NCBI GenBank assembly: GCA_003213595.1
Contig: QCMR01000001.1
Span: 326,302-390,301 of the forward strand
Direction of reading: 5' to 3'
DNA length: 64,000 nucleotides
Source of the DNA: SAR86 cluster bacterium AG-422-E19
GTDB taxonomy: Bacteria; Pseudomonadota; Gammaproteobacteria; Magnimaribacterales; AG-339-G14
The notes under the pieces were generated by a model. It was not told the DNA's origin. It was given only the letters and a program-made list of their open reading frames with translations, and searched no databases. Position 1 is the stretch's first letter; every line of letters begins with the position of its first letter. Position numbers and translations under genes: made by a program. This document shows, piece after piece, positions 1 to 64,000 of this stretch.

Positions 1-1
1 T

Positions 2-841
2 AAAAGATCGAAATTTATTCACTATCATCCTAAAACCCTTCTAATCAATAATCTTGAGTTTGATCATGCTGATATTTTTAGTAGCTTAAGCGATATTAAA
101 AAGCAATTTCATCACCTATTGAGATTGATGTCTTCCAAATCAACGTTAATTTTTCCTGAGCATAACATCAATATTAAAAATGTTATGAAAATGGGTTTTT
201 ACAGTCAAAGCCTTCCTTTCAATACTAAATTTGCCAGAGGCTGGCATGCCAAGAAAGTTACGGCAGATTCCTCTAAATTTGATATTTTTAAAGACAAAAA
301 GAAAAAAGCGTCTATAAGTTGGTCATCTATTGGCGAGCATAGTCTACAAAATGGATTAGCCAGTTATCTGGTTTGTAAATCCCTAGGCTTGAAATCAAAG
401 GATATTGCAGAGTCACTCTCGAAGTTTAAAGGAGTAACAAGAAGGATGGATTTGGTTGGGGATAAAAGCAGCGTCAAAGTTTACGACGACTTCGCACACC
501 ATCCGACTGCTATTAAATACACTCTTGAGGGCTTAAGAAAAAAAGTTGGAAGTGAGAAGATAATTTGCCTTTTGGAAATGCGGTCCAATACGATGCTTTC
601 AGGATATCATGACAAAAAAATTCCAAAGGCCGTAGCTTCAGCCGATCAAGTGTTTATTTTTTCAAAAGATAAGAAGCAAATCTCTGCTCTTGAGAGCGGA
701 AGTAAAAATATCGAAGCATGTTCCACTACGCAAGAATTTTTGAGAAAGCTTTCTAGCTTGGATTTAGACAATACCCACTTGATTTGTTTATCTAATGGTT
801 CATTTGATGGTATCCATCAAGCCATTTTAGAAAGAATTTAA
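2..841 (+). CDS. mpl: UDP-N-acetylmuramate:L-alanyl-gamma-D-glutamyl-meso-DAP ligase, C-terminal part
   Basis: Partial gene; the frame is open from the window edge. Mpl is a Mur-ligase-family enzyme that reattaches the recycled tripeptide L-Ala-gamma-D-Glu-meso-DAP to UDP-MurNAc in the cytoplasm. The visible part starts inside the central domain (NNLEFDHADIF, then KQFHHLLR, both typical of Mpl) and includes the C-terminal domain with the DDFAHHPTAI motif conserved in Mur ligases. An internal TTG at 119 is open but cuts the conserved FHHL segment, so the real start lies outside the window. The stop TAA shares four bases (TTAA, 838-841) with the stop of the convergent carotenoid oxygenase gene. 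Identification is firm; only the N-terminal ATP-binding part is missing. Confidence 0.93.
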   Translation, partial: KRSKFIHYHPKTLLINNLEFDHADIFSSLSDIKKQFHHLLRLMSSKSTLIFPEHNINIKNVMKMGFYSQSLPFNTKFARGWHAKKVTADSSKFDIFKDKKKKASISWSSIGEHSLQNGLASYLVCKSLGLKSKDIAESLSKFKGVTRRMDLVGDKSSVKVYDDFAHHPTAIKYTLEGLRKKVGSEKIICLLEMRSNTMLSGYHDKKIPKAVASADQVFIFSKDKKQISALESGSKNIEACSTTQEFLRKLSSLDLDNTHLICLSNGSFDGIHQAILERI

Positions 842-2142
842 TCTAAATTAATCCAACTTCCGTGAAATCCAAAAGGTACTCTTTGAGGCAAGGTTACTCT
901 GGCTAGCGGCGCATCTGAAAAATTCTGTGCATCCAAAATGACAAAATCGCTTAAATCAGTTGTTTTGTCATAAACAAATCCAACTACAAAACCGTCATCT
1001 TCTGATTTAGCATTTTTCCTAGGAATAAAAACCGGCTCAGCAGCTTGGCAACTTTCGCCAAAATCATGAGCGATGGTTTCACTTTTTTCAAAATCATGTT
1101 TGAAATAGTTGTTGAGTCTTCCATCATTGAGCAAGTATCCAAAACGATGTTGTTTGCCATCAAAATCCGGATGAACTCTGGAAAATTCCATAGGCCTATC
1201 GTCCAACATTTCTTCAGAACATGTTTTAGTTTTTGGATCTAGAATCCATCGTGTAAGAAAAGGTTTTTGTCCCATGGGAAGAGGATTATCAAAATCAAAC
1301 AGTCTTTCGTATCGACAAAAGTCTAAGATAACCTTACCGTTTTTATCTTCATACGAATTGACTATGTGAAATAGAAACCCTGGATTAACCTCTATCCAAA
1401 TAATTTCATCAGTTTTCTTGTTTTGTAATCCTACTCTGGAAGTATGTTTATCATTCCAGACCACTGGATAATCTCCACCAATGGGATTATTGTCATCGTC
1501 TCTCCTACCAAGATTAAATGTAACAGGCAGATCAAAAATAAGAACATAATTTTTGGTAATAGCACAATCATGAACCATTGGTCTGCTTGGTGTTTCAATT
1601 ATTTGATCTTTGATGAGTTTGCCGTTGCTATCTATAGTTACATAATGTACTTGGCCTAATCCATTTACGTATTCCCCAAAATCGTAACTCACGGCATGCA
1701 TTTCCCCAGTATCTGAATCAATTTTTGGATGGGCAGTAAATCTTTTATTATCTGCTGCTGGAAAAGGCTCTTCTTCAAGAAAATTCATCTCAGAGTCCAT
1801 AATTACTGGAGATACTCCACCCTCGACTAAGGCATAAATTTTTTCGCCGTGTTTAAGCACATGAGTATTGGGACCAAAACCAAAAGGTGAGGTCACAAAT
1901 TTATTCTTATACCAAAGCGCCTTTCCATCTTCGACTCTTATGCCATGAATCATTCCGTCGCCAAAAAAAGGATGATAATTTTCGTGATTTATAGGTTCTT
2001 TTGGATTAGGCCCGTTTCTGAGAAATAGACCTGATAGTTCTTTAGGTAATTCACCTGTAATTTTTAATTCTGTTGTAGATGTTTCTTCTACGGGATACCA
2101 GTTTCCAGATAAAAATTTATTTTTACTTTCTCTTTTAGTCAT
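838..2142 (-). CDS. carotenoid oxygenase (RPE65 / lignostilbene dioxygenase family)
   Basis: Predicted non-heme iron dioxygenase of 434 residues that cleaves a double bond in a carotenoid, apocarotenoid or stilbene. Family signs are the N-terminal FLRNGPNP segment, the FFGDGMIHG segment, and histidines in AHPKID, HDCAI, FHIVNS and the C-terminal FGFHGSW, which fit the four iron ligands of the seven-bladed propeller. No signal peptide is seen, so it is likely cytosolic or peripheral. Its start overlaps the end of the upstream DedA gene by 8 bases, suggesting translational coupling. The substrate cannot be read from sequence. Retinal formation for a rhodopsin is attractive in a marine bacterium, but no rhodopsin or carotenoid synthesis gene lies in this window. 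Confidence 0.88.
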   Translation of the reverse strand: MTKRESKNKFLSGNWYPVEETSTTELKITGELPKELSGLFLRNGPNPKEPINHENYHPFFGDGMIHGIRVEDGKALWYKNKFVTSPFGFGPNTHVLKHGEKIYALVEGGVSPVIMDSEMNFLEEEPFPAADNKRFTAHPKIDSDTGEMHAVSYDFGEYVNGLGQVHYVTIDSNGKLIKDQIIETPSRPMVHDCAITKNYVLIFDLPVTFNLGRRDDDNNPIGGDYPVVWNDKHTSRVGLQNKKTDEIIWIEVNPGFLFHIVNSYEDKNGKVILDFCRYERLFDFDNPLPMGQKPFLTRWILDPKTKTCSEEMLDDRPMEFSRVHPDFDGKQHRFGYLLNDGRLNNYFKHDFEKSETIAHDFGESCQAAEPVFIPRKNAKSEDDGFVVGFVYDKTTDLSDFVILDAQNFSDAPLARVTLPQRVPFGFHGSWINLD

Positions 2143-2734
2143 TTTTTTTATCCTCCCTTAAGTTCATTGGATCTTTATATACGGTATAAATTGTTATGAC
2201 AAGAATGAATCCAATTAAGAAATAATTAAAATATTCTATAAATGCAACACCCAAAAAGTAGCCACTTAAGACATACAAAGAAGTCCATATTGGCGCAGAT
2301 AAAATAGTCACAGGAAAAAAAACTCTTTTATTCATGCCCAAAGAACCTGCTGTAAAGGGCACTACGCATCTTAATGGACCAAAAAACCTTCCTAGCGCGA
2401 CACTTAAAACTCCATACTTGCTCATAAACTTTTGAGCCTGTTTTATATAGCCATGATAATTATCAGGTACCCAATCGTAGAGTTTGTTTCCAACTAATAT
2501 GCCTAAGCCATAGCTGACAGAATCTCCAGATACCATTCCCATAGTTGCGTAAAAAGTTATCTCAAAAGGACTTATTCCGACTGTTGCCGCAAGCGCTCCA
2601 ACACCAGGAACAATTAATGTAGCTGGTGTAAACAAACCTGCAATGAAGAGGGATTCAATAAAAATCAACGCGAAAATAGTCCAATTCACCCAATCAGGAT
2701 TTGTCTCTAAAAAAGAAAGGATAGAATCGAACAT
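2135..2734 (-). CDS. DedA family membrane protein
   Basis: Inner-membrane protein of 199 residues of the DedA/SNARE-associated (VTT) family; characterised members act in membrane homeostasis, and undecaprenyl-phosphate or phospholipid flipping is proposed for some. Visible features are several hydrophobic segments, a re-entrant-like segment near residues 30-60 (LFTPATLIVPGVGALAA), and the family motif GRFFGPLRCVVPFTAGSLGM around residues 115-135 with its conserved arginines and prolines. It is the first gene of a two-gene minus-strand unit with the carotenoid oxygenase (8-base overlap). The 35-base gap to divergent proA contains a perfect 14-base palindrome. The exact transported lipid is unknown. 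Confidence 0.85.
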   Translation of the reverse strand: MFDSILSFLETNPDWVNWTIFALIFIESLFIAGLFTPATLIVPGVGALAATVGISPFEITFYATMGMVSGDSVSYGLGILVGNKLYDWVPDNYHGYIKQAQKFMSKYGVLSVALGRFFGPLRCVVPFTAGSLGMNKRVFFPVTILSAPIWTSLYVLSGYFLGVAFIEYFNYFLIGFILVITIYTVYKDPMNLREDKKND

Positions 2735-2748
2735 AGGCAGATAATTAA

Positions 2749-2762
2749 ATTATTGCAATAAT
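2749..2762. promoter_or_regulatory. perfect 14-base palindrome in the dedA/proA divergent gap
   Basis: ATTATTGCAATAAT reads identically on both strands. It lies 7 bases before the proA ATG and 14 bases beyond the DedA start codon, within the only 35 bases separating the two divergent genes. Its position suits an operator acting on one or both promoters. No regulator is identified, and AT-rich palindromes can arise by chance. Confidence 0.35.
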
Positions 2763-2769
2763 ACAGTAC

Positions 2770-4032
2770 ATGAGTGCAAAAACATCCCTTTCAGAGTTAG
2801 ATTTAATCTGTAAACAGGCTCAAGAAGCAAAGATTGATTTAAGGAGATCTTCGAAAGCAAAAAAAAATGACGCGCTAAAATATGCTGCTGAGTTTTTGTT
2901 GAAGAACAAAGAAAAGCTGATAGATGCAAATACCATAGATATGGAATTGGCCAGTCAAAAAGACTTACAAGACTCATTTGTTGATCGACTTGAGCTGAAT
3001 GAAAAAAGAATAGATTCAATGATTTCTGGATTAGATAAAGTCATAAATTTAGATGATCCGGTAGGTCAAACCGAGCAACCCCACACCTCGCCATCTGGTT
3101 TCGAAGTATCAAAAATGCGTGTTCCTCTTGGCGTGATAGGGATAATTTATGAATCTCGTCCAAATGTTACAGCGGACGCATCTGCATTGTGCTTAAAGTC
3201 TGGTAATGCATGTATTTTGAGAGGAGGATCTGAAGCAGCAAATTCTAATGCTGTAATTGAGGAGTGTATGCAAGATGGTTTAGATAAAGCATCATTGCCA
3301 AAATACTCTATTCAGCTTATAAAAAATCAAGATAGAAAGCTCGTAGGTGAAATGATTAAGCGAGAAGGTGATATTGATTTATTAATCCCTAGGGGGGGGA
3401 AAAGTTTAATAAAAGTTGTTTCTGATGAAGCTAAAATTCCTGTGCTCAAACACTATGAAGGTTTATGTCATGTCTTCATCGATAAAGATGCTGATTTAAA
3501 AAAAGCTATAGAAATATCCGTAAACGCAAAAACATATCGTTATGGAATCTGCGGTACGATGGAGACTTTGTTAACTTCAGAAGAGGTAGCAGCAAAAGTT
3601 TTACCAGAGATTAAAGCCGAATTAGATAAGTTGGGTGTAGAACTAAGAGGCTGTGAAAAAACAAAAAAAATTATCGATGTTAAATCTGCTTCAGATGCAG
3701 ATTGGATTACGGAGTATCTTGCCCCAATTCTTTCTGTGAAAGTCGTTACAGATCTTCAATCAGCAATCTCGCATATAAATATGTATGGCTCTGGCCACAC
3801 CGACTCAATTGTTTCTGAGAATTTGTCGGCGGTAGAAACTTTTTTCAATGAAGTAGACTCTTCTTCGGTTATGCATAATCTTCCTACTTGTTATGCAGAT
3901 GGATTTGAGTATGGACTTGGAGCAGAAGTGGGAATATCCACAGATAAGTTGCATGCCAGAGGGCCTGTTGGATTGGAAGGTTTAACAAGTCAGAAATTTG
4001 TAATTAAAGGTCAAGGACAACTTAGATCTTAA
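2770..4032 (+). CDS. proA: gamma-glutamyl phosphate reductase
   Basis: Second step of proline synthesis: NADPH-dependent reduction of gamma-glutamyl phosphate to glutamate semialdehyde in the cytoplasm. Length (420 residues) is normal. Diagnostic segments are MRVPLGVIGIIYESRPNVT around residues 117-135, GNACILRGGSEA near 150, the catalytic cysteine in YRYGICGTMETLL around residue 258, and the C-terminal HARGPVGLEGLTS. ATG 2770 is the natural start after the divergent DedA gene. It heads a run proA-nadD-rsfS-mrdA-rodA-mltB-dacA-dat with gaps of a few bases or overlaps, so the run is probably cotranscribed. No glutamate 5-kinase gene (proB) is present in the window. Confidence 0.96.
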   Translation: MSAKTSLSELDLICKQAQEAKIDLRRSSKAKKNDALKYAAEFLLKNKEKLIDANTIDMELASQKDLQDSFVDRLELNEKRIDSMISGLDKVINLDDPVGQTEQPHTSPSGFEVSKMRVPLGVIGIIYESRPNVTADASALCLKSGNACILRGGSEAANSNAVIEECMQDGLDKASLPKYSIQLIKNQDRKLVGEMIKREGDIDLLIPRGGKSLIKVVSDEAKIPVLKHYEGLCHVFIDKDADLKKAIEISVNAKTYRYGICGTMETLLTSEEVAAKVLPEIKAELDKLGVELRGCEKTKKIIDVKSASDADWITEYLAPILSVKVVTDLQSAISHINMYGSGHTDSIVSENLSAVETFFNEVDSSSVMHNLPTCYADGFEYGLGAEVGISTDKLHARGPVGLEGLTSQKFVIKGQGQLRS

Positions 4033-4035
4033 TTG

Positions 4036-4662
4036 ATGATAAAAAGATTGGGTATCTTTGGCGGAGCGTTTGATCCAGTTCATAAAGGTCACACGCAATC
4101 TCTAAAACACATCAGCGATCTTAAAATTATTGACGAAATCCAAGTTATTCCAAATTATGCATCGCCGCATAACAAGGAAATTCAAACTGACGAGAAGCAT
4201 CGTTTAAAAATGCTGGAAATTGCCTTTAAAGAGATAAAAAATATTAAGCTAAATGATATTGAATTAAAAAATAAAACCAAATCCTATACTTACGAAACGC
4301 TTAAACACTTGAAAGAGATTTATCCTGAACAACATCTATCTCTAATTATAGGTTTGGATTCTTTACATAGCTTTACGACTTGGAAAAATTGGGAAAACAT
4401 TTTGTCTTTGTGTTCGCTTTTAGTCTTGGAAAGAAAATTGAATGATAGTTTGGGGCTTAATAAGGAGTTAGAAAGTAAAATATCAACTAACTATGATGAT
4501 TTTTTCTCTGGTCATGGAAAAATCCTAATTTTAAAAAACGACTTGATAAACATATCCTCAACAGACGTTAGACATAAAATCAAGAACAATGAAAACCTAA
4601 CAGACTTGGTTGATGATCAAGTATTGGAATACATCTCAAAAAAATCTCTCTATAAAATTTAA
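4036..4662 (+). CDS. nadD: nicotinate-nucleotide adenylyltransferase
   Basis: Joins ATP and nicotinate mononucleotide to form deamido-NAD in NAD synthesis. The nucleotidyltransferase signature GGAFDPVHKGH (F-D-P-x-H-x-G-H) is at the N terminus and the ISSTDVR motif near the C terminus. Length is about 208 residues, typical of bacterial NadD. I place the start at ATG 4036, directly after the proA stop, rather than at the in-frame TTG three bases earlier. The gene is followed at once by rsfS, a conserved gammaproteobacterial pairing. Confidence 0.94.
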   Translation: MIKRLGIFGGAFDPVHKGHTQSLKHISDLKIIDEIQVIPNYASPHNKEIQTDEKHRLKMLEIAFKEIKNIKLNDIELKNKTKSYTYETLKHLKEIYPEQHLSLIIGLDSLHSFTTWKNWENILSLCSLLVLERKLNDSLGLNKELESKISTNYDDFFSGHGKILILKNDLINISSTDVRHKIKNNENLTDLVDDQVLEYISKKSLYKI

Positions 4663-4989
4663 ATGCCCAAAAAATCAAAAAAAATTATTCAAAATAGTTT
4701 AGAGGAGATAAAAGCACAAAATACAATATTTTTAGATCTATCAAAATTAAACAGTTTTACAGACTTTTTAGTCATAACATCAGGGACTTCTTCCCGTCAC
4801 ATGTCGGCTATAAAAGATAAATTATTAGAAGACTTAAAAAATAATAAGATATCAATCAGTGGGGTTGAGGGCCAAAATTCTAGTGAATGGATCCTATTGG
4901 ATTTGGGAGACTTTGTAATAAACATAATGTCTAAGGACTCAAGAGCATTGTATGATTTGGAAAGTCTTTGGGATCCAGCTTTGAATTGA
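4663..4989 (+). CDS. rsfS: ribosomal silencing factor RsfS
   Basis: Protein of 108 residues of the RsfS/Iojap family, which binds ribosomal protein L14 (uL14) and blocks subunit joining when nutrients are poor. The family core is visible: FLDLSKLNSFTDFLVITSGTSSRHM, then GVEGQNSSEWILLDLGDFVINIM and a C-terminal YDLESLW. It begins immediately after nadD and ends one base before mrdA. In most gammaproteobacteria rlmH follows here, but no rlmH lies between rsfS and mrdA. Confidence 0.93.
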   Translation: MPKKSKKIIQNSLEEIKAQNTIFLDLSKLNSFTDFLVITSGTSSRHMSAIKDKLLEDLKNNKISISGVEGQNSSEWILLDLGDFVINIMSKDSRALYDLESLWDPALN

Positions 4990-4990
4990 A

Positions 4991-6817
4991 ATGAATAATT
5001 TTTCTAGAGAAAGATTCAAAACAGGAGAAGAATATTCTAGGGCTTTATTTTTTTTAACACCTTTTATTCTTCTTTTTTCAGTATCACTTTTTCAAGTTTT
5101 AAACTTAACTTTATTTCAGGGAGATAAATATCAAACAATAGCTGAGTCAAATAGGATTTATCAAAAACCCATTAGCCCTGTAAGAGGCTTCATCTATGAT
5201 AGAAATGGGACTTTATTAGCAGAGAATATTGTCCAGCGAGATCTTTACGTCACTCCAGCCTACATTGAAGATTCTGCTAAAACCATTTTAAAGTTGTCTA
5301 ATTTATTAGATGTGCCTTATGAACTTTTGGACGAAAACTTCTCAAGGGGTGTAAAAAAAGTAAAGAAATTTGATTCCTTTCCTTTGGTGAAGGCTCTTAA
5401 TGAAGAACAGATTGCTAAAGCCAAAGTAAACCTAGATTCAATTTCAGGTATCGAAGTAAAAGCTACTCTTAAAAGGTATGTTCTCCATGAGGAGACCTTG
5501 GCTCATGTGTTAGGTTACGTAGGAGATATTTCGTCCGATGATATCAGAAGAGACAAACTATTAGCTGAACTACAAAATACTCAAATTGGAAAAACAGGTA
5601 TTGAAAAAGAGTTTGACTACGTTTTAAGAGGTAAACCTGGTATTCAAACTCAAGAAAGAGATGTTAAAGGAAAATTGGTAAGGATTTTAGATACTCAAGG
5701 AGCAGAAGACGGTAAAGATATTTACTTAACTATTGATCAAAAATTACAAGACCATCTCTTTAAGCTTTTTGAAAACAGAAGAGGTGCGCTAGTAGCCTTA
5801 GAGCCAAAAACCGGCTTGGTTAGAGCTTTGATTAGCTCTCCCTCATTCAATCCAAATATATTAAATTCAATTGTGGATACTGATGAGGTAGAAAGTTTAT
5901 TTTCAAATAAAGAAAGCCCAATTTTTAATAGAGCTATTTCTGGGCAATATCCTCCTGCATCAACTTTGAAGCCTTTTGTAGGTCTTGCTGCAATAGAAAA
6001 CGAAATAATCAGTTGGGATAAAAAAATTAAGGACGATGGTGAATTTTATGTCGAGGGAGATCCAAGGCCTTATCGGGGCTGGAAAGAGAATGGACATGGC
6101 AGAGTAGATATGAGGAAAGCGATTGCAGAATCCTCTGATGTTTATTTTTACAACATCGCTTTTGATTTAACTTTAGCGGGGATAAGGCCAATGCTCGACA
6201 GTTTTGGATTTGGTAAAAAAACAGGCCTTACTGACTTTGAGGCAAATGGTCTTCTTCCCGATAAAAAATGGAAGTTAGGTTACAAAGGAGATTTTTGGTT
6301 CAAAGGCGACACAATAAATTTAGGAATAGGGCAAGGTTATATTTTAGCCACACCTCTTCAATTAGCGATGGCTTATTCAGGTCTAGCAAACAAAGGAGTA
6401 ATTTATCACCCTCAATTTATACAGCCGGAAGACGAAAAATCTTTTGAACCAAAAAAAATAGCTGAAATTCAACTTTCTGATAACAAAGCTTGGGAAAAAA
6501 TGGAACAAGCTCTAGTTGACGTGATTTCTGCGAGAAATGGAACAGCCCATAAAGTTTTTGATGCCAATTCAGTCGTTATTGCAGGTAAAACAGGTACTGC
6601 ACAAATCAAAAGTATTCTTCCGGGTAAAGAATACGATGCAATTCGTGAAAATCCTGCATTACGAGATCACGCTCTTTTCGTTGGCTATGGTCCAGTAGAA
6701 GATCCAAAACTAGTTGTAGCGGTAATCATAGAAAACGGTGAATCAGGTAGCGAAGTTGCTGCCCCAATTGTTAAATCTGCGATAAATTTTTACACAGGAG
6801 GATTTGATGCAGAATAA
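4991..6817 (+). CDS. mrdA: penicillin-binding protein 2 (elongasome transpeptidase)
   Basis: Cell-elongation DD-transpeptidase that crosslinks peptidoglycan in the periplasm together with RodA. One N-terminal membrane segment (residues 18-40), a pedestal domain with RGFIYDRNG, and the transpeptidase domain. Active-site motifs are S324-T-L-K327 in PPASTLKPF, SSD in AESSDVYFY near residue 379, and KTGTAQ near residue 530. Length (608 residues) is close to E. coli PBP2. It overlaps rodA by 11 bases, which fits coupled expression of the partner pair. Confidence 0.96.
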   Translation: MNNFSRERFKTGEEYSRALFFLTPFILLFSVSLFQVLNLTLFQGDKYQTIAESNRIYQKPISPVRGFIYDRNGTLLAENIVQRDLYVTPAYIEDSAKTILKLSNLLDVPYELLDENFSRGVKKVKKFDSFPLVKALNEEQIAKAKVNLDSISGIEVKATLKRYVLHEETLAHVLGYVGDISSDDIRRDKLLAELQNTQIGKTGIEKEFDYVLRGKPGIQTQERDVKGKLVRILDTQGAEDGKDIYLTIDQKLQDHLFKLFENRRGALVALEPKTGLVRALISSPSFNPNILNSIVDTDEVESLFSNKESPIFNRAISGQYPPASTLKPFVGLAAIENEIISWDKKIKDDGEFYVEGDPRPYRGWKENGHGRVDMRKAIAESSDVYFYNIAFDLTLAGIRPMLDSFGFGKKTGLTDFEANGLLPDKKWKLGYKGDFWFKGDTINLGIGQGYILATPLQLAMAYSGLANKGVIYHPQFIQPEDEKSFEPKKIAEIQLSDNKAWEKMEQALVDVISARNGTAHKVFDANSVVIAGKTGTAQIKSILPGKEYDAIRENPALRDHALFVGYGPVEDPKLVVAVIIENGESGSEVAAPIVKSAINFYTGGFDAE

Positions 6818-7907
6818 GCCGTTAAGTTTTTCAGTAGATATCAGATTGAATAAAAGAAGAAATTTATTAAATTTTGATTATTCTATTGTTCTTACGGTTT
6901 TTCTTTTGGGTCTTTTTGGGTTGGCGATGATTTACAGCGCCAGTGGATCCTTCACTTTGGTTTTAAAGCAAGCAATGTACTTTTTTCTTGGTGTAATTCT
7001 GATGATTACAGCAGCAATGTCTAATTTTAGAAAAATGGAACCTATTTATTTGAATGCAGTCTGGATAGGCTTCTTTTTTTTGGTTTTAGTTTTAATTTTG
7101 CCTAATTCTGGAACCACCAATCGATGGATAAATTTGGGTTTCATTGGATTTCAACCTTCTGAGCTAATGAGGTTTTTATTACCTATTTCTGCAGCAGCAT
7201 ATTTAACACGAAATCCACAGATAAAATTATCCGACTGGATAATTGTTCTAGTTACGACATTGGTAGCTTTTATTTTAGTTTTCCTCCAGCCAGATTTTGG
7301 CACCTCAGCGATAGTTTTGCTCTCCGGAATAATGCCAATAATTTTATCTGGTCTACCTTGGAGATTTATTATTTATAGTTTTTTAGGAGGTATTGGAACT
7401 CTTCCTTTCTTGTGGATGAGCTTGATGGATTATCAAAAAGAGAGAATATATACCTTTATTAGTCCTGAAGCTGATGCTTTAGGTTCTGGATGGAATATTG
7501 CTCAATCAAAGATTGCCATCGGATCTGGGCAATTTTTTGGAAAGGGCTATATGGAAGGAAGTCAAAGCCAACTGGATTTTATCCCCGAAAGCCATACCGA
7601 TTTTATTTTTGCAGTAATTGTTGAGGAGTTTGGATTTTTAGGTGCTCTTGGACTTTTTCTTCTTTATGCTTTTTTAATTCATCGTCTCTTATACGTTGCT
7701 AAAAGCAGTAATTCCAAATTTGCAAAATTGGTTTCAGCCACGCTTTCAATTATTTTAGCTGCTTACATAACATTAAACATTTCAATGGTAGTTGGTATCT
7801 TTCCTGTAGTAGGAATGCCTTTGCCATTCATAAGCCAAGGTGGAACAGCATTAGTGGTTAATATGATTACTATCGGTATAATTTTATCTTTAAGGAGAAC
7901 GACTTGA
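6807..7907 (+). CDS. rodA: rod-shape SEDS glycosyltransferase RodA
   Basis: Multi-spanning SEDS-family peptidoglycan glycosyltransferase that polymerises lipid II during elongation. The protein is strongly hydrophobic with about ten membrane segments and conserved pieces FQPSELMR, FLQPDFGTSA, ESHTDFIFAVIVEEFGFLG and PVVGMPLPFISQGGTALV. I choose ATG 6807, which has a good Shine-Dalgarno sequence (CAGGAGG, 6795-6801) five bases upstream, over the TTG at 6804. The start lies inside mrdA. A second ribosome-binding sequence near the 3' end (7891-7896) serves mltB. Confidence 0.96.
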   Translation: MQNKPLSFSVDIRLNKRRNLLNFDYSIVLTVFLLGLFGLAMIYSASGSFTLVLKQAMYFFLGVILMITAAMSNFRKMEPIYLNAVWIGFFFLVLVLILPNSGTTNRWINLGFIGFQPSELMRFLLPISAAAYLTRNPQIKLSDWIIVLVTTLVAFILVFLQPDFGTSAIVLLSGIMPIILSGLPWRFIIYSFLGGIGTLPFLWMSLMDYQKERIYTFISPEADALGSGWNIAQSKIAIGSGQFFGKGYMEGSQSQLDFIPESHTDFIFAVIVEEFGFLGALGLFLLYAFLIHRLLYVAKSSNSKFAKLVSATLSIILAAYITLNISMVVGIFPVVGMPLPFISQGGTALVVNMITIGIILSLRRTT

Positions 7908-8854
7908 AAAAAATAAGTTTGCTTTTGCTTTTAGTTTTTTTTGTGCCTCTAATCCATATGGATTATTCAAAAAGCTATGAAACATTGTCTTTCATAGATG
8001 AAATGGTTTCCAAACATAAATTTGAAAAATCTTATTTGGTAGAAATTTTCAAAAGTGCTGAAAAAAGAGAAAAAATAATCAATTCTATGAATAGACCCGC
8101 AGAAAAGAAGTTTTCTTGGGTTCAATACAAATCCAGATTAATTTCGCCTATAAGAATAAACAATGGAGTAAGTTTTCTGCAGAGATTTTTACCTGAGTTT
8201 GAAAAAGCAGAAAAAGAATTTGGAGTTCCTAAAGAAATTATTGCAGCAATCATCGGGATTGAATCCAGTTATGGTTCTATTACTGGCAGGGAAAGAGTAA
8301 TAGATTCGTTGTCGACTCTTGCCTTTGATTATCCGAGACGAAGCAAATTTTTTACTAAACAATTAGAGCATTTTCTCCTTCTTACCAGAGAAGAAAAACT
8401 TGATCCTTTGGTTATGAAAGGATCATATGCTGGAGCTATGGGCTATGGTCAATTTATTCCAAGCTCTTATCGATCTTATGCAATTGATTTTGATGACGAC
8501 GGAATAAGGAATATCGTAACAAACCCGATTGATGCAATTGGCAGCGTTGCAAATTATTTGAGTAAGCATGGCTGGGAAAGAAATGCCACTATAGCAGAGG
8601 CTCTCACAAAAAATGATGTGAACTCAAACTTCAAGACATCACTATCATTAAAAGAGCCAGATGCTTTGGAACTCGCATCTAAGATCAATTTACCAAATAA
8701 AAAATACTTACAAATAAATTTTGAAGATAAAGAATTTTGGTTGGGCCATAAAAATTTATATGTCTTATCACGTTATAATAGAAGCTCTTTTTATGTGATG
8801 GCCGTTTTTCTTCTGAGCCAAGAAATTGACTATGCGTATAGAGTAAAAATATGA
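7904..8854 (+). CDS. mltB: lytic murein transglycosylase B
   Basis: Periplasmic lytic transglycosylase that cleaves glycan strands between MurNAc and GlcNAc. The MltB catalytic glutamate is E120 in GIESSYG, followed by DSLSTLAFDYPRR, SYAGAMGYGQFIPSSY and DAIGSVANYL as in characterised MltB. The start appears to be TTG 7904, overlapping the rodA stop; AAGGAG at 7891-7896 precedes it, and only this start gives a signal peptide (residues 1-18, KK then a leucine-rich core). No lipobox cysteine is present, so unlike E. coli MltB this form is probably soluble in the periplasm. At 316 residues it is shorter than the E. coli enzyme. It overlaps dacA by 4 bases. Confidence 0.92.
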   Translation: MKKISLLLLLVFFVPLIHMDYSKSYETLSFIDEMVSKHKFEKSYLVEIFKSAEKREKIINSMNRPAEKKFSWVQYKSRLISPIRINNGVSFLQRFLPEFEKAEKEFGVPKEIIAAIIGIESSYGSITGRERVIDSLSTLAFDYPRRSKFFTKQLEHFLLLTREEKLDPLVMKGSYAGAMGYGQFIPSSYRSYAIDFDDDGIRNIVTNPIDAIGSVANYLSKHGWERNATIAEALTKNDVNSNFKTSLSLKEPDALELASKINLPNKKYLQINFEDKEFWLGHKNLYVLSRYNRSSFYVMAVFLLSQEIDYAYRVKI

Positions 8855-10002
8855 AAAAAATTTTCTTGATAAGTTTTATATTCTCTGCAGTAGCATTCTC
8901 ACAAACTTTAATTCCCAAATTACCGCAAATCACCGCCTCTAGTTTTTTACTTATTGATGCTGAAACAAATAAAATAATTGCTCAACAAAACCCAGAAGCT
9001 TCAACAGGGTTGGCAAGCATCACAAAAATAATGACAAGTTACATAGTAGCTGACTATTTGAAGCAAGGATTTTTAAACATTAAAGACTCCACAACAGTAA
9101 GTGAAAAATGTTGGCGCATGGAAGGCTCGAGAATGTTCATCCAAGAAGGCAAAAAGGTTTTGATAGAAGATTTGATGCGCGGCATGATAATTCAATCTGG
9201 AAATGATGCAGCTTGTGCCTTAGCTGAACATATTGCAGGAACTCAAGAAGATTTTGCGAGTCTCATGAATGACTATGCTCAAAAAATGGAGTTAAAAAAT
9301 ACGAACTTTACCAATCCAACTGGCTTACCAAATGTTAATCACTATTCAACTGCTGAAGATATAGCAAAATTAAGTATAGTTTTAATAAACGACTTTCCCG
9401 ATGAATATGCAATCTATAGTGAGAAAGAATTTACTTACAACGATATAAGGCAGTTAAATAGAAATAGCTTACTCTGGCAAGATGACTCAATAGATGGTAT
9501 TAAAACAGGTCATACTAGAGCTTCAGGATATTGCTTGGTTGCCTCGTCCAAAAGAGCAGATATGAGGCTAATTTCGATAGTTCTTAATAGTGCCTCTGAA
9601 AAATCGAGACTTCAAGATACTAGAAGATTACTGGATTATGGTTTTAAGTATTATCAAACTAAAAAAATAATCGCCAAATACCAACCAATATCTATAGTTG
9701 ATGTCTGGGGTGGAATTGAAGATAAATTGGAACTTGGTCCTGAGAAGGATATCTTCGTTACATTAACTAAACCTACTTTTGATAGGATTACAATTGAGGC
9801 ATCAAAAAATTTAGGTGTAAAAGCACCTGTTAGGAAGGATTCAGTTATAGACAGATTAGATATCAAAGTCGATGGAGAAACCATTCAATCTGTAGATTTG
9901 GTTGCGGTAAATAATGTACAAAGAAAAGGGATTGTCATCGCAACTTTAGAGTCTTTGATGTTTTACGTTTACAGTTTCTTCATGCAAGATGAAATAAATT
10001 AA
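8851..10002 (+). CDS. dacA: D-alanyl-D-alanine carboxypeptidase (PBP5/6 type)
   Basis: Removes the terminal D-Ala of peptidoglycan pentapeptides. A signal peptide (residues 1-17), then class A low-molecular-weight PBP motifs: S56-I-T-K59 in ASITKIMTS, SGN at 116-118, and KTGHTRASGYC near residue 220. The second beta-rich domain ends in a hydrophobic tail (LESLMFYVYSFFMQ) that fits the amphipathic helix anchoring PBP5 to the outer face of the inner membrane. Its stop overlaps the start of dat. The rlpA gene often found between mltB and dacA is absent. Confidence 0.95.
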   Translation: MKKIFLISFIFSAVAFSQTLIPKLPQITASSFLLIDAETNKIIAQQNPEASTGLASITKIMTSYIVADYLKQGFLNIKDSTTVSEKCWRMEGSRMFIQEGKKVLIEDLMRGMIIQSGNDAACALAEHIAGTQEDFASLMNDYAQKMELKNTNFTNPTGLPNVNHYSTAEDIAKLSIVLINDFPDEYAIYSEKEFTYNDIRQLNRNSLLWQDDSIDGIKTGHTRASGYCLVASSKRADMRLISIVLNSASEKSRLQDTRRLLDYGFKYYQTKKIIAKYQPISIVDVWGGIEDKLELGPEKDIFVTLTKPTFDRITIEASKNLGVKAPVRKDSVIDRLDIKVDGETIQSVDLVAVNNVQRKGIVIATLESLMFYVYSFFMQDEIN

Positions 10003-10835
10003 TGTCAATTTGTTTTTTAAACGACAAATATCTAGATCTTCAAGAAGCAAAAATCTCACCACTGGATAGAGGTTTTCTTTTTGGAGATGCAATTTATGAA
10101 GTAATTATTGCAGTAAATAAAAAACCCTTTGAACTTGGCGATCATCTAACTAGATTAAAAAAAAATATATCTTCCTTAAAGTATTCATTATCAGATCAAT
10201 TTGACCTAGAAGAAACAATTCTGGAAGTAATTTCCAGAAATAAATTTTTGAATCAGGTAATTTACGTCCAAATCTCTAGAGGCACAGACATTGTAAGAGA
10301 CCATATTCCAAGTAATGATTTATCACCAACCATATTTGTATCTTCTCATGAACTGAAAACAGACTTTTCTCCAAGTTCTGGCGAGAAGGCAATTTTATTA
10401 GAAGATTTTAGATGGAGAAAAAGTCAGATAAAGGCTACTTCTTTATTAGCCAATGTCATTTACAGATCTGAGGCTAAAAATCAGGAAGTTTTTGAGACTA
10501 TTCTTTTTGAAAACGGATTCATTACTGAGGGTGCGGTAAGTAACGTTTTTTGTTGTATCGATAATAAAATCTTAACGCCGCCTTTAACTGAAAATATTCT
10601 TCCTGGAGTAACAAGAAAAGTAATCTTAGAGCTAATTCAAGATGCCTCTTTTGAATACCAAGAGACAAAAATTTCTGTGGATTCTTTTCTATCAGCAGAA
10701 GAGATTTGGGTTACGAACTCAACCAAAGGAGTCATTCCAATCATTGAACTTGATGGTAAAAAAATAGGATCAGGATTACCTGGTGAAAAATATCTTCAAA
10801 TTTCTAAAGCTTTCATAAGCAAACTTTCAGGTTAG
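10002..10835 (+). CDS. dat: D-amino-acid transaminase (PLP fold class IV)
   Basis: Aminotransferase class IV protein of 277 residues. The N-terminal SPLDRGFLFGDAIYEVI, the putative PLP lysine in QIKATSLLANV, and the EGAVSNVF and VTNSTKGVIPI segments match the D-alanine aminotransferase / branched-chain aminotransferase / aminodeoxychorismate lyase group. Position directly after dacA (its ATG overlaps the dacA stop) favours a D-amino-acid aminotransferase feeding D-Glu or D-Ala metabolism, a neighbourhood I recall from other gammaproteobacteria. A branched-chain aminotransferase is the main alternative. It ends tail-to-tail with holA, sharing TTAG at 10832-10835. Confidence 0.8.
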   Translation: MSICFLNDKYLDLQEAKISPLDRGFLFGDAIYEVIIAVNKKPFELGDHLTRLKKNISSLKYSLSDQFDLEETILEVISRNKFLNQVIYVQISRGTDIVRDHIPSNDLSPTIFVSSHELKTDFSPSSGEKAILLEDFRWRKSQIKATSLLANVIYRSEAKNQEVFETILFENGFITEGAVSNVFCCIDNKILTPPLTENILPGVTRKVILELIQDASFEYQETKISVDSFLSAEEIWVTNSTKGVIPIIELDGKKIGSGLPGEKYLQISKAFISKLSG

Positions 10836-11743
10836 ATATACCCAAAATTTACAATAATTTTTCTTAATTCAGTCCAGAATTCTGCCTTTCCTGTTTTAAA
10901 GTCTTTATCAAGATCTGCGATTTTTTTTCTTAAACTTTTAATTTGTGGTGGTGATATCTTCCTTGCTTTTATTTTAAGCTTGGAAAGGTAATCTCTTGGA
11001 ACACCTTTTAGAAAAAAATTTGGATTCTTTTTGAATTGCTCCAATCGATCTAGCTGTTGGTGAATGACAGCGATTATGCCTGGCTCATTTTCTTTATTTA
11101 ATTTCATAATTTCCAAAATTTCTAAAGATTTTGAAACTTGGTTAGACAAACAACTATTTATTAAGCTAAAGACATGATACTCAGAGCTATCTTTTACAAA
11201 TTCATAATCCGTATGTTTTTGATCCAAACATTTTAAAAATTTTAACTCTTGATAAGCAGACAATAAATTTTCTTCATTTCGGGACGCAATTAAATTAATA
11301 CCTTCTTCGCTCAAAAGTAAATCCATATTTTTCGCCTCATCCTTAATCCAATCTTTGAATTGATTTAAATAGACCGGCTGAATCTCGGAGATTTCAACGT
11401 ATTTTGATATTTTTTTAAACCAAGCAGATGTTTTGATTTTTTTATTTATTGAAGAAATAACTACTATACGATCTGAGTTATCGTCTCCTAATAAGCTCAA
11501 AAAAAAATCTAAATCATCTTTAAGGATACTTTTTTCTTGAAGGCGCAAATCTATTATTTCTTTTTCACTGAATAAACTTCCCTGTTGATTTTCAATATTT
11601 ATTTCTTCTTTAATTCCTTTTTTGTAAAAGAAAATCTTTCTACTTAGGAAGCCTTCTTTTTTAAGCTGAGAAATGAATTTGTCTCTCAAATTAGAGTTCA
11701 GTAACTCGTCATTACTTAAAATTAATTTATGCTGATTCCGCAT
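10832..11743 (-). CDS. holA: DNA polymerase III delta subunit
   Basis: Clamp-loader delta subunit, which opens the beta sliding clamp. The sequence is divergent (303 residues, lysine-rich) but has the expected layout: an N-terminal domain with KIFFYKK, LRLQEKS and DRIVVIS segments, a LSEEGINLIASRNEENLLSAYQELKFL stretch like the delta lid region, and a helical C-terminal collar domain. The order leuS-lptE-holA is the standard gammaproteobacterial arrangement and strengthens the call. It overlaps the end of lptE by 17 bases. Confidence 0.85.
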   Translation of the reverse strand: MRNQHKLILSNDELLNSNLRDKFISQLKKEGFLSRKIFFYKKGIKEEINIENQQGSLFSEKEIIDLRLQEKSILKDDLDFFLSLLGDDNSDRIVVISSINKKIKTSAWFKKISKYVEISEIQPVYLNQFKDWIKDEAKNMDLLLSEEGINLIASRNEENLLSAYQELKFLKCLDQKHTDYEFVKDSSEYHVFSLINSCLSNQVSKSLEILEIMKLNKENEPGIIAVIHQQLDRLEQFKKNPNFFLKGVPRDYLSKLKIKARKISPPQIKSLRKKIADLDKDFKTGKAEFWTELRKIIVNFGYI

Positions 11744-12257
11744 TGCTTTTTTCTGAAAAGAAAATCAATAACTCATTGACCGCCTCACTGAAGAAATCCA
11801 GTTTAATTTCATCTGCTTGTTTTTCATTTGAAAGAATACTTTCGGTGTCGTAAGAAAAATCTTCTGATGTAAAGATTGGAATCTCATGGATGGTATTGGT
11901 ATTTTTTTCAAAAATACTTAACTTAACTTGATAATCAAGACTTACTACAGCAGGAAAAAAATTTTCATCTGTTGCTTCTAGAAATTTACCTAATCTATGG
12001 TTACTGATCTCAATAACAAAATCTGCAGCATCTTTAGTTTCTGCTAGATTCGCATTCATTAAGAAAAAATTCTTTTTTAATTCTTGTACAAGAGAGAAGT
12101 TAAGAGGATTTTTTTGAAACTCAAAAAAAATCGTAATCTTTTTTTCAGAATAATTTAGTGGTTTAAAACCACATGCAGCAATAAAAAGAATTAATAAGGA
12201 ATTTAAGAAGATTCTTTTTAATTCAAATGACAAAATTGACGAGTTTTTTTGGAACAT
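11727..12257 (-). CDS. lptE: LPS-assembly lipoprotein LptE
   Basis: Outer-membrane lipoprotein that plugs and helps assemble the LptD barrel for lipopolysaccharide export. The N terminus has a hydrophobic signal and lipobox ending IAAC29, followed by GFKPL, the start typical of LptE (CGFxL). Length 176 residues is normal and the rest is divergent. Synteny between leuS and holA supports the identification. The chosen ATG 12257 lies inside the end of leuS (35-base overlap); the signal peptide needs most of this N terminus, though a later start is possible. Confidence 0.85.
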
Positions 12258-14610
12258 ATATTGTTTTTTTTATATCTTCTTTTTCTAAATATTTTTTTAT
12301 ATTCTCTAATCCTTTACTTTCTTCAATAATTGTTTCTTCACTGCTTGAAATATCCAATAGGATCTTTCCTCTTAATTTACCATTAATCTGAATTGCAATT
12401 GTCATTTCGTTTCCTTCTAATTGATTTGCATCATAGGCAGGCCAAGTTTCATTATGAACAGGAGATTTTTTATCTAGTGCTTCCCATAATTCATGGCAAA
12501 CATGAGGAACGATTGGCGAGAGCATAATTACACTTTTTTCAATTATTTCTCTAAAAACTGCATTACTTTCTTTTGAAACAGAACTTTTTAACATTGCTTT
12601 GGGAATGGCGTTTAATAATTCCATAATCCCTGCAATTGCTGTATTAAATTGATTTTTGTCTCCAAAGTCTTCAGAAACTTTTTTGATGGTTTGATTCAAT
12701 TTAATTTGAATATCATTTAAATCCAATGATTGCACTTTGTTGTCTACAGTTTGGTTGAATAAGGTTTGTGATAAAGACCAAAGCCTTTTTATAAACTTAT
12801 GAGAACCATTAACACCGGAATCAGACCATTCCAAAGATTGCTCGGGAGGCGCAGCAAACATGGAAAACAGCCTCACGGTATCAGCACCGTATTTCTCTAT
12901 CAACTCATTAGGATTAACAGTATTTCCCTTAGATTTTGACATCTTCGATCCGTCTTTCAGAACCATACCTTGACATAGCAATTTTTTAAATGGCTCTCTT
13001 ACACTAATTAAAGATAAGTCATTCATGGCTTTACAAAAAAAACGCGAGTACAAAAGGTGAAGAATTGCGTGCTCTATTCCACCTATGTATTGATCTACTG
13101 GCATCCAATAATCTGCTTCAGCATCAAGCATTGATTCTGAAGAGTTATAAGATGCAAATCTTGCAAAATACCAGGATGATTCAACAAAAGTATCAAAAGT
13201 ATCTTTCTCTTTGAAATAATCTATTCCATTCAATTCGATCTTTTCCTTAGCAATCTCTTCAAGACTTAAATTGTTGAATGGTAAAACTTCATTTTCGTTA
13301 TCTGATATGAACATGGGTATTGGAGCTCCCCAAGCTCTTTGTCTTGAGACTCCCCAATTTCTTAAACGAAAATTGATTTTTTCTGTTCCTTTGAAACCAA
13401 AGTTATTTTCATCGGTTAATAGCGAAAAAGCTTCTTCAAAAGAAAGTCCATTCAATTTGTCAGAATTAATTAAAATTCCTTTACCTTCTATGGCGCCTTC
13501 TATTTTGTCTAATTCTCCTCTACCATCGTCAATAACCTGAATGATTTCAATCTGTTCACCTTGAGCGAACTCAAAATCTCTTTGGTCATGGCCAGGGACC
13601 CCCATTAAAGCCCCCGAACCATAATCAGCCAAAACGAAGTTTGCCACCCAAATATCTATCTCTTTGTTTGAAATTGGATGAATTGCTTTAGTCTTTAATT
13701 TATAACCTTTTTTTTCTTGTTTGGATAAATCTGCTTCCGCCTGTTTTACATTTGAGTTGTTTTTTATCCACTTTGCTAATTCGCGATTATTTTCTGCTTC
13801 TCTTTCTACAATTTCATGATTGAAAGACAACGCCATGAAAGTAACTCCCATGATGGTATCTGGCCTCGTAGTAAATACCTCAATAATATCTTCAGAATCA
13901 GAAATAAATTGAAACAATACTCCTTTAGATTTCCCTATCCAATTTTTTTGCATTGTCTTGACCTGTTCAGGCCAACCGTCTAAAAGATCAAGATCATTCA
14001 AAAGCTCGTCAGCGTAATCGGTGATTTTAAAAGACCATTGATTGATAATTTTTTTTTCAACTTCTGCGCCAGATCGCCAACCTTTACCGTCAATTACCTG
14101 TTCATTTGCGAGTACTGTTTTATCGACAGGATCCCAATTAACTTCGGTTTTTTCTCTGATCACCAAACCTTTTTCGTAAAGCTTACAAAATAACCATTGC
14201 TCCCATTTGTAGTAATCTTCACTGCAAGTTTTTAATTCTCTCCGCCAGTCATAAGCAAAGCCAAGTGATTTAAGTTGGAGCTTCATTTCTTGAATATTTT
14301 TCTCTGTCCAATCTTTGGGCGAAACTTTGTTTTGGATAGCAGCGTTCTCCGCAGGTAATCCAAAGGCATCCCAGCCCATTGGTTGCAAGACATTTTTTCC
14401 TTTAAGTCTTTGATATCTTGAAATCACATCACCGATCGTATAATTTCTAACATGTCCCATATGACACTGTCCTGAGGGATAGGGAAACATACTCAAGCAA
14501 TAAAATTTTTCTTTTTTGGGGTCGGGCTCAACCTCAAAAGATTTATTTTCTTCCCAGTACTTTTGGGCTTTTTTTTCGATTAATTGAAAGTTATATTCAG
14601 TTTCTGACAT
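12223..14610 (-). CDS. leuS: leucyl-tRNA synthetase
   Basis: Class I aminoacyl-tRNA synthetase charging tRNA-Leu. The ATP-binding HIGH-type motif is in [16 protein letters not shown] near residues 43-57, the editing domain ([11 protein letters not shown], then [13 protein letters not shown]) lies in the middle, and the KMSKS loop is in [15 protein letters not shown]. The C-terminal domain with [11 protein letters not shown] is complete. Length 795 is slightly short compared with E. coli LeuS (860). Its start is adjacent to the end of accC, overlapping by one base. Confidence 0.97.
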
Positions 14611-15950
14611 TAGGAAATATTTAGAATCTCTTTAAGATAATTTATAGAAATATTTCCCTCAACAAAGTTTTTTTCATGAAAGATCTTGTCGTGCAGATCG
14701 GTATTGGTATCAATTCCTTCTATGTACATTTCTTCAAGAGCGACTCTCATTTTTCTAATAGCATCCAATCGGTCCTTGGAGTGAGAGCAAATCTTAGCAA
14801 CCAAGGCATCATAATACTGTGGGACTTTATACCCCGAATACAAGTGTGAGTCGGTTCTGATTCTAAATCCACCTGGCGGATGAAATTCCGTAACCAAACC
14901 TGGCGAAGGAATAAAAGTCTCTGAATGTTCGGCATTTATTCTGCATTCGATTGCGTGGCCTCGACAATTTATTTCCTCTTGAGAAAACCTTATTTCTTCA
15001 CCTGCCGCAATTTTTATTTGTAACTTTACTAAGTCTATTCCTGTAATCATTTCGGTAATGGTATGTTCTACTTGAAGACGTGTATTCATTTCAATAAAAT
15101 AAAATTCTCCATTCTCGTAGAGAAACTCAAAAGTTCCCAAACCCTTATAATTTAGTTTTTTACAAGTATCCACTGCAACTTGCCTAATCTCTTGCAGTTT
15201 TTCTTCCGGTATTCCAAAAGCTGGCGCTTCTTCAATAATCTTTTGATTTTTTCTTTGGATGGAACAATCTCTTTCAAAAAAATGAATTACATTTCCTACA
15301 TTATCTGCAGCTATTTGAATTTCAACATGTCTCGGGGAGGTTAAAAATTTTTCTAAATAAATTTCATCGCTTCCAAAACTATTTAACGCCTCTCTCTGCG
15401 TAAGTTGTAGCTTGTCAAGCAAATCAGTTTCTTCCTCAACTATTTGAATACCTTTACCACCTCCACCAGCAGCGGCTTTAATGATTACTGGATACCCAAT
15501 GTTTCTAGCAATTTCTATTGTCTCTCTATTGGTAGCAGAAATTCTTCCTGTCCCTGGAACACATTGCATGCCTGAACTTGAAACAGCTTCTTTTGCTGAA
15601 ATTTTATTTCCCATGATCTTAATACTTTCAGGGTCCGGACCTATAAAAGTATATCCACTAGCTTGGACTTGTTCTGCGAAGTGATCGTTTTCTGCTAAAA
15701 AGCCTACTCCAGGATGAATGGCATCACTGTCTGTTACTTCACAGGCACTTATAATTGCTGGGATATTTAAATAACTCTTTGCAGACTCTGCTGGCCCAAT
15801 GCAAACAGATTCGTCTGCCATTTTTACGTGCTTTAAGTTCTTATCTGCTTCAGAGTAGATTGCAACTGTAGCAATTCCCATTTCCTTACAGGCTCTTAGA
15901 ACTCTAAGAGCTACTTCTCCTCTGTTAGCAATGAGAATTTTTTTGAACAT
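14610..15950 (-). CDS. accC: biotin carboxylase subunit of acetyl-CoA carboxylase
   Basis: ATP-dependent carboxylation of the biotin carried by AccB, first half of the malonyl-CoA forming reaction. N-terminal [19 protein letters not shown]-grasp glycine loop [10 protein letters not shown] near residues 160-170, [21 protein letters not shown] and [16 protein letters not shown] are all present. Length 446 is normal. It starts immediately downstream of accB, in the usual aroQ-accB-accC order. Confidence 0.97.
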
Positions 15951-16421
15951 TTACTCTATTACAAATAAAGGTTGACCAAACTCAACTGGTTCAGCGTTTT
16001 CAATGAGAACTTGCTTGATAGTTCCAGAAGAGTCTGCTTTTACTTCATTCATCATTTTCATGGCTTCAATGATACAAAGAACATCTCCCTCTGAAATTTT
16101 GTCGCCAACCGATACAAAGTCTTTTGCTCCTGGATTTGGCGCTGCATAAAAAGTTCCAACCATTGGAGAGTCAATGGTTTGTCCAGAAATCGTTTCATCT
16201 TCAGCTGATTGACTAGTATCTGAATCTGCAGAAACATTATCATTCACAACTGCTGGCTGTGGAGCAGGTGGAACAGCATTGGATGTTACAGTTTGTTCTT
16301 GAACAGGAACAGAAATTGCTTTGACTAGCTTTACTGATTCTTCTCCTTCTTTAATTTCTATTTCATTGAGTTGTGACTCTTCTAACATTTCTATTAGTTT
16401 TTTTACTTTTCTAATATCCAT
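15951..16421 (-). CDS. accB: biotin carboxyl carrier protein of acetyl-CoA carboxylase
   Basis: Carrier subunit, 156 residues. An N-terminal helical region ([14 protein letters not shown]), a proline/alanine-rich and acidic linker at about residues 45-80, and a C-terminal biotinyl domain with the attachment motif EAMKMMNEV, the first lysine of MKM carrying biotin. The BirA ligase that would modify it is encoded at 56941-57729. A ribosome-binding sequence (GGAGAAA) lies just before the ATG. Confidence 0.97.
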
Positions 16422-16433
16422 AGTTTCTCCTTT

Positions 16434-16868
16434 TTAAAATCTTTCTATTGCCAGTTCTAGAGCAGCTTTGTATCCCTGCTCACCAAAACCAGAAATTATG
16501 CCAACAGCTATGTCAGAAAAATAAGATTTTTCTCTGAACGCTTCTCTATTGAAAATATTGCTTATATGAATTTCTATAAGCGGAATGTCTACACCAAGAA
16601 TAGCATCTCTTAGAGCAACGCTAGTATGGGTGAAAGCTCCTGGATTAAACAAAATACATGAAACTTTTTCTTCCTTTCCTGCTTGAATTCTATCTACAAG
16701 TTCATGCTCTGCATTGCTTTGAAACGTCATCAGCTCAACTTTATTTTTTTTAGCAATTGCAATTAATTCTTTTTCTATTTGTTCTAAAGTATTTTCTCCA
16801 TAGATATCTGTTTCCCGCTTACCAAGTAAATTAAGATTTGGTCCATTTAAAAGAAGAAAACTTTTCAT
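16434..16868 (-). CDS. aroQ: type II 3-dehydroquinate dehydratase
   Basis: Third step of the shikimate pathway. Type II (dodecameric) family features: [12 protein letters not shown] at residues 8-19, the active-site tyrosine in [38 protein letters not shown] and [20 protein letters not shown]. Length 144 residues is typical. It is followed by accB and accC with a 12-base gap and preceded by the short DsbD-like gene, so all four may form one transcript. Confidence 0.96.
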
Positions 16869-16889
16869 TTCTTAGATTTTAGCCGAAAT

Positions 16890-17327
16890 TTAATTGATTT
16901 TCACAGAAGATATGCTTTTTTTATCGTATTTTATAACTATATTTTTCATTTTGCTGGGATAGCAAACCTTATTTTTATAACAACCTTGATAGTTTAAGCT
17001 TATTTTTTCTTTATCTTTCGAAGCAAATTTAATTTTAAAGTCAGAATCAACAATTTCAATCAGACCAAAAAATACATCTTCTTTTTCTTCCTTCTTACCG
17101 AGGAACTTAAAATTTATATTTGAATCTTTTGAGTCTTTTAATATGATCTTATCTAAATATATATAGGTTGCAGGTGCCAATTTAAAACTTACTAAAATAC
17201 TTTGATTTTCTATGTCCGTTGAAAGTGTGAAAGCTTCGTCAGCAGAAGGAATAAAATTATTTGAGTCAAAAATTTGCGCATAACTCAGAAGAGAAATAAA
17301 GCTAACTATAATTAATTTTTTTTTCAT
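16890..17327 (-). CDS. stand-alone DsbD alpha-domain protein (reduced dsbD)
   Basis: Exported protein of 145 residues (signal peptide about 1-17). It matches the N-terminal periplasmic domain of the thiol:disulfide interchange protein DsbD: FIPSADEAF at the start of the mature part, an immunoglobulin-like beta-rich middle, and LNYQGCYKNKVCYPSKMK at the end, with C116 and C122 spaced as the redox pair of nDsbD. A full DsbD continues with eight membrane helices and a thioredoxin domain; here the reading frame stops and aroQ begins 21 bases later, so those parts are gone. DsbD next to aroQ is a familiar gammaproteobacterial neighbourhood, which supports reduction in place. Its electron source is unknown; a separate CcdA-like protein elsewhere is possible. 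Confidence 0.82.
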   Translation of the reverse strand: MKKKLIIVSFISLLSYAQIFDSNNFIPSADEAFTLSTDIENQSILVSFKLAPATYIYLDKIILKDSKDSNINFKFLGKKEEKEDVFFGLIEIVDSDFKIKFASKDKEKISLNYQGCYKNKVCYPSKMKNIVIKYDKKSISSVKIN

Positions 17328-17341
17328 GTAATCTAATTTTT

Positions 17342-18922
17342 ATGAAAATTTTGGAAGTAAAAAATCTCTCCATTTATTTTAATACAAATAAAGACAATCA
17401 AATTTTAGCAGCCTCGAATATTAATTTTTCCATTTCAAAAGGTGAAACACTATCTATTGTTGGAGAATCTGGTTCTGGAAAAACTATTATTGGCTTGTCA
17501 ATCATAAAGTTACTTCCTTACCCTCTTGCTGGTCACGGATCAGAAAGCAAGATCCTCTTAAAAGGCGAAGACATTCTTCAAAAATCAAAATCTCAAATGC
17601 GTAAGTTGCGAGGAAAAAAAATATCAATGATTTTTCAAGAACCCATGACTTCTTTAAATCCTTTTTTGAAATGTGGAGAACAAATCAAAGAGAGCATTTT
17701 CTCAAGTTCCACTAGTCTTGATAGAAAAAGTCGAGTTATGGAGCTTCTTGAAGAAGTTGAATTTGAAGATCCAGAAAAAATCTTTAACTCCTATCCTCAC
17801 CAAATTTCAGGAGGCCAAAGACAAAGAGTCATGATTGCAATGGCTATATCAAATGAACCAGATTTATTAATTGCTGACGAACCTACAACAGCTCTAGATG
17901 TAAGCGTTGAGCAAAGTTTATTAGTGTTATTAAAAAAAATACAAAAAAAGATGGGGATGAGCATTATTTTTATTTCTCATGATCTGAATATTGTAAGAAA
18001 AATATCAGATAGAGTTTTAGTTATGCAAAAAGGGGAGATAAAGGAAGAAAACTCCATGAATGAGATTTTTCAAAATCCTAAGGATCCATATACACAGAGA
18101 TTAATGAATTCCTCCCCTGAACCCAAACTAGGGACTAAAGATCTTAATGATGAAATTTTAAAAATTTCTTCTTTGAATTTAACTTACTCAAAAAGAGACT
18201 TTATTGGCAGAACATCTAATTTTTCTGCTCTAAAGAACATCAATTTATCTCTTAAAGAAAATTCCGCACTTGGCTTAGTAGGCGAATCTGGATCAGGGAA
18301 GTCGTCTTTGGCAAGATCGATTTTAGGAATTGAAAAATTCTCTGGAGAAATATTCTTCAAAGATAAAAATATATTGAATTACAACAATAAAGAAAAAAAA
18401 CTTTTCAAAAAAAATTGTCAGCTTGTTTTTCAAGATCCTTTTAGCTCTCTTTCGCCAAGACAAAAAATATTCGATATTGTTAAAGAGGGGCTTGATATTC
18501 ACGAATCCTCATTAAATATTCTGCAAAAAAAAGAGAAAGTTTTGAACGTTCTCGAAGACGTAAAAATGGATGAAAGTTGTCTTACTAAATTTCCACATGA
18601 GTTTTCCGGCGGACAAAGACAGAGAATTGCTCTGGCAAAAGTGTTAATTTTGGAACCAGAGTTTCTCATTTTAGACGAACCAACCTCAGCACTTGATATT
18701 TCCATCCAAAAGGAAATTATCAACCTTTTATTAGATTTGCAGTCAAAAAGGGGATTGAGTTATTTGTTGATTAGTCATGATCTGAAAGTTATTAACGCTA
18801 TTGCAGATGAAATAGTTGTTCTAAAGTCAGGTAAAATAGTTGAACAAGGTAAGCGCGATGATATTTTTTATAATGCTAAAGAACAGTATACGAAATCGTT
18901 AATCCACGCAGCTTACAACTAA
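17342..18922 (+). CDS. oligopeptide-type ABC transporter ATPase, two fused nucleotide-binding domains
   Basis: A 526-residue protein made of two complete ABC ATPase domains, as in YejF-type importers. Walker A motifs GESGSGKT (41-48) and GESGSGKS (314-321), signature SGGQRQR in both halves (about 156 and 436), and Walker B segments LLIADEPTTALD and FLILDEPTSALD are intact. Each domain carries the Opp/Dpp-type extension (NPKDPYTQRLM and NAKEQYTKSLI). It should energise uptake of peptides or similar solutes at the inner membrane, but no permease or binding protein is adjacent, so its partners lie outside the window. Confidence 0.9.
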   Translation: MKILEVKNLSIYFNTNKDNQILAASNINFSISKGETLSIVGESGSGKTIIGLSIIKLLPYPLAGHGSESKILLKGEDILQKSKSQMRKLRGKKISMIFQEPMTSLNPFLKCGEQIKESIFSSSTSLDRKSRVMELLEEVEFEDPEKIFNSYPHQISGGQRQRVMIAMAISNEPDLLIADEPTTALDVSVEQSLLVLLKKIQKKMGMSIIFISHDLNIVRKISDRVLVMQKGEIKEENSMNEIFQNPKDPYTQRLMNSSPEPKLGTKDLNDEILKISSLNLTYSKRDFIGRTSNFSALKNINLSLKENSALGLVGESGSGKSSLARSILGIEKFSGEIFFKDKNILNYNNKEKKLFKKNCQLVFQDPFSSLSPRQKIFDIVKEGLDIHESSLNILQKKEKVLNVLEDVKMDESCLTKFPHEFSGGQRQRIALAKVLILEPEFLILDEPTSALDISIQKEIINLLLDLQSKRGLSYLLISHDLKVINAIADEIVVLKSGKIVEQGKRDDIFYNAKEQYTKSLIHAAYN

Positions 18923-18929
18923 CTTTTAT

Positions 18930-20600
18930 ATGACGAAAATAAATAAACGAAAACATTCAGCTCCTTTGGTTGATGGTCCCGAACAAGCTCCATCAAGGTC
19001 AATGCTGAGGGCTGCAGGTTTTGATGATGATGATTTTAGAAGACCTCAAGTTGGGGTTGCTTCTACATGGTCTAACGTAACGCCATGCAATATGCACATC
19101 AATGATCTTGCATCATTGGTTTGCGATTCAATTGATCAAGAAGAGTTGAAGGCAGTTTTATTTAATACCATCACAATTTCTGATGGAATCTCAATGGGAA
19201 CTTTAGGCATGAGATATTCATTAGTTTCAAGAGAAGTCATCGCTGACTCAATCGAGACAGTAGTCGGTTGTCAGTCTTTTGATGGCGTGATTGCAATTGG
19301 GGGCTGTGACAAAAACATGCCAGGTTGTTTAATTGGTTTAGCGCGATTAAATCGACCATCTATTTTTGTTTATGGCGGCTCAATCAGGCCTGGAGCAAAC
19401 CATACAGATTTGGTCACAGTGATGGAAGGAGTAGGAAGTTTTTCAAGCAATAAAATTTCCGAAGAGGAATTAATTGCGATAGAAAAAACAGCTCTACCCG
19501 GACCTGGCTCTTGCGGAGGCATGTATACCGCTAACACTATGGCATCCGCGATTGAAGCTTTAGGTATGAGCTTACCTGGAAGCAGTTCACAAGACGCAGT
19601 TTCGACAGATAAACAAGAAGATTGCAAGAAAATTGGTAATGCGATCAACAATCTTCTTGAAAAAGATATCAAGCCCACAGACATCATGACTAGAGAGGCT
19701 TTTGAAAATGCTATTCGTGTTGTAATCGCTTTGGGTGGATCAACCAATGCAGTACTTCATTTGTTAGCAATGGCAAAAAGCGTAGACATCCCGTTAAATA
19801 TTGATGATTTTGAAGAAATTGGCAAAACCAGTCCATTATTGGCTGACTTAAGACCTTCAGGACATTTTCTTATGTCTGAGTTGAATGAGATTGGCGGTAT
19901 ACAACCTTTGATGAAAACTCTTTTAGAAGCCAATCTTCTGCACGGCGATACATTGACAGTAACAGGCAAAACCATGGCTGAAAATTTAAAGGATGTTAAA
20001 CCTTATCCAGAAAAGCAAAAAATTATAATGCCTTTGGATAAGCCCATAAAGAAAGACAGTCACTTGAAAATCTTAAAAGGAAACCTCGCCAGTGAGGGAG
20101 CTGTTGCGAAAATCACTGGGAAAGAAGGACATAGTTTTTCAGGCTCAGCTCGAGTTTTTAACTCTGAAGAAGAAACTTTAGAAGCTATTTATGGCTCAAA
20201 GATTCAAGAAGGCGATGTAATTGTTGTTAGATATGAAGGGCCTGTTGGAGGGCCAGGCATGAGAGAAATGCTAAAACCAACCTCAGCCATTATGGGTAAA
20301 GGCCTTGGCGACAAGGTAGCTTTTATTACGGATGGAAGATTTTCTGGAGGCTCTCATGGTTTTGTAGTCGGTCATGTAACGCCTGAAGCTGCTAAAGGCG
20401 GACTTATAGGTCTTTTAGAAGATGGCGACAAAATTACTATAGATGCCTTGAAAGGAACAATTGATGCAGATTTATCACCCAAAGAAATCGAAGAAAGAAA
20501 GAAAAATTGGAAAAATCCAAAACCAGTGCCAAAAAAGGGTGTTTTGGCAAAATATGCCAAGACCGTTAAATCGGCTTCTGAAGGAGCAGTTACAGATTAA
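18930..20600 (+). CDS. ilvD: dihydroxy-acid dehydratase
   Basis: Dehydrates 2,3-dihydroxy acids to 2-oxo acids in valine, isoleucine and leucine synthesis. Iron-sulfur ligand cysteines are seen in TPCNMHIN, GGCDKNMPGC and GPGSCGGMYTANTM, and the C-terminal DGRFSGGSHGFVVGHV signature is complete. Length 556 residues fits the IlvD/Edd family; the branched-chain pathway genes ilvB, ilvH and ilvC 7-11 kb away in the same window support DHAD over sugar-acid dehydratases. It begins 7 bases after the ABC ATPase gene. Confidence 0.95.
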   Translation: MTKINKRKHSAPLVDGPEQAPSRSMLRAAGFDDDDFRRPQVGVASTWSNVTPCNMHINDLASLVCDSIDQEELKAVLFNTITISDGISMGTLGMRYSLVSREVIADSIETVVGCQSFDGVIAIGGCDKNMPGCLIGLARLNRPSIFVYGGSIRPGANHTDLVTVMEGVGSFSSNKISEEELIAIEKTALPGPGSCGGMYTANTMASAIEALGMSLPGSSSQDAVSTDKQEDCKKIGNAINNLLEKDIKPTDIMTREAFENAIRVVIALGGSTNAVLHLLAMAKSVDIPLNIDDFEEIGKTSPLLADLRPSGHFLMSELNEIGGIQPLMKTLLEANLLHGDTLTVTGKTMAENLKDVKPYPEKQKIIMPLDKPIKKDSHLKILKGNLASEGAVAKITGKEGHSFSGSARVFNSEEETLEAIYGSKIQEGDVIVVRYEGPVGGPGMREMLKPTSAIMGKGLGDKVAFITDGRFSGGSHGFVVGHVTPEAAKGGLIGLLEDGDKITIDALKGTIDADLSPKEIEERKKNWKNPKPVPKKGVLAKYAKTVKSASEGAVTD

Positions 20601-20607
20601 AAAAGCT

Positions 20608-20635
20608 TGTTTTATTTAAATACACCCTCATAATA
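20608..20635 (+). promoter_or_regulatory. candidate trxA promoter, possibly leaderless
   Basis: A -35-like TTGTTT (20608-20613) is followed after 16 bases by CATAAT (20630-20635). Initiation 6-7 bases downstream would fall at or next to the trxA ATG (20641), and no Shine-Dalgarno sequence precedes that ATG, so the transcript could be leaderless. This is read by eye; transcription start mapping is needed to confirm it. Confidence 0.4.
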
Positions 20636-20640
20636 AAAGT

Positions 20641-20964
20641 ATGTCAAAACCCATCGAATTAACAGATGAAAATTTAGAAGAAACTCTATCTAGTTCTTCA
20701 GTTCCAGTGCTTGTCGACTATTGGGCTGAATGGTGTGGACCATGTAAAATGGTTGCTCCAGTCTTAGAAGAGCTTGCAGCTGAACTTGATGGCAAATTAA
20801 CTATTGGCAAGGTTGATGTTGATTCAAATCGGGACTCAGCAGCTAAACAGAATGTGATGAGCATACCTACTCTTATCTTATTTAAGGATGGACAGCCAAT
20901 TGATCAAAGAATTGGAGCTTTAACGAAAAATCAACTTCAAGAATTCATTAACGAACATATTTAA
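20641..20964 (+). CDS. trxA: thioredoxin 1
   Basis: General cytoplasmic disulfide reductase, 107 residues. The active site is W-C32-G-P-C35 in YWAEWCGPCKM, with the conserved cis-proline in SIPTLILF and the VDVDSNRD loop. It sits between ilvD and rho; trxA directly before rho is a conserved bacterial arrangement. No ribosome-binding sequence precedes the ATG and a promoter-like sequence ends just upstream. Confidence 0.97.
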   Translation: MSKPIELTDENLEETLSSSSVPVLVDYWAEWCGPCKMVAPVLEELAAELDGKLTIGKVDVDSNRDSAAKQNVMSIPTLILFKDGQPIDQRIGALTKNQLQEFINEHI

Positions 20965-21064
20965 TTCTCAAAAAAACTAGACTCGTAATTTCTATAGTGG
21001 TACATTGCAAGCCTACTTTCAGTAGAAACACTCATAATCTTTAATTATACAAACATTTAACACA

Positions 21065-22327
21065 ATGCATTTAGGGGAACTTAAAGCAAAACCAGTCGAA
21101 GAATTACTCACGATCGCTGAGGGTATGGGTATTGAAAACTTGTCTCGTCAAAAAAAACAAGATGTTATTTTCAATATTTTAAAAACTCATTCCAATGGTG
21201 GAGAAGACATTGAAGGGGAAGGAGTTCTAGAAATTTTAAACGATGGGTTTGGGTTCTTAAGATCACCATCCTCATCTTATCTTGCCGGCCCCGACGATAT
21301 ATATGTTTCTCCAAGTCAAATTAGAAGATTCGGCTTAAAAACAGGCGATTCTGTTTCTGGAAACATTAGACCTCCAAAAGACGGTGAAAGATATTTCGCC
21401 TTGCTCAAAATAGACCAAATAAATTTTGAACCTTCAGACAGAACAAAAAATAAAGTTGCTTTTGAAAACCTCACTCCTTTATTTCCAGAAGAAAGAATCA
21501 TCATGGAGTCTGGAAATGGAACCACTGAAGATCTTTCTGCAAGAATAATTGATTTGGTATCTCCCACAGGAAAAGGTCAAAGAGGACTAATTGTCTCACC
21601 TCCAAAAGCTGGAAAAACTCTTTTAATGCAATCAATTGCACATTCTATAGAAAAGAATAGTCCCGAAAGTAAATTGATGGTTTTACTTGTTGATGAAAGA
21701 CCGGAAGAAGTTACAGATATGAAAAGGTCTGTCAGGGGAGAAGTTGTTGCAAGTACTTTTGACGAACCTCCTTCTCGACATGTACAAGTTGCAGAAATGG
21801 TGATTGCTAAAGCCAAAAGACTCGTCGAAAAGAAACACGACGTTATAATTTTGCTCGATTCCATTACCAGATTGGCAAGAGCTTACAATTCAACTCAAGC
21901 AGCTTCAGGAAAAATATTAACTGGAGGTGTAGATGCCAATGCTTTGGAAAAACCAAAAAGATTTTTCGGAGCAGCCAGAAACATTGAAGGCGGCGGCAGC
22001 TTGACCATTATTGCAACTGCATTAATTGATACTGGTTCCAGAATGGATGAGGTAATCTTTGAAGAATTCAAAGGTACCGGTAACCAAGAAATTCATCTGG
22101 ATCGAGCTATTGCTGAAAAAAGAATCTTTCCTGCAATCAATATCCGTAGGTCAGGTACCAGAAGAGAAGAACTTATTACCGATGATGCAGAACTTGCGAG
22201 AATTAATATTTTGAGAAAACTCCTTCATGAGATGGAAGATATTGATGCTACCGATTGGTTAATTGATAAGCTAAGCAAGCATAAAACCAACAGCGAATTT
22301 TTCGACTCTATGAAGAAAGGCAAGTAA
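21065..22327 (+). CDS. rho: transcription termination factor Rho
   Basis: Hexameric RNA helicase terminating transcription. The N-terminal RNA-binding region ([20 protein letters not shown], then [18 protein letters not shown]), Walker A in [13 protein letters not shown] around residue 180, Walker B region [18 protein letters not shown] and the Q/R loop segments are complete in 420 residues. Rho may carry much of the termination load here, because very few intrinsic terminators are visible. A 100-base leader separates it from trxA; I see no clear hairpin in it. The gene end overlaps convergent rsmD by 20 bases. Confidence 0.97.
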
Positions 22328-22889
22328 CCTCTGCTAAAACATAACTTTTTTTTCCTAAGCTTTTTTTCTTTTTCAAATTCAAAGATTCAGGAATTTCTAG
22401 ATCCAATTTTTTTTCGAATTCAAAATAAATTTGTCCATTTTTAGATAAGAGTTCTTTTTCTAAAATAGCAGTAAGCAAATCATGAACTAAATTTTTGTTA
22501 AATGGTGGATCTATGAAAATCAAATCGTATTTAGTGCCAGAATTGTTCTTTTGTATCCATTCCAAACACTCCGCACAAAAGAAATCGCAATCCGCTTTTT
22601 CACTCATTTCTAGATAAACTTTTTTTATTTTTTGCAGATACTCTTTATTCTTCTCTACAAAAGTTACTTTTTCAGCACCTCTTGAAAAAGCTTCAAAACC
22701 TAAGGCACCTGTTCCAGAAAAAAGGTCCAGACAATACATTTTTTTCAAATCCTGTCCCAGCCAATTAAACAATGTTTCTTTTGCTCTATCCGGAGTTGGT
22801 CTTAAATCATCATTCAGATCAAAGTAAATTTTCTTACCTTTCCATTTTCCTCCAATGATTCTAATTTCGCCTTTTTTTTCTTTCTTCAT
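22308..22889 (-). CDS. rsmD: 16S rRNA (guanine-966-N2) methyltransferase
   Basis: Rossmann-fold methyltransferase of 193 residues. [12 protein letters not shown] at the N terminus, [18 protein letters not shown] as the AdoMet-binding motif, and [10 protein letters not shown] with the catalytic DPPF motif are characteristic of RsmD. It modifies G966 of 16S rRNA during small-subunit assembly. The 3' end overlaps the 3' end of rho on the other strand by 20 bases. An inverted repeat covers the start-codon region. Confidence 0.93.
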
Positions 22890-22903
22890 ATCATTTATGA
22901 TAT
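22888..22903. promoter_or_regulatory. inverted repeat in the rsmD / flavin reductase divergent gap
   Basis: ATATCAT-TT-ATGATAT forms two perfect 7-base arms with a 2-base centre, overlapping the start codon of rsmD and lying 43 bases before the start of the flavin reductase-like gene. It could be an operator for the plus-strand pair. The call rests on symmetry and position only. Confidence 0.3.
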
Positions 22904-22945
22904 TACATGAGATAATTAAGTTTTAAATTTACCTGCTTATTTACC

Positions 22946-23404
22946 TTGAAAGAAAAATTTCTAGAAGTTCTTAGAACAACAAAACAAAATGTTTTTGTTT
23001 TAGCTGCGGAAAATGGTGACCAGCGTCATGCAATGACTGTGTCCTCGGTTTTTTCTGTATCTCTTGAACCAATGTCTATGGCAGTGAGTGTCAATCAAAG
23101 CGCAAGCCTGCATGATCTTTTGATGGAAGAAACTAAATTCTCTTTAAATTTATTAACTGCTGATCAGGTAGATATCGCTGAAATATGCAGTGGTGCTGAA
23201 GAGGGGCAAATTAGATTTAATCATCCTGACTGGAATCTAAAAAAGATTCCATATTTACAAAGTGCACAATCAAATTTATTTTGCACTTGTAAAAAAATAG
23301 TACCTTTGTATTCCCATTCTTTGGTAATAGGCGAAGTAGACGATATATTTCATTCAGGAAAAACAGATCCGCTGATCTATCAAGACGGTAGATATGAATC
23401 ATAA
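22946..23404 (+). CDS. flavin reductase-like (split-barrel FMN-binding) protein
   Basis: Protein of 152 residues resembling the flavin reductase domain family: FVLAAENGDQRHAMTVSSVFSVSLEPMSMAVSVNQSASLHDLL fits the N-terminal FMN-binding part (G..MTVSS.. then a phosphate-binding segment), and SLVIGEVDDIF followed by LIYQDGRY is the usual C-terminal end. It probably reduces or holds FMN for a partner oxygenase. The start is taken as TTG 22946, because the next ATG would remove the first strands of the domain and the frame closes upstream at 22913. It overlaps the following outer-membrane protein gene by 11 bases; a functional link is not obvious. Confidence 0.78.
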   Translation: MKEKFLEVLRTTKQNVFVLAAENGDQRHAMTVSSVFSVSLEPMSMAVSVNQSASLHDLLMEETKFSLNLLTADQVDIAEICSGAEEGQIRFNHPDWNLKKIPYLQSAQSNLFCTCKKIVPLYSHSLVIGEVDDIFHSGKTDPLIYQDGRYES

Positions 23405-25715
23405 AAAAACTTTAGCTTTAGTTATCTCGCTATTTCCGAGCTTTTTGTTAGCTGCCATTACCGTTGATGGAAAGTTAGATGAACCGGAATGGCAAAATGC
23501 TCAGTCAATAAGTGATTTTGTAACCGTTTATCCAAATGACAAATCAAAGCCAGAGTTTAAAACCGAAGTAAGGGTTTTCTCTGATGATAAAGGAATATAT
23601 TTTGGCTTTACAAATGAACAACCTATTGAAACACACACACCTTTGAAACATCCAAGGGATAAGTGGTTTGTTGATGCTGATAGGAATTTCATCATGATAG
23701 ATTTTGATGGCAATGCAACTGTGGGTTATGAATTTTCTGTAACTCTTGGCGATACATTGAGAGATGCGATTGTGACTAATGAGAATGAAATGTCAGATAG
23801 TTGGGATGCTATTTGGTATGCAAAAACATATCAAACAGAGTCCGCTTGGTTTTCTGAATTCTTTATTCCTTGGGAGGTAGCTCCTATGAATGTGGTTGAA
23901 GGAAAAACAAGAGAAGTTAAAGCAACCTTTGTCAGAAGGCATCATAAAGAAAATAGGTTTTATAATGTTCCTGGATTGTGGGCCGAACAATCTCCATTTT
24001 TATCTAGATTTAAGAGCATAAAGGTTGATAACCCTTCGACAATTAAAAAATCCAGGGTTGATTATTTTCCTTATGTGAGTTTTACCAATAACTTTGTTGA
24101 AAATAATCGAAACATAAACTTTGGAGGGGAAATTTTTTGGGATATAAATTCCGAATCAAAATTGGATGTTTCACTTAACCCAGATTTTGGTCAAGTTGAA
24201 AGCGATGATTTAATTGTAAATTTCTCCGCAATTGAAACTTACTATGAAGATAAAAGACCTTTCTTCACAGAAAATCAAACTCTGTTTGAAATTACCGGTT
24301 GGAATCTTTATTTTATAAATACAAGAAGAATTGGAGGGATACCTGACAAATGTTCTCCAACAAACGAAACTCTAAAAGGAGAATGTAAAAACAGCCTTAT
24401 AGATTCTTCCGATATAGATCTTGCTTTGAGATATTCTCAAAAGTCACAAGAAAATGAATTTGGTTTCTTTTCAGCTTTTGAAGCGAATAGCGTTTATTCA
24501 TCCGGGAGGGATTATTTTGCTGGTCGCTACCGAAGAAATATTTCAGAAGCCAACGGTAAAGTTGGTTATATGGTTACTGCAGTGGACAGAGCATCTATCA
24601 ATAGAGAAGCATACGTTCATACCATTGACTTTGATTTTAAACCTTCTGCTCCAACCAGAGTTTACGGTTGGCTAAGCCAAGCAAGTATTAAAGATAAAGA
24701 TAAAGACACAGTGGGGACTGGAGCTCGGATAGTAGTTACAAAGGGTTTTTCAGATCAGTTATTCGTTCTTGGCGCAATCAACTATTTAGATGAAGATTTT
24801 AATATCAATGATATGGGTTACATCGAGGAATACAACAAAATCAGCATAGGTGGTTTCCTTCAATACATTCGTCCCATAAAAAATAAAACTTCAAAAATAT
24901 CCCAAACTATTTTTAAAGTAAATGGTGGACACAACAGATCCACAGAAGGATATGGAAATGGTATTGGCTTCAACACAGAATTAGAAATGTTCATGCGTGA
25001 TAACTCTTATATCAGCTTGAAGTGTAACTGCACTGTCAGAAGAGGTAAAAACTCTACTGAAACAAGAGGATTTGCCGCTGCTCCTTTCATAGAAAGCTTG
25101 GCAAACTACGATCTTCAGCTTGCCTACTTCACCCCTAGAACAGACAACATCAGGCCATATGTTAAATTTGGGTTGGCTACTGGTGGATACCGAGTTAACG
25201 ATCAAGATTCAGACTTACAAAATGAAACAATTAATTTTGGTCTAGGTTTGATTTTGACGACTTCAAGCCAGTTTAGAACTTCTCTCGATTTTTTTGAATT
25301 TCAAAAAGAAAATAATTGGGAGGTTTGGCAAAAGGAAAACTTATTTGGTTACTACGATAAGGAAATGGTTTCCTCTGGGATAAACATAGATTGGTTTCCA
25401 GGCAACAATCAAGAATTTAGATTGAAAGCATTCATCTATGGTATCAAAGCAAATAATGCTAGAGCCTATAGGGTAAATTCTAGTGGCTATATGACACCAT
25501 CTTTCGACGACATCAATCCTTTTCAACTTTCTGAAACCGCTTTTCAAATTAGATATAAGTATGAATTTTCACCATTATCTAATTTGTATGTTGTTTACAC
25601 ACGAGGGGGAAAGTCTTCAGGACTTTTAAGAGATTCTTTTGATGGTCTTTATTCAAATGCTTGGAACGAACAAACTTTAGACAAATTTATAGTCAAAATA
25701 AGATATAAATTTTAA
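23394..25715 (+). CDS. CBM9-like / DUF5916-type outer-membrane protein
   Basis: Protein of 773 residues with a signal peptide (about 1-20). The first part (ITVDGKLDEPEWQNA, later DGNATVGYEFSVTLGD, WFSEFFIPWEVA) resembles the carbohydrate-binding family 9 fold, and the long C-terminal part has alternating beta strands rich in aromatic residues, ending KFIVKIRYKF with a terminal phenylalanine typical of outer-membrane barrels. The arrangement matches the widespread CBM9-like plus DUF5916 proteins of marine and polysaccharide-using bacteria, whose function is not established. A possible disulfide pair lies in DKCSPTNETLKGEC. It overlaps the gene before it and shares TTAA (25712-25715) with the stop of the next, convergent gene. 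Confidence 0.75.
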   Translation: MNHKKTLALVISLFPSFLLAAITVDGKLDEPEWQNAQSISDFVTVYPNDKSKPEFKTEVRVFSDDKGIYFGFTNEQPIETHTPLKHPRDKWFVDADRNFIMIDFDGNATVGYEFSVTLGDTLRDAIVTNENEMSDSWDAIWYAKTYQTESAWFSEFFIPWEVAPMNVVEGKTREVKATFVRRHHKENRFYNVPGLWAEQSPFLSRFKSIKVDNPSTIKKSRVDYFPYVSFTNNFVENNRNINFGGEIFWDINSESKLDVSLNPDFGQVESDDLIVNFSAIETYYEDKRPFFTENQTLFEITGWNLYFINTRRIGGIPDKCSPTNETLKGECKNSLIDSSDIDLALRYSQKSQENEFGFFSAFEANSVYSSGRDYFAGRYRRNISEANGKVGYMVTAVDRASINREAYVHTIDFDFKPSAPTRVYGWLSQASIKDKDKDTVGTGARIVVTKGFSDQLFVLGAINYLDEDFNINDMGYIEEYNKISIGGFLQYIRPIKNKTSKISQTIFKVNGGHNRSTEGYGNGIGFNTELEMFMRDNSYISLKCNCTVRRGKNSTETRGFAAAPFIESLANYDLQLAYFTPRTDNIRPYVKFGLATGGYRVNDQDSDLQNETINFGLGLILTTSSQFRTSLDFFEFQKENNWEVWQKENLFGYYDKEMVSSGINIDWFPGNNQEFRLKAFIYGIKANNARAYRVNSSGYMTPSFDDINPFQLSETAFQIRYKYEFSPLSNLYVVYTRGGKSSGLLRDSFDGLYSNAWNEQTLDKFIVKIRYKF

Positions 25716-25909
25716 GGCTTACAGTTTTTGCAAAACAAATTTCCCGAAGACATAACGGATAAGTTTTTTGGCAAATAATCTTCACAAGAAGAGCATTTCA
25801 CCAACTCTTTATTTTCATTATCCAGATCAATTTCTTCTTGTTTGAATAGTCTTGCTAAACCGGAAAGAATACCCACAAAGGCAAGGACAATTAATAATTT
25901 TAAAAGCAT
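25712..25909 (-). CDS. PP0621-family small zinc-ribbon membrane protein
   Basis: Protein of 65 residues: an N-terminal membrane segment (residues 2-20), a short acidic linker, and two CxxC pairs (C39/C42 and C60/C63) suited to one zinc ion. This layout, a short TM helix followed by a small CxxC...CxxC tail, matches the uncharacterised PP0621 family of proteobacteria as I recall it. It lies two bases beyond bamD and shares four bases with the end of the DUF5916-type gene. Function unknown. Confidence 0.68.
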   Translation of the reverse strand: MLLKLLIVLAFVGILSGLARLFKQEEIDLDNENKELVKCSSCEDYLPKNLSVMSSGNLFCKNCKP

Positions 25910-25911
25910 TT

Positions 25912-26685
25912 CTATGAATTAGCAGCGGCTTTTTTTTCAGAAGCCTCGATAAATCTTTTTAGTACTTCAGCAGCTTGATTTTTCAATTCTTCATTACCCA
26001 TGAGATCGTAGGCTTTAACTTTAATTTCTAAAGCTTTTTGTACCACTTCGGAGTTAGGGAGATTTGAAATTATGTAATCGGCTCGAGAAACTGCGGCAAT
26101 GTATGCTTTTCTTTCGACATAAAACTCTGCAACTTCTATTTCTTGTTTAGCAATTAAACTTCTAAGGAACAGCATTCTTCTCTTGGCATCTTCAATGTAG
26201 GAGCTTTCTGGAAATCTAGAAATAAACTCAGTCAATTCATCAAAGGACTCTTTAGCCTGAGTCAAATCTCTTTTATAGGTGAGTTCTCCCAACACTGGAA
26301 CAGTACTCAGCAATTCCTTTTCCTTAGAAAATTTTGCCAGACCTTTCATGTAGTAAGCGTAATCTGTATTGGGGTGTCTTGGGTGCAGGCTGATAAATCT
26401 CTCTGCTGCAACCACGGAAGCATCGTAAAGCCCATTTTCATAGTAAGCATAAATCAGTTCTGCTTGAGCTTGTTCTGCATATTTACCAAATGGAAATCTC
26501 CTTTCTAAAGATTCCAGAGCATCGATTGCCATGGAATAGTTTTTGGATTTTATTCTTTCTTGAGCTTGATCATAAATTTCTTTTTCTTGCATTGCAGGCG
26601 TCATTGGCTCTTCTTTTTTTTGTGTAGCACAACTTACAAAAAAGACTAAGAAAACAGTAAAAAAAAGATTTGAATAAAATTTCAT
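25912..26685 (-). CDS. bamD: outer membrane assembly lipoprotein BamD
   Basis: Essential lipoprotein of the beta-barrel assembly machine. The signal peptide ends in a lipobox-like FVSC19. It is followed by tetratricopeptide-type helical repeats: EIYDQAQERIKSKNYSMAIDALESLERRFPFGKYAEQAQ, AYYENGLYDASVVAAERFI and HPNTDYAYYMKGLAKF are classic BamD segments. Length 257 is normal. It is divergent from rluD, the usual bamD/rluD arrangement, with 22 bases between start codons, so the two promoters must overlap the coding ends. Confidence 0.95.
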   Translation of the reverse strand: MKFYSNLFFTVFLVFFVSCATQKKEEPMTPAMQEKEIYDQAQERIKSKNYSMAIDALESLERRFPFGKYAEQAQAELIYAYYENGLYDASVVAAERFISLHPRHPNTDYAYYMKGLAKFSKEKELLSTVPVLGELTYKRDLTQAKESFDELTEFISRFPESSYIEDAKRRMLFLRSLIAKQEIEVAEFYVERKAYIAAVSRADYIISNLPNSEVVQKALEIKVKAYDLMGNEELKNQAAEVLKRFIEASEKKAAANS

Positions 26686-26707
26686 GAAATAAGTTTATCA
26701 TTCTGTC

Positions 26708-27664
26708 ATGACGATTAAGAAGGAGAATTTAATTACTAGAGAGATAAGTGAAGCACTTTCCAACAAACGTCTTGATGTAGTTTTGGCAGAAACTTTTCCG
26801 GAATACTCCAGAAGTAGATTAAAAAAATGGCTAGAAAACAACCTAGTATCTGTAAATCAAAGAGTAATTAATAAACCCAGTCATAAAATCATTTTTCCAG
26901 CAAAACTGGAACTCAGTGTACCAAACGAAAATCTCACAGAAGATTTACCAGAACAATTAGACTTAAATATAGTTGAGTCTACTGAAGGATATATCGTAAT
27001 CAACAAAAGTCATGGAATGGTAGTTCATCCTGGTGCTGGCAATAAATCTGGAACATTGTTGAATGCCTTATTGCATGAATATCCTGAATTAAAAAAATTA
27101 CCAAGAGCAGGAATTGTTCATCGTCTGGATAAAGATACCTCGGGACTTATGGTAGTTGCTAGAAACGAACCTACCATGCAAAGCTTATCAGAACAAATTT
27201 CCAATCGTTCCATCAAAAGGATTTACCAAGCTTTCACAGTTGGAAGAATTGAAAGGTCTGGAAAAATTGAAGCGCCAATTGGGAGACACCCTAAGAATAG
27301 ACAAAAACAAGCAATTATTGAATCTGGTCGAGAAGCTATCTCACACTTCAAAGTCATAGAAAATTTTGGCTCTTACTCTCATCTTGAAGTTTCCTTGGAA
27401 ACAGGAAGAACTCATCAAATTAGAGTTCATATGAATCATTTGGGTTTTCCTTTAATTGGCGATCCTCTTTATGGCAGGCGCAGAAGATTTGCAAAAAATA
27501 CCCATCAGAAACTTAGAGAAATAATAGAAAGTTTTCCTAGACAGGCACTTCATGCAGCCCAGTTGAGTTTTATAGATCCAACTACATCTAAAGAAGTAAG
27601 CTTCCAATCAAAATTACCATCTGATTTAGTCGAATTGAGGGAAAACCTTTTAAATCAGGCATAA
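26708..27664 (+). CDS. rluD: 23S rRNA pseudouridine synthase RluD
   Basis: Forms pseudouridines in helix 69 of 23S rRNA. An N-terminal S4 domain (NKRLDVVLAETFPEYSRSRLKKWLE) and the catalytic segment GIVHRLDKDTSGLMVVA, whose aspartate is the nucleophile, are intact, along with LETGRTHQIRVHM and IGDPLYG. Length 318 residues. Divergent from bamD as in other gammaproteobacteria; the pgeF gene that commonly follows rluD is absent here. Confidence 0.94.
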   Translation: MTIKKENLITREISEALSNKRLDVVLAETFPEYSRSRLKKWLENNLVSVNQRVINKPSHKIIFPAKLELSVPNENLTEDLPEQLDLNIVESTEGYIVINKSHGMVVHPGAGNKSGTLLNALLHEYPELKKLPRAGIVHRLDKDTSGLMVVARNEPTMQSLSEQISNRSIKRIYQAFTVGRIERSGKIEAPIGRHPKNRQKQAIIESGREAISHFKVIENFGSYSHLEVSLETGRTHQIRVHMNHLGFPLIGDPLYGRRRRFAKNTHQKLREIIESFPRQALHAAQLSFIDPTTSKEVSFQSKLPSDLVELRENLLNQA

Positions 27665-27669
27665 TTTCC

Positions 27670-27698
27670 TTGACTTGCTTACTGGTACTGTCAAAATT
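27670..27698 (+). promoter_or_regulatory. candidate ilvBHC promoter
   Basis: TTGACT (27670-27675) and AAAATT (27693-27698) are spaced by 17 bases, followed by a GC-rich CGCTCCC. A GC-rich discriminator is a known feature of stringently controlled promoters. The leader is under 40 bases and shows no leader peptide rich in branched-chain codons, so classical ilv attenuation is unlikely. The half-site ACTGTCA (27687-27693) also occurs in the sulfatase operator. Confidence 0.4.
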
Positions 27699-27736
27699 CG
27701 CTCCCTTAAGAGATTTCTTCAAATTTTTTTAGAAAA

Positions 27737-29479
27737 ATGGCAAAAGTTATGACATCTGGCGGCGAGGCTTTAATTAAAGCTTTAGCTGACGAAAATGTAG
27801 ACATCATCTTCGGTTATCCTGGAGGTGCTGCGTTGCATATTTATGATGCCATCTATCAACAAGATCGAGTACAACATATCTTAGTCAGACACGAACAAGC
27901 CGCTACTCATGCAGCTGATGGCTTTGCTCGAGCTACCGGTAAACCTGGAGTTTGTTTGGTTACTTCTGGACCTGGAGCAACCAATGCGATTACCGGTATT
28001 GCAACTGCTTATATGGATTCCATTCCTTTGGTTGTCATTTCTGGCCAAGTACCAAATCATTTAATAGGTACGGATGCTTTTCAAGAAACCGATATGATGG
28101 GTATTTCTAGACCCATTGTTAAACATAGTTTTCTTGTGCAAAAGCCAGAAGAAATTCCAGTTATTGTCAAAAAAGCATTTCACATTGCAACCAGTGGCAG
28201 GCCTGGACCAGTCGTAATTGACGTTCCAAAAAACTTAACCGATCCAAATGAGAAGTTTGAGTATAAATTCCCTTCAGATTTATATTTAAGATCATTCGCC
28301 TTATACGATGAAGCAGAAAATAGTGAAGTAAAAAAAGCTGTGAAATTGCTTACCGAGGCAGAAAGACCTGTCATTTATGCTGGTGGTGGAGCTATCAACT
28401 CCAATGCTGCAGCAGAAATATATGAATTTGGAAAGTTGATGGGTTGTCCTGTTACCAATACTTTAATGGGTCTTGGTGTTTACCCTGCTTCTGATGAACA
28501 GTTTGTTGGTATGTTAGGCATGCATGGTACCTATGAAGCAAACATGGTGATGCATGAAGCAGATTTGATCATGGCAATTGGCGCAAGATTTGACGATCGA
28601 ATTACCAATAATCCAAACAAATTCGGTCTGCAAGCAAAAAAAATACATATTGATTCCGATCCATCTTCAATTGATAAGATCATAGACGTAGATGTTGCGA
28701 TGACTGGAAATGCAAAAAAAGTTATTTCCCAAATCAATAAAGAATTAAAAGCTATGAATTTTGACAACAAAAAATTTGATGGTTGGATGAAAAAAGCCAT
28801 GCAGTGGCGTGCAGAACACGGACTCAATCACAATATGTTGAATAAAAAAAATCCAGGAGACATCATTTTGCCCCAACAAGTTATTCAATCTACATATAAA
28901 GCGACTGATGGTAAAGCATTTGTGACTTCAGATGTCGGTCAGCACCAAATGTTTGCGGCACAGTACTATCACTTCAACGAACCCAGGAAATGGATTAATT
29001 CAGGTGGCTTAGGCACCATGGGTTTTGGTTTGCCTGCTGCAATGGGAGTTAAATTTGCTTTTCCTGACGAAACGGTTGCATGCATCACGGGAGAAGGCAG
29101 TATTCAAATGTGTATTCAAGAATTATCTACTTGCGGACAATATGGTTTGCCTATCAAGATTATCAATCTCAACAACAGAGCGCTTGGAATGGTTAAACAA
29201 TGGCAGGATATGCAATATGGTGGTCGATATTCCAGTATCTCTTATGAAGACTCCTTACCGGACTTTATCAAGCTTGCAGAGTCCTATGGACATGTCGGCA
29301 TGAAAGTAGAAAAGCTTTCAGAACTTGAGTCTGCAATGGAAGAGTGCTTTGCTTTAAAAGACAAATTGGTTTTTCTTGATGTCTATGTCGATCCTGATGA
29401 GCATGTCTATCCTATGTTGAAAGCTGGCGGAGACATGTCAGAAATGTTCTTAAGCAAAACGGAAAAAACTTTCGAATGA
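27737..29479 (+). CDS. ilvB: acetolactate synthase large subunit
   Basis: Thiamine-diphosphate enzyme condensing pyruvate into acetolactate or acetohydroxybutyrate; 580 residues. N-terminal MTSGGEALIKALADENVDIIFGYPGGAALHIYDA, the catalytic glutamate in RHEQAATHAADGFARATG, and the cofactor segment ITGEGSIQMCIQELST...NLNNRALGMV are complete. The glutamate form GEGS in place of GDGS is, as I recall, common in Pseudomonas-type enzymes. It is followed by ilvH with a 4-base overlap and then ilvC. The isozyme letter (ilvB versus ilvI) cannot be decided. Confidence 0.95.
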   Translation: MAKVMTSGGEALIKALADENVDIIFGYPGGAALHIYDAIYQQDRVQHILVRHEQAATHAADGFARATGKPGVCLVTSGPGATNAITGIATAYMDSIPLVVISGQVPNHLIGTDAFQETDMMGISRPIVKHSFLVQKPEEIPVIVKKAFHIATSGRPGPVVIDVPKNLTDPNEKFEYKFPSDLYLRSFALYDEAENSEVKKAVKLLTEAERPVIYAGGGAINSNAAAEIYEFGKLMGCPVTNTLMGLGVYPASDEQFVGMLGMHGTYEANMVMHEADLIMAIGARFDDRITNNPNKFGLQAKKIHIDSDPSSIDKIIDVDVAMTGNAKKVISQINKELKAMNFDNKKFDGWMKKAMQWRAEHGLNHNMLNKKNPGDIILPQQVIQSTYKATDGKAFVTSDVGQHQMFAAQYYHFNEPRKWINSGGLGTMGFGLPAAMGVKFAFPDETVACITGEGSIQMCIQELSTCGQYGLPIKIINLNNRALGMVKQWQDMQYGGRYSSISYEDSLPDFIKLAESYGHVGMKVEKLSELESAMEECFALKDKLVFLDVYVDPDEHVYPMLKAGGDMSEMFLSKTEKTFE

Positions 29480-29988
29480 ATCATATTGCCTTGCTAATGG
29501 AAAACCAACCTGGAGCTCTATCTAGGGTAATAGGTTTATTTTCTCAAAGAGGGTACAACATCGATTCTTTATCGGTAGCACCAACACAAGATGAAACACT
29601 TTCCAGATTGACCATGACCATTGGTGAAGAAGGTGCTGATATCAATCAAATACTAAAACAGTTATATAAATTGGTTGATGTGGTAATGGTACAAAATTTA
29701 AGTGAAGCCGACGCCTTAACTTTAGAACTTGCGATAATTAAATTAAATAAGGCTAAGACAGATGTTGAGGGGCTTTTGAAAAATTATGAATTTGAAAGAG
29801 AAATTTTAGATGAAAAAGACAACTTCACAGTTTTCAAAGTACTTGGCGATACTCAAGAAATTGAAAAGTTATTGTCTGAATTGAAGAAAGAAGAATTTTT
29901 AGAAGTTACAAGGTCTGGTACCTTAGGTATGACCAAAGGCAATGAGTCTCTGGCAACTAATGATCAGACTAAAATTTCTTACGATTAA
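29476..29988 (+). CDS. ilvH: acetolactate synthase small regulatory subunit
   Basis: Regulatory subunit of 170 residues that binds valine for feedback inhibition and stimulates the large subunit. The N-terminal ACT domain HIALLMENQPGALSRVIGLFSQRGYNIDSLSVAPTQD and the following TMTIGEE segment are characteristic; the C-terminal half has VFKVLG and a short tail. Start ATG 29476 overlaps the ilvB stop (ATGA), and ilvC follows after 15 bases that contain a strong ribosome-binding sequence (AGAGGAG). Confidence 0.95.
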   Translation: MNHIALLMENQPGALSRVIGLFSQRGYNIDSLSVAPTQDETLSRLTMTIGEEGADINQILKQLYKLVDVVMVQNLSEADALTLELAIIKLNKAKTDVEGLLKNYEFEREILDEKDNFTVFKVLGDTQEIEKLLSELKKEEFLEVTRSGTLGMTKGNESLATNDQTKISYD

Positions 29989-31035
<1,047 letters not shown>

Positions 31036-31039
31036 TTTT

Positions 31040-32032
31040 TTAGTTTTCTTCTTCAGAGAGATTTTTAAGTTGCTTCATTAAATTGAAGTGACTGTCATCT
31101 CTCATCGGAAGAAAATCATGATCGTATGCTTTTTCTGGATTTTCTCTGACCCTTCTATCTAATGCTTTTGCATCAGGGCCGATAAGAATGCGCCACTCTT
31201 TGGCTTTGACGCCATCCAAAATTACTTTCGCAGCAGCTTCGGCAGAAGTAATGGCTTTTTCCTTAAAATCTCTTTGTCTATTCATGACCGACTCACGAAA
31301 CATTTCTAAGGATAGGTTGTGAACTGGCGCACCCACCTTAATCCATCTGTCTTTCATTTCTTGCAGCTCTTCGTCATCAAGATCAGCTATATCTTTTTGA
31401 CCCAAGACTTTTCCAGAATTTTCACTAATCGAAGTTCCGATATGTCCTGGCATGACCAGAGATACACCAAGGTGTGGCGCATTGATACGAAAGTCGTTTA
31501 TTAATGCTTCAGTAAAACCTTTAACGGCAAATTTTGCTGCAGAGTAAGAAGTGTGGGGTTGGGAATGTCCAAGGGTTGCCCAAAAACCGTTAACGCTACT
31601 GGTATTGATCATATGACCTTCTTCACTTTTAAGTAAGGCATCCATAAATGCTCTAGAGCACAAATAAACTCCGTCCCAACAAATCTTAAAAGTTCTTTCC
31701 CATTCTTCTATGCCAGAAAGAACAAAACTTGCTCCACCACCAATACCGGCATTGTTAAAAAGTAAATTGATGTGTTCGGTTTTTTGATGTTCTAAAACTT
31801 CATCTCTAAAACGCAAGACATCTTCTTCAGACGATACGTCGCATAAGTGTTTTGTGATTTTTACATGAGGATATTTTTTTGTGGCTTCTTGGAAAGTCTC
31901 TTCCATATTTTCTTCTATGACATCGCAAATAGAGACATGACAGCCTTCTCCAGCCAATTGATAAGTGAGCTCTCTTCCCATGCCGGTTCCACCACCTGTG
32001 ATTACCGCAATTTTTCCATCAAAATTTTCCAT
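31040..32032 (-). CDS. short-chain dehydrogenase/reductase
   Basis: NAD(P)-dependent oxidoreductase of 330 residues. The cofactor loop TGGGTGMG (12-19), NNAG (93-96), a serine in MINTSSVNGF and the catalytic Y163-SAA-K167 are present. It is longer than a typical 250-residue classical SDR because of an extended C terminus (DRWIKVGAPVHNLSLEMFRESV and the RRVRENPEKAYDHDFLP tail), a form seen in lipid or hydrophobic-substrate SDRs. Substrate unknown. It stands alone on the minus strand between ilvC and tRNA-Ile. Confidence 0.85.
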   Translation of the reverse strand: MENFDGKIAVITGGGTGMGRELTYQLAGEGCHVSICDVIEENMEETFQEATKKYPHVKITKHLCDVSSEEDVLRFRDEVLEHQKTEHINLLFNNAGIGGGASFVLSGIEEWERTFKICWDGVYLCSRAFMDALLKSEEGHMINTSSVNGFWATLGHSQPHTSYSAAKFAVKGFTEALINDFRINAPHLGVSLVMPGHIGTSISENSGKVLGQKDIADLDDEELQEMKDRWIKVGAPVHNLSLEMFRESVMNRQRDFKEKAITSAEAAAKVILDGVKAKEWRILIGPDAKALDRRVRENPEKAYDHDFLPMRDDSHFNLMKQLKNLSEEEN

Positions 32033-32098
32033 CTTTCTCCCAAAAAATAATTTTCTAAAGTTTTTTTACTTTACATAGTATCTAATAGAAAAAAAACC

Positions 32099-32104
32099 TA
32101 TAAT
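32099..32104 (+). promoter_or_regulatory. -10 element for tRNA-Ile
   Basis: A perfect TATAAT lies 45 bases before the mature tRNA 5' end in the 116-base gap after the SDR start. No convincing -35 is seen at the expected distance, so only the -10 is called. Confidence 0.35.
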
Positions 32105-32148
32105 CCTTTTTCCAAGATCAGCAAGATAAGATTTTTACTTCTAATTTT

Positions 32149-32225
<77 letters not shown>

Positions 32226-32241
32226 AATTCAATTTAATATT

Positions 32242-32270
32242 TTGACAGTCATACTGTCATATCCTATATT
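32242..32270 (+). promoter_or_regulatory. sulfatase promoter with palindromic operator over the -35
   Basis: Consensus TTGACA (32242-32247), a 17-base spacer and TATATT (32265-32270). Across the -35 and spacer lies TGACAGT-CAT-ACTGTCA (32243-32259), two perfect 7-base arms, the normal geometry for a dimeric repressor. Closely similar sequence with identical spacing stands before the amidohydrolase at 41566-41594. No regulator gene is nearby. Confidence 0.62.
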
Positions 32271-32294
32271 CTTTCCTCAGGGAGATAATTCAAA

Positions 32295-33941
32295 ATGCTC
32301 AAAAGGACGCTTTACTCACTCATTGCAATTGTTTTCATAGGGGTTGTTGCATGGGAATACAAAGTAAACATCTTAATTTGGTCCTTACCAAAGATGATGA
32401 ATATTCTTAACCCCATTCAAGAAAACATACCAACATCTTGGTCTATAGGGCCAGAAGAAGCAACGAAGGACGATCGACCTAACATAATTTTAATTCTTGC
32501 TGATGATATGGGCTACAACGATATTTCGCTCCACAATGGTGGAGCTGCTGATGGTTCTTTGCAAACACCACATATTGATGAATTGGCTGCAAGTGGTGTT
32601 TGGTTTTCAAGAGGTTATGCTGCTAATGCGACTTGTGCTCCATCTCGAGCATCAATCATGACAGGTAAATATGCTACAAGATTTGGCTATGAATTTACTC
32701 CAGTGCCCGATCCGGCAAGATTTATTCTCACTTGGCTGGTTGAAGAAGATGATGCTCAATTGAGAGGTAGAATTGATCGAGAAGTCGCAAATAATTTACC
32801 TTCATATTTCGATATGGGCATGCCAACTGAACAAATTACTATAGCTGAAGTTCTTAAGGATGCAGGGTATTACACCGCTCACATTGGTAAATGGCATTTA
32901 GGAATTACCAATGGCATGGATCCTCAAAGTCAGGGCTTTGTTGACTCTTTGTCGCTAGCAGGGAGTTCTTATCTTTCTGAGAATGACCCTGAAGTTGTGA
33001 ATGCCAAATTCGATACCAGCATTGATAAGATGGTTTGGTCTTCCTCTCAGTATGCAGCTAGATTTAATGGCAGCAAACCTTTTGCTCCTGATAAATACGT
33101 CACAGATTACTATACCGATGAAGCATTGAAAGTGATTGAAAATAACCAGAACCGTCCCTTCTTTTTATACTTAAGTCATTGGGCAATTCATAATCCATTA
33201 CAAGCTTTAAGATCTGATGTTGAGCAAATGCAACATATGTCCGGCCATAACCTTCAAGTATATTCAGGCATGATTCGAGCACTTGATCGTAGTGTTGGCA
33301 AAATTATAGAAAAACTTAAAGAACTAGAAATCTATGGGAAAACTTTGATCATATTTACCAGCGATAATGGAGGTGCTAATTACATCGAATTGGAAGATAT
33401 CAATAAACCTTATCGAGGCTGGAAAATATCGTTTTTTGATGGCGGTATAAGAGTGCCTTTTATTTTTAGTTGGCCTGATCGCATTGAAGCTGGAGAAAAA
33501 TTCGATGATGCTATTCACCACTTCGATATTTTTTCTACAATTGCTGCAGCGGCAAATGCAGAAATAAAGAATAAAAACGTTATTGACGGAGTAAATTTAC
33601 TACCTTTCATTAATAGAGAGACTTTTAACAAACCTCATGAAACTCTTTTTTGGCGCTCTGGTAATCACCAATCGGTTTTACATAAAAACTGGAAATATTT
33701 AATTAGCATTAAAGAAAATGCTCGATGGTTGTTTGATACTTCTTCGGATCCTTTTGAAAAAAATAATGTTATTGATAAATATCCAAAACAGGCCCAGGTT
33801 ATAGAAAGCTTATTAGTTGAATTCAACGATAAGCAAAGTGATCCTCTTTTCCCATCAGCTTTTGAAGCTCCAATAATGATTGATAAATATGACGGGCAAG
33901 AATATGAAGCAGGGGACGAATATATTTATTGGTCTAACTGA
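32295..33941 (+). CDS. membrane-anchored type I sulfatase
   Basis: Sulfate ester hydrolase of the alkaline-phosphatase superfamily (sulfatase S1 type), 548 residues. An N-terminal hydrophobic segment (5-21) without lipobox should anchor or export it. Metal site residues DDMGYND at 70-76, and C114-A-P-S-R118, whose cysteine is converted to formylglycine by an anaerobic-independent FGE in most bacteria; then HIGKWHLG near 196-203 and TSDNGG. No maturase gene is in the window. Known relatives act on sulfated polysaccharides or sulfated sterols and aryls; the substrate here cannot be named. The gene has its own promoter and a good ribosome-binding sequence (AGGGAG). Confidence 0.9.
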   Translation: MLKRTLYSLIAIVFIGVVAWEYKVNILIWSLPKMMNILNPIQENIPTSWSIGPEEATKDDRPNIILILADDMGYNDISLHNGGAADGSLQTPHIDELAASGVWFSRGYAANATCAPSRASIMTGKYATRFGYEFTPVPDPARFILTWLVEEDDAQLRGRIDREVANNLPSYFDMGMPTEQITIAEVLKDAGYYTAHIGKWHLGITNGMDPQSQGFVDSLSLAGSSYLSENDPEVVNAKFDTSIDKMVWSSSQYAARFNGSKPFAPDKYVTDYYTDEALKVIENNQNRPFFLYLSHWAIHNPLQALRSDVEQMQHMSGHNLQVYSGMIRALDRSVGKIIEKLKELEIYGKTLIIFTSDNGGANYIELEDINKPYRGWKISFFDGGIRVPFIFSWPDRIEAGEKFDDAIHHFDIFSTIAAAANAEIKNKNVIDGVNLLPFINRETFNKPHETLFWRSGNHQSVLHKNWKYLISIKENARWLFDTSSDPFEKNNVIDKYPKQAQVIESLLVEFNDKQSDPLFPSAFEAPIMIDKYDGQEYEAGDEYIYWSN

Positions 33942-33969
33942 ACTAAATAAAAAAATTTTGTTTTGGGAA

Positions 33970-33994
33970 CACCCCTTCCAGAATTGAAGGGGTG
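33970..33994. terminator. hairpin between convergent sulfatase and TonB receptor genes
   Basis: CACCCCTTC (33970-33978) pairs perfectly with GAAGGGGTG (33986-33994) around a 7-base loop. It is in the 73-base gap between two convergent genes. A T-rich run follows on the minus-strand side only after about 10 bases and the plus side lacks a U-tract, so efficiency is uncertain, but it is the clearest intergenic hairpin in the window and probably works for one or both directions. Confidence 0.55.
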
Positions 33995-34014
33995 CTCTAG
34001 GGGGATTCTCTAAC

Positions 34015-36048
34015 TTAGAAGTTAAAGTTAAGTTTGATACCGAAGTTTCGACCAGCTAAAGGCACTTCGTTTTTTACATAAGAAGTGTGATTTCTAGCTT
34101 TTTCATCCATAAGGTTTCTTCCAAAGACAGATAAAACCAGTTCTTCATCACTACCAATAGCAATTGATCTTCTGATATCGAAATCAACCATGGTGTAGCC
34201 GTCTGTGACAGATTCACCAAAACCAATGTCATCTTCTTTTTGGACATCTATGATTTTTACATCGTAAGTAACATTTTCATTTTCAAGCGCGAAACGATAA
34301 ACATTTTTGATTGGGGTGATTCTTGGAACATTTCCACCACTGCCAAAAGTTCCCACAACTTCGTCTCTGCCGTAAGAAATTTGGACTTCACCGTTCTCTG
34401 TAGTAAATGATCTTCCTACTTCTACTTCATAACCATTAAAGTCTGCATCGGCTTGACGATAATTGGTAATAGGTAAATTCTTGGCATTTTTAGTACCTGA
34501 GTCTAAAAGATAAATATAGTTATCAACTGCGTTTGAATAAACCGAGGCATTTACAAAATAACCATCGTTTTCGTAATTAACGCTGAAATCTATATTATTA
34601 GATCTTTCAGATTCTAGATTTACGTTACCAGTCTCCACTCTAGCTGCAGCTAAGTGAGTTCCATTCATGAAAAGTTCTATTTCTGATGGAGCTCTTGCAA
34701 CACTAGAGATACCAAGAGTTAATCCAACATTGTTCGCTAAGTCCCAACCCATTGTAAGAGCAGTACTCAAGTCACTTTCACTAATATCGTGAAGTGTATT
34801 GCCAATAGCACCATCTCTATTTACTTGATCCAAACGAACACCAAAATCAAGATCAACAACGTCCAACTCTCTACAGATGAAGTAACCAAAGCTCAACATT
34901 TGAGAATCTACTGGTTTCATAAAAGCTTCCTCTCCAACTATTGCAACATCTTCTTGACTGGCATTAATTGTTACATTTTGTCTGTTACCGCCATCTTGAT
35001 TACCAATATCCATCTTCATCCCAAATTCGAAAGATTCATTAGTAAAGGTCGTAGGTGCATGCTCCTCTTCTTCCTCTTCTTCCTCTCCTTCATGATGTTC
35101 TCCTTCTACGTGACCTTCAGTAAAGGAATAATCATTTGCTTGAAAGAAATAACTTAGTTTATCTAGCCCACGTAGATTAGTTACAGCTCCTTCAATGGTT
35201 ACGTTTTCAGATTCAGTATCAGCTTGAATTCTTTCTTCATGCTCCTCTTCTCCTGGCTTATGTTCTTCTTCTTCTTCACCATGGAAAGCAATACCGTAAG
35301 TATTTTCAATCTTACCTAATGAAAAACCAAAATAACCCCAGTCTTCAATTGTTGAAAGGCCAAATTTTTGACTGAAAGTAGCTAAATCTGAATTTGCTAA
35401 AGTTGTTTCTGCTTCAGGATTACCTTCATGAATGATGGCTCCGCTTGGAACCTCGTGACTTTCAAAGTTTACTTCTTTTAAAGCATAAGTAAGGTTTAAA
35501 CCATTGACGTTTCCTTTATAAGAAAAACTTCCTGAAGTACCCATGTTTGCTGTTTGTCTTTCAAGACCTATATTAAAGTTATTGCCTTCGAAGTCTTTGC
35601 TAGCAATAGTTTGATCAACGATATTGATGATTCCACCCATGGTTCCATTGGAATACAACAAAGATGAAGGGCCACGAACCACTTCTATTTGTTGTAAGTC
35701 GTTCACATCGACATCATTTAAATGGTCCGAACCTAGACCAGAGACATCTCTAACTAACTTACCGTTAGATAGAATTCTCACTCTAGTCCCGCCCATTCCT
35801 CTAATGATTGGTTGTCCAACTCCAGGACCAAAGCCGGATGAATTTACTCCTAGTAAATAGTCAATGCTGTCTCCTAGATTTGTTGAACCTGTATAATTAA
35901 TGTCATCACCTGTGATGACAAATATCGGTGAATCTATTTCAGCAAGTGTAGCTCCTCCAAGGGATGAAGTAACAATGACTTCCTCATCCATTGCATGAAG
36001 CACATTTAGAAATGCGAAACACAAAATAAAATACAAAGATTTTTTCAT
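34015..36048 (-). CDS. TonB-dependent receptor with His/Glu-rich loops (probable zinc uptake, ZnuD-like)
   Basis: Outer-membrane active transporter, 677 residues. Signal peptide 1-19, TonB-box-like EEVIVTSS, plug domain with QPIIRGMGGTRVRILSNG and QIEVVRGPSSLLYSNGTMGGIINI, and a barrel ending GIKLNFNF. Two extracellular-type loops are packed with metal-binding residues: residues 256-273 and 312-330, with runs of 5 and 8 consecutive glutamates flanked by histidines. Such loops mark ZnuD-type zinc receptors. The gene follows a small His-rich exported protein on the same strand (54-base gap), supporting a metal role. Zinc is inferred; copper or another divalent metal is the alternative. A good ribosome-binding sequence (GGAGGA) precedes the ATG. 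Confidence 0.85.
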   Translation of the reverse strand: MKKSLYFILCFAFLNVLHAMDEEVIVTSSLGGATLAEIDSPIFVITGDDINYTGSTNLGDSIDYLLGVNSSGFGPGVGQPIIRGMGGTRVRILSNGKLVRDVSGLGSDHLNDVDVNDLQQIEVVRGPSSLLYSNGTMGGIINIVDQTIASKDFEGNNFNIGLERQTANMGTSGSFSYKGNVNGLNLTYALKEVNFESHEVPSGAIIHEGNPEAETTLANSDLATFSQKFGLSTIEDWGYFGFSLGKIENTYGIAFHGEEEEEHKPGEEEHEERIQADTESENVTIEGAVTNLRGLDKLSYFFQANDYSFTEGHVEGEHHEGEEEEEEEEHAPTTFTNESFEFGMKMDIGNQDGGNRQNVTINASQEDVAIVGEEAFMKPVDSQMLSFGYFICRELDVVDLDFGVRLDQVNRDGAIGNTLHDISESDLSTALTMGWDLANNVGLTLGISSVARAPSEIELFMNGTHLAAARVETGNVNLESERSNNIDFSVNYENDGYFVNASVYSNAVDNYIYLLDSGTKNAKNLPITNYRQADADFNGYEVEVGRSFTTENGEVQISYGRDEVVGTFGSGGNVPRITPIKNVYRFALENENVTYDVKIIDVQKEDDIGFGESVTDGYTMVDFDIRRSIAIGSDEELVLSVFGRNLMDEKARNHTSYVKNEVPLAGRNFGIKLNFNF

Positions 36049-36102
36049 AATCTCCTCCTAAGAAATTAAAAAATTAAAATTAAAAAAGTTTAAAAGTTGG
36101 TC

Positions 36103-36390
36103 TTATTGAGGTGGGGCCCTAGAAAGAAAGTAAGACTGATTCTTTTTTTCATAAAAACTGATTTGTTCAATTTCTATGTTGTCAGAGAAAAAGAGATGAT
36201 ATGAAGTAAATTCAAGTTCACTACTTACTTGATCGCCGATACAAGAATGACATTCATTTTGAAATTCAAATTCATGATGCTCAACATCATGAGTTTCATG
36301 AGAATGATCGTGAGAAAGCTCTCCAAGTAAGCCACTTGAAGCTAAAACCAAGCTAAAAAGAATTGCTAGTTTGTTTTCTTTCCCTAACAC
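36103..36390 (-). CDS. small His-rich exported protein with CxxC
   Basis: 95-residue protein with a hydrophobic signal segment (8-22), a histidine cluster at residues 27-40 (HDHSHETHDVEHH), then CHSC (47-50), and a terminal SRAPP. It lies just upstream of the TonB receptor, probably in one operon. The composition suits periplasmic binding or delivery of zinc. Small exported proteins with His-rich and CxxC motifs and an RAPP-like end occur beside metal receptors in other proteobacteria as far as I recall, but I cannot name a family with confidence. Confidence 0.72.
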   Translation of the reverse strand: MLGKENKLAILFSLVLASSGLLGELSHDHSHETHDVEHHEFEFQNECHSCIGDQVSSELEFTSYHLFFSDNIEIEQISFYEKKNQSYFLSRAPPQ

Positions 36391-36456
36391 GCGGGGGATT
36401 GTATTATAAAAAAAGATTTTTTACACTTTTCATGTAATTTTTTTTGGGAGAAAGAT

Positions 36457-37044
36457 ATGAGATTGTCATTTATTTTATTAACAGCTTTTTTTATTTCGTG
36501 TTCAGAAATTTCTCATAATTCAGCAGAGTGGCAAATTGAAACTTATTCTTCTGCTGCACCTTCATACATTGGAGATTTTGCTACGGTGATAGGCGGTAAT
36601 GGAGAAATACTCAGAGAAGGATCCAATGGTTGGATTTGCCAACAAGGTAATCCAAGACCTTATCCAAAGGATGGATGGAAGTCCGCGCATGAAGCCATGC
36701 CAGCATGTCACGATGAAGAAGGAATGAAATGGATGATGGCTTATGCTGAAGGAAAGGCTCCTAACTTAAGCAGAGACACCTATATGTGGATGCTCCATGG
36801 CGATGTTGGTGAAGACAATTTAGTACCTGGCGTTTTGAATGAGAGTGATTCAACTCCAGGGCAATGGATTGAATCAGGCCCGCATTTGATGCTGATGCCA
36901 AAAGATCCAAAAAGCCTGAAAAATTTCACAACCGACTTCACTAAGGGAGAGCCTTACGTCATGTTTCCTGGAACTGACTATGCCCATTTGATGATTCCTG
37001 TGGAGGGTTATTACGATTACCAGCCTTTAGCTAAACCAGATTAA
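36457..37044 (+). CDS. conserved exported lipoprotein of unknown function
   Basis: 195-residue protein with a short signal ending in a lipobox-like FISC15 and a good ribosome-binding sequence (GGGAG) before ATG 36457. The mature part has WQIETYSSAAPSYIGDFATV, two cysteines near residues 59 and 76 (ICQQGNP, PACHDE) that could pair, then MWMLHGDVGEDN, GPHLMLMPKD and YAHLMIPVEGYYDYQP. I recall similar GPHLM...YAH segments in uncharacterised proteobacterial exported proteins. It is divergent from the His-rich metal gene (66-base gap) and ends one base before the convergent epoxide hydrolase gene. No function is assigned. Confidence 0.75.
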   Translation: MRLSFILLTAFFISCSEISHNSAEWQIETYSSAAPSYIGDFATVIGGNGEILREGSNGWICQQGNPRPYPKDGWKSAHEAMPACHDEEGMKWMMAYAEGKAPNLSRDTYMWMLHGDVGEDNLVPGVLNESDSTPGQWIESGPHLMLMPKDPKSLKNFTTDFTKGEPYVMFPGTDYAHLMIPVEGYYDYQPLAKPD

Positions 37045-37045
37045 A

Positions 37046-38176
37046 TTATAAAGAGCTAAAGAAGCTTCTTAGTTCTTGGATATAAAGTTCTGGCTTTTCT
37101 AAGGCAGCAAAGTGTCCGCCTGAATCTAAAACATTGTAATACTTCAGATTGCTATAACGTTTTTTAAGCCAACGTTCGGATGCTTTGAAAATCTCTTTAG
37201 GATAGATACTGACTCCGGTAGGCGTTTTAACTTCTCCGCCATTGAATTCGCCAAAACTTTCCCAATACAATCTGGCAGAGGATGTTGCGGTTTCCGTTAA
37301 CCAATAAAGCATAACATTGGTCAGTAATTCATCCCTTGATACGGCATTTTCTGGATGACCACCGCAATCCGTCCATTGGTAAAATTTTTCTAAGATCCAT
37401 GCTGCTTGACCTATAGGCGAATCGGTCAATCCATAGCCTAAAGTTTGCGGCCTTGTGGATTGTTGTTTGGAATAGCCAGAGTCCCACTCTTGATAAAATT
37501 GAAATCCTGCTAAAGCATTCTGCTCGAATTCAGTTAAATCATTCATGGTATCCATATCAGGAGAAACTACTGCCATATTTAAATGAATAGCTTCACAGTC
37601 GGGATCTTGTGTACCAAGAGCGGTTGTTACTGCAGAGCCCCAGTCACCACCTTGGGCAAAATATTTTTTGTATCCAAGGTTTTTCATGAGCTTAAGAAAA
37701 GTATCTGCAATCTTTTCCACACCAAAACCCGGTTTTGCAGGTTTTCCTGAAAATCCAAATCCAGGCAAAGAAGGGGTTACTACATGAAAAGCATCTTTAG
37801 GATCTCCACCGTTGATTGTCGGATCTGCTAAAGGTTTAATCACATGGAGAAATTCCACAATGGAACCTGGCCAGCCATGAGTAATGATTAAAGGTTTGGC
37901 TTCTTTGTGGGGGGAGGGGTAATGGATAAAGTGAATATCCAAGTCATTTATATTTGTTATGTACTGGGGAAATTCATTAATGTTTTTTTCATGTTTTTTC
38001 CAATCATAATCATTCAACCAATATTCGTGAATTTCTTTCATGTAGGACAATGGAATACCTTGAGTCCAATCGTCCGGCGTTTCTTTTTCGGGCCATCTTG
38101 TGAGTTCTAAACGTTTTTTTAAGTCTTCAAGCTTACTTTCAGGTATGGCTATTGAGAAATCTTTAATTTTTGACAT
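37046..38176 (-). CDS. epoxide hydrolase (EHN plus alpha/beta hydrolase)
   Basis: 376-residue enzyme of the microsomal/juvenile-hormone type. The N-terminal epoxide hydrolase domain (FSIAIPESKLEDLKKRLELTRWP) precedes an alpha/beta hydrolase core with HGWPGS (100-105, oxyanion hole), the nucleophilic D178 in QGGDWGSAV, and the catalytic histidine in GGHFAALEKPE near the C terminus. It opens epoxides to diols through an ester intermediate; a cytosolic location is likely as no signal peptide is seen. The substrate is unknown. The neighbouring desaturase operon and SDR hint at handling of hydrophobic compounds. Confidence 0.9.
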   Translation of the reverse strand: MSKIKDFSIAIPESKLEDLKKRLELTRWPEKETPDDWTQGIPLSYMKEIHEYWLNDYDWKKHEKNINEFPQYITNINDLDIHFIHYPSPHKEAKPLIITHGWPGSIVEFLHVIKPLADPTINGGDPKDAFHVVTPSLPGFGFSGKPAKPGFGVEKIADTFLKLMKNLGYKKYFAQGGDWGSAVTTALGTQDPDCEAIHLNMAVVSPDMDTMNDLTEFEQNALAGFQFYQEWDSGYSKQQSTRPQTLGYGLTDSPIGQAAWILEKFYQWTDCGGHPENAVSRDELLTNVMLYWLTETATSSARLYWESFGEFNGGEVKTPTGVSIYPKEIFKASERWLKKRYSNLKYYNVLDSGGHFAALEKPELYIQELRSFFSSL

Positions 38177-38264
38177 GGTATCTTTGAATATAAATTTTAT
38201 GTTGTATTATTTCCTCTCAAATAAGAAAATATCATAATTAGTTAAAAACTTACGACTTTTTATC

Positions 38265-38474
38265 ATGGAAAAACTGGCTGAGCGCTTTTCAACCCATCTT
38301 GAGAATTGGGGACTGGTTTGGTTTTGTTTGATTTTTTGGGGCAGTATTTTTAATGCAATTTTTCTAAATTTTTTTAACTTCAACTCAGAATTCTATCTTA
38401 ACTATTTAGGCTACTTTGCAGGACTTATTCTTGGAGTATTCGCTAAATATAAAGCTTGGGGTTGGTTAGGATGA
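38265..38474 (+). CDS. small two-helix membrane protein, first gene of the desaturase operon
   Basis: 69-residue protein with two hydrophobic segments (about 18-36 and 45-60), rich in Phe and Trp. ATG 38265 follows about 90 bases of AT-rich intergenic DNA. Its stop TGA overlaps the desaturase ATG (ATGA at 38471-38474), so the two are probably translationally coupled. I do not recognise a family. It may be a subunit or stabilising partner of the membrane desaturase; that is inference from overlap only. Confidence 0.62.
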   Translation: MEKLAERFSTHLENWGLVWFCLIFWGSIFNAIFLNFFNFNSEFYLNYLGYFAGLILGVFAKYKAWGWLG

Positions 38475-39379
38475 ATCAATTTACTTTGGATAACCAAAAA
38501 CTTCTCTCCATCGATGAGGAACGTTTAGTTGCTAGAACCTTTATGGGCAGAATAGAGTGGGAAATGATTGTCATTGGATTAGGACAATTTCTTGTCTGGC
38601 TAGGGATTTGGGCAATGGTTCTTATGGGGTCTTTATCGCTTTGGGCTGGATTTGTACTAAGCACTATATCAACTGCATTCTCATATCTACCGTCTCACGC
38701 AGGTCAGCACGGTCACCTCTCTGGAAAGAATAAAAAATTAAAATGGTTAAACGCATTTGTCGGTCAGATTTCTTTAATTCCTCTTGCGCAATCGCACCAT
38801 ATTTTAAAAGCAACACATATGAAGCATCATGCTTACACCAATAATCCTGATAGAGATCCTGATTTTTTCCATACTCACGTTGATCACTGGTGGCAGGCAG
38901 CTATAAATGTTCACGGTCAAACTAATGGCGGAGATTCAAGACTACAAAAAATGGTGGAGATGTTTACCGAAGAAGATGAAAACTTCAAGGCTGACGTAGA
39001 AAAAGGAACTCCTATTGCTTTGATGTTTTTTTTCGGTCAAATGATTACAGCCTTTTATTTTCCATTGGAAACATTGCTTCTATGGTGGCTTCCCAGAAAA
39101 ATCGTTACTTCATATTTGGGAGTTATCTTTTCTCACGAACCCCATAAAGTTCTGCCCCAAGGAAGATATAAAGATACGAGGTTCTGGGTAAATGGGATTC
39201 CTAGATTTTTTAATCATTCCATGCAAATCCATGTGATGCACCATATGTATCCAAACATTTGTCATTTTGATGAACCAAAAGCAATAGAGGCTTTAAAACC
39301 TTTTATGATTGCAAGAGGCATTCCTGGTGCTGAAGATCTTCCGGATAAGATCTCTTATAAACTTCTTTCTTATAAATAA
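38471..39379 (+). CDS. membrane fatty acid desaturase / hydroxylase family
   Basis: 302-residue diiron membrane enzyme. Three histidine boxes: H76-AGQ-H80, H116-MK-H119-H120, and a C-terminal HVMHH, matching HxxxH, HxxHH and HxxHH. Hydrophobic segments near residues 32-70 and 172-195 place it in the inner membrane. I use ATG 38471, which overlaps the stop of the small membrane protein, instead of the earlier TTG 38456. Fatty acid desaturation is the likeliest role; carotenoid or alkyl hydroxylation is possible. The next gene begins two bases after the stop. Confidence 0.85.
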   Translation: MNQFTLDNQKLLSIDEERLVARTFMGRIEWEMIVIGLGQFLVWLGIWAMVLMGSLSLWAGFVLSTISTAFSYLPSHAGQHGHLSGKNKKLKWLNAFVGQISLIPLAQSHHILKATHMKHHAYTNNPDRDPDFFHTHVDHWWQAAINVHGQTNGGDSRLQKMVEMFTEEDENFKADVEKGTPIALMFFFGQMITAFYFPLETLLLWWLPRKIVTSYLGVIFSHEPHKVLPQGRYKDTRFWVNGIPRFFNHSMQIHVMHHMYPNICHFDEPKAIEALKPFMIARGIPGAEDLPDKISYKLLSYK

Positions 39380-39381
39380 CA

Positions 39382-39963
39382 TTGGCCTATACATTAAGCA
39401 TTGGTGAAAATGCTCCGGATTTTGATCTAGTAGGGACCGATGTAGATTATTACTCCTTGGATTCTTTTCAAGAATACGAAAATCTAATTATTTTTTTTAC
39501 CTGTAACCACTGTCCTTATGTCACAGGATCAGACGAAGTCACACGAGCAACGGTAGAGAAATATCAAGGTCCTAGATTCAAGTTCGTTGCAATCAATTCA
39601 AATAGCAAAAATACTTATGAAGAAGATAGTTTTGAAAACATGGTTAAAAGAATAGATGACTTAAAATTTCCATGGCTTTATCTTTATGACGAGACACAGA
39701 AAACTGCAAAGGATTATGGAGCCTTAAAAACACCTCATTTTTTTGTATTCGATCAAGAAAGAAAGTTGGTTTACACAGGAAGAGGAGTTGATTCTCCAAA
39801 AGATTCATCTAATATTAAAGCTAATGATTTAGAAAGAGTTCTTGAAGAACTCAAAGAAGATAGAAAAATATCAGTGCCAGTTACCAATCCCATTGGCTGT
39901 AATATTAAATGGGAGGGCAAGGAAGCACACTGGATGCCTGCAGAGGCATGTGACTTAATATAG
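39382..39963 (+). CDS. thioredoxin-like / peroxiredoxin-like redox protein
   Basis: 193-residue protein of the AhpC-TSA/Redoxin group: GENAPDFDLVGTD near the start, C41-N-H-C44-P as the redox motif, KTPHFFVFD with the cis-proline region, and a C-terminal NPIGCNIKWEG. The CNHC motif and the IGC-x-IKW tail match a thioredoxin-family group common in marine bacteria as I recall it. Start is TTG 39382, two bases after the desaturase stop; the segment from here is needed for the fold. No signal peptide, so cytosolic. It could pass electrons or protect the neighbouring desaturase, but this is unproven. Confidence 0.8.
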   Translation: MAYTLSIGENAPDFDLVGTDVDYYSLDSFQEYENLIIFFTCNHCPYVTGSDEVTRATVEKYQGPRFKFVAINSNSKNTYEEDSFENMVKRIDDLKFPWLYLYDETQKTAKDYGALKTPHFFVFDQERKLVYTGRGVDSPKDSSNIKANDLERVLEELKEDRKISVPVTNPIGCNIKWEGKEAHWMPAEACDLI

Positions 39964-39972
39964 GAGATAAAA

Positions 39973-40680
39973 ATGTCTGAGTTAGCTACTTTAAAAACAG
40001 AAGGAGATGTATCGATAATTACTTTGGATGATGGAAAGGCAAACGTTTTTTCTTTTCCAATGTTGGAAACTCTTCAAAAAATTCTTTCCGAGATTCCCAA
40101 AGATAAAGGTTCAGTAATTATTACGGGAAGAGATGGAATGTTTTCTGGAGGTTTTGATCTAAAAACTTTTGCATCTGGAGATGTTGATCAAATTAAAAAT
40201 ATGTCTGCATTGGGTTTCAAAACTTTATTTGATTTGTATACCTTTCCAAGACCTGTAGTTGCAGCAATTTCAGGTCATGCTGTAGCGTTGGGTATTTTTG
40301 TAGTTTGTTGTTGTGATTACCGAATTGGGATAGACGGAGAATTTGTGGTTCAAGCAAATGAAGTAAGAAACAACATGGATATTCCAGTACCTATTATGGA
40401 AATAGCAGCCAGTAGGGTAGACAAGCAACACATTTATAGAGCTCTTTTTCATGCAGATCCTTATAAAATGTCAGATGCTGTCAGTGCTGGTTGGATTGAT
40501 GAAGTTGTGTCTGCTCCAGGCGATCTTATGACAAGAGCGATGGAAAAAGCAGTAGATTTGGCAACTTTAGGTCACCCTATGTACCAAAAAACAAAAGAAG
40601 TTTTTCAACAAGATATTGTAGAAAAAATCCAAGCAAATTTGCCTAATCCTTCAGACAGTCCAAGTTTCGTATCGGTTTAG
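39973..40680 (+). CDS. enoyl-CoA hydratase/isomerase family protein
   Basis: 235-residue crotonase-fold protein. ITLDDGKANVFSF at the start, oxyanion-hole segments FSGGFDLKTF and ISGHAVALGIFVVCCCDYRIG, and EVRNNMDIPVP where catalytic acids sit. The usual CoA-binding signature is partly altered (GHAVALGIF in place of the common GxAxGGG), so hydratase, isomerase or another crotonase reaction cannot be decided. Last of four closely spaced plus-strand genes starting at 38265, with a ribosome-binding sequence (TAGGAGATA) in the 9-base gap. Confidence 0.85.
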   Translation: MSELATLKTEGDVSIITLDDGKANVFSFPMLETLQKILSEIPKDKGSVIITGRDGMFSGGFDLKTFASGDVDQIKNMSALGFKTLFDLYTFPRPVVAAISGHAVALGIFVVCCCDYRIGIDGEFVVQANEVRNNMDIPVPIMEIAASRVDKQHIYRALFHADPYKMSDAVSAGWIDEVVSAPGDLMTRAMEKAVDLATLGHPMYQKTKEVFQQDIVEKIQANLPNPSDSPSFVSV

Positions 40681-40704
40681 TTATTTGTAAACTTCTTATA
40701 TAAT
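40676..40704 (+). promoter_or_regulatory. candidate tRNA-Ala promoter
   Basis: A perfect TATAAT (40699-40704) stands 12 bases before the mature tRNA end, with a weak TTTAGT (40676-40681) 17 bases upstream, overlapping the end of the crotonase gene. The -10 is convincing; the -35 is not. Confidence 0.45.
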
Positions 40705-40715
40705 CCAATTCCTTT

Positions 40716-40791
40716 GGGGCTATAGCTCAGCTGGGAGAGCGCCTGATTTGCATTCAGGAGGTCCGCGGTTCGATCCCGCGTAGCTCCACCA
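40716..40791 (+). tRNA. tRNA-Ala (anticodon UGC)
   Basis: 76-base cloverleaf with encoded CCA. GGGGCTA pairs with TAGCTCC; D-arm AGCTCAGCTGGGAGAGC; anticodon TGC at 40749-40751 in loop TTTGCAT; T-arm GGTTCGATCC. As with tRNA-Ile, it is outside any rRNA operon. The convergent FkbM gene ends 9 bases after the CCA. Confidence 0.97.
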
Positions 40792-40800
40792 AAAATAATC

Positions 40801-41472
40801 TCATCCCCAATTAAGATTTATATTATTTATATTTTCTTTAATAAGTCTTAATCTTAAATTTACCGTTTCAACAGCAATTCTATGGGAAAATCTTTCATGA
40901 GTTTCCGCATATATTTTTCCGATTTTTTTGTACAGCTTCTCGTCAATGATCTTTTCTAAAATTTCTACTTCTGCTCCTTCAATATCTATTTTTAGCAAAG
41001 CAATTTTATTTTCAATATTCTTCAAATAATCAATAAAATCTATACATTTAATTTCTACAAAAGGTTTATCTTTGCCACTCCTAAAACTCAATACAGAAGA
41101 ACCTATTGTTGTCTCGGGATTAGCTGTATCAAATTTTCTGTACCTGTATAGTTTTTTGGATTCCTTTTTTATTCCAACAGCTACTTCAAATAATTTAAGA
41201 TTTTCATTGTCGTTGCCGCAATTTTTTTTCAATTCATTTATGGCTATAGGATCAGGTTCAAAGGCGTGAACTTTAAATTCTTTCTTTAAAAAAATATTTG
41301 TGAACTTTCCTACATTTGCTCCTACATCAATCACAAAGGATCCTCTCGGCAAGGAATTTATGTAGTCATTAAATTCTTTTGAAGCTTCTTTAACTCTTCC
41401 ACTTCTATTTATTTTGAATCTATTTTTTAAGTACCATTTAAATTTAAAAGTAAAATCATCAGTAAAATTCAT
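40801..41472 (-). CDS. FkbM family methyltransferase
   Basis: 223-residue AdoMet methyltransferase. GSFVIDVGANVGKFT is motif I, VHAFEPDPIA the ribose-binding acid, and LLKIDIEGAEVEIL the FkbM signature. It usually O-methylates sugars or lipids in surface polysaccharide or natural-product pathways. No glycan cluster surrounds it. The gene is notably AT- and lysine-rich even for this window and sits against a tRNA 3' end, which would suit horizontal acquisition, but no integrase or flanking repeat is seen. Confidence 0.87.
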   Translation of the reverse strand: MNFTDDFTFKFKWYLKNRFKINRSGRVKEASKEFNDYINSLPRGSFVIDVGANVGKFTNIFLKKEFKVHAFEPDPIAINELKKNCGNDNENLKLFEVAVGIKKESKKLYRYRKFDTANPETTIGSSVLSFRSGKDKPFVEIKCIDFIDYLKNIENKIALLKIDIEGAEVEILEKIIDEKLYKKIGKIYAETHERFSHRIAVETVNLRLRLIKENINNINLNWG

Positions 41473-41520
41473 AATCTTTTTTAATTTTTAAAATATGTTT
41501 TCTAGTTATTTTAGATAAAT

Positions 41521-41574
41521 ATTAATACTAAACCTAATATTAATACTTAACCTAATATTTATACTTTGACAGTG
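41521..41574. repeat. 18-base direct repeats before the amidohydrolase promoter
   Basis: ATTAATACTAAACCTAAT (41521-41538) is followed directly by ATTAATACTTAACCTAAT (41539-41556), one base different, and then by a degenerate third copy beginning ATTTATACTT that runs into the -35 hexamer. Tandem copies abutting a promoter could be activator or repressor sites. The repeats may also have arisen by slippage in AT-rich DNA. Confidence 0.6.
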
Positions 41575-41594
41575 TATCTCTCATATTTTATATT
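41566..41594 (+). promoter_or_regulatory. amidohydrolase promoter similar to the sulfatase promoter
   Basis: TTGACA (41566-41571), 17-base spacer, TATATT (41589-41594). A half-degenerate inverted repeat TGACAGT-GTA-TCTCTCA (41567-41583) has the same position as the perfect one at 32243-32259. The expected start of transcription, about 41601, coincides with the ATG at 41602, so the message may be leaderless. Confidence 0.58.
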
Positions 41595-41601
41595 TGATTT
41601 T

Positions 41602-43503
41602 ATGAGAGCATTACACGATTTAGTTATTAGAAACGGAAAAATTGTAGATGGCAGCGGAAAAAAACCTTTTCATGGTGATGTTGCTATAGACAATGGAAAG
41701 ATATCTGCAGTAGGAATCGTTGAGAATCCAGGTAAAAAGGAAATTGACGCAAAAGGTAACATTGTCACTCCTGGATGGGTAGACATTCATACTCACTATG
41801 ATGGTCAAGTTTGTTGGGATCCATATTTAACCCCATCAAGCTGGCACGGCGTTACAACAGTCGTGATGGGAAATTGTGGAGTCGGTTTTGCTCCAGTCAA
41901 ACCTGGCGATGAAGAATTTCTAATTCAATTGATGGAAGGAGTTGAAGACATACCTGGTACGGCGCTTCATGAAGGGGTTGATTGGAATTGGGAAACTTTT
42001 CCAGAGTTTTTAGATGCGATAGAAAAAAAGGATTTTGTCATGGATCTTGGTTTTATGATTGGACATGGTCCTTTGAGAAGTTACGTCATGGGATATGAAA
42101 GATGTCAAAGTCAAGTTGATGCCTCAAAAGAAGAAATTTCCAAAATGTCGGATATTGTTACTGAGGCTATTGAATCTGGTGCCTTAGGTTTTAGTACTTC
42201 AAGAACAATTTTACATCGAGATGTTCACGGAGTTTATGTTCCTGGAACAGAAGCAAGCTCAGAAGAAATGAAGTCTTTAGCTTTTGCGATTGATAAAGCA
42301 GGCGAGGGAACTTTGGAAATTGTTTCTGATTGGCTTGATAAAGAAATTGAAATGTCTTGGATGAGAGAATACGTTGAAAAAAGCGATTGTGGACTTACAG
42401 TGCTTCAGACAAGTGGTGATGCAGTAAAAACAATTTTATTTTGTGAAGAACAATTTTTGAAAGGTAAAAACGTTAGACCTCAATTTCCAGGTAGGAATGT
42501 CGGAATGATGTTTGGCTTGGAAAGTTCCTTACATCCTTTTATTGGTCATCCTTCTTATCGTGAAATAGCAGACCTTCCTTTATCTGAAAGGGTTCAAATT
42601 ATGAAAGATCCAGCTTTTAAGGAAAAACTTCTTAATGAAAAACCAAATTTTGCTTCTGAGATAGAAAAATCAATGAATGAGCAAGGCAATACAAAATCTC
42701 AAGAAGAGATCAAAGAAGCAGCTAATCTAGGTCTTAAACTTATTTCCAACTACGATACTCAATTTATTCTAGGAGATCCTCCTAATTATGAGCCTGGAAA
42801 AGAGGACAGTATTGCAGCTTTAGCAAAATCTAAAGGTATAGCTGAGCTTGAAGTCATTTATGATGAATTTCTTAAAAACGAGGGTACTAATTTAGTTTAT
42901 GCCTGTTTTACTCCATACGATAATCACAAATTAGATTTTGTAGAACGAGCTTATAGTCTTAAGTCTTCTGTAGCTGGCGGAAGCGATGGTGGAGCTCATT
43001 GTGGATTGATATGCGATGCTAGTATGCCCACAACTAACTTATCACACTGGGCAAGAGACAGAGAGGCTGGTAAAAAAATTCCAATTGAATTAATAGTTAG
43101 AAAACAAACTAAGGATACTGCCGAAACTTATGGTTTGTTTGACCGAGGGGAAATTAAAACAGGAATGTTAGCCGATTTGAATATCATTGATTTCGAGAAG
43201 CTTAATGTTACTCATCCTAAAATGGTTTACGACCTGCCTTTGGGAGGAAGAAGATTAATTCAAACCTCTTCAGGTTACTTGGCTACAGTTAAAAGTGGTG
43301 AAGTAGTTTATGAAGCTGGTGAAGCGACAGGAATTCTTCCGGGAAAATTAATCCGAGGAAAGCAAACTTGTGAAGTAAAAATGGAAAAAGAAAGGGTACC
43401 TTTCATTGACCGAACTCTTCGTTTAATGTCTGTTAAAGCTTTTAAGTTACTCTGGAATTTTAGAAAAAGCTCAGTTAAAACTACAGTTGTTTCCGACGAC
43501 TAA
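41602..43503 (+). CDS. N-acyl-D-amino-acid deacylase-like amidohydrolase
   Basis: 633-residue amidohydrolase family 3 / D-aminoacylase-like protein. LVIRNGKIVDGSGKKPFHGDVAI is the N-terminal beta-sandwich start, H-T-H-Y-D-G (63-68) the metal-binding motif, followed by MGNCGVGFAP, GHGPLR and the SDGGAHCG segment with the late metal aspartate and histidine. It likely hydrolyses an amide or cyclic ureide bond in the cytosol. I take ATG 41602 as start because an earlier in-frame TTG (41566) lies within the -35 hexamer. The tail shares CTAA (43500-43503) with the MFS gene; carrier and hydrolase may act on the same compound. Confidence 0.87.
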   Translation: MRALHDLVIRNGKIVDGSGKKPFHGDVAIDNGKISAVGIVENPGKKEIDAKGNIVTPGWVDIHTHYDGQVCWDPYLTPSSWHGVTTVVMGNCGVGFAPVKPGDEEFLIQLMEGVEDIPGTALHEGVDWNWETFPEFLDAIEKKDFVMDLGFMIGHGPLRSYVMGYERCQSQVDASKEEISKMSDIVTEAIESGALGFSTSRTILHRDVHGVYVPGTEASSEEMKSLAFAIDKAGEGTLEIVSDWLDKEIEMSWMREYVEKSDCGLTVLQTSGDAVKTILFCEEQFLKGKNVRPQFPGRNVGMMFGLESSLHPFIGHPSYREIADLPLSERVQIMKDPAFKEKLLNEKPNFASEIEKSMNEQGNTKSQEEIKEAANLGLKLISNYDTQFILGDPPNYEPGKEDSIAALAKSKGIAELEVIYDEFLKNEGTNLVYACFTPYDNHKLDFVERAYSLKSSVAGGSDGGAHCGLICDASMPTTNLSHWARDREAGKKIPIELIVRKQTKDTAETYGLFDRGEIKTGMLADLNIIDFEKLNVTHPKMVYDLPLGGRRLIQTSSGYLATVKSGEVVYEAGEATGILPGKLIRGKQTCEVKMEKERVPFIDRTLRLMSVKAFKLLWNFRKSSVKTTVVSDD

Positions 43504-44831
43504 ACTGAAGTTTCTAGATTAGCTTTATCTCGAGCATATCTTCGCCCTGCAAAGTAATAGCATGGGATAGCGAGTGATCCGATAAAACCAAAGATTAATA
43601 AAGCCCAGGTATAAGGCTCTGCAAAGGTACCTTTGGTTAAATCAATTAGAATTCCAGCTCCTAGGGAACCGATAGTAAGACCAATTAAGTTTATACAAAG
43701 AATATAGAAAGCAACGATTGTCGCTCTAATTTTCTCCGGAACTAACTCTTGAACTGTAGAAAAAGTGGGGCCATAAAAACATCCCAACTGAAAATAACCA
43801 AAGACTACACCGACCCAAAAAATTACCGTTGTTGGTTCTACAAATCTATAGATTACTCCTATTGGTAACAAAATAAGAGATAACCAAAATAAGAAAATCG
43901 GTCTACCCTGATTTGTTTTCTCTAACCACCAGTCACTCACTAATCCACCAAACAAAACTCCTGCCAGTCCGGCAAAGACAGCTATAATTCCAGATATTTG
44001 AGCGATGACACTTCTATCAAAACCTCTTTCCTCAACTAGCCATATTTGTTCAAAGGCGGCTGCACCAAGAATAATATGATAGAAAACTCCTCCAGAGATG
44101 GTGAGCGTTAGAGCAGGTGATTTTTTTAAAGCATTAACCAAGATTGTCATTACTTCCGAGAAAGATAGTTTCTCTTCTTGGGCTTCAATTAAATCTTGAC
44201 TTTCAACTCTTTTTTTATCTTTAAAGAGCAACATGCAAAGTCCTAAAAAGACACCTAGGATTCCTAACATATAAAAACAGCCACGCCAGCCAATTGTTTC
44301 TCCAAGAAGACCTTCTAAAAAAATTGGTGACTTTATATCTGCTACAAATCCAACCAATAAAAGACTTATCGCAACGCCTAATGGAACTCCTAAGTAATAA
44401 AATCCTGAAGCAAAACCCATCCTTTTTGGAGGGAAAGCATCACCTAAAAGAGACATTGAAGTTGGAGTGAGAATTGATTCTCCCACGCCAATGAACATTC
44501 TTGGAAGAGCTAAAGTGATAAATCCCTTAGCTGCGCCTGATGCCATTGTAAAAATACTCCAAAGCACAACTCCAAAGGCAATCAACTTAGTTCTATTTAC
44601 TCGATCAGCCAAAGCCCCCATAAATAGACCCATTATTGAGTAAAAGAAAATAAACGCTAGAGAAGTCAGCAGTCCAAATTGCCATCCGGTAAGTTCTAGC
44701 TCTGGAACAATGTAGTTGGCAAAACTTGCGATTAATTGTCTATCTGTAATGTTGAGAAGATTTAATACAGTCAGAAAAAAAAGAAGTCTATATGGATTCA
44801 TACTTATAGGATATTGTGAAAGAATTATCAT
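43500..44831 (-). CDS. major facilitator superfamily transporter (spinster-like)
   Basis: 443-residue inner-membrane carrier with about 12 hydrophobic segments. NLLNITDRQLIASFANYIVPELELTGWQFGLLTS at helix 1 and GALADRVNRTKLIAFG as the loop 2-3 MFS motif resemble the spinster-like subgroup common next to catabolic genes. Start ambiguous: ATG 44831 or ATG 44801 (MNPYRLLFF); neither has a clear ribosome-binding sequence. Substrate unknown. It is convergent with the amidohydrolase and divergent from coaE with a 29-base gap. Confidence 0.88.
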   Translation of the reverse strand: MIILSQYPISMNPYRLLFFLTVLNLLNITDRQLIASFANYIVPELELTGWQFGLLTSLAFIFFYSIMGLFMGALADRVNRTKLIAFGVVLWSIFTMASGAAKGFITLALPRMFIGVGESILTPTSMSLLGDAFPPKRMGFASGFYYLGVPLGVAISLLLVGFVADIKSPIFLEGLLGETIGWRGCFYMLGILGVFLGLCMLLFKDKKRVESQDLIEAQEEKLSFSEVMTILVNALKKSPALTLTISGGVFYHIILGAAAFEQIWLVEERGFDRSVIAQISGIIAVFAGLAGVLFGGLVSDWWLEKTNQGRPIFLFWLSLILLPIGVIYRFVEPTTVIFWVGVVFGYFQLGCFYGPTFSTVQELVPEKIRATIVAFYILCINLIGLTIGSLGAGILIDLTKGTFAEPYTWALLIFGFIGSLAIPCYYFAGRRYARDKANLETSV

Positions 44832-44860
44832 AGTATAGGATTTTTAAAAAAATATAAAAA

Positions 44861-45460
44861 ATGTTTGTTTTGGGTGTAACAGGTGGAATTGGGTCTGGCA
44901 AATCAGCAGCAACTGATATTTTTTCCTCTCTGGGAATTAAGATAGTCGACGCCGATGTTCTATCTAGAGTCCCCGTTCAAAAAGGAGAAGCAGGCCTCTT
45001 TGAGATAGAAAAAAGATATGGTTCTGAAATTCTTCTTGCTACAGGTGAGCTGGATAGAAAAAAATTAAGAGAAATAATATTTGAAAAAGAAGAGGAAAAA
45101 GATTGGTTAGAAAATTTACTTCATCCTCTAATAGCAGATTTAATAAAAGAGGAATTAAAATCATCTTCTTCCAAGTATACAATCCTTGCCTCGCCATTGT
45201 TGTTCGAGACTAAACAGTCCGATTATTGTGATGAAGTACTGGTTATTGATGTATCTGAGGAAATTCAAATTTTAAGAACAAAGACGCGAGACGATGTTCC
45301 TGAAGAACAAGTGAAAACTATAATTCTTTCGCAAATCAATCGCTCTGAAAGACTCAGATTAGCAACTCATATCATAGAAAACGAAAATACTTTAAATGAT
45401 CTAAAAAAGGCTGTAACAGAATTACATCAAAAAATAATTACTCAAATTGAAACTAAATGA
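44861..45460 (+). CDS. coaE: dephospho-CoA kinase
   Basis: Last step of coenzyme A synthesis. P-loop GVTGGIGSGKSAA (5-17), VDADVLSR motif, and lid residues around RTKTRDDVPEEQ. Length 199 residues is typical. It overlaps yacG by 4 bases, a common gammaproteobacterial pairing near secA. Confidence 0.95.
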   Translation: MFVLGVTGGIGSGKSAATDIFSSLGIKIVDADVLSRVPVQKGEAGLFEIEKRYGSEILLATGELDRKKLREIIFEKEEEKDWLENLLHPLIADLIKEELKSSSSKYTILASPLLFETKQSDYCDEVLVIDVSEEIQILRTKTRDDVPEEQVKTIILSQINRSERLRLATHIIENENTLNDLKKAVTELHQKIITQIETK

Positions 45461-45609
45461 AATGTCCAAGTTGTAAAGAAGAAATTTCAGAAAGTGCTGA
45501 TAAAAAATTTAGACCTTTCTGCTCAGAAAGATGCCGCTCTCTGGACCTGTCAGATTGGCTTAACGAAAGAAATGTTATTTCTTCGGACTTATCTCATTCA
45601 GAAGATTGA
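45457..45609 (+). CDS. yacG: DNA gyrase inhibitor / zinc-binding protein YacG
   Basis: 50-residue protein read directly from 45457: it begins MKCPSCKEE and continues with FRPFCSERCRSLDLSDWLNERN. The four zinc ligands are C3, C6, C22 and C26, and the FRPFCSxRC and DLxxWL elements are diagnostic of YacG, which binds GyrB in E. coli. ATG 45457 overlaps the coaE stop codon (ATGA). The 3' end overlaps the convergent ThiE-like gene by 16 bases. Short genes of this size are easily missed. Confidence 0.92.
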   Translation: MKCPSCKEEISESADKKFRPFCSERCRSLDLSDWLNERNVISSDLSHSED

Positions 45610-46136
45610 AAAAATCCACTGATACCTGCAATACCTTGAGCGCCATGTTCTTTTGCAATTTTAAGGTCTTCTTGCTTCAAACCTCCTAAAGCAAAACTAG
45701 GTCCCGGAAATAATTTGGCAAGGTTAGAAAATTCTTCCCACCCTAATGCAGGATTTTTATTCGCAACATTTTTAATTGGAGAGATAAAAATATAATCCAA
45801 GTTAAGTTGCGCAGCTTTAATAACTTCATTTTTATTATGACAGGAAGCGCCGGTTAAAGAGGAACTCAACTCGTTTGTTTCAGTTAAATCACTAGAAGTT
45901 AGATGAAGGCATTCATGATTAGAAATAATATCTTTCAATCTCGAATTTAAAATTACTTTACCTCCCTTAGTTTCATAAATTTCTTTGGTTTTATTCCAAT
46001 GCTCTGATGAAAAATCCATTACATCCACTCTGTAGATCAAGTACTTAGAAGTATCAGATAGTTTTTCGATCAGAGAAAAGAAGTTTTCTGGAATTTTTTT
46101 TGGAGTGATGGGAATAAATCTAGCTTCTGTAATCAC
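45594..46136 (-). CDS. thiamine-phosphate synthase-like (ThiE/TenI) protein
   Basis: 180-residue TIM-barrel-like protein: LHLTSSDL, GASCHNKNEVIKAAQLNLDYIFISPI and FALGGLKQEDLKIAKEHGAQGIAGISGFF match the second half of thiamine-phosphate synthases and TenI-type proteins. In relatives such as Pseudomonas this position between argJ and yacG carries a Nudix (MutT) domain fused to a ThiE-like domain. Here only the ThiE-like part is present, and argJ overlaps its start by 17 bases, leaving no room for the Nudix domain. Genuine thiamine synthesis is doubtful without other thi genes. Confidence 0.75.
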   Translation of the reverse strand: MITEARFIPITPKKIPENFFSLIEKLSDTSKYLIYRVDVMDFSSEHWNKTKEIYETKGGKVILNSRLKDIISNHECLHLTSSDLTETNELSSSLTGASCHNKNEVIKAAQLNLDYIFISPIKNVANKNPALGWEEFSNLAKLFPGPSFALGGLKQEDLKIAKEHGAQGIAGISGFFQSSE

Positions 46137-47295
46137 TATTAATCGATATGTACTCTGGCGAAAGGTCTGATGTCATGACAAGAGCCGATTGTTTAGATTT
46201 TCCAAGATTGATTTCAATATTGATTGTTTTTTTTCTAAATTCCTTTTTGCCCTTTGCTTCGGAATATTTTGGACTTAGATTTCCATTGACTAAAACCGGA
46301 TGACCTCCAATTTTAAGTGTTAGATTTTTCATATCAAATTCCTTTGCATCGGCATTTCCTGCAGCGGTAATGATTCTGCCCCAATTGGGATCTTCACCGT
46401 ATGCTGCTGTTTTAACTAGAGGGGAATTTGCAACTTTTAAAGCAACTTTCTTAGAAGCTTGATAGGAGCTTAATCCCGAAACTTTAATCTTAATGAGTTT
46501 GGTTGCACCTTCTCCGTCTAAAACCATCTTTTCAGCCAATTCTCTAAAGACCTCAAAAAAGTTATTCTTAATTTTTTTTTGATATTTCTTAAAATCACTT
46601 TTTATTTCTGAAGTTGTTGTAAAAATACTTGAATCACTTGGAGACTGATCTCCATCAATTGAGATGGCATTAAATGTCTGATCGCAAATATCCCTATGCA
46701 ATTTCTTCAATTGAATTTTTGAAAGTTTTAGATCAGTAAAAATAAAACTCAGGGTAGTTGCCATATTCGGTTCAATCATCCCAACTCCTTTTGCAACTCC
46801 AATTACATTAATTTTTTGATTCCCTAGCTTGAATTCCTTTTTTACTACCTTATGTCGTATATCTGTAGTCATTATTGCATTAGCAAAGTCCTCCCAAGAA
46901 TTTTTACCTAACTGATTGGTACATTTTTTAAAAGCTTGAGAAAGCTTTTTGGTATCAAGTAATTCTCCTACTACGCCAGTAGAGAAGGGAAGGATATTTT
47001 CTTTGGATACGTTTAATAAAGTAGAAACATCTTCAATAAGTTTTTCAGAGTCTTTTTTCCCTTTCTTGCCTGTTGCAGCATTTGCATTTCCAGCATTTAC
47101 CATCAAGACCTTCGGTTCTGAAATATTTTTATTCATTTTTTCCAAACATATTTCAACTGGAGCAGACTTAAATTTATTTGAAGTAAACAAGCCAGACCAA
47201 ATTGCTTCCTTTTCAAGTTTTACTATGGAGGTATCCAATCTAGCTCCATACTTCGTCTTGGAGGATGCACAACCGATTTTTATATCTTTCAACAT
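46120..47295 (-). CDS. argJ: bifunctional ornithine acetyltransferase / N-acetylglutamate synthase
   Basis: Transfers acetyl from acetylornithine to glutamate in the cyclic arginine pathway. 391 residues with the N-terminal KIGCASSKTKYGARLD, MVNAGNANAATGKKG, and the autocleavage motif GEGATKLI, where the alpha and beta chains separate before the nucleophilic threonine; C-terminal AAYGEDPNWGRIITAAGN. The first codon overlaps the last base of secA, in the secA-argJ order seen in Pseudomonas relatives. It may be monofunctional; this is not readable. Confidence 0.95.
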   Translation of the reverse strand: MLKDIKIGCASSKTKYGARLDTSIVKLEKEAIWSGLFTSNKFKSAPVEICLEKMNKNISEPKVLMVNAGNANAATGKKGKKDSEKLIEDVSTLLNVSKENILPFSTGVVGELLDTKKLSQAFKKCTNQLGKNSWEDFANAIMTTDIRHKVVKKEFKLGNQKINVIGVAKGVGMIEPNMATTLSFIFTDLKLSKIQLKKLHRDICDQTFNAISIDGDQSPSDSSIFTTTSEIKSDFKKYQKKIKNNFFEVFRELAEKMVLDGEGATKLIKIKVSGLSSYQASKKVALKVANSPLVKTAAYGEDPNWGRIITAAGNADAKEFDMKNLTLKIGGHPVLVNGNLSPKYSEAKGKKEFRKKTINIEINLGKSKQSALVMTSDLSPEYISINSDYRS

Positions 47296-49928
47296 TATCT
47301 TTTTTTCTTTTTTCTGTTAGCTTTTGCTTGCAGTCTTCTTAAACGTCTATTTCCCTCAACTGGTTGATCGTTATTTGATGCTTGTTGGTTAGACACAGAG
47401 TTATCCATAAATGCTGATGGAGAATTTTCATGCACTGTTTTAGTTTTTTCTAAGACCTCTCTAGATTTCATCTTTTCAATTTCTTGTTCGTCTTCAGGTT
47501 TTACTTCGACGCGGCAGAGGAACCTTGTAGATTCTTTTTTTATTGTTTCAAGAAGTTGTTCAAACATCTCAAACGCTTCTCTTTTGTATTCAAGACGCGG
47601 ATCTTTTCCTGCATAACTTCGAAACCCAATGTTTTGTCTAAGCGAATCAAGTTGATTAATATGATTTTTCCAACTCTGATCAATGACTTGCAGGATGATT
47701 TGATTTTCCAGTTGAGAATAAACGTTTGGAAATTTATTTCTTTTTTCTAAGTAAATTTTGTCAGCAAAATCCAAAAGCTTATTCAATACCTCTTGCGTGT
47801 TGGATTCACTATTTTCTAATTCAGCTTTTAAATTAAATTGTAGATTGAATTCAGATTCTAGGATGTTTTTAAGTTCATCAACTTTCCAATTGATTTCTAT
47901 TTCATATTCAGGGATATGAGCTTCAAAGGTCGAGCTCAAAACATCAGCTCGCATATTTGAAATTAAGTCGTCTAAATCTTTATCTTCTAATATTTCCTTT
48001 CTTTGTTTATAAATTACCTGTCTTTGTTCATTCAAGACATCGTCAAATTCTAGAATTCTTTTACGAATATCAAAATTCCTACCTTCAACTCGCCGTTGTG
48101 CTCGTTCTATAGAATTGGTTAACATCTTATGTTCTATAGATTCTCCTTTTTTCATTCCACCAAAAGATTGCATAAGAGCTTTCATTCGGTCAGGAGCAAA
48201 TATTTTTAGCAAGCCATCATCTAGGGATAAGAAAAACTGGGAAGAACCGGGGTCACCTTGCCGTCCTGACCTTCCTCTAAGTTGGTTATCAATTCTTCGA
48301 GATTCATGTCTTTCGGTACCGATGACATGCAATCCTCCCAATTCAACAATTTCCTTTCTGGCTGTTTCAGATTCTGGGAATCCTCCAAGGACAATATCTG
48401 TTCCTCTTCCGGCCATATTTGTAGCTATGGTCACAGCTTTTTCTTTTCCAGCTTGGGAAATTATTTCTGCCTCTTGTTGATTTTGTTTGGCGTTTAAAAC
48501 ACGATGAGGAATGCTTAGAGAATCTAGTTTTTTTGATAAAACTTCAGAGTTTTCAACAGATATGGTGCCAACAAGAATGGGATTGCCTTTTTCGTGGTAA
48601 GTCTTTATCTCAGCGATGATGGCATCGTTTTTTTCTTCCTCTGTGAGATAAATTTTATCGTTTTTGTCTTCTCTAACCATTGGAAGATTTGTGGGAATAG
48701 AAATTGCCTCCAAAGAATAAATTTCATCGAATTCTCTAGCCTCAGTTTTTGCAGTTCCTGTCATTCCTGATAGCTTCTCAAACATTCTAAAGAAGTTTTG
48801 AAAAGTAGTAGATGCGAGTGTTTGACTTTCTACTTGAATGTCCAGATTTTCTTTTAATTCTAAAGCTTGATGCACTCCATCAGAGAGTCTTCTGCCTGGC
48901 ATCGCTCGACCTGAATTGGTATCAATTAAGATGACTTTTCCACTTTGAACTATGTAATCGGTATTTTTTTCAAACAGAGTTTCAGCTCTAACAAGAGCTT
49001 GAACCATATTCAGAAGTTTTAAATTTTCACTGGCATACAGACTCACAGAATCTTCGAGGAGGTTATTTTGCTTGAGATAATTTTCTATTTTTTCATGCCC
49101 ATTTTCAGTAATTTCAATTGATCTGGATTGCAGATCTATACTGAAGTCTCCTGCTTTTACTACTTCTTCTTTTTCAAAATCAAACTCTTCCTCAGTGAGA
49201 CTTTTCACGACCGGCTTAAGCTTTTTGTAGAGAGGTCCATTATCTTCTGCAACGCCACTTATTATTAGAGGAGTTCTGGCTTCATCGATCAAAATCGAAT
49301 CCACTTCGTCTACCACTACAAAATAAGGATCTCTTTGAAGACGATCTTCCTCTCTGAGAACCATATTGTCTCTAAGATAGTCAAAGCCTAGTTCGTTGTT
49401 TGTGGCATACACAACATCTTTGGCATAGTTTTCTTTTTTCTCTAAAGGATTAAGTTCTGGAGTGATATATCCAACATTCATTCCCAAGCCTTCGAAAATT
49501 GGTGCCATCCAGTTTGCATCTCTTTTGGCCAAGTATTCATTTGCAGTAACTACGATGACACTTTTTCCAGTAAGAGCATTGAGATAACAGGGTAAGGTCG
49601 CAACCAATGTCTTTCCTTCTCCCGTTGCCATTTCAGCAATCATGCCTTCATTTAAAATTGCACCACCAATTAGTTGACAATCGTAGTGTCGAAGTCCTAA
49701 AAATCTTTTACTTGATTCTCTTACAGCTGCAAATGCCTCTGGCATAAGGTCTTCTAAACTTGAACCCTCGGAAAGTCTTTCTTTTAATTTACTAGTAGTA
49801 TTTTTTAGTTCTTCGTCCGTGAAAGAATCAAAATTGTGTTCTAAATCATTTATTGAATTAACAACGCTTCCGAGTTTACGTAAAACTCGCTTATCTTTGT
49901 TTCCAAATAAGAATGACAATATGGACAT
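47295..49928 (-). CDS. secA: preprotein translocase ATPase SecA, lacking the zinc tail
   Basis: Motor ATPase pushing preproteins through SecYEG. 877 residues. MATGEGKTLVATLP (Walker A), VDEVDSILIDEARTPLIISG, TNMAGRGTDIVLGG and GRSGRQGDPGSSQF are complete, so nucleotide-binding, crosslinking and helical domains are intact. The C-terminal linker ends in a basic stretch (RRLRRLQAKANRKKKKR). The usual terminal zinc motif CxCxSGx...CH, which binds SecB and lipids, is missing. The gene lies between lpxC and argJ as in other gammaproteobacteria. Confidence 0.96.
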   Translation of the reverse strand: MSILSFLFGNKDKRVLRKLGSVVNSINDLEHNFDSFTDEELKNTTSKLKERLSEGSSLEDLMPEAFAAVRESSKRFLGLRHYDCQLIGGAILNEGMIAEMATGEGKTLVATLPCYLNALTGKSVIVVTANEYLAKRDANWMAPIFEGLGMNVGYITPELNPLEKKENYAKDVVYATNNELGFDYLRDNMVLREEDRLQRDPYFVVVDEVDSILIDEARTPLIISGVAEDNGPLYKKLKPVVKSLTEEEFDFEKEEVVKAGDFSIDLQSRSIEITENGHEKIENYLKQNNLLEDSVSLYASENLKLLNMVQALVRAETLFEKNTDYIVQSGKVILIDTNSGRAMPGRRLSDGVHQALELKENLDIQVESQTLASTTFQNFFRMFEKLSGMTGTAKTEAREFDEIYSLEAISIPTNLPMVREDKNDKIYLTEEEKNDAIIAEIKTYHEKGNPILVGTISVENSEVLSKKLDSLSIPHRVLNAKQNQQEAEIISQAGKEKAVTIATNMAGRGTDIVLGGFPESETARKEIVELGGLHVIGTERHESRRIDNQLRGRSGRQGDPGSSQFFLSLDDGLLKIFAPDRMKALMQSFGGMKKGESIEHKMLTNSIERAQRRVEGRNFDIRKRILEFDDVLNEQRQVIYKQRKEILEDKDLDDLISNMRADVLSSTFEAHIPEYEIEINWKVDELKNILESEFNLQFNLKAELENSESNTQEVLNKLLDFADKIYLEKRNKFPNVYSQLENQIILQVIDQSWKNHINQLDSLRQNIGFRSYAGKDPRLEYKREAFEMFEQLLETIKKESTRFLCRVEVKPEDEQEIEKMKSREVLEKTKTVHENSPSAFMDNSVSNQQASNNDQPVEGNRRLRRLQAKANRKKKKR

Positions 49929-49930
49929 GT

Positions 49931-50851
49931 TTATCCAAGACTAGGGTCGATGATTGGTTCTATGTAATCAATAATGGGATTGTCACTTTCAGAAGAAATG
50001 AGCTCCCAAGAATCTGGAACTTCAATCAATTTTCTTAAAAGTAAGTTGTTTTGTGTATGTCCAGATTTATATCCCTCAAATTCTCCAATAAGATTATGTT
50101 GCAATAAATATAAGTCTCCGATTACATCCAAAATTTTATGTTTGACTAACTCATCTTTAGATCGCAAACCTTCTTCGTTTAAGATTTCATTATCTTTGAT
50201 AGCAATAGCATTTTTTTGACTGGCACCTAAGGCAAGAGAATTCTTTTTCAATGCTTCGAGTTCTTCCATAAAGCCATAAGTCCTTGATCTTGAAATTTCT
50301 TTTAAATAAGTCGTTGAATTAAAGTCAACTGTGGTTGTTCTAGAGTGACCTTTGCGCGCCTCGTCATCATAGACAAGCGAATGTGTTACTTTAAAACCAT
50401 CGTAAGGAGACAATTTCGCATAAGCACCATTATCGGTAGTTATTGAGATTTCTTTTTTAATTTTTATAAACTTTTTTGGTTTTGTTTGTTCTTTTATACC
50501 TGCAGACTGAATTAGGAAAACAAAAGGACTCGCACTACCATCCATAATTGGGACTTCGCAATCGTTTATTTCTACAGTGACATTATCTATGCCTAATCCA
50601 GCAAAAGCAGACATCATATGTTCTACAGTAGCAATCTCAATTTCTCCATCTTTTAATGTTGTTGCCATTGAAGTTGGCCCAACATTCTCAACTACTGCTT
50701 TTATTTCAACGTTAGGCTCTAAATCAATTCTTCTAAAGACTACTCCTTGATCTTCTTCAGCCGGGAGAAGATTAATCGTAATTTTTCTTCCGGTATGAAG
50801 CCCAACTCCAGTTGCTTTTATAGGATTTGTAAGAGTTCTTTGTACCAACAT
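49931..50851 (-). CDS. lpxC: UDP-3-O-acyl-N-acetylglucosamine deacetylase
   Basis: Zinc enzyme making the committed step of lipid A. 306 residues with QRTLTNPIKATGVGLHTG at the start, a zinc ligand in TVEHMMSAFAGLGIDN (His of EHMMSA), then KHKILDVIGDLYLL with the further ligands and GHTQNN near the end. It directly precedes secA. With lptE it shows the cell makes lipopolysaccharide. Confidence 0.97.
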   Translation of the reverse strand: MLVQRTLTNPIKATGVGLHTGRKITINLLPAEEDQGVVFRRIDLEPNVEIKAVVENVGPTSMATTLKDGEIEIATVEHMMSAFAGLGIDNVTVEINDCEVPIMDGSASPFVFLIQSAGIKEQTKPKKFIKIKKEISITTDNGAYAKLSPYDGFKVTHSLVYDDEARKGHSRTTTVDFNSTTYLKEISRSRTYGFMEELEALKKNSLALGASQKNAIAIKDNEILNEEGLRSKDELVKHKILDVIGDLYLLQHNLIGEFEGYKSGHTQNNLLLRKLIEVPDSWELISSESDNPIIDYIEPIIDPSLG

Positions 50852-50856
50852 TGCTT

Positions 50857-51555
50857 TTAAATTCTTTGTTTTCTGGCTTCAAATAGAATAACAGAACAAG
50901 CATTGGAAACGTTAAGACTTTCTATCTGCTCATTCATGGGAATTCTTATCATTTCGTCTATATCTTTTTTTAGATTTGGTTTTATGCCTTCACCTTCGGA
51001 CCCCATTATAATAGCCGTAGGTAAGTTATAGTCACACTCATAATAGTTTTTTTCAGCAGTTCCATCGCAACCAAGAATATTGAAATTCAAAGTTTTAAGA
51101 TTTTTTAGGAGATACTTAATGTTGTTAACAATAACAAAAGGTATTATTTCTGAAGCACCTTTGGAAACCTTTCTTACTGTTTCGGTTAGATGACAAGCTC
51201 TGTTTTTGCTGACTATTACCGCATCTACATTTGCAGCTAAAGCAGTTCTTAATATGGAACCTACATTTTGTGGATCCATAACATGATCCAAAAACAGTAG
51301 AAGTGAATTCTCTTTTTGACTAATCAACTTTTCTAAAAAATTAATATCTTTAATTTGTGATGGTTTGAAAGTAGCTGATAGTTTTTTATCTGTGTTAAAT
51401 GAGATAGGTAAATCTTTTTCCTCTGCGAGTGAAATCAATTCCAAAGTTTTTTTATTATTTTTATCTTTTGGAACAGAAAGCTCTTCAATATTTTGAGGAA
51501 GGTTATCAAGTAAAGTCTTGATAAAGTTTTGATCAATAGTTTCCAACTTTTTCAT
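50857..51555 (-). CDS. rlmB: 23S rRNA (guanosine-2251-2'-O) methyltransferase
   Basis: SPOUT (TrmH-type) methyltransferase of 232 residues. An N-terminal RNA-binding domain and a C-terminal knot with DHVMDPQNVGSILRTA, IIMGSEGEGI and PMNEQIESLNVSNACSVILFEA, the three SpoU motifs. Position directly after rnr on the same strand (2-base gap) is the usual rnr-rlmB pair, favouring RlmB over other TrmH-like enzymes. Confidence 0.9.
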   Translation of the reverse strand: MKKLETIDQNFIKTLLDNLPQNIEELSVPKDKNNKKTLELISLAEEKDLPISFNTDKKLSATFKPSQIKDINFLEKLISQKENSLLLFLDHVMDPQNVGSILRTALAANVDAVIVSKNRACHLTETVRKVSKGASEIIPFVIVNNIKYLLKNLKTLNFNILGCDGTAEKNYYECDYNLPTAIIMGSEGEGIKPNLKKDIDEMIRIPMNEQIESLNVSNACSVILFEARKQRI

Positions 51556-51557
51556 AT

Positions 51558-53438
51558 CTAATTTATAACTTTCAAATCAATCCTTTTTCTAGAAGTTTCC
51601 ACAGATTTTATTTTAATTTTAAATTTATCACCCAACGCATAAATATTATTTTTATTTGCTGAAGTAAGAGATTGAGCTGCCGAATCATGAACATAATAAG
51701 GTGATCTTTTAAGATTTTTTATATGACAAAACCCCTCAATATTAAGTCCATCGATATGCATAAATACGCCAAATTCCAATACCGCCACTACTTCTCCATA
51801 AAATTCTTTTCCGATGTGTTGTTCGGCACACTTACAACTTAGATATTTAGAAGATTCCCTTACAATTTTCTCTGCTTCTCTATCTTTATCACTACAAATT
51901 GTAGCAATTTCATCTATTTCATCTTGAGAGTAAGAGCCTCCTTTTTTATCAATAATTGACTTAATGACTCTATGCGTTACCAGATCTGAATACCTTCTTA
52001 TTGGAGATGTAAAATGACAATATTCTTCGAGTCCAAGAGCAAAATGGTTACTTTCTTTTCCTGAATAGACAGCAAGCTTCATACTTCTTAAGATCTGATA
52101 TATCAAAGAAAAGGGCTTTTCTTTTTGCTTGATCTCTTTTAGCCAAGCATTGAGTTTCTTTCTAGGATTGGATTCAGTCATGCCTTTACGAAGGCCTCTC
52201 GCTTTTAGAAATTCTTTAAGCTTTTCCAATTCATTGTAATCCGGATTATCGTGGTGACGGAATGGGATAGGTTTTTTAAGTTTTTTAGTTAATTTTGCTG
52301 CACAAATATTTGCCAAAATCATAGATTCTTCTATGACTTCGTTTGCTAATAGATGATTTATTGATTTGAATTTAATTATTTTATTATCTTTGCCAACAGG
52401 CCTATATTCAGGAAGATAAAAATCTATTGCCTTCCTTTCTTCTCTTATTTTTCTTCTCAAAGCATGAATTTTTTTTAGGGTACTTAAATTAGACACAATA
52501 TCGTTTGAAAGGGTGGTTTGACCTTTTTGATAAAATTTTTCAACCTCATCATAGGTGAGACGATACTTAGAACAGATAACAGAATTGAAAAATTCATAGG
52601 ATTTTATTTCTCCTTCTCTATCTAGATAAATTTCACAAGTTAAGACCAACTTATCCTCATTAGGCCTCAACGAACAAAGTTTATTTGATATAAGTTCTGG
52701 CAGCATAGGAATAACTTTTTTTTCAAAATAAACCGAGGTTGCTCTAGACAGAGCTTCTTTATCTAGTGAAGAATCTTGTAGTACATATGCGGAAACGTCC
52801 GCTATTGCTACGTATAAAAGAAAGCCATCGGAACTTTCCTCGGCATACACAGCATCATCAAAATCCTTAGCATTGCTTCCATCAATGGTCACTAAATTCA
52901 AACTTCTTAGATCTTTTCTGGAGTTGATATCCTGTGCTGAAATATCTTTTTTGATCTTGTTGCATTCGTTAATAATAGATTTGGACCATTCGGTAGAAAG
53001 CTCGGTTCCATTGGTAGCAAAAATAAAAGCCTCCTCAAATACATCACTGCTTTTTAAAGTTTTTATAGGCTTTGCTTTGGGCTTGTACTTTAGAGATGGT
53101 TGAGAAGTTATTTTTACTTCACAAATGTCATTTGATTTGAAATTCTTCAAATTCTTGCCCTCTAACAGGATATCGAGATGAAAACTTTTGTCTAGACTGG
53201 TTAGAAAAGTCTTGCCTTTATACTTTCTAATGATGCCCGTAAGCACACTGGTATTCCTCTTCAAAACTTCCTTAATTTTTGCCTTGCTCCCAGGCATTTT
53301 TTGACAAACAACTTCATCTCCTGGAAAAACTTTGAACATTTCTCTATTCGATAAAGACAGAAATTCATCCTCTGAATACTTTACCCTCCCTCTGCCCGAT
53401 TTATTTAAAAATACCTTGGCTTTGAAATTTTCTTTCAT
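51558..53438 (-). CDS. rnr: ribonuclease R, short form
   Basis: Processive 3'-5' exoribonuclease. At 626 residues it is clearly shorter than E. coli RNase R (813): the N-terminal winged-helix region and the long lysine-rich C-terminal tail are absent. Present are the cold-shock domains, the RNB catalytic domain with DGSNAKDFDDAVYAE (catalytic aspartates near 186-195) and HFTSPIRRYSDLVTHR, and an S1 domain (GEVVAVLEFGVFMHIDGLNIEGFCH). RNase II is the alternative, but rlmB adjacency and the HFTSPIRRYSDL context favour RNase R. Confidence 0.9.
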   Translation of the reverse strand: MKENFKAKVFLNKSGRGRVKYSEDEFLSLSNREMFKVFPGDEVVCQKMPGSKAKIKEVLKRNTSVLTGIIRKYKGKTFLTSLDKSFHLDILLEGKNLKNFKSNDICEVKITSQPSLKYKPKAKPIKTLKSSDVFEEAFIFATNGTELSTEWSKSIINECNKIKKDISAQDINSRKDLRSLNLVTIDGSNAKDFDDAVYAEESSDGFLLYVAIADVSAYVLQDSSLDKEALSRATSVYFEKKVIPMLPELISNKLCSLRPNEDKLVLTCEIYLDREGEIKSYEFFNSVICSKYRLTYDEVEKFYQKGQTTLSNDIVSNLSTLKKIHALRRKIREERKAIDFYLPEYRPVGKDNKIIKFKSINHLLANEVIEESMILANICAAKLTKKLKKPIPFRHHDNPDYNELEKLKEFLKARGLRKGMTESNPRKKLNAWLKEIKQKEKPFSLIYQILRSMKLAVYSGKESNHFALGLEEYCHFTSPIRRYSDLVTHRVIKSIIDKKGGSYSQDEIDEIATICSDKDREAEKIVRESSKYLSCKCAEQHIGKEFYGEVVAVLEFGVFMHIDGLNIEGFCHIKNLKRSPYYVHDSAAQSLTSANKNNIYALGDKFKIKIKSVETSRKRIDLKVIN

Positions 53439-53507
53439 CGATTCAATTATACTGCCCTTGATAATCTATAAAGCGATTTAATTTATAATGTATATTGATA
53501 GAAATAT

Positions 53508-53984
53508 ATGACCACCCCAGACTTAAGTGATAAGTACCCCCACGTAGATTTTTTGAATTTGCAGTTTACGAGTTTTGGCAAAAAAGGTTTTTTTTCAGGA
53601 AAAATTGAAACAGCAACTTGCCCTGACGATAATTCAAAAGTTAAGCAAGTTTTAGCTGAAGAGGGCGATGGAAAAATTTTGATCGTAGATGGTCAAGGTA
53701 GTACCAGAGTTGCCTTAATGGGAGACATGATTGCAGAGTCTGCAGAAAAAAATAATTGGCAAGCTATCATAATAAATGGCTGTGTGAGAGATGTTGAGGC
53801 CCTGTCAAATTTCAAGATTGGAATATTTGCTTTGGGCTCAGTTCCAAAAAAAAGTGAAAAAAAAGATCGAGGCGAAATAGGAATCAATATTAAATTTGGG
53901 GGCATCTCAATTGAATCTGGAAATTGGGCTTACGCTGATGAAAGCGGGATATTAGTTTCTAAAGAACAGTTAGATTTAGATTAG
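53508..53984 (+). CDS. rraA: RraA family protein
   Basis: 158-residue protein of the RraA/ribonuclease activity regulator family, which in E. coli inhibits RNase E; many relatives are instead 4-hydroxy-4-methyl-2-oxoglutarate aldolases. GDGKILIVDGQGSTRVALMGDMIAESAEKNNWQAIIINGCVRDVEAL contains the conserved core including the GCVRD motif. Length matches E. coli RraA. It ends tail-to-tail with the GH3 gene, sharing TTAG (53981-53984). Confidence 0.88.
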   Translation: MTTPDLSDKYPHVDFLNLQFTSFGKKGFFSGKIETATCPDDNSKVKQVLAEEGDGKILIVDGQGSTRVALMGDMIAESAEKNNWQAIIINGCVRDVEALSNFKIGIFALGSVPKKSEKKDRGEIGINIKFGGISIESGNWAYADESGILVSKEQLDLD

Positions 53985-56416
53985 ATTTTTATCTCTTCTG
54001 TAATTGAAATATCTTTTACAGAGGTCCCTATATGAATAACGTAATCCCCTGTAGCAATTTCCCATTTAGATTTTTTTACATCCCATTCTGAGAGATCTCT
54101 TTTAGAAACTTTCAAACTAAATTTCTTAGATTTATTTTTTGTAATTTTTAACTTTTTAAAATCTACGAGTTTCTTTTTTGGTATCTCTGCCTTCACTGCC
54201 TTTCTTTCAAGATAGCACTGTACAGTTTCAAAAGTAGAATAGTCGCCAATATTTTTAAGTTTTACTTTAATTTTGATTTCGTGTTTCTTCTTTGTAACAG
54301 AAACCTTTTTTAATTTAAATTTTGAGTAAGATAAACCGTGACCGAAAGGAAAAAGAGGTTCAATTTTCTTCTTGTCATACCATTTATAACCAACCAATAA
54401 TTTTTCTTTGTAATCCATTTGCAAGTTTTTACCTGGATAAGAAGAATATGCCGGCGTATCAGATAGTTTTTTGGGGTAAGTTGTAGGCAACTTACCACTT
54501 GGGCTTTCTTTGCCAAATAATATTTCTGCTAAAGCATTTCCAAATTCCTGTCCTGGAAACCAAGTTTGTAAAATTGCTGGGCAAGATTTTATCCAAGGCA
54601 TGCTTACGGGAGATCCGGTATTTATGACTAAAACTGTATTTTTATTTGTAGCTAAAATCTTTTTTATAAGAGCATCCTGCTCGCCTGGAAGGCTTAAACT
54701 TTTTCTATCATTGCCTTCAGTTTCCCAATCTGAATTTGTCCCAACAACAAGAACTACCGCATCAGATTGCTTTGCTACTTTGACTGCTTCTTCAAGCAAA
54801 TTTTTTGGGTCAGGTGGTCTACAGCCAAATTGTATAGCAGGAAATCTCCCTTCAAATTCATACTCAACCTCTACTAGATATTCTCTTCCCTTAGAAAGTT
54901 TAATTTTGTTTCTCTTTGGAGCACATGCAAAACCAAAAAAAGCTTCTCCTTTTTTTTGAGATGACCAATTATCAACTAACCCCTTTCCGTTGATTTTGAT
55001 TCTAGACAAACCAATACTAAAAACCTCAAACTCAAATTCTCCTGAAATCTTTGGTTTATAAGTAGTAGAAAATTTAACAGATAATTCAGGCCTTTCCTTT
55101 TCATCCAAAAACTCTCTTGCAAATCCTTGTAACGCCCAAAATCTATTTCCACTTAAAACTTGTCTTGATATTGGTTCTCCATCAAAAGTTTTTCCTCGAA
55201 AAAACTCAACTTCAAATCCATTTTCTTTTTTTCCTGGAACGTAAGAAATTTCTTTTTCTAAAGCAGGGAGATATTTATCAACATGACAACCTTTTGCATA
55301 ATTTATTTTTACTTTTTCTTCCTTTAGGAAATTTGAAATTCCATCTAAGGGATGAATTTCGTAATGAGGTTTCAAACCTGCGCTTCCGCCACCGATAATT
55401 TGACTGTCTTTAACGTTTGGACCGATAAGAGCAATTTTAGAAATTTTGGTTTTATCAAAAGGTAGTACTTCTTCATTCTTTAAAAGAACCATACCTTCGG
55501 TAGCAGTTTTTTTAATAAGTTCGCGATGAGACTTTTTATCAATGCTTTTCTCTGCAACTCTTTTTTTGTTGAACCTATTGGTGAACTTTGCAACGTTAAG
55601 GATTCTCTTTACTTTATCGTCAATCGTTCCTTCTTCAACAAGTCCATCTTTAACTGCATCGACTAGGTTTTCCCCCCAAGTTTTCGCTGGTCCAGGCATT
55701 TCTAAATCTAAACCTCCATTGGCATTTTCCACAGTTTCTAAGGCAGCTCCCCAGTCGCTTACAACATAACCATCAAATTTCCATTCTTTTTTTAAAATTT
55801 GATTTATCAATTCATCGTGAGAACTGCAATAAATATTATTTACTTTGTTATAGGCCGACATTACGACTTTAGCTTTGGCTTTTTTTATTCCCATTTCAAA
55901 AGGATATAAATACAGCTCTCTTAATGTTTTTTCATCTATGTTGGAACTAACAAGGTGTCTTTCAAATTCAGTATCGTTTCCAGCGAAATGCTTTAAACAA
56001 GCAGCAACTCCTTTACTTTGGACGCCAGAGACATAAGAGCAGGCAATTTTTGAGGTTAAAACAGGATCTTCCGAATAACATTCAAAATGACGACCTCCAA
56101 GCGGGTGACGATGTAAATTTATAGTAGGGGCAAGAAGAACATCAACATCCTTATATAGGGCTTCCTCACCAGTAGCTGAACCAATTTTTTTAATTAATTT
56201 TTCATTCCAGGTAGCTCCTAAAAGAATAGGACTAGGGAAACAAGCTGAGGTTTGAGGAGTGCTGGAGTCTCCTCTTACTCCGTTTGGACCATCGGACATT
56301 TTTATTTTTGGTATTCCATATTTTTTTATATCCGGGGTATGCCAGTTATCAAAGCCTGACAACAAGAAAATTTTTTCCTCAAGAGATAGTTTGGAAATTA
56401 TTTTTTTTAATTTCAT
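53981..56416 (-). CDS. glycoside hydrolase family 3 beta-glucosidase with PA14 domain
   Basis: 811-residue enzyme. GH3 N-terminal barrel with KMSDGPNGVRGD, LAPTINLHRHPLGGRHFECYSEDP and CLKHFAGNDTE, the nucleophile D221 in VVSDWGA, then the C-terminal alpha/beta sandwich. A PA14-like domain is inserted at about residues 390-530 (FEVEFFRGKTFDGEPI, GEFEFEVFSIGLSRIKING), and a fibronectin III-like domain closes the protein (IKVKLKNIGDYSTFETVQCY). No signal peptide, so it should cleave imported beta-glucosides or related oligosaccharides inside the cell. No transporter is adjacent. Confidence 0.92.
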   Translation of the reverse strand: MKLKKIISKLSLEEKIFLLSGFDNWHTPDIKKYGIPKIKMSDGPNGVRGDSSTPQTSACFPSPILLGATWNEKLIKKIGSATGEEALYKDVDVLLAPTINLHRHPLGGRHFECYSEDPVLTSKIACSYVSGVQSKGVAACLKHFAGNDTEFERHLVSSNIDEKTLRELYLYPFEMGIKKAKAKVVMSAYNKVNNIYCSSHDELINQILKKEWKFDGYVVSDWGAALETVENANGGLDLEMPGPAKTWGENLVDAVKDGLVEEGTIDDKVKRILNVAKFTNRFNKKRVAEKSIDKKSHRELIKKTATEGMVLLKNEEVLPFDKTKISKIALIGPNVKDSQIIGGGSAGLKPHYEIHPLDGISNFLKEEKVKINYAKGCHVDKYLPALEKEISYVPGKKENGFEVEFFRGKTFDGEPISRQVLSGNRFWALQGFAREFLDEKERPELSVKFSTTYKPKISGEFEFEVFSIGLSRIKINGKGLVDNWSSQKKGEAFFGFACAPKRNKIKLSKGREYLVEVEYEFEGRFPAIQFGCRPPDPKNLLEEAVKVAKQSDAVVLVVGTNSDWETEGNDRKSLSLPGEQDALIKKILATNKNTVLVINTGSPVSMPWIKSCPAILQTWFPGQEFGNALAEILFGKESPSGKLPTTYPKKLSDTPAYSSYPGKNLQMDYKEKLLVGYKWYDKKKIEPLFPFGHGLSYSKFKLKKVSVTKKKHEIKIKVKLKNIGDYSTFETVQCYLERKAVKAEIPKKKLVDFKKLKITKNKSKKFSLKVSKRDLSEWDVKKSKWEIATGDYVIHIGTSVKDISITEEIKI

Positions 56417-56457
56417 AACAGACTAAAGAGTATACTTTGTAAAATTGCTTTTTGAGA

Positions 56458-56817
56458 ATGCCTTTTTTTATTGTTTTATTTTTCTACATCACAATTTCGA
56501 TATATCAGATCAGCGCCGTCACAGATGCTTTAAAACTTATCTTTATGGTTCAAAGCACCTTTCTGGAAGGTATTTTATTTATCATCTCTCTCTTTCTTAC
56601 CTTTACTCCTTTTTTAGGCCCAATTTTAGGAATCATCGGCGCTACTTTTATATGGGAGTGGAATATTTTCTTTTCCGCGTTACTTTTTTTCTGGCCTTAT
56701 CTAATAGGTTTTATATTTTTATTATTGAGAAGAAAAAGTTCAGAAAGAAAGAACCCAAAAGATCTAGCTTCAGATATAGAAGACGCTCAAATAATCGAGG
56801 AAGAGAAATTTAAATAA
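56458..56817 (+). CDS. small integral membrane protein of unknown function
   Basis: 119-residue protein with three hydrophobic segments (about 2-16, 35-60 and 70-92) and a charged C-terminal tail (RRKSSERKNPKDLASDIEDAQ then an acidic end). ATG 56458 is preferred to TTG 56452. A TATACT at 56431-56436 could be its -10. It lies alone between GH3 and tRNA-Thr. The hydrophobic then charged layout makes it look like a true gene, while an overlapping frame on the same strand gives a low-complexity arginine-rich product and is rejected. No family recognised. Confidence 0.6.
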   Translation: MPFFIVLFFYITISIYQISAVTDALKLIFMVQSTFLEGILFIISLFLTFTPFLGPILGIIGATFIWEWNIFFSALLFFWPYLIGFIFLLLRRKSSERKNPKDLASDIEDAQIIEEEKFK

Positions 56818-56820
56818 TAT

Positions 56821-56896
56821 TGGAGCTGGCGATTGGATTCGAACCAACGACCGCCTGATTACAAATCAGGAGCTCTACCAACTGAGCTACGCCAGC
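56821..56896 (-). tRNA. tRNA-Thr (anticodon UGU)
   Basis: 76 bases on the minus strand with encoded CCA. Acceptor GCTGGCG pairs with CGCCAGC; anticodon TGT at 56863-56861 in loop TTTGTAA; T-arm GGTTCGAATCC. In E. coli the equivalent thrU heads the tRNA-tuf cluster in the same direction; here it is on the opposite strand with birA between. Confidence 0.97.
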
Positions 56897-56940
56897 AAAT
56901 CAGATGAAGATGATATATTAATTAAAAAATAAATTGCAGA

Positions 56941-57729
56941 TTAATTTATATTTATCGAAACCTCTCCAGAAGATATTTTTTTTGTTTTATCACCCATTCT
57001 GACATTTAGCGAACCATCGGAATTTACATCTAGAGCAGTGCCTTCTTTATTAACTGAATTTGAGAGAAAAACTTTTTTGTCTTTTAAAAAATTCAATCTA
57101 TTGAAATCTTTTACAAAGCCATCAAAACCTTTTTTTTCAAAATTTAATTTTGATAGTAAGACTTCGTTTGCTATCTCAGATATTATTTCGTTTCTATCGA
57201 TTTCGATATTCTCAAATTCCAATTTAAGAGAAGTCCAGTCTCTCTCAATTTCTGAATTATTTTTCATAAAAATATTTAAGCCAATTCCCACAACAATTAA
57301 ATTTTTCCTATCCCTTGTAAAAGTCTCTAATAAGATTCCCCCAATTTTCTTTTTATTCAAGAAAACATCGTTAGGCCATTTAATTTCAGTAAAAATATTT
57401 TGCCTTAATAGAACATTGTGTACTGCAAGAGCTGATACCAAACTAAAAGAGCTGAAATTTTTCAATTCTTGATTGGTAGAAAAACTCAGAGACATATAGA
57501 TATTTTCATACTTGGGGCTTTGCCATTTTTTCAAATTTCTTCCCCTACCTTTTGTTTGGCTTTCTGCTACGCACAGACAGTATTCATTTGGATTTGCAAA
57601 CTCAATAAGGTAATCATTAGTTGAGACTAGTTCTTCAGAAAGCGATAAATCCCACTCAAAATCACTGTTTTTTCTTAGAAAATTAAAGATTTTTTCTTCT
57701 TTCAATGTATTTTGTTTGACATCTTTCAT
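56941..57729 (-). CDS. birA: biotin-[acetyl-CoA carboxylase] ligase, catalytic form
   Basis: Attaches biotin to AccB. 262 residues with SEELVSTNDYL, the biotinyl-AMP loop KGRGRNLKKWQSP, KWPNDVFLNKKKIGGIL and VVGIGLNIFMKN. No N-terminal helix-turn-helix precedes the catalytic domain, so unlike E. coli BirA it probably does not repress transcription. The start lies next to the tRNA-Tyr promoter, its first codons overlapping the putative -35 region. The coaX gene often next to birA is absent. Confidence 0.92.
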   Translation of the reverse strand: MKDVKQNTLKEEKIFNFLRKNSDFEWDLSLSEELVSTNDYLIEFANPNEYCLCVAESQTKGRGRNLKKWQSPKYENIYMSLSFSTNQELKNFSSFSLVSALAVHNVLLRQNIFTEIKWPNDVFLNKKKIGGILLETFTRDRKNLIVVGIGLNIFMKNNSEIERDWTSLKLEFENIEIDRNEIISEIANEVLLSKLNFEKKGFDGFVKDFNRLNFLKDKKVFLSNSVNKEGTALDVNSDGSLNVRMGDKTKKISSGEVSININ

Positions 57730-57744
57730 GTGTGCTCAGAGAAT
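57716..57744 (+). promoter_or_regulatory. candidate promoter of the tRNA-Tyr / tRNA-Thr / tuf unit
   Basis: TTGACA (57716-57721) and GAGAAT (57739-57744) are 17 bases apart, placing initiation a few bases before tRNA-Tyr (57758). The -35 lies inside the start of birA on the other strand. The -10 matches the consensus at four of six positions. Confidence 0.45.
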
Positions 57745-57757
57745 ACACAACTCTATA

Positions 57758-57841
57758 GGAGGGGTTGGGGAGCGGTCAAACCCATCTGACTGTAAATCAG
57801 ACGCTTCGGCTTCGCAGGTTCGAATCCTGCCCCCTCCACCA
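57758..57841 (+). tRNA. tRNA-Tyr (anticodon GUA)
   Basis: 84 bases, a class II tRNA with a long variable arm (around GACGCTTCGGCTTCG) and encoded CCA. Acceptor GGAGGGG pairs with CCCCTCC; anticodon GTA at 57792-57794. First of the tRNA genes before tuf. The 114 bases to the next tRNA hold a weak hairpin (57848-57862) and no recognisable tRNA-Gly(TCC), which many gammaproteobacteria carry here. Confidence 0.97.
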
Positions 57842-57955
57842 AAAGTGTTGCTTTTAAAGCAAAATTTAAGTATAAAGCCGTTCGGAGTATCGGGTGTTAA
57901 GAGTTATTTTATTTTCTACTTTTTTTATACCGTCTCCTAAGATATTAAAGGAATT

Positions 57956-58031
<76 letters not shown>

Positions 58032-58062
58032 TTAAATAAAGTTTTTTAAAGAGGAATAAAAA

Positions 58063-59256
58063 ATGGCTAAAGAAAAATTCGAAAGAACCAAACCGCATTT
58101 AAACGTGGGTACTATTGGTCACGTAGATCATGGTAAAACGACTTTAACTGCTGCTTTAACTAAAGTGTGTGCCGAAGCTCAGGGTACTGGTGAAGCAATT
58201 GCTTTTGATGGTATCGATAATGCCCCTGAAGAAAGAGAAAGAGGAATTACGATTGCTACTTCTCACGTAGAGTACGATTCTACTGCAAGACATTACGCTC
58301 ATGTAGACTGCCCAGGACACGCTGACTACATTAAGAATATGATTACAGGTGCCGCACAAATGGATGGCGCTATCCTTGTGGTAAATTGTGCCGATGGCCC
58401 AATGCCTCAAACAAGAGAGCACATTCTTCTTGCTAGACAAGTGGGCGTTCCTTACATTGTCGTTTATCTTAACAAAGCCGATCAAGTTGATGATGCAGAA
58501 CTTATTGAGCTTGTAGAGGTAGAGGTCAGAGATTTATTGAATGAATATGAATTTCCTGGAGATGACACTCCTATAATTATAGGTTCAGCTCTTAAAGCTC
58601 TTGAAGGAGAAGATTCAGAACATGGAGTTCAATCTGTACAAAAGCTTGTTGAAGCGCTTGACTCTTACATTCCAGAGCCAACCAGAGAAACTGATAAGCC
58701 TTTCCTAATGCCAATTGAAGATATCTTTTCAATTCAGGGAAGGGGAACGGTTGTTACCGGAAGAATTGAGAGAGGAGAAGTCAAAGTTAATGACGAAATG
58801 GAAATAGTTGGTATTAAGGATACTGAGAAAACTGTTTGTACAGGAGTTGAAATGTTTAGAAAGCTTTTAGATGAAGGAAAAGCCGGAGAAAACGTAGGAG
58901 TCCTATTAAGAGGAACTAAAAGAGAAGATGTGGAAAGAGGACAAGTTCTTTCTGCACCTGGCTCAATTACTCCCCACTCAAAATTTGAAGCTCAAGTTTA
59001 TGTTCTAAGTAAAGAAGAGGGTGGAAGACATACTCCTTTCTTTAAAGGGTATAGACCTCAGTTTTATGTAAGAACTACTGATGTAACTGGTGAAGTAACT
59101 CTTCCTGATGGTGTAGAAATGGTTATGCCAGGAGATGACGTTGCAGTAACCGTAGAGCTTATTTCTCCAGTAGCAATGGAAGATGGTATGAAGTTCGCTA
59201 TCCGTGAAGGTGGAAGAACTGTTGGTGCCGGAGTAGTTTCTAAAATTATTCAATAG
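58063..59256 (+). CDS. tuf: elongation factor Tu
   Basis: GTPase delivering aminoacyl-tRNAs. 397 residues with [17 protein letters not shown] (P-loop at 18-25), [20 protein letters not shown] (switch II), and NKADQVDD. Full length with the C-terminal [16 protein letters not shown] ribosome-binding sequence (GAGGAA) lies upstream. The stop TAG at 59254-59256 overlaps the first two bases of tRNA-Trp. Confidence 0.98.
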
Positions 59257-59330
59257 GCCAGTAGCTCAATTGGTAGAGCGGCGGTCTCCAAAACCGCAGG
59301 TTGGGGGTTCAATTCCCTCCTGGCCTGCCA
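59255..59330 (+). tRNA. tRNA-Trp (anticodon CCA)
   Basis: 76 bases with encoded CCA. Acceptor AGGCCAG pairs with CTGGCCT, discriminator G, anticodon CCA at 59288-59290 in loop CTCCAAA. E. coli tRNA-Trp likewise begins with A1 paired to U72, so the mature 5' end is A59255, which is the second base of the tuf stop codon. Confidence 0.97.
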
Positions 59331-59376
59331 GAAAGAGAAGCCCTCTTCTTAAAGAGCATGGCACGAGAGGAGCTAG

Positions 59377-59718
59377 ATGATTCTAAGTAAAGGTCTTTGG
59401 TTAGTAGGATTGGCAATCATTGCTGCCGCAGTGTGGGGTAATTCCTATTACAGCGATTTTGGTCTCCTTTATAGAGTTATAGGAGTTATAGCTTTATTTT
59501 CATTAGGCCTATTTGTTTTAAGATTTACCGAGTTTGGATCTGTTGCTTTCCAAACTATAAAACAGTCTACTACTGAAATCCGCAAGGTAGTATGGCCCAA
59601 TAGAACTGAGACAACTCAAACTACTCTTATAGTTGTAGGTGTAGTCATAATTGCTGCTCTTATTTTATGGGGCTTAGATTCTCTTTTTTCTTTCTTAATG
59701 AGTTTAATCTTAGGGTGA
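59377..59718 (+). CDS. secE: preprotein translocase subunit SecE
   Basis: Essential small subunit of the SecYEG channel. 113 residues with three hydrophobic segments (5-20, 31-50, 85-112) and the conserved cytoplasmic EIRKVVWPNRTETTQTTLIV motif. ATG 59377 follows a clear ribosome-binding sequence (GAGGAG). It is paired with nusG, the invariant neighbour, after a 3-base gap. Confidence 0.95.
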   Translation: MILSKGLWLVGLAIIAAAVWGNSYYSDFGLLYRVIGVIALFSLGLFVLRFTEFGSVAFQTIKQSTTEIRKVVWPNRTETTQTTLIVVGVVIIAALILWGLDSLFSFLMSLILG

Positions 59719-59721
59719 TAA

Positions 59722-60255
59722 ATGTCTAAAGCTTGGTACATCATAAATTCTTATTCCAACTACGAAAATAAGGCTAAAGAGCAACTTCTAGAGAGAATTA
59801 AATTAGAAAAAATGGAAGATCATTTTGGCAGGATAGAAATACCAGTTCATGAAGTTGTTGAATTGAAAGGAGGAAAAGAGAAGATTACAGAAAAAAAATT
59901 CTTTCCTGGGTATATCTTAGTTGAAATGGAAATGAACGATGAAACTTGGCATTTGGTTAAAGAGACTCCCAGAGTGCTTGGTTTCATTGGCGGCACAAAA
60001 AATAATCCCAAACCAATTTCCGATGCTGAAGCAGCAAAGATTTTAAATCAAATGGAGCACGGAATAGAGGAGACATCTCAAGGTACTGTCTATGAGCCTG
60101 GAGAAATGATTAGAGTTATAGACGGTCCATTTAATGACTTCAGCGGTGTTGTTGAAGAAGCTGATAACCAAAAGGGTAAAGTAAAAGTTGCTGTAATGAT
60201 CTTTGGAAGATCAACTCCTGTTGAATTGGACTTTTCTCAAATTGAAAGAGGATAA
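59722..60255 (+). CDS. nusG: transcription elongation/termination factor NusG
   Basis: 177-residue protein that binds RNA polymerase and links it to Rho and ribosomes. N-terminal NGN domain ([39 protein letters not shown]) and C-terminal KOW domain ([31 protein letters not shown]). Complete and typical, followed by rplK two bases later. Confidence 0.97.
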
Positions 60256-60257
60256 AT

Positions 60258-60686
60258 ATGGCTGAAAAGAAAATAATGACATATATCAAACTTCAAGTTC
60301 CTGCGGGAGCTGCATCACCAAGTCCTCCTGTTGGTCCAGCTTTGGGACAACATGGAGTAAATTTAATGGACTTTTGCAATGCATTTAATTCCAAAACCAA
60401 CGAATTGGAAAAAAATCTTCCTGTACCGGTCGTCATAACTGTTTACGAAGATAGAAGTTTTGATTTCATCGTAAAAACGACTCCAGCAAGTGTCCTTCTA
60501 AAAAAAGCAGCAGGCCTTTCTAAAGGAAGTCCAACTCCAAATTCAGAAAAAGTCGGTCAAGTATCTAGGAAGCAATTAGAAGAAATTGCAGAAGCAAAAA
60601 TGGCTGATTTAAACGCTACCGATATGGATCAAGCTGTAAAAATCATTGAAGGAAGTGCCAGAAGCATGGGAATAGAGGTAATTTAA
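60258..60686 (+). CDS. rplK: 50S ribosomal protein L11
   Basis: 142 residues with [36 protein letters not shown] and the C-terminal RNA-binding part ending [12 protein letters not shown]. It binds the GTPase-centre region of 23S rRNA. The stop overlaps the start of rplA by one base. Confidence 0.98.
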
Positions 60687-61342
60687 TGTCTCAAGAAACT
60701 AAAAAATATTTGATCGAAGAGGCGTTGGGTGAACTTAATTCTAAAGCCTCAAAAAAATTCACTGAATCTTTGGATGTTTCAATTAACTTAGGAATTGATG
60801 CTTCCAAATCAGACCAAAACGTTCGAGGAGCTTCAAATCTTCCTCATGGAAATGGTAAATCTTTCAAAGTTGCAGTATTTGCTGATGGCGATGAAGCAAC
60901 TCAAGCAAAAGAAGCAGGAGCAGACAAAGTAGGTATGGAAGATCTTGCAGAGGAAATAAAAGCAGGCAACATGGATTTTGATGTTGTGATTGCTACTCCT
61001 GACACCATGAGAGTCGTTTCTCCTTTAGGGCAAATTCTTGGGCCAAAGGGGTTGATGCCAAATCCAAAATCAGAAACTGTTACTAAGGATATTCCAAATA
61101 CAGTAAAAAACGCAAAATCAGGACAAATTAGGTACAAATCAGATAAACAAGGTATAATCCACGCCCGTATTGGACAGATAGGTTATACAGAAGAACAATT
61201 GAAAGATAATTTAGAAGCTTTTTTAACAGACGTTAAGAAGGCGAAACCCCCTTCGGCAAAAGGGATTTATATTTCAAAAGTAACCCTCTCTTCCACCATG
61301 GGCAAAGGGTTTGAAATTGATACTGCAAAACTTAATTTTTAA
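60686..61342 (+). CDS. rplA: 50S ribosomal protein L1
   Basis: L1-stalk protein and usual autogenous regulator of the L11-L1 unit. 218 residues, about 16 fewer than E. coli L1, with [35 protein letters not shown] and [12 protein letters not shown] at the end. The start codon overlaps the rplK stop (TAATG). Confidence 0.97.
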
Positions 61343-61529
61343 TTTATAGATGAGTTTGTTTGGAAAAATAAGAATTTTAAGCTGTTGTAACTTCGTTACA
61401 ACCGTCTTAGACCGTAGGAGTTTAACTTCATTAAACTTAATGTTTCCTACGCAGATAGTTCAAAAGGATTTCTCTTTTTGGACAAAAGGTTCCTCTTTTG
61501 GAAATTTAATCAAAGGAGGGTTTTAATTA
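61343..61529 (+). ncRNA. rplJL leader (L10 leader-type structured RNA)
   Basis: 187 bases between rplA and rplJ with strong secondary structure: GTTGTAAC-TTC-GTTACAAC (61384-61402), an 8-base stem; AGTTTAA-CTTCA-TTAAACT (61419-61437), inside a longer stem closed by GTAGG and CCTAC (61414-61418 and 61446-61450); and a further GGA/TCC-rich arm near 61462-61500. In other bacteria the same place carries the leader that L10-L12 binds to repress its own translation. Position and structure fit; I could not check against the covariance model. Confidence 0.72.
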
Positions 61530-62048
61530 ATGTCACGCTTAGATACTAAGAAAGTTCTAGTTGAGGATTTAAATAAGATTGCTCAAGAAGCTTTTTCTGT
61601 GATCGCTGTTGATTATCGAGGAACTAATGTTCCTGGTTTAACTCAACTTAGAAAGGAAGCTAAATCACAGTCTGTTCAATTAAAAGTTATTAAAAATACT
61701 TTAGCAAAAAGAGCTTTAGAGAATACAAAATTTGATTCTTTAAATGAAATTCTCACAGGTCCAACCCTGTTAGCTTTTTCAATGAATGATTTTCAAAGCG
61801 CAGCAAAACTTGTAAAAGACTTTGCAGCAAAAGAAGAATCATTTGAAGTAAAAGGGCTTTCCATAGGAGAGGGTTTTCTTGAGCCAAATGAGCTTAAAGC
61901 CTTAGCTTCTCTTCCATCAAAAGAAGAAGCAATTTCTATGCTTTTAGGATTAATGCAGGCTCCACTTAATAAACTTGCCGGAACTTTAAATGAGGTTCCT
62001 TCACAGTTAGTTAGAACTGTTAACGCAGTGAGTCAAACCAAATCTTAA
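61530..62048 (+). CDS. rplJ: 50S ribosomal protein L10
   Basis: 172 residues; base of the L7/L12 stalk. DTKKVLVEDLNKIAQEAFSVIAVDYRGTNVPGLTQLRKEA and KVIKNTLAKRALENT are characteristic, with the C-terminal helix that holds L12 dimers. A strong ribosome-binding sequence (AAAGGAGGG, 61512-61520) precedes ATG 61530, after the regulatory leader. Confidence 0.97.
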   Translation: MSRLDTKKVLVEDLNKIAQEAFSVIAVDYRGTNVPGLTQLRKEAKSQSVQLKVIKNTLAKRALENTKFDSLNEILTGPTLLAFSMNDFQSAAKLVKDFAAKEESFEVKGLSIGEGFLEPNELKALASLPSKEEAISMLLGLMQAPLNKLAGTLNEVPSQLVRTVNAVSQTKS

Positions 62049-62074
62049 TTATCTAGGCATAACGGAGAAAAATA

Positions 62075-62455
62075 ATGGCTACTACTAAAGAAGAAATACT
62101 CGATGCGATATCAGAAATGAGCGTTATGGATGTAGTTGATTTAGTAAAACTTATGGAAGAAAAATTTGGCGTCACTGCTGCAGCTCCAGTTGCTGCTGCT
62201 GCTGCTCCTGCCGCAGGTGGCGAAGCCGCTGCTGCTGAAGAGCAAAGTGAATTTGAAATTTTCCTAGCTGATGTCGGTGAAAAGAAAATTGATGTCATCA
62301 AGGCTGTGAGAGCAATCACTGGCTTAGGCTTGAAAGAAGCAAAAGCAATAGTTGATGGCGCTCCTTCTTCTGTTAAAGAAGGCGCTAATAAAGACGAGGC
62401 TGAACAAGCCAAATCTCAACTTGAAGAAGCTGGCGCAAAAGTAGAACTAAAATAA
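62075..62455 (+). CDS. rplL: 50S ribosomal protein L7/L12
   Basis: 126 residues: N-terminal dimerisation domain ([30 protein letters not shown]), an alanine-rich hinge (about 32-54), and the C-terminal factor-binding domain ([44 protein letters not shown]). The gap to rpoB is only 23 bases, leaving no space for the attenuator that E. coli carries there. Confidence 0.98.
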
Positions 62456-62478
62456 CATCATTTATAGGCTAAATTTAT

Positions 62479-64000
62479 ATGGCAAGTACATACTCATTTG
62501 CAGAAAAAAAGAGAATAAGAAAAAGTTTTGAAAAAATTTCTAGTGCGATGTCACTACCTGATATCTTGGAAATTCAAACGGATTCATATGATTACTTTTT
62601 ACAGAATATCCCTGATGCTACGAAAAGGAAAAATCAAGGTTTGGAAAGTGTTTTTCAATCTATTTTTCCAATCAATAGTGTCTCTGGAAATGCAAGGATT
62701 GAGTATTTAGGTTATAAATTACAAGATCCTGAATTTGACGTTCAAGAATGTCTTCCGCGAGGAAAAACTTATGAGGCGCCATTAATAATTAGATGCAGAA
62801 TCATCTTTATTGATAAAACTACTGGCGAAGAAAACCTCAAGAGCGCTAGAGAAGAAGAAGTCTACATGGGAACTGTTCCTTTGATGACAGAGCATGGAAC
62901 TTTTGTTATCAATGGTACTGAAAGGGTAGTTGTTTCTCAGCTGCACAGATCACCAGGCCTGATATTTGATCACGATAGGGGCAAAACTCATTCATCAGGG
63001 AAACTCTTATACTCTTCCAGAGTCATTCCTTATAGAGGCTCTTGGTTAGACTTTGAATTTGATCACAAAGACCTTGTTTACATTCGTATTGATAGAAGAA
63101 GAAAACTCTATGCGACCATCTTATTAAGGGCAATAGGTTTTACTTCCCAAGAGATATTAGAAAAATTCTATGAAAAGGAAACCTATCTGATTGGTTCGAA
63201 TAGTTATTCTTTGAAAGTCATTCCCAGAAGAATGGTTGGAAAGATTGCTCCTTCTGACATTAAAGGCACTCAAGGTGTAATAATTGAAGCAGGTAAAAGA
63301 ATCACTGCTAGACATATAAGATTAATTGAGTCGAGTAAGATTAAAACTTTAGAGGTTCCAAAAGAAAGTCTCTTCAATCAAACAATTGCTGAAGATATTA
63401 TTGATCCTTCAACCGGAGAAATAGCAATAGCATGCAACACTTTGATCGATGAAGAAGTTCTTCTTAAACTGAGTGAGCTAAAACTAAAAGAAATTAACGT
63501 CCTATATATTAACGAGCTTGAATCAGGCCCATATATTTCAGATACTTTAAGATCAGATACTACTTCAAATTCACTTGAAGCTCTTGCTGAAATCTATCGA
63601 ATGATGAGACCTGGGGAACCACCTACCAAAGAAGCCGCAACTCTCTTGTTTGAGAACTTATTTTTTAATGCAGATAAATATGATCTTTCTGGTGTGGGAA
63701 GGATGAAATTCAATAAAAGGCTTGGCAGGGAAGAATTAATAGGAAAAGGAACTCTAGATAACGACGATATTCTTGAGGTTATAAAAACTTTGGTAGATAT
63801 CCGAAATGGAAAACAAACCTGTGATGATATAGACCATCTTGGAAACCGAAGAATTAGATCAGTTGGAGAAATGGTTGCTAACCAAGTTAGAGTTGGTTTA
63901 TTGAGAGTTGAAAGAGCTGTAAGAGAAAGGTTAAACATAGCAGAAGCAGAAGAATTAGGACCAGCAGATTTAATTAATGCAAAACCAATAACAGCTGCAA
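62479..64000 (+). CDS. rpoB: RNA polymerase beta subunit, 5' part
   Basis: Partial: the first 507 codons lie in the window and the gene runs off its end. Read directly from ATG 62479: MASTYSFAEKKRIRKSF, DIQTDSYDYFLQ-type beta start, EVYMGTVPLMTEHGTFVINGTERVVVSQLHRSPG, then GKLLYSSRVIPYRGSWLDFEFD, as in other proteobacterial RpoB. The segment ends before the rifampicin-region core. It follows rplL with a 23-base gap. The frame is intact throughout. Confidence 0.97.
   Translation, partial: MASTYSFAEKKRIRKSFEKISSAMSLPDILEIQTDSYDYFLQNIPDATKRKNQGLESVFQSIFPINSVSGNARIEYLGYKLQDPEFDVQECLPRGKTYEAPLIIRCRIIFIDKTTGEENLKSAREEEVYMGTVPLMTEHGTFVINGTERVVVSQLHRSPGLIFDHDRGKTHSSGKLLYSSRVIPYRGSWLDFEFDHKDLVYIRIDRRRKLYATILLRAIGFTSQEILEKFYEKETYLIGSNSYSLKVIPRRMVGKIAPSDIKGTQGVIIEAGKRITARHIRLIESSKIKTLEVPKESLFNQTIAEDIIDPSTGEIAIACNTLIDEEVLLKLSELKLKEINVLYINELESGPYISDTLRSDTTSNSLEALAEIYRMMRPGEPPTKEAATLLFENLFFNADKYDLSGVGRMKFNKRLGREELIGKGTLDNDDILEVIKTLVDIRNGKQTCDDIDHLGNRRIRSVGEMVANQVRVGLLRVERAVRERLNIAEAEELGPADLINAKPITAA

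Follow-up and report, generated by a model that had tools for sequence, protein, structure and literature searches.

A probable palindromic operator built into promoters of a SAR86 genus, with a TetR-family protein as candidate repressor

The window analyzed here, a stretch of 64,000 nucleotides from a SAR86 genome (G000), contains a sulfatase gene and an amidohydrolase gene with closely similar promoters (Table 1). Both genes are preceded by TTGACA and TATATT hexamers separated by 17 bases, and the two copies (32242-32270 and 41566-41594) are the only exact plus-strand occurrences of TTGACA-N17-TATATT in the window. The first-pass annotation had described this pair, counting 23 identities over 30 bases, and had reported a perfect palindrome in the sulfatase copy and one full arm plus five of the seven bases of the other arm in the amidohydrolase copy. 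Its coordinates and letters are correct, our recount of the identities agrees, and a pattern scan recovers both operator copies as described. At the sulfatase gene, the left arm of the palindrome falls within the -35 hexamer, while the right arm occupies most of the spacer.

Table 1. Features of the two window promoters and further operator sites in G000 (C, contig; positions without a contig are those of the window)
Feature	Position	Strand	Remark
tRNA-Ile (GAT)	32149..32225	+	neighbor immediately 5' of the sulfatase promoter, outside the operator
Sulfatase -35 hexamer, TTGACA	32242..32247	+	read from the sequence
Putative operator, TGACAGT-CAT-ACTGTCA	32243..32259	.	perfect 7-N3-7 palindrome, 0 mismatches; exact motif in relatives
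Sulfatase -10 hexamer, TATATT	32265..32270	+	17-base spacer; spacing also kept in relatives
Sulfatase (PF00884)	32295..33941	+	Pfam E 1.8e-48
Amidohydrolase -35 hexamer, TTGACA	41566..41571	+	read from the sequence
Degraded operator, TGACAGT-GTA-TCTCTCA	41567..41583	.	2 mismatches, both in the right arm; pattern scan
Amidohydrolase -10 hexamer, TATATT	41589..41594	+	7 bases before ATG
Amidohydrolase (PF07969, Amidohydro_3)	41602..43503	+	E 1.3e-38; start revised from 41566 to 41602
Site at probable DUF3604 lipoprotein gene	C1:103208		0 mismatches
Site at SDR gene	C3:10803		1 mismatch
Site at MBL/OYE divergent pair	C1:263550		2 mismatches
Site at flavin monooxygenase gene, Baeyer-Villiger-like	C1:161391		only at 3 mismatches, counted with the -10 element

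For the amidohydrolase, the start motif MRALHDLVI, beginning at the revised ATG, is present in all 15 orthologues examined, and this start appears more likely than the TTG at 41566. As so few bases then separate the -10 hexamer from the ATG, the amidohydrolase mRNA is probably leaderless.

Taken alone, the window is weak evidence for an operator. With up to 3 mismatches allowed, the operator pattern is matched 3 times against 2.35 expected, and perfect 7-N3-7 inverted repeats of any sequence number 20, compared to 5 to 21 in eight Markov simulations. As the repeat count is at the level of the simulations, the palindrome was rejected as stand-alone evidence; the case therefore rests on cross-genome comparison, and it is from other genomes that support beyond chance comes. 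The ACTGTCA half-site noted upstream of ilvB by the first-pass annotation does exist (27687), but it carries little meaning: the 7-base half-site occurs seven times in the window, counting both orientations, where about eight would be expected at uniform base composition, and this one was accordingly dropped as regulon evidence.

The comparison covered 16 genomes of the genus (g1, including G000) and 24 genomes of three sister genera, with the reversed motif in the same genomes as the control. G000 itself is a member of the marine SAR86 clade, in the same genus as G026 and G028; its assembly of 1.11 Mb is 91% complete and consists of 18 contigs. The exact motif TGACAGT-N3-ACTGTCA is found at two places in G000, against none for the control. 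Across the genus it is present in 14 of 16 genomes, the exceptions being G029 and G035, and it is found in none of the 24 sister-genus genomes, with the reversed control at 0 of 40. When the palindrome is combined with TATATT at the correct spacing and up to 3 mismatches are allowed, 94 strand-wise matches are obtained from all 16 genomes of the genus and none from the control in these 16; the genomes are related, so such cross-genome counts are non-independent. Seventy-three of the matches were tabulated in seven promoter classes, assigned from the letters of the site itself where the locus was not fetched. The others comprise three matches inside genes (G028:C2:136162, G032:C6:8967, and G035:C4:86719), one site containing an N (G025:C44:5371), and 17 more rows, of which 16 are opposite-strand readings of tabulated sites and one, G032:C2:216793, is a separate TetR-side operator. 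Among 62 loci compared with the regulon proteins, 57 contain one. The proposal of the first-pass annotation that a genome scan would place the motif upstream of genes is thus largely borne out, as is its conservation within the genus.

The right arm of the operator is not required by sigma-70. Over the 73 tabulated sites, T13 is conserved in 71, G14 in 69, and C16 and A17 in 73 each, partly by construction, because the search pattern itself includes that arm. Support that does not depend on the pattern comes from sulfatase orthologues identified by protein search, 13 of 15 of which carry the operator. A chance resemblance between two strong promoters, with a palindrome that no regulator reads, would fit the palindrome count in the window, but 94 matches against 0 in the control, the 13 sulfatase orthologues, and the 16 exact variant sites of a sister genus, all at homologous genes (described below), leave this explanation with almost no probability. 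Two 2-mismatch matches in G000 that lie inside genes which, from their translations, we take to be rpoC-like and signal-peptide-peptidase-like were put down to chance. The exact promoter-operator sequence had no match among viral contigs.

The first-pass annotation had assigned the sulfatase and the amidohydrolase to one regulator. Both do carry the shared operator, but the set of candidate targets is larger than two genes. Sites in G000 also lie at four other loci, scattered over its contigs (Table 1). The top NCBIfam match of the flavin monooxygenase is a Baeyer-Villiger enzyme of pentalenolactone synthesis (731 bits, compared to a cut-off of 1100). In the relatives, sites are also present at a haloalkane-dehalogenase-like hydrolase gene divergent from a TetR gene (nine genomes), and 2 of 16 genomes have an exact site in the stretch separating acyl-CoA dehydrogenase and PQQ-type dehydrogenase genes. 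The left arm serves at the same time as the -35 hexamer in the promoters of the sulfatase, amidohydrolase, monooxygenase, MBL, and hydrolase genes. The ATG of DUF3604 falls on the would-be -10 hexamer; therefore, its promoter must be further upstream, and the site is probably near the transcription start, either at it or after it.

Comparison of orthologous promoters, as the first-pass annotation had suggested, gives a divided answer, with the sulfatase site widely kept and the amidohydrolase site patchy and degraded in G000 itself. For the sulfatase, a site with at most 2 mismatches is absent only from G035 and G033 among the 15 genomes of the genus having the gene. It is placed at -52/-51 relative to the ATG in 12 genomes and is also present in G036. 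The sulfatase promoter of G033 has TGAC-N9-GTCA ahead of TATATT, which may be an operator that has decayed or changed. For the amidohydrolase, only 6 of 15 genomes having the gene carry the site. In eight of the nine genomes without it, the tRNA gene is followed by a different AT-rich stretch, and in the ninth, G027, the sequence is unrelated. In G025, G033, and G036, the amidohydrolase operator has no mismatches and occupies the same place (-35 relative to the ATG); the site in G000 looks like a weakened version of it. Since the site is this patchy, the promoter sequences indicate that within the genus the amidohydrolase has either joined the regulon or dropped out of it.

Separately, we note that the sulfatase at this locus exists as two alleles in the genus, one 75-76% and the other 91-99% identical to that of G000. 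The alleles do not track the identities of the nearby amidohydrolase; in G034, for example, the amidohydrolase is 99% and the sulfatase 76% identical. This mismatch in sequence identity suggests that sulfatase alleles have been exchanged by recombination. G028 has a second sulfatase copy at C3:98406.

A candidate for the regulator is encoded in the relatives. This protein, TetR-B, is a TetR_N protein of 191 residues found in 9 of the 16 genomes of the genus. It matches PF00440, the N-terminal TetR helix-turn-helix (HTH) domain, with 29.5 bits, above the cut-off of 24, and its predicted structure (mean pLDDT 83.6, pTM 0.75) is an all-helical TetR fold with an HTH and a C-terminal helical domain. 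The best PDB matches listed for the model are mostly described as TetR-family regulators. In all nine genomes, the intergenic region between TetR-B and the divergent hydrolase has at least one site with at most 2 mismatches, and in seven of them there are two. Directly observed in the sequences are the motif, where it is placed, how far it is conserved and, in the relatives, its association with the TetR-B gene. The first-pass annotation had pointed to a TetR-type regulator autoregulated by the same motif, and TetR-B, whose own promoter region carries the motif, answers to this description in the relatives; that no such regulator is encoded in the window also holds. The broader idea that a single regulator works through a palindromic operator common to these genes has good support from sequence, with the reservation that the amidohydrolase site is patchy and the ilvB half-site irrelevant. 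A search of phage records with the TetR-B protein gave no match.

TetR-B was not found in 7 of the 16 assemblies (G000, G025, G027, G029, G033, G034, and G037), yet all 16 genomes keep sites, which would be expected if a different genus-wide regulator, either a non-TetR protein or, for example, the TetR family represented in G000 at C2:55750, read the operator and TetR-B were merely another target. In five of the seven, however, the stretch where TetR-B is expected is unassembled. Contig C8 of G000 stops 112 bases past tmk, within holB, and the neighbors of TetR-B are missing too; in G026, tmk is ~7.6 kb from TetR-B. We infer that the TetR-B gene of G000 is located in an assembly gap. In G029, one contig breaks off within the very hydrolase gene that adjoins the expected place, and the other shortly after holB. 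For G025, G034, and G037, in whose assemblies tmk, NMO, and the closely neighboring hydrolase were not found, the absence of TetR-B likewise reads as assembly gaps. G027 and G033 are the sole genomes lacking TetR-B in which its neighbors are assembled. Their hydrolase promoters have no site, and they keep the fewest site classes (1 and 2, compared to 3-7 in the other 14 genomes), yet each retains one perfect site, at the sulfatase in G027 and at the amidohydrolase in G033, and this speaks against TetR-B as the sole reader of the operator. A quick tree, in which the branch of G000 carries no meaning because its tmk frame was misread, was used only to place these two genomes; both sit on deep branches, each as far from the other (78%) as from G026, which implies one or two losses of TetR-B, or the older state. 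The C2:55750 gene has the advantage of being present in G000, but no site with at most 3 mismatches lies near it, and it was judged an improbable cognate regulator; more generally, for the two remaining TetR families of the genus, no such site was found in the subset of their loci that was read. As a motif variant in sister genus g3 also tracks the promoter of a TetR-B homologue and two of the same target types, we regard a different regulator as unlikely, on a survey that covered TetR-family genes.

In G028, the reading frame of TetR-B is broken. The surrounding stretch of this MAG contig (C1:411000-427000, BPAJ01000001.1) has many broken frames, suggesting base-level assembly errors, and the TetR-B break is therefore probably an assembly error as well. 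As a further observation, the C2:55750 gene is the only TetR gene of G000 above the Pfam cut-off and is divergent from a gene whose product contains a long tract of Ser-Glu-rich repeats.

Six of the nine g3 genomes encode a TetR-B homologue with 36-40% identity, and the recognition-helix region G[ST]RTIFRHF is common to both proteins. In the two g3 loci compared, the homologue has the same neighbors that TetR-B has in g1, namely GST, NMO, and a second dehalogenase-like gene. Its promoter has TGACA-N7-TGTCA in four of the six genomes, with one mismatch in the other two. The variant TGACAT-N5-ATGTCA occurs at 16 exact places in 8 of 9 g3 genomes, against 0 for the control. Of these 16, six precede DUF3604, six the hydrolase, and the remaining four TetR-B; no sulfatase or amidohydrolase gene was seen at these 16 sites. 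Because the variant sites fall at homologous genes and at the promoter of the regulator, the comparison supports a single regulon spanning the two genera.

Together, the position of the site over the -35 hexamer and spacer, the divergent and autoregulated TetR gene, and the TetR fold point to a ligand-released repressor, and we consider it likely that TetR-B is an autoregulated repressor acting on an operator built into the -35 region of both window promoters. A TetR-B dimer would bind the 17-bp operator TGACAGT-N3-ACTGTCA, whose left arm makes up most of the -35 TTGACA and whose right arm falls within the 17 bases between that hexamer and TATATT, and would thereby keep sigma-70 RNA polymerase off the promoter. 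TetR-B would be released by a small molecule that is probably one of the enzymes' substrates or intermediates. The protein would use one or two operator copies to repress its own gene and the divergent haloalkane-dehalogenase-like gene as well. In G000, the regulon would include the sulfatase, DUF3604, SDR, the Baeyer-Villiger-type flavin monooxygenase, the MBL/OYE pair, and, with its weakened site, the amidohydrolase. Binding by TetR-B, repression rather than activation, and ligand release are what we infer from this arrangement. Some TetR-family proteins do activate, and TetR-B could in principle be an activator or dual regulator at these promoters. However, the promoters are near-perfect copies of TTGACA-17-TATATT with the site over the -35 hexamer and spacer, so an activator should not be needed; the DUF3604 site lies at or after the probable transcription start; and repressors typically show such a divergent, autoregulated arrangement. 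An activating role is accordingly quite improbable, more so than a different regulator.

Among known systems, TetR-B resembles the local repressors of the TetR/AcrR family in its TetR_N domain, its all-helical fold, and a short palindrome in a divergent promoter. It differs from them in that its regulon is scattered over the chromosome and consists of hydrolases and oxidoreductases, with no efflux pump. The operators of such local repressors (MtrR and AcrR type) are unlike TGACAGT-N3-ACTGTCA, and TetR-B scores well below the cut-offs of two of its nearest NCBIfam models, those for MtrR (E 1.2e-6; 28.5, compared to a cut-off of 280) and AcrR (E 5.1e-5; 22.9, compared to 271). KstR of cholesterol catabolism and the Bacillus FadR of fatty-acid catabolism, each of which places a catabolic regulon under one TetR repressor, as proposed here for TetR-B, are also fold or sequence-profile matches. 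The fold matches share 14-21% sequence identity with TetR-B, and the target genes differ, as do the operators, which are unlike the motif described here. The FadR (Bacillus type) model gives 22.2 against a cut-off of 200, and KstR is a fold match with no KstR model among the NCBIfam matches.

SAR86 are among the most abundant surface-ocean bacteria. Their first isolate was reported only in 2024, in PMC11582366, which describes steroid and aromatic degradation capacity and whose main text never uses a word beginning with "regulat." PMC4810484 mentions SAR86 genes for steroid catabolism as well as the actinobacterial KstR2 regulon, and names no SAR86 regulator in the passages seen. Among the SAR86 papers listed for TetR regulons, operators, and haloalkane dehalogenase, no title or opening abstract describes a TetR regulon or operator; nor is this operator described in the titles and opening abstracts of the matches listed for TetR with haloalkane dehalogenase or of those listed for TGACAGT as a TetR operator. 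One TetR paper containing the letters TGACAGT (PMC6534649) was discarded, as in the passages seen they occur in a primer only, and the literature on DUF3604 yielded only an unrelated paper.

The enzyme content of the regulon suggests a theme of natural-product or membrane-lipid degradation. A bolder reading, which we offer tentatively and consider possible but doubtful, is that TetR-B is the master switch of one unrecognized SAR86 catabolic pathway whose scattered genes are marked by the operator, with the inner operator bases having shifted and promoters having joined or left. If so, the sulfatase, the Baeyer-Villiger-type monooxygenase, OYE, SDR, the haloalkane-dehalogenase-like hydrolases, MBL, and DUF3604 would process, one after another, a single class of natural products, such as sulfated or halogenated terpenoid or steroid-like compounds, and the inner bases would have gone from GT/AC in one genus to T/A in the other with the recognition helix nearly unchanged. 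A defined operator with a candidate regulator offers a way to learn which of the scattered genes work together and to what compound they respond, and shows a way in which a small genome maintains a multi-locus regulon.

Two further TetR-like sequences were encountered. Contig NZOY01000092.1, filed as Flavobacteriaceae, encodes a TetR-B with 77% identity, and on this sequence the contig is probably SAR86 from a mis-binned or mislabeled MAG. In G031, a GC-rich TetR-like stretch at C1:104923, unlike the AT-rich host, is possibly contamination of the assembly.
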